A stretch of 64,000 nt of DNA. Origin: Cloeon dipterum (lineage: Eukaryota; Arthropoda; Insecta; Ephemeroptera; Baetidae). Under the pieces are notes generated by a model that searched no databases, was not told where the DNA came from, and worked only from the letters and a program-made list of their open reading frames with translations. Below are positions 1 through 64,000 of the stretch, piece by piece; positions within the stretch are counted from its first letter, which is position 1, and each line of letters starts with the position of its first letter. Both the position numbers and the translations under genes were made by a program. The stretch is taken from contig NC_088789.1 in the NCBI RefSeq assembly GCF_949628265.1, forward strand, positions 10,098,886-10,162,885, given 5' to 3'.

Positions 1-3000
1 CTAATTGATAAAAAAACGTATTTCGGTTTTTAATTCATGTATAATCCTCTTTATCGATGTCCTTGGGATTAAATCCATTATTTCGATCAATAGGTTCATA
101 TTTCCCAGAGAATTCTGGCAATAACCGCATCCAGCTGCTTTAAGTGCCTGTCAAAAGTGCATTTTCTCTTTCTTCCCGAGTGCATCATCTTCTCTTTCAT
201 CGCTGCCATCAATCACTCTTTTCCCCATTCTTTCAACCGATAAATATATCAGTATGAATTATTCCTCTCGACGATAGTGTGTGTAGGTACTCCACTGGCA
301 TACATTTATTTTGAATATCATTATTTCATACACGGCCAGCCAGCCAGGCAAGCGGCTCAGCATCTCTTTGTGTATTCAGAATAATCCAGTGTCGGCGGCG
401 AAATCAAAGGAATCGAAACGCGGTGTTGCTTGGCCTGTAGTATGCTCGTGTGGTGCTGTCCTACGCAGCATGAAAATTTCACTAGCCGAAACAAGAGCGC
501 CTCCTGCCTGGAATGCAGCCGCGTAAGCAGATTAAATTATTTGGGAGCAAGGATAGTGCGAGACACATTCATATAGTGTAATTTTTTTAAGCTAATATTA
601 TAATCTGCTTGCCCACGAGCAATGCTTGAAAATGCTCTGCCTCTCGCACTCGACTGATTTGCATTCCCGACTGACCTGATGCAACGAGAGACCAGAGCCG
701 GCTTTGGAAAGGTTGTTTGATCTCGTTATCGCTTGTTGTTGTCCAGTTTTTGATAAAGTTGAACACGCGAAAGGATTTACTGCGCTTGGAAAATTGCTAT
801 ATCATAAAGAAAATTGAATTGTTAAGTGATTAAGTTTATTAATATTAATATTATTTGATTAAAATCACTCAAATAATGTGATGCAAATATTAAATTACTG
901 CTTTTTTCAGGATTAAAATGATCTGAAATGATCAAAAATGCACTGATACAATGTAAACATGCCTTTGATTCACTCAAAGTTAACGAACAATTACACCGTT
1001 AATGAGTTTAGTCTTGTTTGGGAGAAAATAAACGGATGTTAATGACGGTGGTCGAAGAATGCGTCTGCTTTGCAGATGAGTCGCACTCAATTAAATGATA
1101 CACAAAAACGACGGATCGCGAGTGTGCTGCCGCGCGAATTCAGCACTGTTTTTTGCGCTGCCTTGATTGTTTGGCGTGAAAAGCGGAGCGGCGGCACTGC
1201 CGTTTGATATGTCACTGGAGAACGCTTTTGTGTGATTGCATTTTCTAGGATAAAGAGAGCAGAGCGGAAAATAATAGGAAAAGGGGTGGAATGTGACAAT
1301 GGAGCCGAGGTGAGATGCCGCATGCTGTGTTTTGAGTCGTGAGAGCGAATATCCTGGCGAATAATTCACTCTCCGGCACAAAACCTGCTTGTTCTCCGCG
1401 TAAATTATTCTCTTGACGTTGGCAGAGAGAAGAAAAGCAGCCACGAGGTGTGAAAATATCGACTGGAATCTTAATCGGACTAGATTTTCTTTTTGCTCGC
1501 GGTTTTGTACAAGCGTAATGAAAAAACAACTGCGTGCTGTCAACTCGAGAGTTCACTCGCACGGTGGGCAGTTGAAAAATTATCAACAGCTGGCCAAAAT
1601 ATATATTCGCCTCGCGTGAATATATATGTGTACGTGATTGATGTCTTATGTGATCAAGATGTTGTTGTTGCTGCTCGGTCTGGCCAGCGCGTTTCGCGAT
1701 TGTAAATTGAAATGACAGTGTTGTGGAGCGGAGACACGTTTCACGTTTGATGTCGTCTCTCATGCGGGCAGATTCAAATAATGGTCCTTTAGGTGTCAAA
1801 ATCCGTTTGGCTGACGTGAGAGACGCTCTAGAAAAGCGTCAAAGCTCATTTCGGTTTGTTAGTCGAGAAAAAGTGCACGAAATAGAAGGTGGAACTCTTT
1901 TGTGTTGGTTGACTCGGGATGTAGGTTGTTTTTGCTTGTATAAGAAATGCTCGAAATTTGTGTACACTTCTAAAGCTCCAGTTGCATAAATATATAATAA
2001 AATAATAACTCGATATTTTTGGCCGCATTGTCTGTGACTTTTTCTCATGCACGAATTCTTCTTTTAACAAGTGGTTGCACCAAAAAAGGAATTAATTTTG
2101 GGCGTTGCAAATGAACCACGTCTAAAAAGTTATCTTTTTGAAGCGAAGATCAGTATCTGGAATTAACAAGCCTGCTTTTGTCCAATTAACAGCTCCTCCG
2201 CTTTGACTGTCTTTTTTCCAGCGCTTTTCCTCGCCTCGTGAACGTGCCGTGCACGGCGGCGTTCGTGACATTATTTCCCCTTGTCCGTCCGAGCGTCCGC
2301 CCCGAAATCGTGATGCCCGTCTGCCCTTGTAAATTATGCACACGCGGGGCAGAGGCGGCCGTAAACTAGCTGAACTAACTACCAGTGTAAGCTTTATTTC
2401 AACAGCACACTCGGCGTTGATAGTATCAAATTAAATTTCACACACGGCTGTCCGTGAGCCGAACGGGAATAAATTTCCATGTCAATTTATATTTACAGAG
2501 GCAATATAATACATTTTGTTCAATCCGGTCCTGCCGCCGCCGCTGCCCGACGCCAGGCCGAGTTTGCTTAACAAGCTGCGGCGAGCAAACTAAAACAGCG
2601 AGCGCGCTAATGAGCAGCGAGATGCGAATCGGACGCCCTTAATTCAGTTTCTATCGTTCAATGTCATCGCAAAAGGGCTGAATTTTTAATGTCACGACGT
2701 CGTCCCTTTTTCCTTAATAATTGGGCGCTAGGTTCATTCTGTAAATTATTTTGTGTCGGTGCAACTCAGCGTAAAATTGCTAGACTTTTTTTGTTGACGG
2801 ACATGCACTCAATGGAGACTTCAACGAGAGGGTTAACTTTAACTGCCTGTTTGACTCATTCTCCTCGAGAGCGGATAAGGAATTTTCAAGATTATCAGTA
2901 GAAATTTCGGAACGTGTTTACAGCTAAAGGTTAAGTAAGGGCTCGACAGTTTTATTAAATCGTTTAAAAAAGTAATTTTTCAAACGCCACCAAACCAATC

Positions 3001-6000
3001 CTTCTTGCGTCGAAAGTGAGCTTTGACTTAACGGAAACATCAGGAATCGCTGAGGCGCTCATTTATTTTTCGAGGAGCGGCGGAAAAAGCGTCGCCGACG
3101 GAAGCATCTGCTGTGCTTTTCCTTGCTGATTGTGCACAGTGTCTTAATTACCCGCAGTCTCTGAGGCAGCCAAGCCTGCAAAGTCCACAATGCTGCCGAG
3201 GGAAAAGAGAGAATTGCATGCGAGCTGTGAGTATTGAGAGAGAGAGATAGAGATGAAAGAGCAGAGAGAAGTCTCTTTCATTATCCGCATCTAATCATCT
3301 CGGCACCTCGTTTTGTTTCAGCCTCTCTCGCATCTGCGTGCGTGTACACTTTCCGACAAATGAGAAGCCGTTATTTGACTTGTTTGTATCTCCTTTTATT
3401 AAAGTCGGCGCTAGTTAGTTAGCGAGTGGTTATAGAAAATGTACAAGGAGAGAGAAAGAGTGGTGGAGTGGAGGCTGAAAATTATTTATCGCCTCGTTCC
3501 GAATGCTTGTTTTCGAATTCTCTTGACCGATCGGCTCCGCGGCCCAAGCCTTTGGAGCAGATCGGGCGACTCGATATTGATGTTTTACGGCCGTTTGTTT
3601 AAAAATCCGGCGGAGAGAGTTTGAAAAGGCGAACTGCATCTCGTCTAAAGCAGGAAACACGCTCGCTTCTGGCGACCGAAACGCGGTCTTGTCCGATTAA
3701 ATTCCGGCCTGGCGATTAAATTCGTATTCATCGACGGACGACTCTTTCTTTATCTGCGGCGTGTGCGTGTAAGCAGCCACGCTGTTGCGTGCCGTTTGTT
3801 TACATATTAAACAAGCTGAAATGTGTTAACAAGGTGTCAGCTGGTATCGTTTTTGTGCGTTGATTTTCAAACGTCTGCCAACAAATTAGGCGCTCGATTT
3901 TAATCTCTTGGGAAATCGGACGAACGAGTTCATTTCCTACCACAAATTCCATCAAGATCACATTCTCACCGGCGCGCCGTAACTCATCCCGAATATTTTA
4001 ATATCCAGTCAAGGCAACGATTTCTGGCATTTTGATGGGCTGAAATTCCTCTTCTGAACTGGTCCCTGCTCACTACTCGCGGGAGTTTAAAATTTCTGGC
4101 GCGCACACGCCGCTCGAATACAAAAAGGCGAGAAGACCACCCCTTGTGAAAGTTTCACCAAGAGGAAATTCCCCCAGGCGCAAATCAAGTTTTGTCACCC
4201 TATGTGTCCGAATGTGTACGAATAAGAGGCTCGTCTTTCACGCGATCGAATTTTCTTTCTCTATTGAAACTATTACGAGGCACAATAGCGGCCAGCCCTT
4301 GCGACGTGCGAGGAAATCAAACGTCTGCGTATAATTCCTATTAAATAATAATAATTGGACCCACAGTGCGTGCTGACAATAAAAGAGAATAATCCCTCTG
4401 CAGCAGCTCCCAACTAACAACAAGGGCCTTTTTCCTGTTCCTGAGTTTCGTTGAGCGGGGCCATGCGCGCGGATAAATTTTATTTCTATATGAGCTGCTG
4501 CTTGCACGAGAGGTGACAAAACCCTCGCTAAGAACTTCTAAGTGAACAATAGGCGAGCAGCTATAAAAGCAGACCTATGCTGGGGGACTTGCACAAGGCT
4601 GTGGGGTCGACAGGGTTGTGAACTTGAAGCAAAGTTTATGACAGTTTGCATTTTACACTTATATCACTTGAAGAATAACAGTTTTTATTATGTTAAGAAA
4701 CAGATTTGATTAAGTTTTTGTATTTTAATTAGTTAAGTAAATATCTTGGAAATCTTTTCTGGTGCTAAATTGTCTCGTTGAAAATATATTCTACCACCCT
4801 ATAATCACTGCATGAATACATTTTTCCTCGTATTTGGCATTAGGGGTCAAAATAATGGTCACGGCAGTTAAAACGTTACTTCTCCTAGGCAATCCGCACA
4901 TGTGTCACTCAATCTTCGAATTTTGCCACAAATATATAAAATGCGGTGTACTGGTGTGGGGTCAGCGTTCCATGGATCTATACTTTAAATTGCCTAGTTT
5001 ATTTTAGGTGAATAATGAAAATAACTTGCAGCTTCTGCAGCTTTTCCTACAACAGGCTGATGTATCGAGGAGCCGGCTTGTTTGGATTTCTCGAAACGTA
5101 TACAAATGCCACCCGACAGATATAAATTGCTAGCTGCTGGACCAACATTGGGCGGTCTAAAAAAATTCGAAGAAAAAATGTGCGCCTCCAGGCCCGCTTT
5201 TATATCTTGCTTTCACGCAATTCAATATACGCATAGTCAGGCGAAATTAGTCTGGACACGATTCCGATGCGATTTTTATCAACTTTTATGGACGTTTTTA
5301 ATCAGCAGAGATGTTGGTTTTTGCCAATAATTTTTGCTTCGACTCAGGTGCGCGCAATAATGCAGCATTTTACGACCCGCAATCCGTGGCCACGGGCAAA
5401 ATCGAGATTCAAGGAGTCGAGTTTCGCGCACGCAAAAGAGAGTATAAATCAAGCCTCGTTATAATAACATCGAAGGTACGCAAATCAGAGAGAAAGCAGC
5501 CGGCAGCGATAATGCGGCAGGCGGCACGATAATTTACTCGCAATTTCATAGTTTAATCAGTGTGAAAACTCGTTTCAGCAGGCGGCGAATCAGTCTCGAA
5601 TTTACGACGTTGAGCGAGCGAGCGAGCGAATCTTAATTAAACACACACACACAAACACATGCCCGTTTGTGCCGAGCACCAAAGCACACACTCTCGTGTC
5701 CGTTTGGCGCATTGATTTAATCGAGTCTGTCACATTTTCATCTAACGCACACGGCACAAACCGAAGAGAGATATGAAACTTGAGATTCAGTGAGCATAGC
5801 GTGCAACAAAAGGCTCCTGTTACTCGGCATCAGCAGCAGCATCGTCGTCATCGTTTTGTGGCTAGAATTTCTTCTAGGATGACGCTTCGCAGATGGCCAA
5901 CAGGACGCACGAAATATGCCTCTTGCCGTGAAATAATATCCCGGCAGATCTTGATACATATATTTCGACCCAAAGAGTGCACATTAAACCGACCTCCGCT

Positions 6001-9000
6001 GCTCAGCACTTCTCGACCACTGCGCGGAATGCCAGCAGATGAATAAAATTGCGAGAAAAACGGCCTCAGCCCCGAAAATGAATTTCATCTCTTTTTACGA
6101 GACAATTAAGACGACTTTTTACGACGCCTCTCGTCGTACTTGTACCTTGTTAAATTTTATATACAGACACGCTTTCGAAAAGGCCGACACACACACAATC
6201 GCGGCGCAGCAATCGTTTTCGCCGTGCAAGAAACGAGAGTGTTATTTTATCAGGGAAAAACGGCGCGCGTAATAAATATTTTTATGTGTACACACATACA
6301 CATCAGGCCGGGGTTATTAAAAATCAGTTTAGAACAACTGACTGCGGAGTTGTTCCGAAATCGTAAACCATAGCCTAACGCACAAAACGTTTCTCGTAAA
6401 AATTTATTGTTTCGAGGTTGAAGCTCAGGAAAAACACGCGAATATTGAGCATTGCCGTTTTCAGGCTTCAGAAAACTAATCTTTTTTTATCTAGAAAAGA
6501 AAGTTTCACCAAATTTCACGGTTTTGTCGGACTTGGAAATCTTTTATCCGGTTTTCTATAGCAACTTAAACTTGCGCCCCTGGCTGTGCTATTTGCATGA
6601 AAAGCGGACGCCCTGGCCATTCATTGGCTATAAACCCACTTTTATTTGCTCAACTTTATTCACCTCCTACTTCACGGCCAGTTAGTTACCTGTTGCACGA
6701 GGTGGAAAGAAACCTAAGCAAAAAGGAAACCAGACCTGCCGTGCGCTTGTTCATTATTCCCCTAGTGGGTGAGGAAGAAAGCGCTTTATATTTTCAGGGA
6801 ATACGCATCGTGCTCCCACTTTGTGTACGTTGGATTTCTAAAGGTTGATGTTTTTTAGTTACAACGCAACTCCTGCGTGGCCCTGTTTCCGATAAAATTG
6901 AATGGCTAGTGTAAAAATTTGAAAGGTACATATCAACAACACAGCAGGAGGTTTTAACTTTATTGTCACCTCCTTTTCACAAAGTGTTTTGACCAAAGAA
7001 AGAATTTGTCAAAGAATTGAATGAACGAACGGTCAAGGCTTTTTCACTAAAAATGACGTCGTCTTCAGTGCTGGAGGTAAAGGGGGTATGCTTTTTAAGG
7101 AGATCTCAAAATACAATCAAACAGCTTCCATAAATATCTTCAAGTTCCGAGGCATAAAAATTAGACTGTTTCGCTGAATTCAAAAGGCGTATAATTTTAG
7201 CACACCGCCCAACAAAAATCTGACCTCTCGGCAAAACGACTTGTGTTTATGCGCAAACAATGGCACCTTATTCAAATTTAATTTAAATATCTCTCGCTCG
7301 CTGCTCGAGACCCTATTTTCGTATGTGTAATAACAATTTAACGCTGCGCCTAGGCGTTGCTGGCCAATTTATTCAGCAAAGGGAACCGCATTGCGGTCTT
7401 AAGTCGACAAGACACATCAGAGGAGAGATGAAATATGATCGGCAGCCTGAGCAGTCACTTTTTATGTTTTTGTGTCTCTGTTTGGACAATTTATGGCACT
7501 CTTTTTTGTCGCTGTCGGGAATCTCGATTAAAATATGACGGATTCACGAGTGAAATCACTCCAGGAGCAAAAACAATTTTACCCGCTCATATTTATTCGG
7601 CCGAGAATGACGAGTCATCAAACAGGACACGAAGCGATTTCATTATCAACAAACACCATCTGTTTTAATAAATGGATACAAGATGGTGTACAAACACGTT
7701 GGGACGCCCCGCGAGAGTTATTTGAAAAATTAGCATAATAATAATTCCGACGCTCTCCAGCACGACTGTGTGCAGTACTTATTATTTCCATTTCGTCCGA
7801 ACCGATTGTTTGAACAAGGGACGCGCCTGTCGAAATAAATCGGCGCTACGGGAGAAAATGGTGTGGCCATGTCACTTCAAATTGACTTATCAATCATCAC
7901 CGCGAGAAGTCCGATTATTAAAAATATTTTCCTATCAGTCCAACCCGATCGTGTCGGTTACACGCCATATAATGCCATTGTTTAACTTTGGAGCAGGTGC
8001 AATTTACTTTTCGATTTCGGATCGAGTCGCATTAAAGAAGAAACCCCAACAAGCCTTTTATTTGTCGAAGGGATCTGCAAACTCGATTAATCATGCGGAG
8101 TGTAAGACAAAGGCTGTGCGAAGAATTCCTCGCTCAACGCAGGCGGCCGAGTAAATTGAGAAATTATGAAAATTTTTCTCATCTCGAAATGACAATAATA
8201 TTTATCAGGCGCCGCACAGCAGTGTTTCCGAAGGTCTCGAAAAAATGCATGGAGGTGGGCAGGCATGCTGGCGCGATAATTCATTTTGGCTGGTCGAGAG
8301 GCCCCCCGTCGCACTTGCTACACAGTCCCATCCTGAGCTGTTCCGCGAAGCCCTGCTGGGGCAGGTGTGGTGCGGGTAAAATAGTGACAGACGCCTCTGC
8401 TCGCCGCCGCACATATGCTGCTCAATGCATGGCAGGGCGACACAAGCCTCTGAGCAGGCTGGACAAAAACCTGATCCTCGGTCTCAACCGACCCATCAAT
8501 AATCCCTGACAGCCTTGACAGCATTTCGTGAGAAAAATCACAAAGGCGCAAAAAGAGTTGTCACGACGCTCACAAGATCAAGCTTTTCGTGTGCAATCTA
8601 ATTTGAGTTTACTGACATATATGTTCAGTTAATGGGGTTGATTTTCATAGATTTGTCAACATCCATCATTCCCTTCCGACACCTGGCTGGCAGGTGGATT
8701 AAATTTGCGGGGGTTCCATCCCACTGACCATTTTTTATAATGGCCTTTTGATTCTAATTTAGTTTGAAGTTTGAAACGCAGTAAATCATAAAAATTAGTG
8801 AATATCCCAAATTTATCCGGTCTGCGCTGGAACTGAGTGAAAGACCGGCCCCTGAGGTCGGAGATTCGTAACGATTTTGTGGCCTATCCGCGCATCAGCG
8901 AGCGGCCAAAGGGATAATTTATTCAGTCAATTTATTTTCTAATCTAGTTTGTTTATTTATCAACAGGTACAGCAGCCGCAGCCGAGCATTAAATGTGTGC

Positions 9001-9164
9001 TGTTTATAAATAATTTAATGGAGGGTTTACCGCCTCTGGTTATATTTGGCATTAAATAAACATCGTTTCCATCAGCGCGTCTCGCGGGGCCGCATGTCCG
9101 ACTGACTAAAAGCTTTCGGGCCGGCGAAGAAAACGCAGCATCACTCAAAGGGCTGCTCTGGCGT

Positions 9165-9188
9165 TCTCTCTCTCTCTCTCTCTCTCTC
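9165..9188. repeat. (TC)12 microsatellite
   Basis: An uninterrupted TC dinucleotide run, read as GA on the minus strand. It lies in presumed intronic DNA. GA/TC tracts are binding sites for GAGA-factor-type proteins in insects, but nothing nearby marks a promoter, so it is annotated only as a simple repeat. Confidence 0.9.
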
Positions 9189-12100
9189 CGCGCCGCTGCG
9201 AGGATAATTGTTATTATTTCGGCTATGCCATTCAAAACGCCAGTTAATGGGCAAAACAACAACAGCAGACGTAGGAGCACCAGCCGGCCGGGCTGATTCA
9301 CCAAGCAAATTGGATGCTGGTGGCCCTTTATTCCCGCAGACCGGAGTCGGATTTTTCGCTCTGTCGCCGCTTGATTGGCTGTCACTCAGCAGAGTGGCGT
9401 GCGTGACTGCTCGAATCGCACATTCAATTATTTCTGCAGCCGAGTTTTAAAATTTTCCTGCTCCCGGAAATGGGTGAAACCCGCGAATTGCGTTTCCCGG
9501 ACGCATCTCTGGTGTTCATAAATCTCGAATTCGAACCGATTTTCAAACAATCAATCTTGCTTATCTCGAACAAGCCGTCGGCTGCCTTTACCAGAGTGTC
9601 ATTTCCGGCTCAAATTGGACTCGCCCGCCACTGACTGCGAGGCCGATTATTGGATTTGCTGGAGCATTGCGAGATCACCTTCGTTTATCAGTTTGAATAA
9701 CACGGAGAGCGCCGCGCACTTGTTGCTGCTCTGTTATACACGCAGCGGAGAGCCGCACGATTTTTGTAGCCACCTGTACAGTACCAATAAAACAGACAAA
9801 GATTCGTACAAAGGGAGTGTGGCAGGCCGTAAAAAATCCGACCAACTGATCTTCACAATAAAAATCGGTGTGTTCACACGAGATTAACACTAAATTATCC
9901 GATACGTTTTCCAGAGCGAGCTGCATTGGCATTTCACCCTGGGATTTTTCCTGCAGGTCGATCCACCTTATCGAATCAAACGTTTGATTGATGGACGAAT
10001 TCAATCCACGCACCAACAGATGATCGACGCTTCTTTGTCCTCTGATCACGTAGGAAATCGTCATTATTTTAAACATACACACGCAGAGGAATTTCTCGGC
10101 TTGTCAATTCTGCTTGATAAATTGATCGATCCTAACGAGTCTGAGTGGCTCTGATTTTGTTTGTTTGTTTCGAATTTAAAAGTTATAAACTTCAAACTTT
10201 TGATGATAAAAAGAACTGAAGCGCAGAAAAGAGGAAATTGTTCTCCTCGTTAAAACTGGTTAGAATGATCATTTGGCAGGGAAAATGCCCCTGTGAAGTA
10301 CTTGCCATATTAAAATCCAATGATGGGATTTGGGACTCACATCAAGTATTTGAATTTGCAGTAGTGAAACAAATAATAAATTTTAAAGAGTCAATGTTTG
10401 ACTTCAAACTGCAGAACCGCTAGAACCTGTAAGAGTTGAAAACGAAATCGTATAATTGGGAGCTCTCAAGTCGAAAGTGCAAACCGGTTGCAGCCGCTTA
10501 TCTGGCCGTATTGACTTAAATAATTATCAACAAGTGGCGATAACCAGATAAAAAGCGAGTTCTTCTCAACGGCAGCAACAGAAACAGCAGCAGCGATAGA
10601 TTGGCAGTGTCATGCGTGCTAATTATTTGTGGCAACAGGCGCCGTCCGAAAACTTCGCACCCTCGCATCGGACGTTCAAACAAGCGCAGCGAAATGATTA
10701 TCGATGCGGTTGCTGCTGCTGCTGCCGTTGGGCGCACGTGTGGTGCGAAAAGTCGGAGATAACCTACGTGGATTCACATTCACACTCCCTCTCTCGCGCA
10801 CAGAGGCTTGCTTATTTTTATCGGACATCGCGATAAGGGAGGAAACGGCTGCTGATATCATGGATTGCGCGCTCTGCCTGTGCCATGAGTGTAGGTTGGT
10901 TGGTTGCTGCTGCTGCTGTTTCCAAAATAAATTTACGATCCTTCTATTTTCAGCAGGATCTCCGCTGTCAGCGTCTAAAACAAACTGCTCGCTCGTTCGC
11001 GCGCGCAGGAAGAGATTTTCGTTACCCTCTTTATCAACGCAAATGAGCCGAGTTTGTTGATGGAAATTTTTTATCGCAGAGGAGAGTGTGTGTATTGTCT
11101 TACACCGCAAGGATGGCGCCTCTGCCAAGTGTTTGATAACGGAAGTAGGTAGACTTGCTTGCTTGCGTCTGTGTACACACATTTTTGGGTGTAATAATCG
11201 CGGCGCGTCGTTATCATGCAATAAATTGTCATTAACATGACTACCTACTAAACAAGAAATTTATTATCCCGGAGATTATTACACGCATGCTGCGGGTGCA
11301 GTAAATTATTCACCTGCTCGGCCAACTTTTTAATTAGTGTGCCGGTGCTGCTGGTGGTGCGACAAATGGCGAAGAATTTAAGACGGGTATTTAATCCTCA
11401 CACGCTCATAAAAAGCACTGAGCGCTATAAAATGGGACATAAATAATAACTGAATTCAAATTAAGAGATTACGATAAAGTTAACGCCATATTGTTTTGGG
11501 AATTAATTTATCAGACTGCATTTTAAAATAAAATTTATTCGTTTATTTTCCTGTATTCATTGGCTGCAATTTCACTTTAATTTATTTTATTTCTAACTTC
11601 TGTAAGTGAAAGTTGAATTTCGGCAAATTTATTTGACTGGACTGAACATAAATGGGTTTAATCATTTCTGGACCGATACTGTTTGCATTTTTGAGTAGCC
11701 TTTAAGAAATTTGCGCTGCTTTCAAATCGTGCCTGCTTTTGAGGTCGCTGAGTTGGCCCGAGCTTTCAACGAGCAAATTAATCACGACGATCAGCCGCCG
11801 TCACAAACGCATTCTATTAACAAGACGGTAATAAATAAAATTTCATTGAAAGGTGGATAATTTTTCGGCTCACCCCGTCCGCGTGTGCATGCCATATTCT
11901 CGTTTATTGGTTAGTCGGTCGTAATTACAGGTTCGCCTCGTCGCTCGTCCGCCAGGTAAATAAACAATGAAAACCCGGGAGGTCCGTGTATATATATCCG
12001 CGGAGAGAAAAATTCCCATCAAAATTAACCATCGGCAGTTTTTCTGACCTGGGACCAGCCATATTTGAAGCCTGATCAAACAGCCCGAGGGCGAATCCGC

Positions 12101-14798
12101 ATAAATAAACAATCACGCTGGTTCTTGTATAATTACAAGGCGCTCGGATTTGCATATATACGTACTGACTCGGTATATGCTGAAAACAATTGGCAATATC
12201 TCTGCAGCTTGGCGGAGCAGAGATTCATCAACTCCTCCGGCCAGACGGGGAGATGATGATGATGATGCCGCTCGGGAAAGCCATTACCCACTTGACGAGT
12301 GTGTGTGTAAAAGAGTACGTGTGCATTTGGCGAGTGTGGAAAATGGGCCCAAGGGGGGAATGATTCGCCAATTACACCCTGGTCCCGACGCCAAATTGAA
12401 GGTTGGCAACGCACGATCGCTTTTGCTGCCGTAATTATTGTCCACCAGAGCCGATTCCACGCGAGCATCAATCACCGGCAAATTGCTGCTCGGGTTACAG
12501 CGGGAAATGCCGCTGTGATGGTATGTTGATTTATATCTGATTTCCACTGCAGAGTAAACATCACAAATTGCGCGCAAAGTGATAGTCGCGACTGTGAGCG
12601 TTTCCGTCGTAACTCATTTTCCTCGTGTGTCCAAGTACGCACTCAATTACCGGCAAATAGCCTTAAGACGCAAAGTTTGTTTGCTTGGCGTGATGGGAGG
12701 AAGGCGATAAAAAATCCGAGGGCATCCCTATGCTCGCGAGGGAGCTGTAATATTTTCTGCCCGCCCATTTAATAACCCGTCAAACCCAAATAAAAAGCTC
12801 GCGAGCAAACACAACGCAAGAGCAAGAAAAAATATATTGTTGTCTGCTGGACTGACTGAGAGAGCACGATAAGTGATTAGTCCCTTTTGCTCTAGCGCGT
12901 CAGACGAAAAGAAACGCGCGGCCCACCTGCAACCCAAGCCCAGTAGTGATGTGTGTGTGTGTTTCACTATTATAAATTTTTGATCCGAACCTTGCTCTCT
13001 CGACAGTCAGTCGGGGGCGATTAAGCACGTCAAAAGTAATTATCGTGTCCACTAGTTTAATTTATTCCAAAGAGCAGCCATCGCTGAATTCCAAACACAC
13101 TGCTGAATTGAAAATTTATAAAATGGGCCGGGTATTTTGTGTTTGGATAAACTGATCAAGATAAACACTAATTTTAGTGTTGATCCAGCACGGAGTCGCA
13201 ATGTTTCGTTTTTTTATTTCATAAGCATCGTCGTCTTGAAAGACTTGGTTCGCGTCGGATTTCGGTTTTGGGCGATGAGCGATCCACTCCCGGCTTCCCA
13301 TAGCTTGCCCGAAATTTCCTCCTGCGTTGAAATGTTGAAAGCCTAATCGTCTGTGTTGGCCTTGGCGGCCGCGGAACAATGCAAGGGGAGCCAAGCGAGC
13401 CAAGCGCCTAATTGTACTGCAAAATGCGCTCATTTGCAAAACAAATAAGCCAGCCAAGACGCTTTTCTCATCAAATGGGATCAAGATACTTGCTTGCAGT
13501 GCTCCTAATCTACTCTGCTTATTGCTAATCGCCGTCCAGAGTATTCTTTGCAAAGAGGAAAGAACAATATATAATGGATAAAGATGAGGTACTTTTTAAC
13601 TATTTAAATTGAAAGAGCCTGGTCATGAAAAAATGTTAAAAACTTTCTGACTGAGATGCTTTAACTGTTGTCTAAAGAACCAAAATACAAAATTCGCCCA
13701 TCCACGTTTTTTAGATTGTCTTGAACATTTGAATTTACAAGTTTAGTGTTGTATTTTCATCTAAATATTCATTATAAAAATTATAATCATTTCCTCTGTG
13801 GGAGAGAAGAGCAGAATCGCGCCTTCGACCATCCTGCCAAAAAAGAAAATTGACTCATTGCAAGGAGAGAGAAGTCTGCGGGCCAAATTCCTTAACGGTC
13901 TCGTCTGACATAAAACTATATTACAAAAAGGGCAGCTCGTTAATCCACTCGCCGTTTTGTGCATAAACACCGTGAAAATTCGCACGAGGATGGAGAGGCG
14001 GAGCCGATAGCGAGAGGCAGAAGGCAGAAGAGGATTAAAATTATAATTTGTGGTCGTGTTAATGTATTGCGTGCATTTTGTATACACACGCGGGCAGGCC
14101 GAAATTATCACCAGCCAAACTATTGCACAGCACACACAGGTGGTATATAATTTCATTACTCACTGCGAGCGCAGAGGAGAGAATCTTTATTGAAATCTTA
14201 ATTGTTTTTAATTCAAATATAAATTGCTTTCCAGCGCAGAATAAACACGTACTCTCTTGCACGCCCAATTTACATTCCCACCACTCGCGAGAGGGGGCCG
14301 GCACGGGAAAAATTAAAAGCTTAAACAAACAGTCCTTGGCCGCGCTGATGGATCGGAGGTATAATTTTACAAGGTGCTTATTAAACAACAACAAGCAGAA
14401 CTTCTTTCCTTAAAAATAACTCGTCGAGTAATAAAAGTCTGATAATTATTCTCGTTAGGCCCCCACTGCCGTTTTGAATAATTTAAGCATGGAAACTGCG
14501 TACACCGTAACACAGCACCTGCGAGCACGTGTGTGGGAAAATTTGTTTTGCATCTGTTGTAAAAAGACTTAATTGCGCACGGTAATATACAGCTAACTAA
14601 GCAAACAGATTATCCCGACGAGTGCTCGGAAATGTGAGTTGTCAGCGTGTGCATGCAAGGGCAAGTCAAATTATTCGCCGCCGAAAAGAGAAAAGCGAAT
14701 GATTTGCCGGAGACAAGTTAATTGGTACCCATGTCAATGTTTGACGAACGTAACTGCTTTAAAATTGAAGGAAGGGACGCTCCCAATAACATTATCGC

Positions 14799-14971
14799 AT
14801 TTGTGAAAAAGTTAGGATCGTCTTTTAAATCAATCACTTGTCACGATAATATTCAAGATTTCACGGTAAAGATTATTTGATCTGTGGAATTTGTTGCAAT
14901 TGCACAGATATGCAGAGTGAGTGATCGATAGGTACTGCTGGAAATTTAATCTAAAATTTGATAACGAAAAA
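14799..14971 (+). repeat. Dispersed repeat, copy A
   Basis: This segment aligns by eye, in the same orientation, with 21371-21548. Long shared blocks include the stretch containing GTGAAAAAGTTAGGATCGTC at the start and CACAGATATGCAGAGTGAGT further on; differences are scattered substitutions and small indels. Neither copy has an open reading frame. No terminal inverted repeat or target-site duplication was obvious. It could be a short non-autonomous transposon or SINE, or a duplicated regulatory block. Confidence 0.75.
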
Positions 14972-17900
14972 TAATTATTCCAGCTTGAATAAAAATATTT
15001 ATCCATAATATTTTTTTAGTAATTAATACATATATTATTTTTATAAAGCGATCAATTTGAAGTTGAAAATTCTTGGGCAGACAATGGACTTTTTTCAAAG
15101 TTTTCAAACTAAATAGTTTGTAATTTTGTCACATTTCCAAATGTCTGCATGGTTAGAATGCAAATGGTATGTGCCCTAATGCGTTAGCACTAAATGATAG
15201 ATTAATCCTCGAAGCCCAGAAGGTTGGAGATGAAAAATAGGCAGAAAATTAGCGGCATTATTTAAAGACGTTGGCACGCTTTGAGGAATAGAAAATCACG
15301 CGAGTCGCCTGAGGTCGCCGGCTACGGAGGAAAATAATTAATTGTGTGGCGGGATTAAGAGAAGAAAGGATCGGAATGCCGCTCTCTTCGCTGACTCGCT
15401 CACTTTTCATCCTTCGCCGTAATAATTCTCCGCTTTTTGTGTTTGTTTTGATGTAGGACGCAGCGAGTAGAATACGATTCTCGCAGGCACTGCTTGGAAT
15501 TGTAAATTATAAGGCAGCAGCTCGGTCAACAACTGCTGATTACATTAAAAAAGGAGGGACCACCAACGTTTAATAAGCAGACATGCACCTCCTCTATTTT
15601 AATTCCTGATTATAAAACGTGATTGCTTTATAATGTCGGATTTCATGTAAATATTTTAACAAGCACGCTGGCGACCACTTTTTTGGGAGAAAAATGGATG
15701 TACGGCCCGCGAGCGAGTCTCGAGGGGCCCTGGCTATATTTTTTATCTTGATTTTTACAATCCTCTAAAATTTAGTGAAGCAAAAATAAGTTGTAAATCC
15801 TTCGATGGTCAAGCTAATTCCATTATACTCAACAACCGTCCTTCTCTATTCCCGTGAAGTGAAACCAAGTCCATCGCTTTTGTACATAATTTATGAGGGG
15901 TTCATTGTTGCAGGGCGGAAACAATCTCATTTTAAGCTCAGGCGTATAAAATTCTTCTTTTGGTTTTCGACTAAACAGTAATCCATGCATAAATAGGGTT
16001 TTTACGCTTTGACGTGTGGGCAAGCCTCAAACGCGTATGCCTGTCAAAATATGTTGACCATATAAGTTCATTGTTATTCGGATCCCTTCTTAGAAAAAAG
16101 GTGCCTGGGGGGGTTGAGATGCGCAGCAGTAGCGTTGTTTCACTTTTTTCCGCACCCTCTGTATGGTGAGTTCCCATGCCCAGCTAGCAATGATGATGGA
16201 CAAAATTCTGATGCACCCTCGCTTAGAAAAACACTCTCAGCCATCTTGCATTAGTATCTAGTGCGAAAGATAAATTATGACAAAAGTAAACACACACGAT
16301 GGCAGTTTTTTGTCACCAGTCTATTTTCTTTGTTGACAGAGGCGGATGCATTTGTGAAAATATTTTGGTGTGACTTCTACCACCCTGCGAGGCGCTAGTT
16401 TGGTAAAAACACAGGCAAGTAGGCCGGGTGGAAATTTGAGCCGCCAGCTGCTAATGCATCGGCAATAATTGCAGAGCTAATAGCACAGAGCTCTGCTGTG
16501 TTGGGCACGACAGAAGCGAGATATTGTGTTTCAGGCAATAACAGAGGAAAACTAGCTATATAACAGTCCACTGACACCACTGGCCGCAATATTATCAAAG
16601 ACTGATTTCGTATTTCACAAAAATTACGATGTTCCAAAGTGGGCCTCAATGATTCCTTAAAAATAGTTTGAAATAAGATATTTTGAGACCAATAATTGTG
16701 GCCATGATTATCTGTCTCCATTAATTTTTTTTTTAATTTTGGCAATGTTATGATCTGATTAAAATCTTTAATTTTTGCGTCATCTGGCAGGCAAAAGCCT
16801 CCTTGGCAATTGTTGGACTTTTTAATTGTTGCCATGACTAAATGATCGATCTAAAGGAATTACATTTTAAAAAGCATCGATTTATATAATCTCGAATTTT
16901 TAAAGCGAACACCCTGGGCGCATCACGAGCCACCAACGCAAGGTTGGATATTAATCTATCCTCCTCCCCCTGCAGCAGGCCAAAACATTTTCCTTTCACA
17001 TATAAAGCATTTCTGACAGAATCTAGATTTTTGACTCCTCGCCTTTTACAACCACCAAGCGGTTGCAGCAAATCTGATAGAGTACCAGAGATTAGGCCAG
17101 AAGCGAAGTCAAAAGCCAGCTGCTGGCGTCCGCCAACCAACGAGACGCACACATATACACATAAAAGTATCAGTGCAGCGCGATCAGAGTCACAATATGG
17201 GTGCCGCTGCTTTTCTTTTTCTGCTCTGCTGCCCGCCGAGCAGGCAGACATAATTTATTTGTATATTGTGCAGCAGGAAGGACAATTCTGCTCTCCAGTG
17301 CCGGCCTCATCTCCATAACTGGCTAACTGGTCGGCTCGGGCATTAATTCTGCGCGGCTGCTGTTTTTTCTGTCTGCACGGGCAGACCGTTCATTCGGCGA
17401 AAGAAAATTTATGTCTTGCATCCCGAGAACACCCTCGCCATGAACGAGCAGCAAAGGTGAGTCTGTCTTATCCAATCGCGAAAGGCAGTAGTCACGACTC
17501 TTTGGCGTAAATAAATTTCCGAGCGTGCACTGGTACAACAGCTATAGGCCGCATCTCTCTCGACCGAATTTATATAGGGAAGGTCGATTTATTTTTTCAG
17601 GTATACGCATCCAAGAGGGGTTCGTACACCCCCACCCTCAAGGGATGCTTTGGTAATCCTGTCATCGCATCATCTCGAATTACAAAATTTTTAAAACGGT
17701 GGAGAAAGCCAGGCACTTTGAAACGACATCAAGTATAAATTAATGAAACAAGATTTTTTTCAAACAACCACATTCCTCATTCCATGTATACAAAAAATCA
17801 GGAATTAGGTTAGCCTGCTTTATTTTGAGGTTGATTTACAATTTTAAGATCATACTAGTTTTTCAATGCGCTAAAAAAAGATTCGAGCTTTATGCTTTCT

Positions 17901-19915
17901 GTAAGTTCTTTCTTGAAGCAAACACTTTTTCCTTTTTCCTGCGGAATTTGAAGCGTTTCTCTGTCAACACTCGGCCAGTCCACAGCTGCCCGCAAGTGGC
18001 TGCTTTTTGCGAGCAGCCTTCTACATCAAGTGGACAACTTTTCAGCGCGGACGTAAGTGCGTTTGACTGACTTTGATGGCTCAATGCGCGAACGGCTGTC
18101 AAAAAGCAGGAATTTCGCACTGCAACAATCGTGGAGCCGCAAAAAGGAACACACGCGCGCGCTAAAACTGCTCCCTCGCGAGCGCAAAAAATAAAGGCAG
18201 GATGGTTTGGAGAACAATCTGGCCGAGGCACGCACTTTTGCTCGCTGCTGCTGCTGCTGCTTGAGTGATGGAGCAAGTAAAAATATTTAACTAGCGAGGT
18301 GGCATGAATGGAAGCTGTCATCGTGATATTCAATACGCGGCTGGAAAAAACTGGTTGAATAACTTACATGCATGCTCGCCAGCTTTGCACATACCACGTC
18401 TGCGTTTTCTTTCTCTCCAGTGGTGCGAGATGCATGGTGGTTCGAAATTTCGCAGCTGCAACACGTATTTCTTAGCGCGCGGATATAATATCTCACCGCG
18501 AGCAGCCCGCTTGCGAGCACCATTCAAAAAGGATGCTGGGTTGGAACAATTCGATTATGAGTGAGGAGAAATTTGAGGTGCTAGGTCAAGGAGGGAATTT
18601 CTTCCAATGTTTCCTCACAAGGAAACACTCAGGATTCGACGTTTTATAGTTTTTTTGCGAAATAATTGACATCGCGTAGCATCCAACGAGTTAAGAAATT
18701 CGTTTAAAATTTTTGATTCGTCGGAATTTGAGAGTTACGTGGCTCTGAAAGCATTTAACATGGGAACCGTTTTAAAACGAACTGTGAAGCCATTTTTCAT
18801 TCAATCGTGATATTTTTATAAGGCAGACTCTACTTGACAAGAAAAATCGATCGATAGGTCGTTCTTCTGGGAAATTACGCTCTTCATTCACTCTTGTGAC
18901 AAATTTTCTTGTCCTTCTTTCTTAATTTTACTTAAGAGTTTGTTAAGAGACAGAACGATCCTCTTTTTATGTTAGGCCTGAAATAGTCGATTTAACTTTT
19001 CCTTTTTAAGGTGAATTGAATAAGGATTCTTTCAGGAAAGTCTGTTGACATACGGACCAAATTACAACCCAAGACCCTAAATGCTATAAAAAGGATTTTT
19101 CTTTTAATCCAGAAAATAATTGTTTTCTAGTTTGAAGTGTTTCTTGAAGCGTGAGATTGTTTTTTTTTAATTAAAAATGGCCAGAAAATCTTGCTGACAG
19201 CATGAATAAAAACGAGCTCATGACTTAATTTGGACTGATTTATGGGGGAGTCACGCGGGCATTTGTACGACTGCGGGGATCCTCTCTCACGATGATTGCC
19301 ACGGACGGAATGCCACTTTTAAGATGTTATTTGTATCGAAAATGGAGAAATCGAATCCACCTGCCGCGAGCACACCCGTCATATTTAACACATTTAATTA
19401 GGCACGTCTCGTTTTTCGCCGCGAATAATAATAAGCGGCGAGCGAACACGGGAGTCGCGACGAGCATGCGGCTGGACCGTTTCCAATCGGCGCAGCAATA
19501 AGATAAATCAGGCATCCAATTTTCCTCCTCAATCATTCGCAGCTTGGCGGGCGCAAGGCCAAAACAAGAGAGGCTCGCCGGTAATTGCTATTGTCAGTAC
19601 CCCGTGATTGAACATCAACAAGTCCAACCAACTCGTTAACGAGCCGCCAGTGTTTCCTCGCGCATATTGTTGCACAACACACACACGGCTTTCTTTCTTT
19701 ATTTTTCTATACACTCCTACACGGAATTCCGCGCCTCCCTCGCCGGCTGATTTGCATTTTAGTGGTGAAACAACAAACGCGTTTGAAATGAGGAATCGTC
19801 TACAGAATCATCAGTCAGCGTGATTGATGGAAAAGGTGTCGGGCTATCTATCCATCGACGGGGACTTAATTTTACGGAAAAGCACCCAGCTGAGCGCTTG
19901 AAGCTTGGAACTCAC

Positions 19916-20018
19916 CTAACAGGCGCACAGACTCCTTTTTACTGATGAACAGGTTGAGACTGCCGTGGCACCCGAGGAGGCTGGTCGCGGTCAACACCGC
20001 TATCACGTGCTTCCACAT
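19916..20018 (-). CDS. First coding exon of a probable RYK/Derailed-family Wnt receptor (partial)
   Basis: The exon encodes 34 codons plus one base and ends in a strong donor (TTAG/GTGAGT). The chosen ATG at 20018 has A at -3 and directly begins a signal peptide (MWKHVIAVLTATSLLG). An in-frame ATG at 20075 would add a 19-residue basic leader and is less likely. After the signal peptide the frame reads SLNLFISKKESVRLLG, which resembles the start of the WIF domain of RYK/Derailed/Doughnut receptors (a Leu-Asn-Ile/Val-Phe strand followed by a helix ending R-L-I/L-G). These are single-pass pseudokinase receptors that bind Wnt5 and steer axons and muscles. The rest of the gene (WIF remainder, transmembrane segment, kinase-like domain) was not found and must lie at lower coordinates, probably beyond the window edge. 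The call rests on about 16 mature residues, so another secreted protein is possible. Confidence 0.6.
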
Positions 20019-20558
20019 CTTGTCACCGGGACATCTGACAGGCGCGAGGGGGTGTTTCTTCCTCTTCCTAGGCAAGGCGGGCGGCTAACGGCGCGGGGAA
20101 GTGAAAATTTCTCTAGGTCTGCTGGCTTCTAACGAGCGGCAGGTGAGCCGGCCGGTGCTCAGGTGTGCCAGGACCTGGCAAGTAAACGCAGGCAGGTAAG
20201 TCCGAGCGGCAAGGGCGGTCAGTAGGGTGCGGGCGCGCGCTCAGGGTCTTGCTCTTTTGACGGGGCCCCCGGGGGTGTACGGGGGACGGCGTGTCCGAAT
20301 GTCACGCGAGCAAACGCTGGCACTTGCATAGGGGTGCACGTGGCTACGTGCGTCTCTTACGACGCTCTACACACGACTGACGACTGACTGCGCGGCTGCA
20401 GCGGAGCGGAGAGGAGAGGAGAGAACGCCAGCCGGCGGAGGAATAGGCTCCGAGGCGGCGCGAACGGGCTCGACGACCGGCCGATGATGGCATGCTGATT
20501 AGAAGGAGGAGAGGCACACAGTTGTTAACCAGCATCCAGTTCGTGGTACTCCTCTCCT

Positions 20559-20624
<66 letters not shown>

Positions 20625-20640
20625 CCGAGAGAAGGAATAT
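20019..20640 (-). promoter_or_regulatory. Probable 5' leader and promoter region of the RYK-like gene
   Basis: This is upstream (minus strand) of the signal-peptide exon. It is markedly more GC- and CpG-rich than the flanking DNA between about 20080 and 20500. Two overlapping initiator-like TCAGT motifs occur on the minus strand at 20383-20387 and 20376-20380, and a long GA tract (minus-strand sense) begins at 20562. GA tracts next to initiator promoters are typical of paused developmental genes in insects. No TATA box was seen. The transcription start is inferred, not shown. Confidence 0.4.
20562..20621. repeat. (TC)30 microsatellite near the RYK-like promoter
   Basis: A run of about thirty TC units, reading as (GA)n on the minus strand. 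It lies about 540 bases upstream of the proposed start codon. It could serve as a GAGA-factor/CLAMP-type site or be a plain microsatellite. Confidence 0.95.
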
Positions 20641-23600
20641 ATTATTACGCTGCGATTGAGAGAGACGGCGATGATTATTGTTGGATGCTGCCTGGCTGGT
20701 CCAGCACGCTTGTTTGCCCGACTCGTTCCTTTGCTCGCTCGCTCGCTCGGCCAGGGCGATAATCGCTTTATAGTGCGCGCGGAGATTGGACTCTTTAACG
20801 AGGTGGTGCTGCTGCTATTTTCAGTTCTTGTTTTTCTTTCGACCGTTTAATTGATAATCACGCGTCTTCAGGGAGATTGTGTCCTGCTCGTGTGTTCTGT
20901 ACCACCGGCTATTTTTGGCAGTGCAATCACACACGCACCCGGCATCACCTGCCTTTTGTTTACCGAGCCTTAAAATAGGGGCAAAATTAGATCGTGACTT
21001 GAAATCTTCAATAAGGATTTAAAATAAGAATGAGATCGGCATCGAAAAATGAGTAACACAAATGAAAATAAAACTTTTTTGCCTCAAATTTCATAATATG
21101 AATTTCGTAAAATATATTATGAAATTACAGGATACTTTTAGAATATTACCACAGTGACTCCAAAACTTCAATATACAACACCAATATTGCTTAAAAAAAT
21201 CACGTGATAAGATCTTCAGCTTAATATTAGTAATTCTTAAATAAAATGTATAGAGTTGATTTACTTGATAATATCAGATTGCAGATATTGCAGCAACCTA
21301 ATAAACACGTAGAATTTTATTTCGGAACGTTTTATTTTTTCCCCCAAATTAAAGTAAAGCTTTACAGAATATTTGTGAAAAAGTTAGGATCGTCACTTTG
21401 TCATCAATTACTTGTCACGATAATATTCGAGATTTCACAGTACAGATTATTTGATCTGTGGAATTTGCGTTTCAATTGCACAGATATGCAGAGTGAGTGA
21501 TCGATAGGTACCGCTGGAAACTTCATCCAGAATTAGATAAGGAAAAACTCTACTTAAAAATGTAGCAGTTCAACAGTTTTGTTAATATCAACAAAACATG
21601 TTTTCATTCCTTATTTCCAACATGATTTTTTGAATTTTCCTCTTTTATCAAAATTATGATAGCAATATAATGCAAATGCTCACTGAAAACTTAAATTTTC
21701 AGAGAAAAATCATAAGGTTTGGAAGCACCTTCATTTCTTTTAACTGCCAGCTAGTTAGAAGAAAATTCCAGTTGAAGGATATCATCAGCGAACGCCAAAC
21801 ACATTGGATACTTTTCTGCTGGACAATATTTCAGGTCCAACGGGTGGCAATTGATTTGACTGGACAGCACATAAAACACGAGAGTTAAAATCGCCGAGTG
21901 GTCGCTATTAATCACGGCGCGCGCGTAAATGGTCGCTGAAAAATAAATAACCCTCGAGTTGGCAGCTCCGAGTCGAAACAAACCCGCAGGAGCGGAGGAA
22001 ATCCAGCTTCACGCAGCGTCGGTTTCATGCGAAATTAATTTGCGGGGCAAACACACACACACGGCCCAATCTTGATCCACAATGAGCAATTTATGTGGCG
22101 TATTTTGACAGCACGCCGAGGACCATATAAAAATAAACTTTTTATTATACACGTCAGATCTTGTTTGCGCCGTGGAAATCTTTATTTACCTTTGGCCGTG
22201 CGCTGCTAACTAGGCAGCGCGAGGAAGAATCAGAAAAAATTACCAGGCAAGACACAGTCTCAGCAGGGGTGGGGGCGCAGGAGAAAAATTAACAATTTAT
22301 GCAAATAATGGTTGCACAGCATGCAGAGGGCAATAAAGCGTCTGAGGCTGGCTGGCTGGCTTGTCGTGACCAAAGCAAATAATATATAAGAAATAAGATT
22401 TTATGATGTGCTGTAAACGAGTTTACCTGCCTGCATGGCCGCGGAGAGTCGGCGGACCGAGGTGTTCATGCATGGCTCGTATATCTCGCGCAGATCGCTC
22501 GCTCGCTGGCTCGCTCTTTCGTTCGTGTACACAAGGCCCTCGTTACTATGATTTTCCAGCAAGCTCTTCCTTTCTTGAATATGTATCCCAAGTGCGGCCT
22601 AAGGCTCTGCGTCTTGTTAGGCGGGCGATGGGACGAAACGGAGCGCCCGGCCGGGACGTCGGCTCCAAACAGCCTTTTTAAATCGGCTGGGTGGTAATAT
22701 GCCTGCACTGCATTTGCATAATTTCTTAATTTAAAATTTGGCTCGCAAGGTGGATCAACACGCGGTGTCCGCAAGGCGAGCAAAAAGTTGAATAGCCCGT
22801 GGTATTCAGTTGTCAAGTGAGACAGAGGCTTTTGAATCGCAGTCTAAATATAATTTTGGCCAGAACGGTGCTCGTCGTGCAATATTATGGGTGTAATGAA
22901 ACACGGCATTACTTTATCTTATGAAAAAAGATGATAACGGAAGGAAAAACAAAATATTTCATTAGAGATTTTAAATATTAATACTCACTATATTTGGGTA
23001 AACACTAGTTCTCACTGTGTTTTTAACTTTTCCATTAGTGTCAAGCTATTTCGTAATTTCCAATCGCAATCTATTTATTAATTTCTTGTGGCTGCTATGT
23101 TGAACTTTTCACTGCGTAGATGAAGCAGTTACAAAAATTGGATTGCAATGCTTATCAGAGGATATAAATTTGTGATAAAAATGTTGATTTGTCGGCACAG
23201 ACATTTTATAAGTTTGAAATGAATGGTAAATATAGTAAAGAAATAATATTTTGCTCATTAATTTGTTACAATAAGTGCTTGGCATATATTGAATTTCGTC
23301 CTCTTTTGGAAAATAATAACATCCAAAAAGGATACACATTTGATCCAAACTCTCTCCGTGTAATTTCTTATATTGTTGTTTATTCTCACATTTTGTCAAA
23401 TACATTCACGTTATAGCATGTCATTAAAAAGGTATATAAGCATGTGAGAAAAGGCAACACTCCTGGCAAACAACTTACGAAAACCCTGTCCAGGAGTACA
23501 GAGCTGGAGTGGGCCCATGGACTATGTTCTTTAAGTCATATCAACGTGAAAATTAGGAAATGAAGAGAAAAGGAGGAAAATGAGAAGAAAATGTGCCAAG

Positions 23601-26600
23601 ATTGGAACGAATAAACTGATGGAGGAATAAAAATAATCTAATTTGACAAGATGTAGTGCCAAGTCAATTCATGGTGAGGTGTTCATTCGTTGTGAAATCA
23701 CTCCCGAGTTTACAAAAATATAGAAGTGTCAGAGCCTACTCGTCTTTATATTTACAAATGTGCAGCAGACTGCTCGACTCTTTTAAATTAGCCTTTCTTG
23801 CGCTCTGTTATTTCCTATGCCAAAATGTCTTCTTCTCCTTTTCCCTTCCTTACCTTATTATCTTTTGTATTCTTTAAAAGATATTAGATCATAGAAAATT
23901 TTCTTCAAATTCTTCCTTTTAAAATATATTTCTTTTACTTAATAGCAGTATAGCCTTTTTTAAATACGAGATATTTTTCAAATGAAAAATTAAATAGACA
24001 GCAAAGAGAATTTTGAAAAGAAAGACTATTCCTAAATCAAACTAAAAGTAATGAATCCCAAAAACTCCATAAAGATCACCGATAGAAACACACGCACAAT
24101 CGCGATAGCTGGAAAGTTGAAAGCCCTTTCATTGGTACAGTTTTTACAGCGATTATCTCAGTATGAGTGGCAAAAAGACAAGTACTCTAGCATGCAATTT
24201 TAGCCGGGGAGCACTTCAAACTAAGTAAGGCGCAATACATTCTTCCCGCACCGTGAAGAGAGCAACATGCGGTTTGGCTGCCGATAAAATCACTATTTGC
24301 CAACAATCTTGTTAATTTTTGCGGCCGTCAGTGCTGTGCGGCACTTGGCCGATCAAATAAAACAAAGGGTCAGTCAACTCGCAAGCTCTTGGCACACATG
24401 CAACACACGGCCATCAAAAAATTATTCTGACAGGAGAGCGAAATTGCTTACCCGCCGCAAGACCATCAAGATATACTGTGTGTTTGTACCATCAGTTTTT
24501 GCCAAGTAAAAAAGTGGAGAGGAGCAAAATTTTAAGTGCAGAGAATTGAGATATACAATTGCTAATCCAACTCTGCGCTTTCCTGCAACAGAAGTCAATT
24601 TAGATGAGAAATTTTAAGTAAGGGCAGAAAAAATCTAAATATAAATTAATACAAGTATAAAAAACCATGTCAGGTAAACATGCATGTTCGCTTTTTTTCT
24701 CCTTGAGCGATGGATTGACCAGAAACGGCGCGTCGAAAGTAAAATTACACACCGCAGCCTACGTTCACAAGAATAAATAACAATGCCGCCCCCTGCCCTC
24801 CCCCAATTGGAATTGGCCAGATTGGCCTGATATAATTTTTAAACAAACAAAAATTACATATAATTTGATGAGACTTGAGAACAAGCGCAGAACCTGTCTG
24901 CTCTTTTCTGTGCCTACTCTCATCCCATTATTTATTTTGTCCAAAGGCCCGCGCAACTCTTTGTGCTCCAGCCAAATTGCCATAATTACTGAACAATTTA
25001 TAAGGTCTGCAGACTCTCATGATTTGCGATAAAATGTACCGGCGGACTATCCATTTTTTAAGGTAGTGTAATTTTATTGTGAATACACGCAATGATTAGG
25101 AATGAAAATTTTCGCACTTTGATTTTAAAAATTTAAGCCTTTATTTTTTAAACGAAATAAAAAAGGATTATTTTATTCTGTGGTGTTGAACCATAAAAAA
25201 AATCCAAATATTTTAAATGAGCTAAATAAGTGTACACTTCGCCCTTTTAAAATTTTAAAATATTGTGTGCAGACTAAAAATGTATTTTATTTGCCAATAT
25301 TTAAAAATATGCATATTTAATTTTTAAGTAAATTTGTTTCAAATAATGAAGAGGACTTTTACAACTTAATTTAAATTCTTTTGAAATAAATTATATTCGA
25401 TATCTTCCTTGTCCAGGGAACTGCATGTCAAAATTTGGATTTTTTATCCCCTTGAAACTCATAGCCCACGGGAAGTGCTGTGCAGAGGTTCTAAAAAAAG
25501 CTAATTTAATTACACTGTTAAAAGCCAAATTATAATCTACTTTCCCTGTCTTCTTAGTATTTTCACCTCCGTAAGTTTTTGGCATACACCTACTCCTCAC
25601 GAGAAAAGTGTATGTGTACAACTCAATTTAAAAGAGGCAAACATGCAACATATAACAAGCAAGGAGGAAGAGTGAGGTTTCAACGTTTTCACTGTTGCAT
25701 GCAATCAAAACATTTTCGCCGCAACGAAACATAAAAACGAATGGTTGACGTGATAAAAAGCAAGTCTCGACTCTTGTCAAAACGATTAGCATTATTTGCG
25801 AGTGAAATTAAATATCTGTCCGTCGCATTAAAAAGTGCGGTGCTCATTAAACCAGATAATGGCGGCAGTAAAGTGAATAGGACGACTTTAAACGCTCATT
25901 TTATGTTCTCGTCATCGGGCGAGCATAAACTAAAAGACTTGAAGACCAAACATAAGCCATGGCACTGCGCCCTGCCAACATATAATAACAAGGGACGCTG
26001 TGTAAGCACAATAAATTTCATCCGCGCGCACCGAGATGCTGATTATATGCATCGCGCTGTGTCATTTGATACAATTTTTATTCGTCCGTGTTTGCGAGAA
26101 CGCGCGCGTCTGGTGTTCATAAATTCGCGTGTAACTCTGTCTTGGCAGACGCAGACTCTGCGTGAGATTCATTACGACCACCTTTCGCACTTAAATTTTC
26201 CACCAGCCAACAACCAACCAACCGAGCTCGACAGAATGTGAGTGTGTGCACACGTACAGGAACACAGCTTCTCGGACCATGTTCAACATCATCAGCGGCG
26301 GAATTAGAAATTAAATTCAATCTATATTTTATTTCCTCAATTTTAACTTTAACATGGCTCAACAAACGTTAACACATTGTTCACACTTTAAGAGTTAAAA
26401 CTGATTAAGAATCAATAGGGATGGGAATTTTAGATGGTTTTGCGACGAACAACTTTCTTATGGCTCCATTAAGGTGTTTTTTTTTTAACAGTTTTAAGAC
26501 CGTTTTTACCGATGTTTCAAGTTTTTGTATCAAATATAATTCCAATATCAGAGGAGTTTGAAATTTTCAGATAAGTTTAAAAAAAGAGATACTTGAATTA

Positions 26601-28636
26601 ATTATTGTATTTTTGCAACAGTTTCCGACTGTTTATGATAAAATTCTAACATGAAAATCCTATAGTCCATCTACTTTTTATTCCAAGCTCTGCCGAATTT
26701 GGCAACTGACTTTAATGGGATCGATAAAATCTGCTGGAAAATTTCCATCGCACAACTAATTGATCACTCAACAAAGCCATCCGAGATTAAATGATCGGCT
26801 CGATTGAGTTAAGTTCTCGTGATCAAAAAGACGCGAGAAGACGACATGTCTGCAGAAATACGGTTAAATAAACAGCTTGTAACACACCGAGGAAGCTGAA
26901 CTTCATTTATTGAGATTAGATGCAAGAGTGTTAATATTTTGCTCCAAATTATTAATATCTCTCATTGAAAGCAACTGAAATGTATAATAATATTATCCAA
27001 TAAAATAATACAGACTTCATTGTATATTATATCTAGAATACATAGAAATAGAACAGTTATGTTAACTTTAGCCCCCATATATAAATATTTACTATATTTT
27101 AAATGCAATGGCAACAGTTTCTTCATTAGCTAAAGAAATAATAAAAATAAGTTAATCACAGAATTTGACAAATTTAAAGAAATCATATTGAATATGCTAA
27201 TAGTACTTGAGTGAAAAACTGAAAAAAAGCTACCATGGCCAACACAATGAACATAAAAATGACTCGTCGTGTAATATAAATTTTAATTCCTATCAACTGC
27301 TATACAATTAGGAGTAATGTTAAATTTTTTATTGCTTAATAAATAATAATGCTGTAACGAGCTATTATACAATAATTAAAAACATATAATAATGATTTTG
27401 AGTGTCATCTTGCAACATTTCATATTAGCTGCAGAGAATTCTAAACAAGCGATCGTTGAATTCCAATTTCTCAACAGCAATCGAAAAGAAGAAACGAGTT
27501 ACGATATCTTCTTGTCAACCCCGCGTTAAGTACGAGATCGTATTTTTAGTTTTTACTCTCATAACTCACTAATAGCTATCCATCAGAAGCATGTCTGCGC
27601 CGTTCGATAATTTAAATTTCAATCTCGTGATTTAATAGTTAAATGCAATTAAAAATGATTATGCTCGCAATGGAAGCGTTTAACTTCTTATTCTCTGTTT
27701 TTAATGTTTGGCTCGGCACGCCACTGCCTTGGTGCGGAGCGCGAGGCTTGCTGCAAATTCAAACAAACAGTGCCATAAAATAAAAATAAACTCGGGTGCG
27801 TGTAGCATCGCATGGGACGTACGCAACTGCTACACGTGGACGTGGGGCGCACAATTTGTGAGCTGCAGCAGAAGAAGAGCACATGTTGGCGCGGCTAAAT
27901 GGAACCGCGCTGCGCCTGCTGCTGGTCATACTCAAAATAATGCTCCCGATGTATTTATTGCGGGCACACAAACATTAGCACGCGGTTTATTTTGCTTTAA
28001 CAGACTGAAATATTGTCTGCTGACGAGCTTAGTGCTCTGCTTTGACATCTTTGCTGCACAGCCGCGCATTTGTTTTGTGCCACGAGGTGCGCGATCTGCA
28101 CAAGATCTCTCTCGGTGCCTATCGCCTGTGATTCATTGGTCAAGTTTCCTCTGGAACCTTCTTTAAATTCTGTGCATTTTACATTGTTTCTTAAACTGTA
28201 ACTGGAGCTTTTGTGGAAATAAAATACAACTTTTTGAAAGACGAATCGTGTTTATTAGAGGTAGAACGTATCCAATTTCCAAAATTTCCTGCAATCGAAA
28301 TATGCGTTAGACTTAAACAGAAGAAATAAATTAAAGAAGAGTGGGAAGGATAGGGAAGATTATTTTACACTATTTACGTTAGCCAATTATGTGATTGCTT
28401 CAATTACAATTGATTGTAAAACTCTTATGGATTGTTCATCAATGCATTGGTTATAAAGTTTTTGCACTGATCAAACAGGGTGTAGTCAGTATTACAGAGG
28501 GTGTTCGTTACTGAAAGATTATGTTTGTTATAAAATGTTTGCAATCGATCATTTAACTAAGTGTACCTCTTGACGGGCATTGATGCGTTTTTGGAAGGTC
28601 AATTAGTTTAAAATCCAAATTTTCAAATTTACATTA
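20622..28636. other. Intergenic stretch without recognisable genes
   Basis: The stretch is mostly AT-rich. The longest open frame is 166 codons at 25741-26241 (plus). It shows no domain, signal peptide or splice context that I recognise and is within what chance allows. It holds the second copy of the dispersed repeat and many A/T runs. Candidate poly(A) signals for the protease gene on the minus strand include AATAAA at 28251-28256. Confidence 0.6.
21371..21548 (+). repeat. Dispersed repeat, copy B
   Basis: This is the direct-repeat partner of 14799-14971. The two copies bracket the RYK-like first exon and its presumed promoter. Both carry two CGATA motifs, one in the TCACGATAATATTC block and one in the GTGATCGATAGGTA block. 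An open frame of 84 codons (21246-21500) runs into it but is AT-rich and unconvincing. Confidence 0.75.
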
Positions 28637-31063
28637 TTACACATCAATGATTCTGGCCAAAACACATTGCACTACAAGTGCACCGCTGGGATTGCACTTC
28701 AACTTGCCAGATGGCAAGTCTGGCAGGGGCAACTCTGAAATTTAGCTCAAATATCTGTTTCTGGCCCTGTTAAAGGTATTACCGTTGACTAGGGATGTGC
28801 AGTTACTAACTGCCGCCGTTATAATTTCATCCCAGGGACCAGAGGGGTCTTGATTTGCGATCAGCTGGGTGGTCAACGCCGAAACATCGATGACACCAGT
28901 GCTATCGACCTTAAGAAATATATATCATGGTCATGTAAGTTTATTCTGGTTGCTAGAATGGATCATCGACATACAGCTCCTGTTTGGTTGAGGAAGCATG
29001 AAATGTAGCACTGAAATATCGTTTAGGTTCAAATTTGGCAATTGTATACGAAATTCTCGTTACAGCAGCTTTGGCGAGTTGCTTTGCCATACTGGCAGAA
29101 TCGGTCAAATCAAGGCTGGTTTTTTTCTTAGCATTCTGCAGCTTGTTGAGGGCGAACAAATTGAATGCAGTGTTGTCACCACCAACCTTTTTGCAAATGG
29201 TTTCTACTGCCTTGTTAAACGTCTTGGCTAACAAATCTTTAGCAGGTGGAGAGCAGCACTTCCTTTGCAAGTTCTGTAATAATTTCAACAACAAGATCAC
29301 AAGACGCTGTTCCATTGATGGCTATAAGCCAAAAACCTTGAAATCTTTGGGTGCACATTGTGGCGGTTTTGTAGCAGTTGGTGTTGTAGGTTTTTTTGTG
29401 GTACTAGATCTGGTGCTGGCAGTGCTAGGAGCGCTGGTAACTCCGCCGTCAAGTGCTGGAATGTAATTGATCATTTTCGCCTGACTCTTTTTTGTAATAC
29501 TTTTTTTTCTGAACGTTTTACCACTCATTTTGTTAGTAATCCAACTCACGAATGACGTGACCCTTGTATACACGGAAGACGTCGTCTGGCAAGAGCTGCC
29601 TGCCCACGACACAATTCCGATCTGGACCCAAGCAGAGCCGTTGTTGTATACGAGAGCTCCGCCGCTGTCGCCCTACGTGCATTTTTTATTATTTATATTG
29701 GTGACTCAAACTCTTGGCTTAAAGTACGTTGCAGTCTGCTTGGTCTGCGGCTGGTGCTTTTGCACACATCATCACATTCGAAAAGTACCAATTCGCGCCG
29801 TACTCGGTTGTGCACGACGCGTCAGTGGTGATTGTAAGAGTTGCGTACTTCAGCGTGTTGCTCGTAATTTGATCTGTTCAATTTCAATTAATTATCCGCA
29901 GCAAAGTGCATCGTTCAACGAGCATACTGCTATCTGAAATTCTGCCAAAGCCGCTAACGTTGGCTTTCGTGCCGACCAAATCAGCGGACGCGAGTGAAGG
30001 TTGAGGCAGATTGATCCATTGAATATTGCCTGGGGCAATGAAACGCTATTGAAGGTTTTGGTGATCGACTTTTTTATAGTTACTCGTTGCAGTAACCGGG
30101 CTATCGAATGGAAGCAGGGACACATCATTTTGGGTCGTTGATGCAACGTAATTTTCGTGGCAAATAGGTTTTGCAATGGTCTTCCTGACATATCCCGCAG
30201 TGGGTGATCTAATGTTGACTATGCCGAGCACCACTTCATGCTTGAATTTGGAAATCGGCCTGCAGACATATTTCTTTTGATTCAATTTTCACCGAGTCTA
30301 AAGAAACTTACATGATGCAGTGACACGCGGACATCGCGTACTTTGGCGCGATCAGCGAAGCACCGCACAAGTATCCACCGACAGCCGATTTGCAATATGT
30401 CCAGCCAAGCGTGCCATGGGAATACTCCTGCAGCAGCCTGCGATCCCCCGATGATTTGTGCGCCAATATTATTGGTGTTCTCTAAAATATAATTAGTTTA
30501 AGTAGAAGGCTTGAATATTTTTGGTTGTCGAACTGGTGTGCACGGGTTGGACTATTTGTCCATTGTTCTTCACGAATATGCTCGGTTTGTTGTCTTTTGT
30601 CGCTGCATTTACGCTAGCAGCATTGAACAGGATCAGGATCTACAAAACGAGTTAATCCAACACTATTTAAATTTAGGATCAAGTGTATGAAAAATACTAT
30701 AAATAAATATGTAAATTATCAAAGATAAAAATTAATTGCTCTAGTAATAAAGCCCGTCAAGTAAATTTTCCGGCACTAAAATGTATTTGAGCCATATTCA
30801 GTCAAAGCAACAAATTTCTGTCCAGGGGTCGATAGATTTTGATGAAATTTTGTTTGCGTTAATTTTGCCCTAATTGTACTTCAAAACAATTGAGAAAACT
30901 CCGACTTTCCCATTTTTGCGGGTTTTGCGGGCGTTCAAATGTCAAAATCTGGGAATTTTGAGTACTTCATAACTTTGCTCAGGGTAGTCCTAGAACAAAA
31001 ATTAAAAAACCCGTAAACTCGTCTCAACAAGGCAAACAACTTTTACATTGACCTCAAAGTGGT

Positions 31064-31082
31064 AGGTCAAAGGTCAAGGTCA
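31064..31082 (+). promoter_or_regulatory. Three nuclear-receptor half-sites (left arm)
   Basis: The sequence AGGTCAAAGGTCAAGGTCA contains three AGGTCA half-sites. The first pair forms a DR1 (HNF4/USP type), and the second and third overlap as TCAAGGTCA, the extended monomer site of FTZ-F1/ERR receptors. Function is inferred from motif alone. Confidence 0.45.
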
Positions 31083-32337
31083 TACAAATTAATTTTTTGA
31101 ATTTAAACTCAAATTTGAAAATGAATATATTGAAATTTTTTGTTTTTTTCATAGCCATTTTGTAGAGCACAAAAAATGAAGCTAAAAACGTTAAAATTTG
31201 GAATGGCGTTTTGCCTCATTTTTTTAATAAAAAATGAAAACTTCGAAAACCCTTGTTTTTCGAGGTTGGTAAAAAACGATGATTGGCCAAATCTCGACTT
31301 CTAGTAATCCGAATTTGAAAAACCGCATACCGTTAGACTCCTCTCGACGTCCCTAAGTGCACTAAAGGGGTTTTAGACCCGCCAACCCCCAACCCCCTTT
31401 TAACCCCCTAAATAACGGCAAATTTAGAATTTTTCGTCCGCTTTAACACCTTAGCACGACGTTGACGAGTAATTGTCTTCTTCAAACCAATTCAGTTACT
31501 TAGTTGCGCACCCGAATCTCAGGTTGTGGTGGTCCTATTTACAAAATATTAGTTCCGTTTGACTCGTCTTTGAGTGAACTAAGTAAATGAATTGGTTTGA
31601 AGAAGACAATTACTCGTCAACGTCGTGCTAAGGTGTTAAAGCGGACGAAAAAATGCTAAATTTCCCGTTATTGAGGGGGTTAAAAGGGGGTAGGGGGTTG
31701 GTGGGTGTCATACCCCTTTAATGCACTTGGGGATGTCGAGAGGAGTCTAACGGTATGCGGTTTTTGAAATTCGGATGATTAGAAGTCGAGATTTGGTCGT
31801 TCATCCAGAATTTTATTGCATCGCGTTTAGAATAAAAATCTTTGTGCACCCGAATCTCGGATTTTAGTGGTCCTATTAACAAAAATTAAGTACCTTTTGA
31901 CTCGACTTGAAGTGAACTAAGTAACTGAATTGGTTTGAAGAAGACAATTACTCGTCAACGTCGTGCTAAGGTGTTAAAGCGGACGAAAAATTCTAAATTT
32001 GCCGTTATTTAGGGGGTTAAAAGGGGGTTGGGGGTTGGCAGGTCTAAAACCCCTTTAGTGCACTTAGGGATGTCGAGAGGAGTCTAACGGTATGCGGTTT
32101 TTCAAATTCGGATTACTAGAAGTCGAGATTTGGCCAATCATCGTTTTTTACCAACCTCGAAAAACAAGGGTTTTCGAAGTTTTCATTTTTTATTAAAAAA
32201 ATGAGGCAAAACGCCATTCCAAATTTTAACGTTTTTAGCTTCATTTTTTGTGCTCTACAAAATGGCTATGAAAAAAACAAAAAATTTCAATATATTCATT
32301 TTCAAATTTGAGTTTAAATTCAAAAAATTAATTTGTA

Positions 32338-32356
32338 TGACCTTGACCTTTGACCT
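32338..32356 (-). promoter_or_regulatory. Three nuclear-receptor half-sites (right arm mirror copy)
   Basis: This is the mirror-image copy of the motif at 31064-31082 in the opposite arm of the palindrome, reading TGACCTTGACCTTTGACCT on the plus strand. All three half-sites are intact in both arms. Confidence 0.45.
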
Positions 32357-32834
32357 ACCACTTTGAGGTCAATGTAAAAGTTGTTTGCCTTGTTGAGACG
32401 AGTTTACGGGTTTTTTAATTTTTGTTCTAGGACTACCCTGAGCAAAGTTATGAAGTACTCAAAATTCCCAGATTTTGACATTTGAACGCCCGCAAAACCC
32501 GCAAAAATGGGAAAGTCGGAGTTTTCTCAATTGTTTTGAAGTACAATTAGGGCAAAATTAACGCAAACAAAATTTCATCAAAATCTATCGACCCCTGGAC
32601 AGAAATTTGTTGCTTTGACTGAATGTGGCTCATTTATCGAAATCATCAAAAGTGTGAAGAAAAATTTCACGTTTTTTAGCTTCAATAGGGTAAATTTTCT
32701 TGACGGGTCGGATTTTAAAGAAAGTTATAAACATAATAGAGGGATTTTACTTGGAATCCCAAAAGAAAACTTCTGAATGCGCTCATCTTTGCGATGAGCT
32801 CTGTCAAAAGTGCCAGCGCACTAACTCGGCTTGG

Positions 32835-32842
32835 CTTTTATA
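32835..32842 (-). promoter_or_regulatory. TATA box of the protease-like gene
   Basis: TATAAAAG on the minus strand lies 49 bases upstream of the ATG at 32786. A start about 31 bases downstream (near 32811, in GGCACTT) would give a 5' leader of about 25 bases. Such short TATA-driven leaders are common in insect digestive protease genes. Confidence 0.7.
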
Positions 32843-35800
32843 CAGTCCTCACATCCTGTTGTTCAGTTTGCGAAATATCCTTTGCATTTCTGATTTAAAC
32901 TATGACATGAATCTCCGCTGTCCTACTTAGAATTATTGTGGGAAATATTAAAAACATTTTCACCTGCCATCCGATTGGTTTCTAACTTACTAAGTCAAAA
33001 TCTCGTGACTATGATCAGCAAAATATTTTTTATATCTATTTGAAACATAGCAGAACTATCTTATTATCGATATGTGAATTGTGCTGAATAAATATACTTT
33101 AATAAAGTAAAACATCAACATAAGGAAATTACGCGTCCCAGGTATGCACATTTAACATTTTGTTTGTAAAGAAAATAAAAGACGGCACTGATTGGAAATT
33201 CATCAACATATAAACAGTTTGAAATTATTACACGGTGGTATATATTTTGATAAATAATGGCTGTCCCCCGTCACTGCATGCCCCCCATTTAAGAGGAAAC
33301 CATAGTCCAAAATAAACTGTGAACCTTCCGGTTTTCGCATCTATCAAACATCGCGATCGGTGGAAATTTCATTCCATGGAAACCCAAAATGTTAGTGTTT
33401 AAAATTTCAAGCTATAGTTAATTTAACTGTAAAAGTGTACGCGTATTTTCATTTCTTCTGATTGCTTCATATTTTTTTCTTTCTTGAAACTCAGCTTTAT
33501 ACTTCCCGTGAAATATTGACAAACTGTAAGTGTAGCTATATTTAAAATCCTCCAATGTGTGTATTTGTTTCCTTGAATATTTTCTCTGGCATAAATATTA
33601 TTTATAATTCTGATTTGTTAAATTCATATTTCACGTTTTTAAATTGGATAAAGTAGGTCACAGATGCAATCAAACCATTTTCCATCAGACTCTTAAAATA
33701 CAATAGTAACTATTGCCGTATTTCCATACAGCCAGTTGTCGCTGTGGGAACGTACTGCAAAGATTGCATCGCAATCGTGACACGTATGTAGAGATGCAAT
33801 GTGTGTAAGGCGTCATTGCATTCTGTTGCTAGATATTTAATTTAGGCGATTTGATTATCCTTTTGTATGGGCCACAAGTAAAAATCCATCCTACTGACTT
33901 GCGAAACCGGCACTGTCTAAAAGTTAGAGTGTAATTTTGCATGGCACTTGCCATGTCAATCGAACTAGCAAATTGGATTTGTCTGGGCGGGCGGGTGAAA
34001 GACGCAAACTTGCAAGTCACCCACCTACCAATGAAACAATATGCTCTTGAAAAATACTCCTCAGATGGAACAAAGCGATAAGTAAAATTCAATTCAAACG
34101 CCGAGTTCTCAGCGTTGCAGCATGCAAACAAGTTTTTCCTTTATTTATAACTCAACGCCTTTTGCATTTTCCATTTCGCATGCTGGTGTATCTTTGCGAG
34201 CACGCGTAGCGTGTGCCGCGTGGGCAACTTGAAGTTGTCGAGCGAGAGACTGCAGCTAACAAGATGAGTGAAAATTATAATTATCTCCCGGTCATCCAGA
34301 TGCCCACTCTTTCAATTATTACTCCATAAAATATCCAAGGGTTTTATATCGACTCGCCTTTTTCGAGTTAGTCGACCCCCTGATAGCGAAAAGCTCGTCC
34401 CTATAACATCACGGACGAATAAAATGGGCGCACGGGTCTGATTGGAGTAAGCCCAGCGCAGAAAAGGACCAGCTCGTGTTACTGCCCCCGCACCGGAGTC
34501 TTTGATTGAAACGCTAGACATTCGTCCCGTAAAATTAATTCACGCATGCTGCAAAGGTGCAATCCAGGAAGTAGCGAGTCGGAAAGCTTTCGCAAAATCC
34601 GAATGGAACCGTCATTGCTATGCAAGAGAATTAATTGTAGGCGCATATCAGCCCGCACTCGACACCCACATAGCATGCTCTCAACAAATGCGAGAGTTTC
34701 AAGTTATTTTGCGATGTCGCATTTAAACCTGTATGTCTACATAAATTCTATTAAGAAATTTTGTTCGCGTTTAAAAAAATGACTTTGGGGAGGGGGGATT
34801 TGCATAAATTGTAGTTAAAATACCCCACAAATTCCCTAAATAATGCTACTTGTTCAGTGACGTATTCAAATTTGAATTTAGTACACCTATACTCCCACAA
34901 TTCTCAGAGCGTGACAAATTTTGTGGGAATTTCCTGTCCTCTCAATAATCCCGTTGCCAACTGGCGAACCCCAAGGGGGTGTTAAGTAAGGCTTCCCTGA
35001 CTGTGAGAGCCAGCCGGGCGCAGTGGAATTCAGTGCAAGCGACAGTCTTTTTGCTAAGGGTGTGATCAGCACCCGACTTAATACCTCTCTGAGAAATACA
35101 ACTGTACGGTTGTTTTAACGGCAAACGGAAGAGAGAAACGCTAGAAGGGGAGCTGCAAGGGTGTTCGTCTTGTTTCAACTTGATCCAAGCCAGAGACATA
35201 CGAATTTATTATTATTTCACTAGTTGCGTCGCCTCACAACACGCGAGGGAAATTCGAAACAAGGAGCAGTCTCTGTTTCTTGAAATTCTATACCTCTCAA
35301 CGTGTGAATTTCTAAGTTCTTTAGGGAACACTTATAGGACCTTCCGTTCCAAATGGAATGACTATTTTGGAGATCGGATTTGAGTTTGATAATTGACTAG
35401 AATTAACAATTTGAGCTCGTTATGACTGCGAATCATTTCATCTTCTTGAAAACTCGCAGATTTAAAATGCTCGCAATTAATGACTGATATTTTTAAAACG
35501 TTTAACGACACTTATTTTAAATATAATTTAAAATTAAATTAAACCCAATAAACGAATACTTTAAACATAAAATATTCGCATTCAATTCCTAGTTGATTCT
35601 ATGATATTTATAAGAGCTAAAAACCAAACTCAACAACCGTTTGCAGATTTTTCGACCATAAAATCAATATACCATACTAAATAGCTATTCGTGGTGGAGC
35701 AATAGAATTCCCCTTGTGGTGTTTAAGCTGGGGTCTCTTTTCTTTTTTTTAAAAGTGTCTTGTTACTCACGACTGGTTGCTTATTTTATTACTTCTAATA

Positions 35801-38800
35801 CAGAAAAAAACACCAAGTGACAATCACAGAGTATCAATTTCACGCTCGCCTTGTAAAAAGTCCAATAGCAAGACATATAAATAAAGATTGTATTGTAACC
35901 GGGGGCAATCAAGCGCTGGAACTTAAAACTCAAGTCAGGGATAAATAGCCACCTTCATTTATGAGAACAAAATTGAAACTTATGAACTTGAATGAGAAAA
36001 TGAATTTATTTGAAAGCCTATATTCATAAAAATGTCCTCGTCGCGCTTAAAATACCTTTTGAATTAACTATGGGGACCCACATGTTTTTAAGTATTTTAT
36101 AAGTTCATCGATAATTATGTTGTATGATCTGAAATTATATACATGAAAATTTATGCTAAACTAAATAAAAGCGATGATTTTAGTTGTTTTGTAACGTTTT
36201 ACAGTCTTACAAAAAGGTGACTAAAATTTTAACACTATAACGCAGAACACAAACCGCAAAAAGATCACATTTCAACGCGCTCGACAAAAATATATTATAC
36301 GAACGGACTTGTTGCTCGTTGAAAAATTCCTGGTTTCGCTCTCGTCATCAAAACTATCACGTATCAGGTGATTTTACCACAGCGTCCCCGTGTCGAGTTG
36401 CTTTGTCACGTTGTCACTCCAACTTTTATTTGTCGATGGTGCATGATATTGTGTTTACTCTATACAGCACGTTCAAGTTATATGGAGTAAAAAAGTGACA
36501 CAAAATAACGGATATTTTTTGCATGCTATTGATTTTTTTGTTCCAACCAAATGTTAAATAAAATTTTGCTAATGGAACCAATATATGTATTTTTCGGTGC
36601 GATAATAAATTTTGGAATAAATTTGACCGAATAAAAATTAAACTCTGCAGAAATTAAAAATAGCAATGCTTAGACTGTTGTGCCACAAATGATTGGAAGG
36701 TTTTGTGATTGATGGGGACAGCATCATTTATTTCATGCCTCTCTTGTGTGTAAACAGCGTCTGCTTGTTATTCAAAGTGGATTACTCATCTGCTTGTTCC
36801 ACCGAGACACACGTGACGATCAAAATCAAGGATAAGGCAGGCTCAAATTTTATTGGCTGCTAGCGCCGAATACAAATAGGAAGTGTCACTTGAATATCAA
36901 ATAAGCAATTTGCTTATCCGTCAAGCCGGTTGACTCAAGCGGCGATGCATATTTTTGAAGACGGGGGCAATTATAGCTACAAGAGCATAAGAGCAACTTC
37001 ACTGAATTCCAGAGTGCCTTCAAAGATTACACTTCATTCGATTAAAGGAGAACAATGAGGCAACAAATACATGATAATGTACGTCCTGCCTTATTAAGTT
37101 TTATAAGATTAAATATTTTACATGTGATTTTTGGTAACATCGTGTGTATTTAATAATTTATTTATTACTTCGTAGTTGGCATTAGCAAGCAATAATATCT
37201 ATATCGAACAGTAGTAAAATTTCCTTTATTGCAAAATAATCAAAAGAGGACCAAAGGAAATTTACGATGTTAAACATAAAGACAATTTTAAGTAGTCCTT
37301 TCAGAAATGATTCAATTATGAGAACAATGGATTTTTGTGCATGGATTTGAGAAAAGAATTTTACTGTCCAGTGTGTGAACATGACCGAGTAGGAATAGCT
37401 TCGCATTTTGTGGGCACACGTGTAGGGCGATTGTGAGTGAGTATGCAACTCGCGCAACTCGCTTGCCGCGCAGGTTGCCAGATTGTGCTTCGACTGAAAA
37501 TGATTGGAAAATGTAACAAAATACAAGATTTAAACAGGGAATTAAAATAAAAAATCTAATTCGCATTATTCATTGAGTTGGCTTTTATAAAATTTGATTT
37601 TTATTTTCCGATCGAGTTGAGTTGGTTTGAGTGAAGCGAGATGCATTGTTGCTGTATAGGAAACAAAGAATGGAATCGACAATCTAGAGAGGAAGTGACT
37701 GTCAACACGCATTTCATTTTCCCCTGCTTTGATGGTACATACATTACAAAAATGGAAACGAGAATTACCTTCAAACAGTCGGCGTTTGCAAAAAATACGT
37801 GTCATTGTGTTGAGCAAATAAACTCTTGAATTATGTCACAGCGGGCTTTTATGCATGAAACCAAAAGCCGATATATTTCCCTTGCTGATTATTCTTCATA
37901 TAAGTATTTAGCAACACTACGAAACTAACTTAAAGTATCTGTGTATTTAGAGATCACTTGATTATGAATATGAGATTATGCAATCCGCTCAACCCAAGTG
38001 CAGTGCAGTTTGCCGGAAAGGCATTTTCTTCAGATTTTCCTGCAGTAGCTTAGTACGTTGAATTAAATAATATGGTTCATTGTTTTATTTTTCAGTCTGC
38101 AACAAACCTTGTACTATTGCGATGTGGAAATTTGTGATGTAGTTTTAACACACTCGAAATAAAATGTTTTGTATGAAAACAATAACTTTACTGCTGTTTA
38201 CTTCCATTTATCAGAACCACAAAAGGCCACCAAAAAAGCAAATTTTTGTTTTTACTTGAAAAGGCAAAACTGAATTAGTAGAGTTTCAAAAATCACCCAA
38301 TGCAAAAGGTAAAAGGTATTTACAGCAAAAATACTCTATTGGAATCATATGGATTAAAAAGTTCAATCAATTTAATTTGCTGATTTTTAATTGTCCCAAT
38401 ACTTGAAATACATATTTCAATAAAAGTCTAAATTAATACATGAAACTACACGTCTCAAGTTATCTCCATCAATTATTATTCACAATATAATAAATTAGCT
38501 GGATAAAAATTCGCAAATAATTGCTTCGACTAGAAGTTTGCATGACACTAAATGTTTTGAACGATATTATTTTACAATTTGCCACTTTAATTGAGATCGC
38601 AATCAATACTGAGAATTATACACCTCTCCATTCGAGTAAGAATTTTCGAAAAAAAGAGAAACAAAATTTAAAACCCTCAATTATTAGTTTTTCGTCATAT
38701 TTTGGAATCAACACTTTGTATAGGGGTTTATAAATAATTGTTGTGCACATTATATAGTATAACAATAAATTGCTGTGGATCGATGATTGGAAAAATCACT

Positions 38801-38836
38801 CTTTTAACTTTTTGGTACGCGTTTTTTGGCGGAATG
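32843..38836. other. Non-coding stretch between the protease-like gene and Septin 4
   Basis: No exon with family similarity or splice context was found. The stretch is AT-rich with scattered frames below 115 codons. Its right end holds the 3' UTR of Septin 4, which runs leftwards from 38836. Possible minus-strand poly(A) signals are ATTAAA near 38584-38589 and AATAAA at 38084-38089, and neither can be preferred by eye. Confidence 0.6.
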
Positions 38837-41800
38837 TTACACATCCACAACACTGTCCCGTTGGTTTTGATTGGGTGGGACAGCGAGCTCGTCGAGCAGA
38901 TTTCCTTGTGAACCAGTTGAACTTTGCTTCTGCAGCTTATGTTGCATTTGAGCAAGCATTTCTTGCATGCGACGAATCTGAAATAATGTATTTTTATTTG
39001 GAGGTCAAGTAGATTAACAATTTATTTAACAACAGGTAAAAGCAATAATTTACAATGAAGATTTACCTCTTCATCCTTCTGCAGAAGTAGCCGGTCTGTC
39101 TCTGTGCCAATGTCCAACACTGGACCGGAAGAGTCACGTTTGCCCTTTCTGAAATATTCCACTTTTAAGAACTGTTTGTCTAATGGTCATTCATGAAAAT
39201 CACCTCTCCTTAATAGCTTGCTGCGAAATTTGTGCGATGCAATGGGCTCGGAAGGCTTCATAATGAAGGTCGTGTGTCACGTCTTTCAAGTCCTGCATGT
39301 GTGTGGACACCAGGAAGCTGCGGAGACGGGCAAAATCACTGTGTTGTGGGTTGTCCACTGTAAAAAGAATGCGGCTGATTTTTTTCTGTTTTTTAAGAAG
39401 TATTGAATTTGTACCTTCAACAACTCCCCACGCATACTGCCGACCTCTGACCTTTTTGCCGTTAACTTCTATGGTTGTATTACTAGCAATTACAGCGAAT
39501 GGAACACACTTTTTCAGTTCTTCGTCCTGTTTTTTAAACTCATCGTCTTCATCAGAGTCGCAATCGGGAAACTGGTAAATCTGTTGTCAGGGGCGATTTT
39601 TAGAATCAGGAATGTACGGCCCAGAACTAAAAGTACCTGGACATTGTTCTCCTCCAGGTCAGCTATAACCCTTTCCTTAAGTCTCTTCAGTTCGGTGGGT
39701 GTGAGGGTATCAGCTTTTGCAATAACGGGAACCAGGTTTACTTTGTTCTGCAGCCGCTTCATGAACTCCACATCTAATTGCCTCAGGCTGTGGAAAAATG
39801 ACAAATGGATTTTAACAATAAAACATTCTCAAAATAAAATTTCGACCATTAAAAGTGTTGACAATATTACAGACACGCATAGCAAACAAAGATAGTAATA
39901 TACATTATCAATATTTGGAGTTGAGTAGGGTTTAGAGCTGATTATCCAAGCGATTTACTTGTACTGAAAATTCAAATTGAAATTTTGTTATTATTTGAAA
40001 AAGTGGAATTTATGGCAAAAAAATCATCAATGTGCTTAGACCATTTCGCAAATTTTTAAGATGGCTTTACTTAGAAGGCGCGCTTTGGAGCTAGAGAGGG
40101 GTTTTTACGTTTCTGTACTGTCTTGTTTTGAAAAAAAAAATGAATTGTCTTGTCCTGTTTGGTATCAAAATTTCCGGAATGTTTCGGTTGGAAAATTTTT
40201 AATCACGTTTGGAGGTTATTGGAAACACAAAATTAAAATTCCTGTCGTGTCCTGTTCTGGTGAAATTTTTCTTGTCATGCCAGATTTTCAGGAACAACCC
40301 GAAATTCCAGTTTAGAAAATGTTAGATCCCTGTTATTAGATAACTGTTTTAAATAATATTTCAAGTGTGCGAAAAATGCAAATAAGATTGCCACTTTGTA
40401 TAGATTTGCTGCGGGAAATGAGGAAGCCAACTCGGCCCGAGATGTTTTTATAGCAGCTCTTGGTGCAATTACCCGTGGCCGTAGGGCGGAATAAAGTAGA
40501 GGCAGCAGTGGATGCGGTTATCCTGGATGTTCTTTCTGTGCAGTCCGCTTTCGTCCTGCGGGCACAAGCCGAAATTGTTATTTTAAAAACCAATTCACGC
40601 GCGTGGCCCAAACCAAACTGGCACACACATAATTGAGGCCATTTACCTGGAAGTACTGGCTGAACTGCTGCTCGACGTATGTGCACACTGCCCTCCAGCT
40701 GTCGTCACAGTCGAGCGCGTCACCGAAACCCGGCGTGTCCACCACGCTGAGCCGCAGCCGGACGCCTCGCTCCTCGATGTCCATGGTCTGCTTGGAGATC
40801 GCTGTTGTCCGAGCGACAAGATCTGGAATAGAGTCATTTTAGAACTGGTTAACACTGTACAAACTGTAATGATTTAATATATTATATTTTCATACAAAAA
40901 TCTAGGACGAAGTTTAAACAGTTTTACTAGATGCAAAGCCTATAATGCTTTTTTGTATTAACAAAATTTTTAAAAAAATCAAAGATATACTAACAATTTT
41001 TTTTAAATGTGTTTTCATCAACAGCTCTTTGCTCTCCTGGTCGAATTATTTAAAATAAAAGTTAATGTGCTAAAAGTAGTATAATTATTCAGAGCAGGCC
41101 ATAAAATATTGAAATTAATATTTAAATACAGTTTTCCACAAATCTGGCATTTTGAGTTTAAGTTTCAGGCTAACCGCTGACATCAGGAATGACTCGGTCA
41201 TTGTAGAGGTCGCTGAGGAACAGGCTGTTGACGAGCGTTGACTTCCCAAGTCCCGACTCGCCGACCACCATCAGGGTGAACTCGAAGCCGCGCTTCACAG
41301 ATTTCCTGTGCACTTGCTCCGGCAGAGTTGCGAAGCCGATGTAGTCTCGGTCACTCTGCGCCAAAAGGGATTCATGTTGAAACGTTTGACAACATATAAT
41401 TATTTTAGCGGAACACTCCAGATCTAAACAAGAGATTGTGCGTGGCCACTATGAATACAGTTAAAATTCCATACTTCGATCAAAATGTGTGGTAAAAAGC
41501 CATGGTTAAAAAAAAACGCCTTGGAAACAGAACCGCAATCATCGTTTTTTTCCATGAACGGCAAAATGTCGCAATTTGTTTACTGAGTTCTGCGTCCCAT
41601 TTTTTTAAAGAAAAATGTTACATCATTTGGTTTTGTTGAGCTGTTGGTTGATAAGACAAGGTATAGGATAATCTCACTACACCCATGAATATTTATTTAA
41701 TTTTATCTTGATAATTTAGTTTAAATCTAAATGTCAATATTTGGTGTGAATAAGAGATTTTTAAGTGGAGTGTTACTATAGAGACACCAGAAAGGATTAA

Positions 41801-44800
41801 TCTCACCCAAAATATACCAGAAAATTTAATAAAAGACAAATGAAAATTTTAATTATTGACGAGTGCAATTTTGGTATAAAATCATAGTTCCAAAAATTTC
41901 AAAGACATATTTTTTATTTTTTATCTTTCACCTCTCTCAAGATGAATAACCCTCTGATAGCGAACAACTATTTGTTTCTCTGTTATGTTCTTGTGGATTT
42001 GGTTAGCACTTTGCGTAAGATTTTATTTTAAAATAATAGTAAAAGAAAGGATCAATTAAGAAAATTTGATATCTAAATCGCGTTGTAGGCAGCTCCGCGT
42101 AAGACGGTGGATTTCTGAATAATGGACTCACTTCGGTGGGCACACCACGCTTATCAAAACGGTCCGAAAAATTAATTAGGCAAGAAGAGAAACGCGATAG
42201 CGCATAATAACTTCCTTTTAAAGGCTGACGGAGCCGCAGCAGCCACGTCTAATCTCGGAAATAAATAATTCAAGCGAGCATTGAAGCGCTCAAAAAATAT
42301 ATTAAAGGCAGCCGCCGGCGCCTGCCGAGCCGAGAAAAAGATGGAATTATTCGAGGCGCGGCCGATTTCCCCCTCGCACCGTGGCTGTATAAATATATTG
42401 TGTTATTTGTTTATCTGAATGGTCATCTCACCACCAGTCTGCCCATTTTCTTTCTGATGGAACCGATGCGGCGGTAGCTGCGCCTTGTGCTGCCCATCCG
42501 ACCGAAAGAGGAGTCCATCGCGCGCGCACCTTCCTCGCTCGCACAACGCCGGCCGCCGACTGCGAGCTGCGTCGGCAAACGAGCCGCATACATTAAGCAA
42601 GCAAGCGAACGAACGAGCGAGTGAGAAGAAGCTCCTCACACGCACCGACACATTATTTGGATCCAGGCCAGAATATTATTATTATGTGTGACGTCACGGC
42701 CAATATAACAATTTGAAATAATCGTCGGCACAATAGCTGCGGGCCTCGACGAGAGCAGGAGGATCGCCTTTCTGCCTTTTCTGGGGTGGTCTAGATTATT
42801 GCAGTGTCGTCACCACTTGGCTAGGATTACAATTTATTAGGCCTAATGGTCTACTGGGCCGAATTTTACCAATCGCTCATTTTTTAAATTGCTAAAAGTT
42901 ACATTTTTCTTGGTGAGAATAAACAAACAAGCAAATATAAAAAAACATGAGCTAAAGTTTGAATGTATCTGTTTAAAAACAAATTTTATTTTGTTGAAGA
43001 TAACAAAAGGCAAGACCATTTGAGAGAACCTCCCTTTATTATTAACATTAAGCCGAATTGTTCCTCTAATTCAGCTAGTTATCTCCATAAAATTACATCT
43101 GAAATCAAAATTTAATTTTGTAATCTACCTTCAGTAACGAAGAACGCCTCTAAATTTACAGTTAGAGCTCTCAAATTATAAATGAATGGGTTTGATTAGC
43201 TAGAAAGGAACGTTAATTAACAGCTCATTATTTTCATTTGTTTTCTTTCACAATTCATTTTGGAGTTTCGAGAGGAGAAGCGTATGGATTGACGCCAATT
43301 TACAACTTGTTGGAAAATGTCAGCCTAATTAATTTAATTATATGTTCATATGGAGATGACCTTAATAAGGTATTTAAAAATGTTGTATCAAATTTATTCA
43401 TTTTTTTCCACCAGGAATTAGTTTTTTAACTTTAAATCCACCATGAAATCATTTTCTATGAATGTTTCAACATGGTGATCACGTGTTGAAAAATTTGTTC
43501 AGCCTTCCACTTTTTGGAATACTAATATATTGAAAATTACGAGTTGCTGTGGATATTTTGACTTTGCAAAGCAACTTATTCAGTTAAACTTGTCAGTTAT
43601 TCCGTCCGCCATCATGTCAGCTTTTACTGATAAAATTCAAGCACACAAAACCCAATTCCACGCATCGAATGCGAGCTAATTCTGAATCAACAACTGGGCA
43701 CGTCCATTGCAAGATTCCCACGCATCCGCAGTCCACGCACAAACTCTGATACAAGCACGCACACCACACTCTATCAGGGTTGCCGGTTGGCATGAAAGTG
43801 GCTTCCATGCAAATACCATATACTGGTCTAATATTCTATGGGTCCTCTTATTAAAAAAATGTTTACATTTTCAAACCCAGTCGTGATTTTAGGGAGCTCC
43901 TTACTAATTTTAATAAGCCTTTTTATTCTACAAGATTCATAGTGGTTTCAGACTAAAAGCTTTAAATTAAAAATGACAAATTTTAAATCCGAAAACGAAT
44001 AATTTTGCTAAAAAAATCGACATTAAGCAAAATCGAGCAATATTATCAACTGGAATGCTTCATAGGTCCCCTAGCGTGAATGCCTACATCTCGCTCTCTA
44101 AAAATTAATTATTATTTTAACTTTGTTATACATTATACATCTTGATTGACGTGTTTTTTCTACACAAGACAAATCCTAGATTTAATACCAATTTTATATG
44201 TAAATATACAAGTGTCTACACTTGGATTAGAAAATCGGAATGATATGTGATTAAAAATGTTAATTTGGTTTTTTCTTTACATAAATGTAATCTGGCAACC
44301 CTAACATTAAATCACACACGCACGCAGACATTAAGACAGAGCGGAATTCAGAGTAAAAGAGTTGTAAAAGCACTCACGTCTCCTCCTACGATGAAGGGTC
44401 GGCGCAACGGGACACGTGGTTTGGCGCGCAGGGCGTCGGAGAAGCGCAGGTCGTTCGGCGGACAGCAGAGGCAGTAGTTGGGGTCCATGAAAGAAGGAGA
44501 GGGGGCACGGTGGCCAGGCGTTAGAGTGCGCTCCTCGGGCACGCCGGGTGAGGGTTGCAGGGTCGAGGGCCGCGTGGGCCCGTCCGACGCGGGCAACGGG
44601 GTCGAGCGAGGCGGCTTGATGTACTGGATGGGCCGACCGAGCGGCTGGAACGGCATGCCGGACAGAGCGCTCGCGTACGTCTGCCTCGGCTCAAGAGGGC
44701 GTTTTTCAATCAGCATTTTATCGTCTCACGTATTTATTTCATTAGTTTGGACCTCGTGATATAGTTCATATCATCCTCATAAAATAATGGTTGATAGTTT

Positions 44801-45730
44801 TGAACGTACGTTTAATACAAGTTATTATAAATGACAAAGAAATAATTATTTGTATTTAAAGAAAAACTTAACAATCCAATTTCATGTGGAAACAGATTCC
44901 CTAGGCAACCAAATTTTACCCCACAATAATTCAAGGTTAAATTCTATCAATCACTTAATTTTATACTTTGGATTGTTACTGGTCATCTATTAATATTTAA
45001 AGCGCATTAAAATTGAAATCCCATCTTCAACAATTTTTTTTAAATTACTGTTCTTAAGAGAAATGTGATGTGAGTGGCAGGAAAGGAAATGAGCATTATT
45101 TCTTAAAATTCCTAGCGTACACAAGCAAATTGTTTAAAAAAATTATTCTATCCTAGGATTTGTTTAATTATATTCATTGACACGATGCTTTGAACACGCT
45201 CAATGTTAGTATAACATGCAAGAAGCAAATAAATAACAATATTGAAGGAATTTGCGTTGCAAATTTTATGCCATTTTTTACAAACCTTTCTCACCTAAAC
45301 TCAGGACAGTTAGGAGTATCACCGCTTTCACAGATTAACAGTAGACCAGGGAAGTGAAGGCGAAAAAATGGGTTTCTCGTTTTCGCCTTTCATGCCACTA
45401 GCACATTATTCTGAGTTTTCTTTCTCTTTGTGCTTAGATAATGATTAGAATTATCTTGTTAAAACTGGATAGAAATCACTTAATGGAAATGTGTCTTTTA
45501 CAAATTCTATTCACCGAAAGTGAAAATTTGTAACAATCAACCAATTTTGCTACTTGCCTCCCCTGATAGCAGTTTTTGTTTACCAGATTGGTGGCTGGAA
45601 GATAAGTGGAGGAGAGAGGGCCCAGTCGGGGCTGGACCGCCTTGTAATGGCCGTAGGAGCCGACTGGGCTTCTCGGGGGTGGAATAGGAGACTTTCCGGG
45701 GTCGGCGGTGGGACTGGGCGAGCGCCTCAT
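38837..45730 (-). CDS. Sep4: Septin 4 (Sep4 / vertebrate SEPT4-SEPT5 type)
   Basis: Septins are GTP-binding proteins that assemble into filaments at the cell cortex and cleavage furrow. Common exons: 41175-41355, 40647-40822, 40473-40555, 39637-39787, 39415-39580, 39204-39357, 39067-39148, 38837-38977. All junctions keep phase, and the common part is 377 residues. It begins [20 protein letters not shown] (polybasic start), then the P-loop GESGLGKST (G1), DTPGFGD (G3), AKAD (G4), the septin unique element ([11 protein letters not shown]) and a short C-terminal coiled coil ([14 protein letters not shown]). The stop is TAA at 38837. At least two N-termini join the common part in phase 0: exon 42432-42518 gives a 406-residue protein, and upstream exons 45554-45730 and 44378-44680 give about 537 residues. 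The match is closest to the SEPT4/5 (Drosophila Sep4) group rather than Pnut or Sep1. Confidence 0.95.
42432..42518 (-). CDS. Sep4: Alternative first coding exon of Septin 4 (short isoform)
   Basis: The 29 codons start [20 protein letters not shown] and end at donor GTG/GTGAGA in phase 0, the phase needed by the acceptor of the common exon at 41355. The peptide is very basic (many Arg/Lys), consistent with membrane-lipid contact ahead of the septin polybasic region. The sequence upstream on the minus strand is GC-rich and could be its own promoter. It could also be used only in some tissues. Confidence 0.7.
44378..44716 (-). CDS. Sep4: Alternative N-terminal exon of Septin 4 (long isoform), proline-rich
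   Basis: An open frame of up to 113 codons ends RRPFIVGGD at a strong donor (GAC/GTGAGTGCT) in phase 0, matching the common exon. It is Pro/Ser/Thr-rich (for example [12 protein letters not shown]) and predicted disordered. Its 5' border is uncertain: a possible acceptor (GAGGCAG/ACG) gives a start at 44680, or the frame may begin with its own ATG at 44716. It is very GC-rich compared with the neighbouring intron, as expected for a coding block. Confidence 0.65.
45554..45730 (-). CDS. Sep4: Probable first exon of the long Septin 4 isoform
   Basis: The 59 codons begin [20 protein letters not shown] and finish at a possible donor (CAA/GTAGCA) in phase 0. The composition is Pro/Ser-rich like the exon at 44378-44716, which supports joining the two. 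The donor is weak, so the 3' border is a guess. Orientation, composition and position make it likely to be the 5' end of this gene rather than a separate one. Confidence 0.5.
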
Positions 45731-47860
45731 GCTGTCACGGTTGGCGAATTTTCACACTTCGCGATCACGGACAACAACTCGCCAGTTGTCTTTTCGACTT
45801 TGATGCGACGCTCGCGAGGGCACTGAACCAACTAAAGCCGGCTTGCACCCTCCGTGACTGAGGCTGCGCCCCGCTCGCGACAACATGATGACCTTTACCT
45901 CGCAGGCGAAATACCAGCGGTGCGGAATTTTGGCTCCCGTGTTCGGGTATCAAAGGAAAAACAAACGACACGAATGCTGCTGCCAAATTTTTTGCTCCAT
46001 TTTTATCGAGAGCGATTATATTTAGCTTGCTTTAGGCGCAAGGAAAATGGTCATTGTTGTTCAAAATTCACGAATAAACACTGCCAGAGATTGTGATTCA
46101 TCGAGCCAAGAAATACGAAACAAGGAAGAAATTTTGAAGCAATTAACATTGAAAAACCGCCGTCCCTATATTCAGCTTCCTTTTATGATAAGATAAAAAC
46201 AACAATGATACTGTTAGATATTGCACTCATGAAATTCCAGATCCAGAAATTTAAAAATCAATAATTTATTTTGTTGGATATACATGACAAATTATGTTTC
46301 GGATTTTAAACTCATGTGTTCATTTAAAGCAATTAAATTCTAACGTTGTTTATCATATGAATCACCATTCAAGAGAAAAACACGATTAAAATATAAAGCT
46401 AGGAATAGTGCCTCAAACCACCCAATAATTACTTTGTTTGAATCGAAACCCAGCACCGTAGGAGGAACTAAACACGCGTTCCCTTCCATAATTTGATACG
46501 TGAGCGAATGGAACGAAATCTGGCTCATTGTTACGCACGACGGATCAGCTGCTGCAGCACAACTATTATCATTTTCCACGCCGACCCCAAAAAGGGCAGG
46601 GTTCCGACTGGCAGACGAGTTTGGGAGGCACGCACCACGGATTTTTATTTCCTCGCTCGAGCCTACGCACCGAATTTTTGTGTTTGTTATAAAGTCAAGA
46701 TGCATACACAAGCAGGAGGAGGAAGCACGAAAAAACGAGTTGGACGACCAAAATAATCAAAGGGAAATCGTAATCATTACGAGCTGCTGCCGCACTCCGT
46801 GAATTACACTCAAATGTGGGAAACGCCGACACATTTAATATGCTAGCAGCAGGTTCTTCACTTCAACGTTTATATTTTTTTATAATTGACCACATTGATA
46901 AATTACCAGAGCAAGAAAAGAAGGAAACGAGTCAGAATGGTTGAAAGCATAATTTTTCATTTAGTTGACTTAAAATTAGGATTGAAATTATTTCTACTGA
47001 GCGGGCTATAATTTTCAATCTTTTTATTATGAGATTGCCTATTTATGAAAATAAATCCAGTGTTCGCATTGAAAGCGGGAAATCCTGCACGCCGGGAAAA
47101 GAGCTGCACGAGGCCAACTACAACCCCTTTCATCACCCCCTTGTACATAATCAACTTCTCGATCTGCCGAATCGATGGAACTGACGAAAGAGCAAAAATG
47201 CTGAATGAAAAACACCACACCGCTCATGCAGAGCCGGCAATAAGTGGTGGCCGTTCCGGCGCAATAATAAGCGACTGTTGTTTGGCAAGCCGCCTCACTC
47301 AACTGAAAGCAAAGGTTAGCCGATCAGAGGAAAACAAACCTGGTGTTGACATTTGCGCTGATTAAAAATGCTGATGAGCGGCAACAAGAGCGGAGGAGCC
47401 GATTTAAAAATGTCACTCTCTTGGTGCGATTCGGTGGAATTACTTCTTCATGAATCGCCAGCCGCTGCTTTTTACGATCGCGCTGACATTTCGGCGTGAA
47501 CTTCACCACCCGACGCTTTGTGTGTGTGTGTTCCGACACAAACAATAATTTTGCACCCCCTTGTAGTAGAATCGATTTTCGGGGCGTCTGCTGCTGTACA
47601 AGCAGAATGGGCCAGCTCCCCTCTTGCCGGCCGGGCGAGCGTAGCTCACAGGGCCCTTTCACTAAACTCCAGCGCGCCAGCGCAATGCAAATGAAAAGAG
47701 GGTGTAACCTGCTTCTGGTTCTGACGAATAGCAACGGCGCTGCATCATAATCCCAGTCGCTCCAGTTTGTTGCTTGTTTGTTTACGACCCGAGACTAGAA
47801 CGCGCCTTGCTGCACATTCTATCTATTTTCGTAATTTTTTGGTGATTTCTCTGGCAAAAA
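45731..47860. other. Divergent intergenic region between Septin 4 and PRKRIP1
   Basis: The two genes are transcribed away from each other here. No exon was recognised; the open frames (up to 136 codons) overlap in several frames and have no family likeness. The outer ends presumably hold the Septin 4 long-isoform promoter and the PRKRIP1 promoter and leader. PRKRIP1 shows no TATA box close to its start codon. Confidence 0.55.
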
Positions 47861-48291
47861 ATGGAGGACAGCAAGGAGGACAAAGAGGAAGGAAAGAAGT
47901 TGGTGCACGCAAAAACCACTTACGACATGCAGAGGATCCGATTAGAGAGGCTTATGCAGAACCCAGTGAGTATTTTTCTAGAAATATGTATCAGCAAATT
48001 TTTGTTTTTCATAATATTATGATGTTTTTATTAATACTCGCATATTAACTTTGTGTTTTAATATGTTTAGGACAAACCGATTATCATTCCTGAGCGGCCA
48101 AAGGAAAGGTCAATGCCTGAAGCTCCTGATTTTGTCCGTAATGTTATGGGTTCAAGTGCCGGAGCTGGCAGTGGTGAGTTTCACGTGTACAGACACTTGA
48201 GGAGAAAAGAATATGCAAGGCAAAGGGCTATTACTGAAAAAGCGAGGCGGGTAAGTGTTAAAATGTCTAGATATCAAATTTTTTATCAATA

Positions 48292-48329
<38 letters not shown>

Positions 48330-48558
48330 ACAGGAACAAATGGATGATGATTACCAAAAGAAACTAGATGATAATAAAAAGAAATCAGAGGAGAAAACTG
48401 CCAAGAAAAGAGCTAAACGGATGAAGAAAAAGGCCAACCTGAAGAATAAGAAGACAAAGCCAGATAACGGAAAGGAAAGTGAAAAAAGTGATTCGGATTC
48501 AGGCAGTGAACCTGAGAACAGTGCAAGTGACAAAGATGAACAGAAGGACAAGGAATGA
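47861..48558 (+). CDS. PRKRIP1: PRKRIP1 homologue (spliceosome-associated PRKR-interacting protein 1)
   Basis: Three exons, 47861-47965, 48071-48250 and 48334-48558, all in phase 0, encode 169 residues; human PRKRIP1 is of similar length. In vertebrates it binds double-stranded RNA and PKR, and it appears as a long helix in the catalytic spliceosome. Evidence is the conserved core [13 protein letters not shown], then [28 protein letters not shown] and [14 protein letters not shown], followed by a long Lys/Glu-rich helix and an acidic Ser/Asp/Glu tail. The ATG is preceded by CAAAAA (A at -3). The second intron is only 83 bases and its 3' end is a (TA)n(TG)n tract instead of a normal pyrimidine tract. 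The gene converges with HEATR6. Confidence 0.95.
48292..48330 (+). repeat. (TA)n(TG)n tract at the 3' end of PRKRIP1 intron 2
   Basis: An alternating AT run passes directly into about eleven TG units and ends at TACAG, three bases before exon 3. It occupies the place where the polypyrimidine tract should be. Such tracts vary in length and can change how efficiently the next exon is used. Confidence 0.9.
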
Positions 48559-48572
48559 AAATGAGCACTAAA

Positions 48573-48578
48573 ATTAAA
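48573..48578 (+). terminator. PRKRIP1: Candidate poly(A) signal of PRKRIP1
   Basis: ATTAAA lies 15 bases after the TGA stop codon. If used, the 3' UTR would be only some 35-45 bases and would end before the HEATR6 stop codon. It is the variant hexamer rather than AATAAA, so a later site within HEATR6 is possible. Confidence 0.4.
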
Positions 48579-48657
48579 TTCTTGTGTCATTTTAAGGCAA
48601 AGTTGTGTGTTTGAAAATCATCGCACCTTTTAACTGCATAGTATCAGTACCTTTCCA

Positions 48658-48663
48658 TTTATT
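48658..48663 (-). terminator. HEATR6: Candidate poly(A) signal of HEATR6
   Basis: AATAAA on the minus strand begins eight bases beyond the HEATR6 stop codon (48671-48673). Cleavage 10-30 bases further would fall between the two convergent stop codons and close to the end of the PRKRIP1 transcript. Confidence 0.55.
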
Positions 48664-48670
48664 AATTAAG

Positions 48671-51600
48671 TTAGCAAACTTCGTCGAGAAATGCTTGTCC
48701 TGAGCTCAATATGCACACCAGCTGTTCACAAACGTCTTTCACGCCTCCTGAGTTAGTTGCAGCCAATCTTTTGACGTGGTCCAGAGCGTTGCTAAACGGC
48801 TGCGCTTTCTCAGGGACTACCCGCAATCTCACTCGCTGCAGCTGAGTGACCAAGTTTTCCTCAGAACCCATAACCAGTTGGATGAGAGATCCGTTCATTC
48901 CTCCAGACAAATCTTCCGCAGTCAGGCAGCTAACAAGGTGGCAGATTGAAAGGCAGATCTAAAAATTGTATAATTAAATTTTTTGACTGAATTTGAAACT
49001 CTTGCAGAGGTATTGGATAAGGGGTGTGTAGTTTTGTAATTCAGCATATTTGAATATTAAATTAACGTGGAATCCACAATCCACTAGCTAATAATTAATA
49101 GCTTTCAGTTTTTGCTGTTGATAATCCTAGTTTGAAGCATCTCTCGAGAAATAATAAAGTCATGGCAGAACAGTACAGACTTGTTTTGAAAAGCCTTTCT
49201 ATATCTACTGAAGCTAGAAAATCTATTTTGCAGAAAGCAAGAACTACATTAATAAAAATAAATGAATTCTAAAATAAATATATTCAGAGCTGGAAAATCG
49301 CTAGATTGCGGCTGTGGCGTTATCTTTGATGGGAAAAAAGTGTGTTTGGTATATAAATTATTAAGTTTCTGTGCGATATTCGTTTGAAAGTAGTTTGCTA
49401 GGTTCACAAGCCATTGCATACCTGGTCAACAAGGTTGTCTCGGTGCTGGAATTCCTTGAAATCCTGCACATTGTCGGCGGATGAGAGTGCCTCTAGTAGC
49501 GCGTTCCATGAAGTCAAATAGAAACCGAGGTAGTTGGCTCTGGTTCGAGGAGCAGCTAGCGCTATTGCAGCGCTGATCCTCACTTTAAAGTTGGGGGTGT
49601 TGACGACCATGTCGCAGAGGACAGGGAAAATCATGGACTGCCAATTCTGCACCTCGTCATGCAGCTCCGTTCCCCGGAGAAGAGAAGCCAAAGAGTACAA
49701 AGCATTCCACTTGAACTGAGAACAATTCGTTAATTTGAATGCAATATTTTTACTTGAAAGAAAGTCTTACTTTCATCACGTTGGTTTTTGGATCTGATGC
49801 GCATGTGATAATTGCATTCACTGAATGGAAAACAAGTTCTCGAACTGCTGGCTTTCGAAGCTGCTCAGGAGGAAGTAGCCGTATCAGGTTTCCAAGGGAA
49901 CGAACAGCATTTAACTTCAGCTATAGTTCACACTTTAAAGCATGACAATTACTAAGCTTTAAATCTAAATTACCGCATCATCGCTGCAGAATTTAAGAGA
50001 ATCCTGGATTAGCTTCACTACCAGGTTACTGGGCACAGTGTCAGGGAATCCTTTGTCCCTGTGATAAGAATTAGAGATTTGTAATTTGATTCAGTTATTC
50101 AAGTTACTTCTTTGTCAAAAGTTCATCAGATATATTTCCTAAAGCCCAAGTGACTTTGTTAATTAGATCTGCGTCTTCTTCATTGGAAATGGCACTTGAT
50201 ACATATTCAGTTGCGTCCAGCAAGAATTGTCCATCCTAAAAATAATGAGTCAGTTTTTTCTTACCAGAGTCAATGTGTATCATCATTAATTTATAGTTGA
50301 AAATAAGCTTTATTGAAAGCTAATAGATATCAAAATAATTTTTATCAAAATTACCTCCATTTCAATTGGCCAGCCAGCACACATACCCAGAGCTCTGACA
50401 GCTTGGATTTTGACATTCGTACATTGATCTCTGCACAGCTCAAAAAGTGTAAATGCTATTAAAAGTCTTGAAGACCTCTAAAACGGAAATGACATTAATA
50501 AACAAACCAATGAGTGAATTAAATTCATAATACTTCAATATTTTCATACACTTGGGGGCCCATGGAGGACAAAATATCACAGAGAAGAGATCGGAAGCTG
50601 GGGTTTGCATCTGTCGAAAGTCTCGGCACAGAATTCCCAATAATGGTGCTCCACATGGACAATCCATACTTCAGATTGTAGTTGTTATCTGCGAAAGGAC
50701 ACGCTTTATAGATATAAACTTAATAAAAAACACAAGGAGCAAGCATTACCAGGATCCTCCATGTATTTTGCAAAGCTATCACCCAGGTCGACAATGCCTC
50801 GGCCAGCCGCCAACTGCAGTTTTGAATCATTTTCTTCAGAAACAAAGGCTTGCACAAGTAGATTTGCAGTGGTAACAAGTGTGTTGCCATTGTCAGCAAG
50901 TAGCAGCTCAAAGTATGACCTAGAAATTGCTGCTATAGCACGGCAAACCTCCAGTTTCAATTTTAGGCCTGCATCACTCCTCTGAGAAAGAACTTGTGGT
51001 TAAAGGTTTGAATAATCACTGATGTTTACCTGTAAATAACTCAAACAGTACTCAACTAGCCACGTTTTGCCCAAGTCTGAATTGTCATACTCAACAAAAT
51101 CCTCAATTTCGTCACTGTTGTCCAAACCACTAATTTCTGGTCTCTCATCTTCACTGGTCTGAAAAATAATTACGAAATATGTGAAAATAAATAACGTTCC
51201 GTATAAAATTTGAGCTGTGCAACTGGTGTTCAATTAGGACTCGTAACTAACATCTAAAAAATTATTGTTGTAATTATTGCATTTTCCGTATTGTATTTTA
51301 ATTCTTGGGATAATTATGGGCGTGAAGTTGTTACAATAAATCAATTCTCTCTTACCATATTTGCCGATGAATTTTCAACTGAGCCAAAAAGGGAGGATGG
51401 TTCTGGCTTTTGAAGGATTGTTTGCAGTTCTGGTAATTTGTGATTAGCAGCTGAAGAAGACACCAAACCAGTGAAGACAGAAAGAGCTGCAGATTTTACA
51501 TCGACATCTGAAATTCAATGTGTTTAAGGAGCTAAACATAGTTGAAATAATAACAGACTTTTGTTGATGAGAAATGGTCGCACAGATCTAGAGAGTCTGG

Positions 51601-53849
51601 TCAGCAATCCACCAGGCAGTCTGTGGTAGGGTGTTGCCACAACCAAAGAGGACAAGGCGGTCAAAATAGCTGCAAGGCACTGAACGATTCTGTTGGAGCT
51701 GAGCGAAAGGGTAAGGTACCTCTGGCAAGATTCCAGTGACTGGGCCAGACTGTGTGACCAGGGCGTGAAGGCCAGCTGACCAGAGCTAAAATTCTAGTGT
51801 CAAAAGGTCTGTATTTTAAAAATCAAGCGTAAATCCAAACCTGGCCTCAGCCATGATCAGGTACATTCGGCATCGATTGAGGAGGTCTCCAAAACACTGG
51901 GCAGCCGCGATTTTGCTTCCAGTATTGGGGTCTCGTAGAAGACAGCAAGGCAAGCTCGGTTTGATTGGTGGTGGGCCTCCAGGAGGCGAATAAGGCACTA
52001 GTTGGTCCCAGAAGGCCATCAAAACTTGCGGCTCAGTATTCTTAAATACATAGATAAAATTTCAATTATTCATATCAAACAGGTGATTTTTAATAATTAA
52101 AAATTGTAACGGTGTACCACTGCCTTTCTCGCGCCATAATGTCCAAATAATTATATGGAGATCAGCGACTCTACAAACAGCAGCTAATTTGTAAGTGGAA
52201 AAACTAAAGATTTTTCCAACCTCTTGTTCATTCTTTTCACCATGGCGAGAAATTTTTTCCAATTAAAGTTGACGATTGTAGAGAGCATTTATCTTTTTCT
52301 TTGGTTGAGAAAGTGAAATAATGCACTACAAATCTTGTAATGAAAGAAAACTTGTAAGAAGTATAAATAAATAAACGACTTTATCAATAAGATTTTTTTT
52401 CTTCCATTGAGTGCAACCTTAATGAAATCTTGACATGTTAAATTTTACAACTAAATAAGCAATTAACCTTAATTAAGAGCAGTAGCAGGCGGATTGCAGC
52501 AAATCGTACTGATGCATAAGCAGTGGCAATGTCCCGACCTCCTTTACCGCTCGCTATGTTGGAATCAGACGTGTCCTCAGAGTCGCTATTTTGGGACCAG
52601 AATCCAGTTTCGTCAAATTCTCTCCGACTTAACGCTGCCCCACTGTCATCGTCTGTTTCTTTGACTAGTGCAGATCGCAAGCGCCGAACTTGCTTAGCGT
52701 TTGCAGATCTGTTAGGGCCATGAGGACCTCTTCTTGGCCCTGACTGTTGAATTTTTATTTTTAAATAGATATTTTGATATTAAATACAAACCCTCAGAAC
52801 TGAAGCTGCGGTTGGAGGTGGAGGCCCTGGTTCAGCAGGAATTGGTGGGAAACTGGAACTGTCGTACTCTGGCAGGCCGACAAGCCAAAATGCTCGAACA
52901 TATCCAAATCCGGTTTGAAAATCCAGTGCTACTGGCCTCTGTAAGAGAACCGCTTGTAGTCCTCTCAGGCAAGTGGAAATCACCTAGTATGAAAGTTAAG
53001 AGAAAACCATCGTACAACTATTTGAGCAAACAGACCTTGAGATGATGAAGACCTGCTGTGATAGAGCTGTTGGATAATTGGTTTTTGAAAATCACAGTGC
53101 AAGCTTCTAGTCTGCGAACTCTAGACGACGAATGGGCGCTGCCAATTACCAAAACCCCAGTCTCGGTAGGACTCGAAATGGCTTTGACCACTCGCAATGC
53201 TGCCACTTTAACTTCGTCTGGCGGCAAAACCTTCAGCGTATCTAGATAGTCTCGCTTGAGCCAATTTGTCAGCGATTCAGGCTGTTTCTCATTCAACAGC
53301 GCCGAGAGTGTCTATAAACAGAAGCATAATTTTTAAGTGTTAAAAATAAAGAGAAAAGTCTTTCTGCATTTGTGTACCTTAGGATCCACCGTGATAGCAC
53401 GACCTCTGAGAATCATTTCTAAAGATGACAGAGCTTGCAACAAGGACAATTCACTTCCAATCTGGAAAGCCCTCAGGCACCAATCCTCCATCAATGATGC
53501 CATCTGAGGGCTTGAGGCGAATATTTTAGCAGAATGTGGTTGAGCTGCACAAGACAATATATGGCAAATTTTTGCTGCCAAAGTTGAATCAGCTGGGTCT
53601 ACAATTTGCATTGCATGTGCCAGAACTTTCATGAGGTCCTAGAATAAAAGTTAAACGTCAAAAAAATAAAGCGATCCAAACAGGTGTTCATCCAACCTGG
53701 CACGATTCTATCGAAATTTTCTTGAAATTTGTGCCGCTTAGTTCATCTAAAGCCAAATTGAGCTTGTCCCTATTACGGTTATCCACATTGCCATTAGCTA
53801 CTATGAGGAATTCTCGCAACCCAGTCCCTAACTTTGGATTTGAAGGCAT
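48671..53849 (-). CDS. HEATR6: HEATR6 homologue, HEAT repeat-containing protein 6
   Basis: Seventeen exons with phase-consistent borders encode 1100 residues (human about 1180). Exons: 53697-53849, 53378-53638, 53036-53311, 52792-52983, 52468-52743, 51841-52040, 51559-51785, 51356-51507, 51030-51158, 50750-50981, 50552-50688, 50355-50477, 50108-50235, 49974-50058, 49771-49920, 49422-49715, 48671-48958. The protein is an alpha-helical solenoid of HEAT/ARM repeats with no catalytic motif; its cellular role is poorly known, and the human gene is amplified in some breast cancers. Matching landmarks: an acidic Ser/Asp stretch (exon 5) before ASVRFAAIRLLLLLIK, the DUF4042-type block QVLMAFWDQLVPYSP (exon 6), QCLAAILTALSSLV with HRLPGGLLTRL (exon 7), LKLNAVRSLGNLIRLLPPEQ (exon 15), and NFKVRISAAIAL with WNALLEAL (exon 16). 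The start MPSNPKLG is the only ATG in frame upstream of exon 2. A few donors are weak (exon 3 AAG/GTCTGT, exon 7 AAAA/GTCTGT). Confidence 0.93.
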
Positions 53850-56039
53850 TTTCTGATGTTTGCTGACCGAGAAAATTAAATTCAGCGAATCTTTTCCTTT
53901 CCACGCCTATAAGTTTGTTTTGGTTGAGCGAAAATGATGTCATTGGTCTTCCCCGGCCAATGGCAATCGTTTCTGTTCATCCGTTGAATTTCATTGGTTG
54001 AATGTTCAAGTAGCCTTTTTTGATTGTCTGAGCGCAATTAATTTATGCTGAGATTTTTATTATTGATTGTTCTGCGTTGTTTCTGGTATTCGATTGAGCT
54101 CATAGCCAGGGCCGTGCTGAACAGAGATTCAATAAATTATTGGACTTGCTTAGAGAAGCAAATTTGCGTCCCATGATTATATGCGATTTGATATTTTTTT
54201 AACAGATTTATTTTTTTGTACATACATAATAATATGAATAATATATTACTTCTGTGCGAGTGCGCAGCCATGGAGAAACTTGCCTTTTTCAACTCAGCAT
54301 TTTCAGAAGGGTATGAAGCGCGTGTTAATAATAATTTATTTTCTTTGTATAGAAAAGTTGCGTTTCTTCTCAACCGAACTTACATTTTAGCTCACCAATT
54401 TATAGCTCTAATGGAGAAAATGAAAGGAGATGAGAGGAAAGGGCGAGCTGAAAATGTCAAAAAAATTAGTCCACACCTTAGTGTGCTCAAGGTTTTAATA
54501 TATAGTTTCAAGACATAAAAAATAAAACGATTAATTTATTATTTCTCATTGTAATCAATTTATTTAATATATATTTTAGATTAAAAGGTAGTTTTTAAAA
54601 TAAGTTTTTGGCTCCTTCTTAAGGATTTCTACGGTTTGGTACATTTTTAGATCTCCTTATACATTCGCTATTAATTTTACTAAAACTTAACAGAAAGTTT
54701 TCATTATCAATAGAGAATATCTTTATTTGTTTGCAAAGTACTGCATTGACACAAAGGGCACTTCTTGACTGAAGAGCGCCTCTCCAGCACCCAACAATTT
54801 CAGCTTGCTGGTGACAACATGGACAAGACTCAAAAACGGAAGAAGAGCAGAGATTAACCTTGTAAAAATACTGCTTGCTAATCAGCAAAATCAGGCAATA
54901 GATGATTCAATTCATTCACAAATTTATTAATAATTGTCTCTTGTTTTGTGGTGTAGAATTTAACACTACTTCTCAATGCATTGCGTGATTTTTCCATTTT
55001 TGGACTTGATGAATGTCATGCGTAAAAACTTAAAAATATGTATCAACCGTTTCTTTGTGTTATTTAATATTTCCGTATTTTTGTATGCAATAAAAAGGCT
55101 TTAGTTAGACATAGTGTTCATTTTCTGGTGCCATGATTCTGTATATTTATCTGATCGTCGCTTTATGTAAAAATATATTTGGGCATCATCTCTGTGTCAT
55201 ACATTGATCAAGTAGCAAGGTTTGCTGATACAAAATACGAATTCGCTGGACATTCCTTTCTGAAAATATGCTTTTCTAAGCTATGATGCATCAGCTAGTG
55301 CGTATGTAAAACAAGAAGTTCGCTCTCTACTTTCAACTTTCTTTGTATATTACATGGTAACCAACAAATAATGCGAGACAATCAAAGTACTTGCCATTGT
55401 TTCAAGAGAAGAACTCAAGGCTGTTAGCAGGTATCAAATTTCAGAGTTTAACTATAATTGTTTTTCTCTTCGCACTTAAAACGTTTTTGTCACTACTTCT
55501 TTCTTCCACAGAAAATTCAGACAAACAATCAGAACACTTTAAAAAAGAAAATGTGTAGAAGTTGTCCTGGATGAGATAAACAGTAAAAAAGAAACCACGG
55601 GTGAAAATATAATTGACAATCCATGATTGATAAGCCCGGTAGAAAATCTTAACTTGTTTTGCGCAGTGAAGAACGCCCAGAATATATCAGGAGGTATGCA
55701 ATGCAAGCTTCTCACTTCTTTCAACTGGTACAGAGAGCTGAACGCAGAAAAGGTTTCTTGGATAAGGAGATGAATAAATCGCTCTTGTGAACAGCCTCAA
55801 ATTGCTGATTGCAGTCAACTCTTTTGACTGGTGGAAAAAGTAGTGTTTGTAGAAATGAAGTAAATAAATAACGTTTCCGAGAGTCTTCACGAATAAATTA
55901 AAAGTAAACTTCAGCGTTTCACAATAATTGCCTATGTGGGGCCAATAAAAATTATTCACTCGTAGATAACACATGCGTTGCTTGTTTGGTTAGTTCGCAG
56001 AGAAATGCTGCGTCGCGTTTACAACAATATTCACAAACA
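53850..56039. other. Intergenic region between HEATR6 and lilli, including the lilli 3' UTR
   Basis: No coding exon was found. The left end must contain the HEATR6 promoter (no TATA box seen). The remainder probably includes the 3' UTR of the AFF/lilli gene. Several minus-strand AATAAA hexamers occur (TTTATT on the plus strand), for example near 54924, 54725 and 54534. I cannot tell which is used. Confidence 0.6.
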
Positions 56040-59000
56040 TCAATTCGCTTCCTTCAGTAATTTGATTCCATGTCTGATGTATCTCACTAAGTGGCTCACT
56101 GAACTGTGCAGAGTCAACGGCCCAACAACTTTGTCCATGTGGATAAAGAAGTCTGCAAGTGAGAGAAAAAAGGGTCAGTGAGTCAAGAGCTGCAATTTGT
56201 CAGCCAAATATTACATACCTTTAGATCTACCCTTGGCAATGAGCGCGTCCGACTGATCCCACAGATCGTGACTCATGGACAGGTAGTTAGAATACCTGTT
56301 CTGCTTCATAATCGCCTGGTGAACTTGACAGGGAATGGCGATGCATTGGTTTAGGGGGGTTTGCTGACCGGCAGCCATGCTGGAGGATGGGTTGCTGGCA
56401 CTGCCTGGAACCTTGGGCCGCAGTTCGCCGCTGCTGTAGCCAGAACTCTGGCTATTCACCGAGCCCACGGAGCCTGGCGACTGCGGAGAAGGCGTCTCTG
56501 ACGTTCGCGCCACGCTCCATGCCTCGCTGTTCACGTAAATTGAGGGTTGTTGCTGGAACTGCAGATATTGTGCTACAGAATATGTTCTTTCATCCTTTAT
56601 CTGCCAAGGATTTACCTTAGTGACGTAAGAGGAGATGGTTTTTTGAAGCTCTTTGGCTTCTTGTCTTCGCATCTTGAACAGCTTCAGGTAAATCAAAGAT
56701 TGGCAACGTAAGCTGAAAACAAGAGCAATATTTTTTCATCTGTTAACAAAACTAATAAAATGTCAAAAATGTTTGTAGTGAGTAGTGCCACTAAACACTT
56801 TTCTCAAAATATTGTGCAATTTAAAGACAACTATTTAATTAAGTCTGGGTTAGATGGTTTCCAAGTAGATTGACACGATTGTATCATGCACCTGCTTAAG
56901 TTAATTTAACTAAACTTCAAATAATATATCTTAAACAAAAAATTAAAGGGTTTGGCGTGTCATGGGATAAAAAAAAGACATAAAAGTCCTAACATTCGTT
57001 GTGAGAAAAAGACCAGTATTCTTTACGGTTCCGAAAGGCAAGGAAAAATATTACTGATTTATTTAGCTTTTCAATCAACATTGTTCCAAAGATATGCGAT
57101 TTCCTGCAAACTATGCGGGTTTATTAAAGTCAAATGAGACAGTTTAAAATGACTGCAATTGCAGCTGTTTTAGAAAGTATCACATATTATTGTGGTTCAA
57201 ATGGCTCTAACGTGCATGATTTGTACTCAATTCAAAATACGATGATTGAAAGCTTAGAAAAAATTGTTGATTATTTATATTTCAGTGCTAGCTACCAATT
57301 AAAAATGTATGCAGCATAGCGAGTTTTGAAATATGATTTCGACTGTAGAGCTTTGGGCCACCAAATATAATTAAGCGAAAAGATAAAAAAATCACTCACC
57401 CTAGGACAGCTAGTTTGTTGTCGATGCTTCCTGGAGCAGAATTGTACTGCTGCTGGTTGCGGTATTTCGATGATATGTATCTAACATGAAATTTGTGATT
57501 AAACCTTTGCTTATGGTTGCAGACTTTTGGAGGCCTTACTTGATCAGCTTAAGCGTGTCATCATACATGGTAAAAGCTGCCATCTCAGAGTCGTAATTGT
57601 CTGTTTCCATTGTCTTGCCAGTTAGGATAAAGTAGAGGGCAGACTCCAGGTACAGCATGGCCTGAGCGGTGTGATCCTTTTCCTTATCAGCCGTGTGCTT
57701 CAGTCGTTTCGCTTCCATCAGGTAGTGCGTTTGGTCTCTACACCAATAGAATCTGTAATTTAGACTTTTCTGTACTCTTTTGAGTATGACGGCAAAGGCT
57801 CTCCAGCCATTAATGAGTTTGTCAAAATTTTAAAAGTAATCCTAAGGCAGAATAGATGTAAATAAAAGTTTTCCGTACTTGTCATCTTCTAGGATATCAG
57901 GGTGCTCTAAGTAAGAACTGTACATCTTGCAGCTTGAGGAACCTGGCTGTTGGTTGGTCCACTCTGCGCCAAGCCAGCTGCTGCTGCCAGACAAGTTTCC
58001 TTGAGCGGCTGGGTTAGGCGAATACATCGCTGGTGGCGAACTCAGAGGCGACAGCGCCTTGCTAGGGTTAACAAAATGAGAGTCTGGGTCGTCAAACGAG
58101 GACCCTGGTCTCGGCGGCGGTAATACCCTGTCGTGGTTTGTGGGTGACGCGTGAGACGGCCACATCACTTCCTCGTTCTGAAATTTTAAGGAAGACTCAC
58201 TGAAAATTGTGTTCTGTTTTTTTGCCTGGAAAATTGTTTCGCACTGAAACTACAGAAAATAGTTTTTGCAGTTGGATATTAATTTCATTTCAAATTATTA
58301 CCGTGATTAACTTTTCATTTGTCTGATTTGACTCTAGGGTCTATCAACTAGAATAAAGTATTTTTAATTACCTGACTAGGCACTGGCTTTTTACTACTAC
58401 TCCGACTGGCATCTTTTCGTCGCTTTTTGTCTGCAACTTCGCCATCCTCGAGACTGTGCTTGCGACTCCTTCTACTAGGTTTCTTGTGCTCCTGAGGCAT
58501 GCTTGTAGCTGAGATCCTACTGCTGACCGTTGAAATTGATGACACCGAACTGCCACTCATTCTCCTCTCGCGATCAGGTTTAGTCTTTTTAGAGTGGCTT
58601 TTGCCGTTGACTTTGCTCGAGCTTTTCCTCTTCCTGTCGCTCGTATCGGAGGAACTCACGGTCGCGATCGGTTGGCTAGGCGACTGCGAGCCAGTCTTGG
58701 AAGAGTCAAACAGTCTTGAAAGAACTTGCGCTTTGGGCACTTCAATGTCTGGTGTTGCCCCCTCAGGTCTGAGCTTCCTCAGTTGCGATTCCTTAAGTCT
58801 GCTCAGCGGGATGCGGCACATCAAACTGAAAGGCTTCTTGACCACCGGCGCTTCCTCCTTGATGGAGACAGCAGGACTTGGCCGCCCAATTGACGGCAGC
58901 ACAGCATCTTCCTCGCTCCTTTCCGACCTGCCGGACCGGGCCTTCACTCCCTTTCCGCCGTCTGATTGGCCAGACTTAGAGTACACACGCCGCAAAAAGT

Positions 59001-60962
59001 CATTCTTCTTCTTGTCCTGAATAACTTTATCGTCCACTTCTAGCTTGGGCGGGCTGTCGTCCTTTTTGCCAAGCCCACCGACGCCTTTGGGCTTAACATC
59101 ATCGTTTGAGTCGGAGCTGCTGTCAGAGCTGTGGTGTCTACGAGCCGCCCCTTTGCCGCTGACCCTCCTCCGAGGAGCAACAGTCGCCGATGGCTTGACA
59201 GGAGTAGTTGGGGGAACCCAAGGAACATTCTTGTTGAGCACTTGAGAGTGCTCCAAACTCGTTAACTTTTTCACCTTTGTATCAGAGTCACTACTACTGC
59301 TGCTGCTCGAGTCGGTTGGACATTCCTCGACGCTCTTCATCTTTGACTTCTGCTTGCCTCCCTTTCCGCCAGTAGCAACCGGCACTCTCTTCGGTTTGAC
59401 TTCTTCCCGTGACGCGGTTCGCCGCTGCTTCTTCACAGGAACCACGTTGCTGCTGCGACGAGTTTCCTCGCCCTTGGTTTTGCAGTTGCGTGCCGGCCGC
59501 GCTGCCTTACTCGGTTCATTGTCCTCGTCTTCCGAGTCACTCAACTTCTTCTCCTCCTCGATGCTCCTGGTCGAGGAACGCTTCTTCCTAGGCTGCTTCC
59601 GTCTGGCAGACTCAGCAAGCTTGCGCACATTTGCAGCATCGTCATCATCATCTGACAACAGCGGCTGCAGAGGTGTGGGAGGAATCACTTCCGACAAGGC
59701 GACATGCTCATCATCGCTGCACTTATCCTGCTTTGAACTTCTCTTTGGTGAGCCACCCTGCAATATTAACTAGTTAAGTAGTTGTTTGAAAATGGGCATT
59801 AAAAAATTACCAGTGACTTTTTATTAGAATCTTCAGCTTTGAAGAAAGACTCGAGTTTCCAACTCCTTTCTACCTGCGGAGCTTCATTTGCCTGTAGGAT
59901 GAAATTCAATTTAAGAGATAACTAATTAAAGAGATACAAATTTTTATAATTTAAAATACCAATTTTTTCTAAAATCTTAAAAACGATACCAGAATATTGA
60001 GCATTTACTCGAAAGAAACCACTCACCTTTGGTGACGAAGGTCTTGGGGGCGAGGGCCTACTGGCGAGAGGAGCTTTCTCGAGGAGTGATGTTGGCTCCT
60101 CTTCATCCTCACTGCTTGATTCGGAGCCAGAGGAAGAGGAGGACTCTTCTGAAGTAGTCCCTCCGCTCTCAGAGGCATTTTTAGGCATCGGTGCAATGGG
60201 TGGCGAGTCCTCCATGCGGACACTCGTCGATGGCAATGGACTCAACAGAGGCGGCGGAACTGATGGTCTCGGAGTTGTGATTGCCTGAGAGGCACCTTGT
60301 CTGCAAAGCGGAATTTTGCGAATCAAACACAAGTAATCTTTTATACAAGCTAATTATTGACAAGATTGCCACGAAAAACAACTGCATTAAAGTTTGGATT
60401 TAACAGTGACAAAAAATTAGCTTGTTTTTATTTATGTCTATGTGATGCAAAAAATTATACTTACAAAAGAGTGCTGCTTGTTCCTTTCACCTGAAAGAGT
60501 GGAAAAAATTAAGTAAACAGACGTTTAAAGTAGTGATTTTCAAGATCACTAGTTTCAAGTATTAGATTTCTTACATTCGGTTTTGAGTACTTGCGAGCAT
60601 CAGCGAGCTCATCAGACGAATCTTCAGAAAATTCTAAGTCTTGCTCAACACTGAAACGAAATCAAGAGGGAACGGTCAAAATATGCGTTTGTAAATAATT
60701 CCTCAACTCCGCTTTCAGTTGCACAGGGTATACAAATTTAGGAAAGGTTAACCTATCATATTGAAGCATGTTATCACAACTTCCTGTGCTCGTTAAATGT
60801 AATATCAGTTGAACGAACTGAAAGGGCGATGGAGAGTAGAAACGCGATAAAAAAATATATGGAAAATAAAAACCATCACAGAGGCTCACTGTTTAAAGTT
60901 TGGTACTTACATGCAAGGCTCAGGAGGACTGGGTAAACTCTCTTTTTGTGGCGTCCTTTGCT
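56040..60962 (-). CDS. lilli: AF4/FMR2 family protein, Lilliputian orthologue (C-terminal ~1026 residues)
   Basis: Lilliputian/AFF proteins are scaffolds of the super elongation complex that brings P-TEFb to paused RNA polymerase II. Exons in order: 60911-60962, 60575-60650, 60465-60490, 60027-60300, 59811-59891, 58372-59757, 57879-58177, 57540-57737, 57400-57480, 56219-56712, 56040-56152; every junction keeps phase. An acidic-serine activation segment ([19 protein letters not shown]) and [10 protein letters not shown] are followed by a 462-codon exon rich in Ser/Lys with nuclear-localisation clusters ([17 protein letters not shown]). The C-terminal homology domain then shows [45 protein letters not shown], a Ser/Pro stretch with [17 protein letters not shown], and [20 protein letters not shown] ending in TGA. 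The first exon seen starts in mid-codon, so the N-terminal homology region lies upstream, not identified within 60963-64000. Confidence 0.93.
56559..56615 (-). other. lilli: Possible 57-base in-frame optional intron in lilli
   Basis: Inside the exon 56219-56712 a segment starts AAG/GTAAAT and ends CTGCAG/TTCC, so it looks like a minimal intron, yet its 57 bases are a multiple of three with no stop. Retained, it adds 19 residues ([19 protein letters not shown]) between the conserved helix and the Ser/Pro stretch. The reading frame does not decide between the two forms. Confidence 0.4.
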
Positions 60963-63705
60963 CTGTAACAAGAAATATTACGTTTTCAAGCAATTTTTCC
61001 TAAGTAATTCAAGGAAAATTAAACATTCAGTCAATCTGCATTGAAATTAGGCGATAAATGTGCTTAAATACGACGTGTAATTTACTGCGTAAATAAATTG
61101 TCATTTTAGTTGATCAAATCCATCTGTGCATCACGGGCAAGGATGTTAATTTGGTTTCTTTTAAGTTAAGCAGCTGTACGTTGGGCAGGTGGAGCAGCGC
61201 GCACGCGGCCAGGCAAAGGTGCTGCCATTTCACAGACCAGATGCTCGCGTTATTACCTCGTAAAAATTACCGCCAGGGAAAAACACGAGTTCCACTTAAC
61301 TCCAATGTAACTAACTGGTCATTCTATTTTAAGTCAGACTGCCGGATTTAAAACTTTCCGACCGGAATCTCATAGAAAGGAACGGCCTGGGGCGTTATCA
61401 GCCCATTTGCGAATTTTCCTGACTGACTAACACCGGATGCAGCCTGATAATTTGGCGTTGATTGCTGAATAATGGAGTACGAAATGTGAATTTTAAAAGC
61501 AGAGTAAACGAACTTTGAGAGATTTTCATGTATCTTATAATTGAGTTTTTAAACGATGTAGGAGAGGGAGCAGCGCATCATTCCGATTCACAATAAGAAT
61601 TTTCCTCATCATCGAAAGCGTAAAAATCTAAGTGGTCCGGCACAGCGAGCGGTCAGCATGCCGGACTCTTTATTTGTAGAAAAAAACGACTTTCGAAAAG
61701 TGATCAACAAAATAGTGCTCGTGCTCAAGCGCGTTAATCGCTCAGCCAGAAAGGGTGCAAAATTTGCACGCGAGTTAGCAGGCGAGCAATTGGCTTTCCA
61801 GCATCTCGGATGATTATGACAGTAGCACCTCCACTGCGGCCGTTGCAAAAAGCAAGGTCATTTGTTGCTGGTGGCACCAGTCGACGTCACTCTCGCACTC
61901 ACTCTCAGCTCTCTTGTGTGCCAAGGCGACCGTCAATATCAATACTGTCTGTTCATAGGGCGAACGACTCGAATAATTTTTCTTAGCACTTTAGTAACCA
62001 AAATATATTATTGAGAGCCTTTCATTGTGCTAGCGATGCGGAATTTTTTGAACTATAAATATCAGTTCCTTTCCTTGTAGTGAAGCGATAAAAATCTGCA
62101 ACTTTGCTGGCTGACGGAGAGAGGAGAGTGATGACAGTAGCGACAACAAAACAATCCATTCGTCTCTGGATCAGAAAAGAGATAAAAATTTAAGGGCTTC
62201 GATCCCATTTATGTTTACTAATTGCGTGTTGGCCAATGCGATCTATTATTCGATGAAACACATCTCGTGGATTATTCACAACGCAAAATCCGATTGTGCT
62301 TGCTATTAATAGCTGAGTGGTCACCGAAAATAAAGCTGATGAGAATGAAGTATATAGGGGGGCAGTCGATTGAACACATGACGGATGGGACGGCAGAAAG
62401 GATTGAGATCCGCCCGTGAGAGAATTCGGCCTCTTGTAATGAAACAACAAAACGAAAAGCGCTAGTCACGATTTTCTTTCCAAACGAAGCTCAGGAGAAA
62501 TTGATGCGCGCAGCGAATTCAGTAACAAGCACGCGGACCGATTATTATTGCTTCTAATATGTTGGAGAGGATCGTTTCGGTGCGGCAAACAGTGCAGCTG
62601 ACAACGAGCGTTCAACAAAAAATGCAAAAGTGAATTCTTGGTCAAAGATTTTTCACAGAGGATGTCACAGTACCAGTTGAGGCATTTTGCTCCAACAGCC
62701 TTGGGAATTTTAATTTAAGCGTATATATGCTCAATCTTTACGAATAAAAACGCAAGGTTCAGCAGTTTGCGGAGGCCGATTTTCTTTGCTGCTTAAATGA
62801 AACGCGAATATGAAAAGATTCTCATCTTGAACAATATTGTGTCTCGCTCGACACAATTAATTGCAAATTAAGAAAGGGGTGGTAAATGACCTGTTGAGAC
62901 AGTTTACGATAAGCAGCGTTATTTCATAGCTAAAAATTGCTGTTTGTTGTTTGAAAATAACGATAAATTGTGTGTAGTAGCATAAAAATTACTGAAACGT
63001 ATCGCCAGTGATAAGGACAGAGGAGAGTCAGAAACAACTTTTTTTTTTAAAAAAAAAAAAAGTCGTCTTGAGTTGAAGGTTCTTTATTTTTGCTGTTATT
63101 TTTGTTTTTTTCGCATCAAACTCTAAGTCCATTTATTTTCACACAAAATATTTCGTAAAGTTTCTAACATCAAGGTGATCCTTTGAAAAAAGATTATGTA
63201 AATTAAAATATGTGGAGTAACGGGGGCGATCGATGGGATAAGAAAAGAACACCGTTTCGCGGTGGTGTCTCATTACCGGAGTGTCCTGCGGTCATTAAAA
63301 CAAGATCCATTTTCCGCCTAAACTGATTTACCCTCTTAATGGGCAACGAGGGTGAGTGGCGCGCGGCTCCGATTACAAAAACAGGCGGCCGTTTGGCTAA
63401 TGATTATTGGAGAGGAGCAGTCGGCGGGCGCAGCGAAAGCAGCACGCGATCAACCAACCAACATTTCAACAAAGACAACACACACTCAAATACACAAACC
63501 GAGGCGGCGACGGCAGCCGACGGTGACGTCGTTCAGGGCGTTTAATGCTTTCAATTAAACTAATATCCACGTACGTAATTATCGATCGCGGCGGCCAACA
63601 TCGCATCATCTGGCTGCCCCTGCTACGTGCCGTGCGCGTTTCTGCTCGATTTGTCGGCGGCATTGAGTATTATAGTGCATATGGCACTTCACAGACAAGA
63701 AGATG

Positions 63706-63771
<66 letters not shown>

Positions 63772-64000
63772 GGAGTAATAATCTCCGTGTGCCAGTGGAG
63801 GTGGGGGCGGTAACGTCGTGTTCCTCTTCCTCTAGGTCACTCGATATGAAATTTTCGTGACGGTGGCGGAAATTTGACTGATCTCCACTGGATAATTAAC
63901 CAGCAGGCACGACGCAAAAGCAGAGACTCTACTGTATACAGCAGGAAGTAGCCAAGTGTTTCGGTAAAGTGTACTGCTTTCGTGATGGCGCGCGAATTAA
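60963..64000. other. lilli: Upstream of the visible lilli exons; no exon recognised
   Basis: The intron before the 60911-60962 exon starts its 3' end here (TTGTTACAG/AGC). I found no segment matching the AFF N-terminal homology region, so this is probably a long intron. A minus-strand promoter for a shorter isoform within it cannot be excluded. It contains an oligo-T/oligo-A palindrome (about 63038-63063) and a long GA microsatellite. Confidence 0.5.
63711..63770. repeat. (GA)30 microsatellite
   Basis: About thirty uninterrupted GA units. They lie in GC-richer DNA (63330-63860) that may be a regulatory or promoter region. They match the GAGA-factor motif but are also simply a microsatellite. 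Confidence 0.95.

Follow-up and report, generated by a model that had tools for sequence, protein, structure and literature searches.

Odorant-binding proteins (OBPs) are generally regarded as carriers made of a single domain. What they do is a matter of dispute, most of all in species with very large numbers of them, such as the mayfly Cloeon dipterum. The known Plus-C OBPs, defined by 12 cysteines and a Cys-Pro after C6, are single-domain secreted proteins. In the D7 salivary proteins and the dimer OBPs of flies, the OBP fold lies within a larger secreted protein that consists of repeated OBP domains and is not known to contain a protease. The locus described here lies on the minus strand of a 64,000-nucleotide stretch of the Cloeon dipterum genome (contig NC_088789.1, positions 10,098,886 to 10,162,885; hereafter the window). 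As in the D7 and dimer proteins, an OBP fold would here lie within a larger secreted protein, but a protease is present as well. We identified this locus, which is broken in the window, as a member of a baetid-mayfly family with a signal peptide, a propeptide, an S1A protease, a mucin-like Thr/Pro linker and a Plus-C OBP domain, and we put the probability of this reading at about 0.88, a figure that covers identity and architecture and not the docking function considered below. The data that back it are the architecture itself, the conserved exon layout, the intact relatives, the catalytic triad and the OBP family match.

Gene modelling resolved the locus into 14 exons (Table 1), with the signal peptide and propeptide in exons 1–2 (the signal peptide having been called by eye), the protease in exons 3–7, the linker in exon 8 and the OBP module in exons 9–14. 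A sequence-only reading had located the GDSGG exon, the protease C-terminus, the Thr/Pro linker, a CC pair and the exon encoding LPSGKLKCNPSGALVVQC on the minus strand, and all of these were found at the positions it gave. It had also let the protease exon continue into the linker in one frame. The fusion held, but the uninterrupted exon did not: positions 29521-29456 form a 66-nt GT-AG intron between exons 7 and 8, stop-free and a multiple of three in length, whose residues are absent from the Cloeon protein P0001. As the exon 7-exon 8 junction is phase 1 in relatives and the frame is kept after splicing, the protease-linker-OBP fusion stands despite the intron. Other splicing details of the C-terminal half had to be corrected at the micro-exons. 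The classic C-x3-C pair, thought to be missing, is present as CYISC in micro-exon 10, which had been read in another frame, and the gene extends beyond 28637 to include micro-exon 13 and the last exon. A model in which exon 10 simply carries on the reading frame of exon 9 was ruled out by in-frame stops in the related loci C5c, C5e and C5g.

Table 1. Features of the locus (positions in the window)
Feature	Positions	Strand	Basis or remark
Whole gene, 14 exons	32786 -> 28425	minus	gene modelling
Exon 1, start codon and beginning of the signal peptide MSAFRSFLLGFQ	32751..32786	minus	same residues open P0001
Fold-back repetitive element in intron 1	30788..32632	.	two arms of 718 nt, 100% complementary, 409 nt apart
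Exon 2, remaining signal peptide and propeptide	30534..30639	minus	
Exon 3, activation site region (..AQ/IIGG) and catalytic His (ACHC), broken frame	30312..30481	minus	
Exon 4, protease, catalytic Asp (NDV)	30084..30259	minus	modelling and alignment
Exon 5, protease	29928..30029	minus	
Exon 6, protease	29728..29873	minus	
Exon 7, C-terminal end of protease with catalytic Ser (GDSGG)	29522..29672	minus	
Exon 8, Thr/Pro-rich linker and first OBP-module Cys (QCAPKDFK)	29337..29455	minus	
Exon 9, N-terminal part of OBP module (KCC ... ETIC)	29064..29273	minus	
Exon 10, 36-nt micro-exon, OBP C-x3-C CYISCFLNQTGA	28975..29010	minus	
Exon 11, OBP module (VDSTGVIDV ... AVSNC)	28783..28909	minus	
Exon 12, OBP module C-x9-C KCNPSGALVVQC	28643..28734	minus	
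Micro-exon 13, 16 nt (QCPSR in most relatives)	28567..28582	minus	
Exon 14, OBP-module C-terminus and stop codon	28425..28510	minus	

The 190-Mb genome (10 contigs) was searched with single exons or proteins as queries, followed by modelling, and at least 18 family loci were found, 7 fused and at least 11 without a protease. Besides the window copy, the fused loci are C4b (on C4, 1.18 Mb), C5a, C5b, C5f and C5g (the C5 cluster, 32.76–32.79 Mb) and a gene on C1 (10.35 Mb). Apart from the window copy, all of them are open across the modelled part, the models of C4b, C5f and C1 starting after exon 1, and the C5g model equals P0003 (NCBI mucin-2-like isoform X1) exactly. The protease-free loci are C5c, C5d and C5e in the C5 cluster, a single gene on C3 and a tandem array of seven on C2 (9.14–9.18 Mb), six of the last being known from exon hits rather than full models; no protease exon was detected at E <= 0.01 in the 40 kb of this array (C2:9140001-9180000). 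Exon phases agreed among all six open fused models. C5c, C5e and the C3 gene matched them in the phases of their OBP exons and in the 36- and 16-nt lengths of the micro-exons, whereas in C5d, whose frame is broken, the phases were shifted downstream of the break. A 36-nt exon occupies the place of exon 10 in the six other fused loci, C5c–e and the C3 gene, and micro-exon 13 supplies the Cys-Pro in most relatives.

Several members of the family have features of their own. The C1 gene is a diverged fused gene with an ordinary AAHC motif and an IVGG start, and its exon 1 was not found. The seven protease-free genes of the C2 array are Thr-rich and OBP-like; P0008, a protein of this array, is named 'poly(A) polymerase-like' by NCBI, which looks like a misannotation. 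C5c and C5d are divergently oriented, with inverted-repeat sequence (seen by eye) around their first exons, and P0007, which NCBI lists as integumentary mucin C.1-like, stops at the C5d frame break.

That serine protease, Thr/Pro linker and OBP-like module belong to one gene was thus supported, and the arrangement recurs in relatives. Could the protease and the OBP-like exons instead be two neighboring genes wrongly joined by annotation? The OBP half can indeed be a gene of its own, as the free-standing stalk-plus-OBP genes of the C5 cluster illustrate. However, the linker exon has no evident start codon or signal peptide, in the protease-free C5c and C5e it is spliced to a signal-peptide exon in the same phase 1, and the fused order is found at seven loci and in another genus. 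We consider such a misjoining extremely improbable. Separate transcripts in homologues, named beforehand as grounds for giving up the fusion, were not borne out, the homologues carrying the fused order. The exon layout at six other loci, together with the same domain order in database proteins of two species, indicated that the fused layout is not due to chance.

Outside this genome, the Neocloeon triangulifer protein P0009, which NCBI calls transmembrane protease serine 9-like, has the same order of parts, with 46% identity over 91% of the query. In the same homology search (E cut-off 1e-30; the best 7984 candidates by shared 5-residue words were scored), 13 other proteins covered 45–54% of the query, which corresponds to the protease part. 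Among these, P0010-P0017, P0019 and P0020 ('transmembrane protease serine 9(-like)', 'polyserase-2', 'hepsin-like') likewise contain an S1 protease in a longer protein, and the first of these names is shared with the Neocloeon fusion. No OBP family is listed for them, in a listing that also missed the OBP module of P0009, and two of them list PF00057 and PF01390. No fused protein outside Cloeon and Neocloeon was found in homology searches that require shared 5-residue words, by which distant fusions may be missed. No title or abstract among the open-licence PMC papers brought up by literature searches describes a protease-OBP fusion, and neither 'protease' nor 'peptidase' occurs in the main text of PMC7250882 and PMC13205551.

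Cloeon and Neocloeon both belong to the Baetidae (Ephemeroptera), and the shared architecture suggests that the fusion probably predates their split. On an OBP tree of 16 rows (three C2 rows assembled out of exon hits; P0002, P0003, P0005-P0007, C5d and four C2 genes left out; midpoint root for drawing only), the label 'fused' changed three times, as would result if the fusion arose once, before Cloeon and Neocloeon diverged, and was lost twice within the C5 cluster; gene conversion within this cluster is also conceivable. The C2 and C3 genes fell on a separate side of the tree (98/94), and P0009 was grouped with the C4/C5 genes at only 82/78 support.

We examined the OBP module in 14 correctly spliced proteins. 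PF22651 (Pfam OBP47_like) reached its 27-bit cut-off in six of them (C5a, C5e, the C4b module, P0001, P0003 and P0005) and scored 22.1–26.7 bits in five (C5b, P0002, P0004, P0009 and C1); in the remaining three scanned (C3, P0006 and P0008) no PF22651 match was reported. PF01395 exceeded its cut-off in 3 of the 14. A six-frame genome search with PF22651 gave one weak match elsewhere and none of the family genes, probably because the exons are short. A sequence search of the PDB matched two Plus-C OBPs, with AgamOBP47 (3PM2) as the best match. AgamOBP47/48 (PF22651; 3PM2, 4IJ7) resemble the module over ∼110 residues, sharing the C-x3-C, the further set of cysteines and the Cys-Pro near the C-terminus, whereas here the module is the C-terminal part of a protein that also has a protease and a Thr-rich stalk. 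The module contains 11 cysteines in 11 of 13 aligned rows (9 in C3, 8 in the broken C5d), with one more in the QC at the linker end, and the Cys-Pro lies in micro-exon 13 of the aligned rows, where C1 has CT instead; the 12 cysteines and the Cys-Pro after C6 place the module among the Plus-C OBPs.

The C2-x3-C3 motif is present in the window copy and in all modelled C1, C4 and C5 genes, and is missing from the C3 gene and P0009. In these two, cysteines C2 and C5 are both lost, which recalls the Minus-C OBPs; the paired loss fits a single disulfide, since C2 and C5 presumably pair in OBPs. The members without these cysteines and without a Pfam OBP match, together with the weak structural scores of the module against the OBP fold, would suit some other small disulfide-rich helical domain. 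Against such a domain stand the C-x3-C, the matches above the OBP47_like and PF01395 cut-offs and the two Plus-C OBPs from the PDB, and we regard it as very unlikely. The OBP-like assignment therefore came out stronger than first claimed, through the C-x3-C, the Pfam matches and AgamOBP47; a fold unlike that of OBPs, the other ground named for giving up the idea, did not emerge, the fold evidence being itself weak.

The protease module matched PF00089 over its full length, at 153.8 bits in P0001, 157.8 in P0002, 142.6 in P0003 and 161.9 in P0009 (cut-off 20.6), and at 153.5, 145.7 and 144.6 bits in C5a, C5b and the C1 gene. A fold search with a full-length model returned only serine proteases or their complexes among the best 50 rows, one domain filling the list. 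None of four family proteins matched NCBIfam, a library made for prokaryotes. As in other S1A proteases, the triad (H102, D150 and S249 in P0001 numbering) and the six cysteines that we take to form the three standard disulfides are invariant in P0001-P0003 and P0009, and the same triad motifs occur in C5a, C5b, C5f, C4b and C1.

The fusion differs from these proteases at the S1 pocket, which is unusual, and at the activation site. Aligned to plasma kallikrein, P0001 has Ala at 189, Asp at 190 and Ser at 226, as do P0002, P0003 and P0009; neither the Asp189 nor the basic residue before the activation site of trypsin-type enzymes is present. With these residues, trypsin-like cleavage is not expected. 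Gln precedes IIGG or IVGG in all nine fused proteins (C5a, C5b, C5f, C5g/P0003, C4b, C1, P0001, P0002 and P0009), so that a trypsin-like enzyme would not be expected to activate the zymogen there; that the zymogen activates itself would be a guess. The C4/C5 genes further differ by a Cys in place of the Ala beside the catalytic His and by a second extra Cys (P0001 residues 101 and 138), which may form an additional disulfide; both are absent in P0009 and C1.

Five open fused genes were compared pairwise. Over the ten pairs, dN/dS was 0.11–0.47 for the protease and 0.37–0.75 for the OBP module, and it was lower in the protease in nine of the ten (the exception was C5a-C4b, with 0.40 for the protease and 0.37 for the OBP module). 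These values suggest that both modules are probably translated and under constraint, the OBP module less so.

The window copy itself carries two lesions. Its exon 3 measures 170 nt, compared with 175 nt in C5a, C5b, C5f, C5g and C4b and 190 nt in the C1 gene. The first and second halves of this exon are open in frames that do not agree, so the reading frame breaks ahead of the catalytic His. About 1.8 kb away, the dinucleotide before micro-exon 13 is AT, where the other modelled loci have AG. The copy is probably a recent pseudogene or null allele. It might instead be intact in nature, with an assembly error behind the frame break: the remaining exons are open, each in its own frame, and the compared pieces are 94% identical (470 of 502 residues) to the intact P0001, a Cloeon protein of 524 aa from another assembly. 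The second, independent lesion makes this improbable, an assembly error being possible for one lesion and less so for both. The match to the intact P0001 indicates that C. dipterum most likely has an intact allele of this locus. Intron 1 of the window copy contains a fold-back element with at least 90 matches genome-wide (40 of 519 candidates scored), many of them full length, at 93–98% identity; in C5a and C5b this intron is only ∼0.23 kb long.

We propose that the zymogen would be secreted and then cleaved at the Gln-Ile bond. The Thr/Pro linker would be O-glycosylated and act as a stalk or mucus anchor, and the OBP domain would bind a hydrophobic ligand, thereby holding the protease where the ligand is. 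The protease would thus be held at a surface or in mucus by an OBP module on a mucin-like stalk. That the protease is kept similar among duplicates and the OBP module is varied fits one activity aimed at different ligands or surfaces, and the protease-free stalk-plus-OBP relatives could be non-catalytic partners of the same matrix. This docking of the protease by the OBP module is a tentative proposal, a real possibility at somewhat less than even odds.

The proteins could also be chiefly mucus or glue proteins, in which the Thr-rich tract does the work, capped by a cross-linked OBP fold, and the mucus is processed by the protease. In keeping with this, at least 11 protease-free relatives are little beyond a stalk and a Cys-rich domain, some members are named 'mucin-2-like' or 'integumentary mucin C.1-like' in databases, the C3 gene has a weak match to PF21827 (New_glue) below the cut-off, and the OBP pocket may be unused. 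However, no residue of the catalytic triad is lost, constraint is mostly stronger on the protease than on the OBP module, and OBP lineages usually bind ligands; on balance we regard this reading as a real possibility at well under even odds. A chemosensory role, such as clearing peptides or odorants near gill or antennal sensilla, appears distinctly unlikely because most small odorants need no protease. In its favor, 191 OBP genes are recorded for C. dipterum, and among the 167 that have complete models, 82 show expression in gills (PMC7250882). It is rather improbable, but conceivable, that the fusion is a ligand-gated extracellular protease, whose OBP module would sense a small hydrophobic molecule and control or aim the protease through the stalk. 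If so, rapid change in the OBP module would tune the duplicates to different ligands, and the catalytic domain would stay conserved.

An OBP wired to a protease would offer a handle on non-olfactory OBP function, through both the OBP ligand and the protease substrate. Members of the family stand in databases as 'mucin-2-like', 'transmembrane protease serine 9-like' and 'poly(A) polymerase-like', and the OBP hallmark is encoded in micro-exons of 36 and 16 nt. With names this misleading and a hallmark so divided, similar fused genes in other insects may have gone unnoticed.
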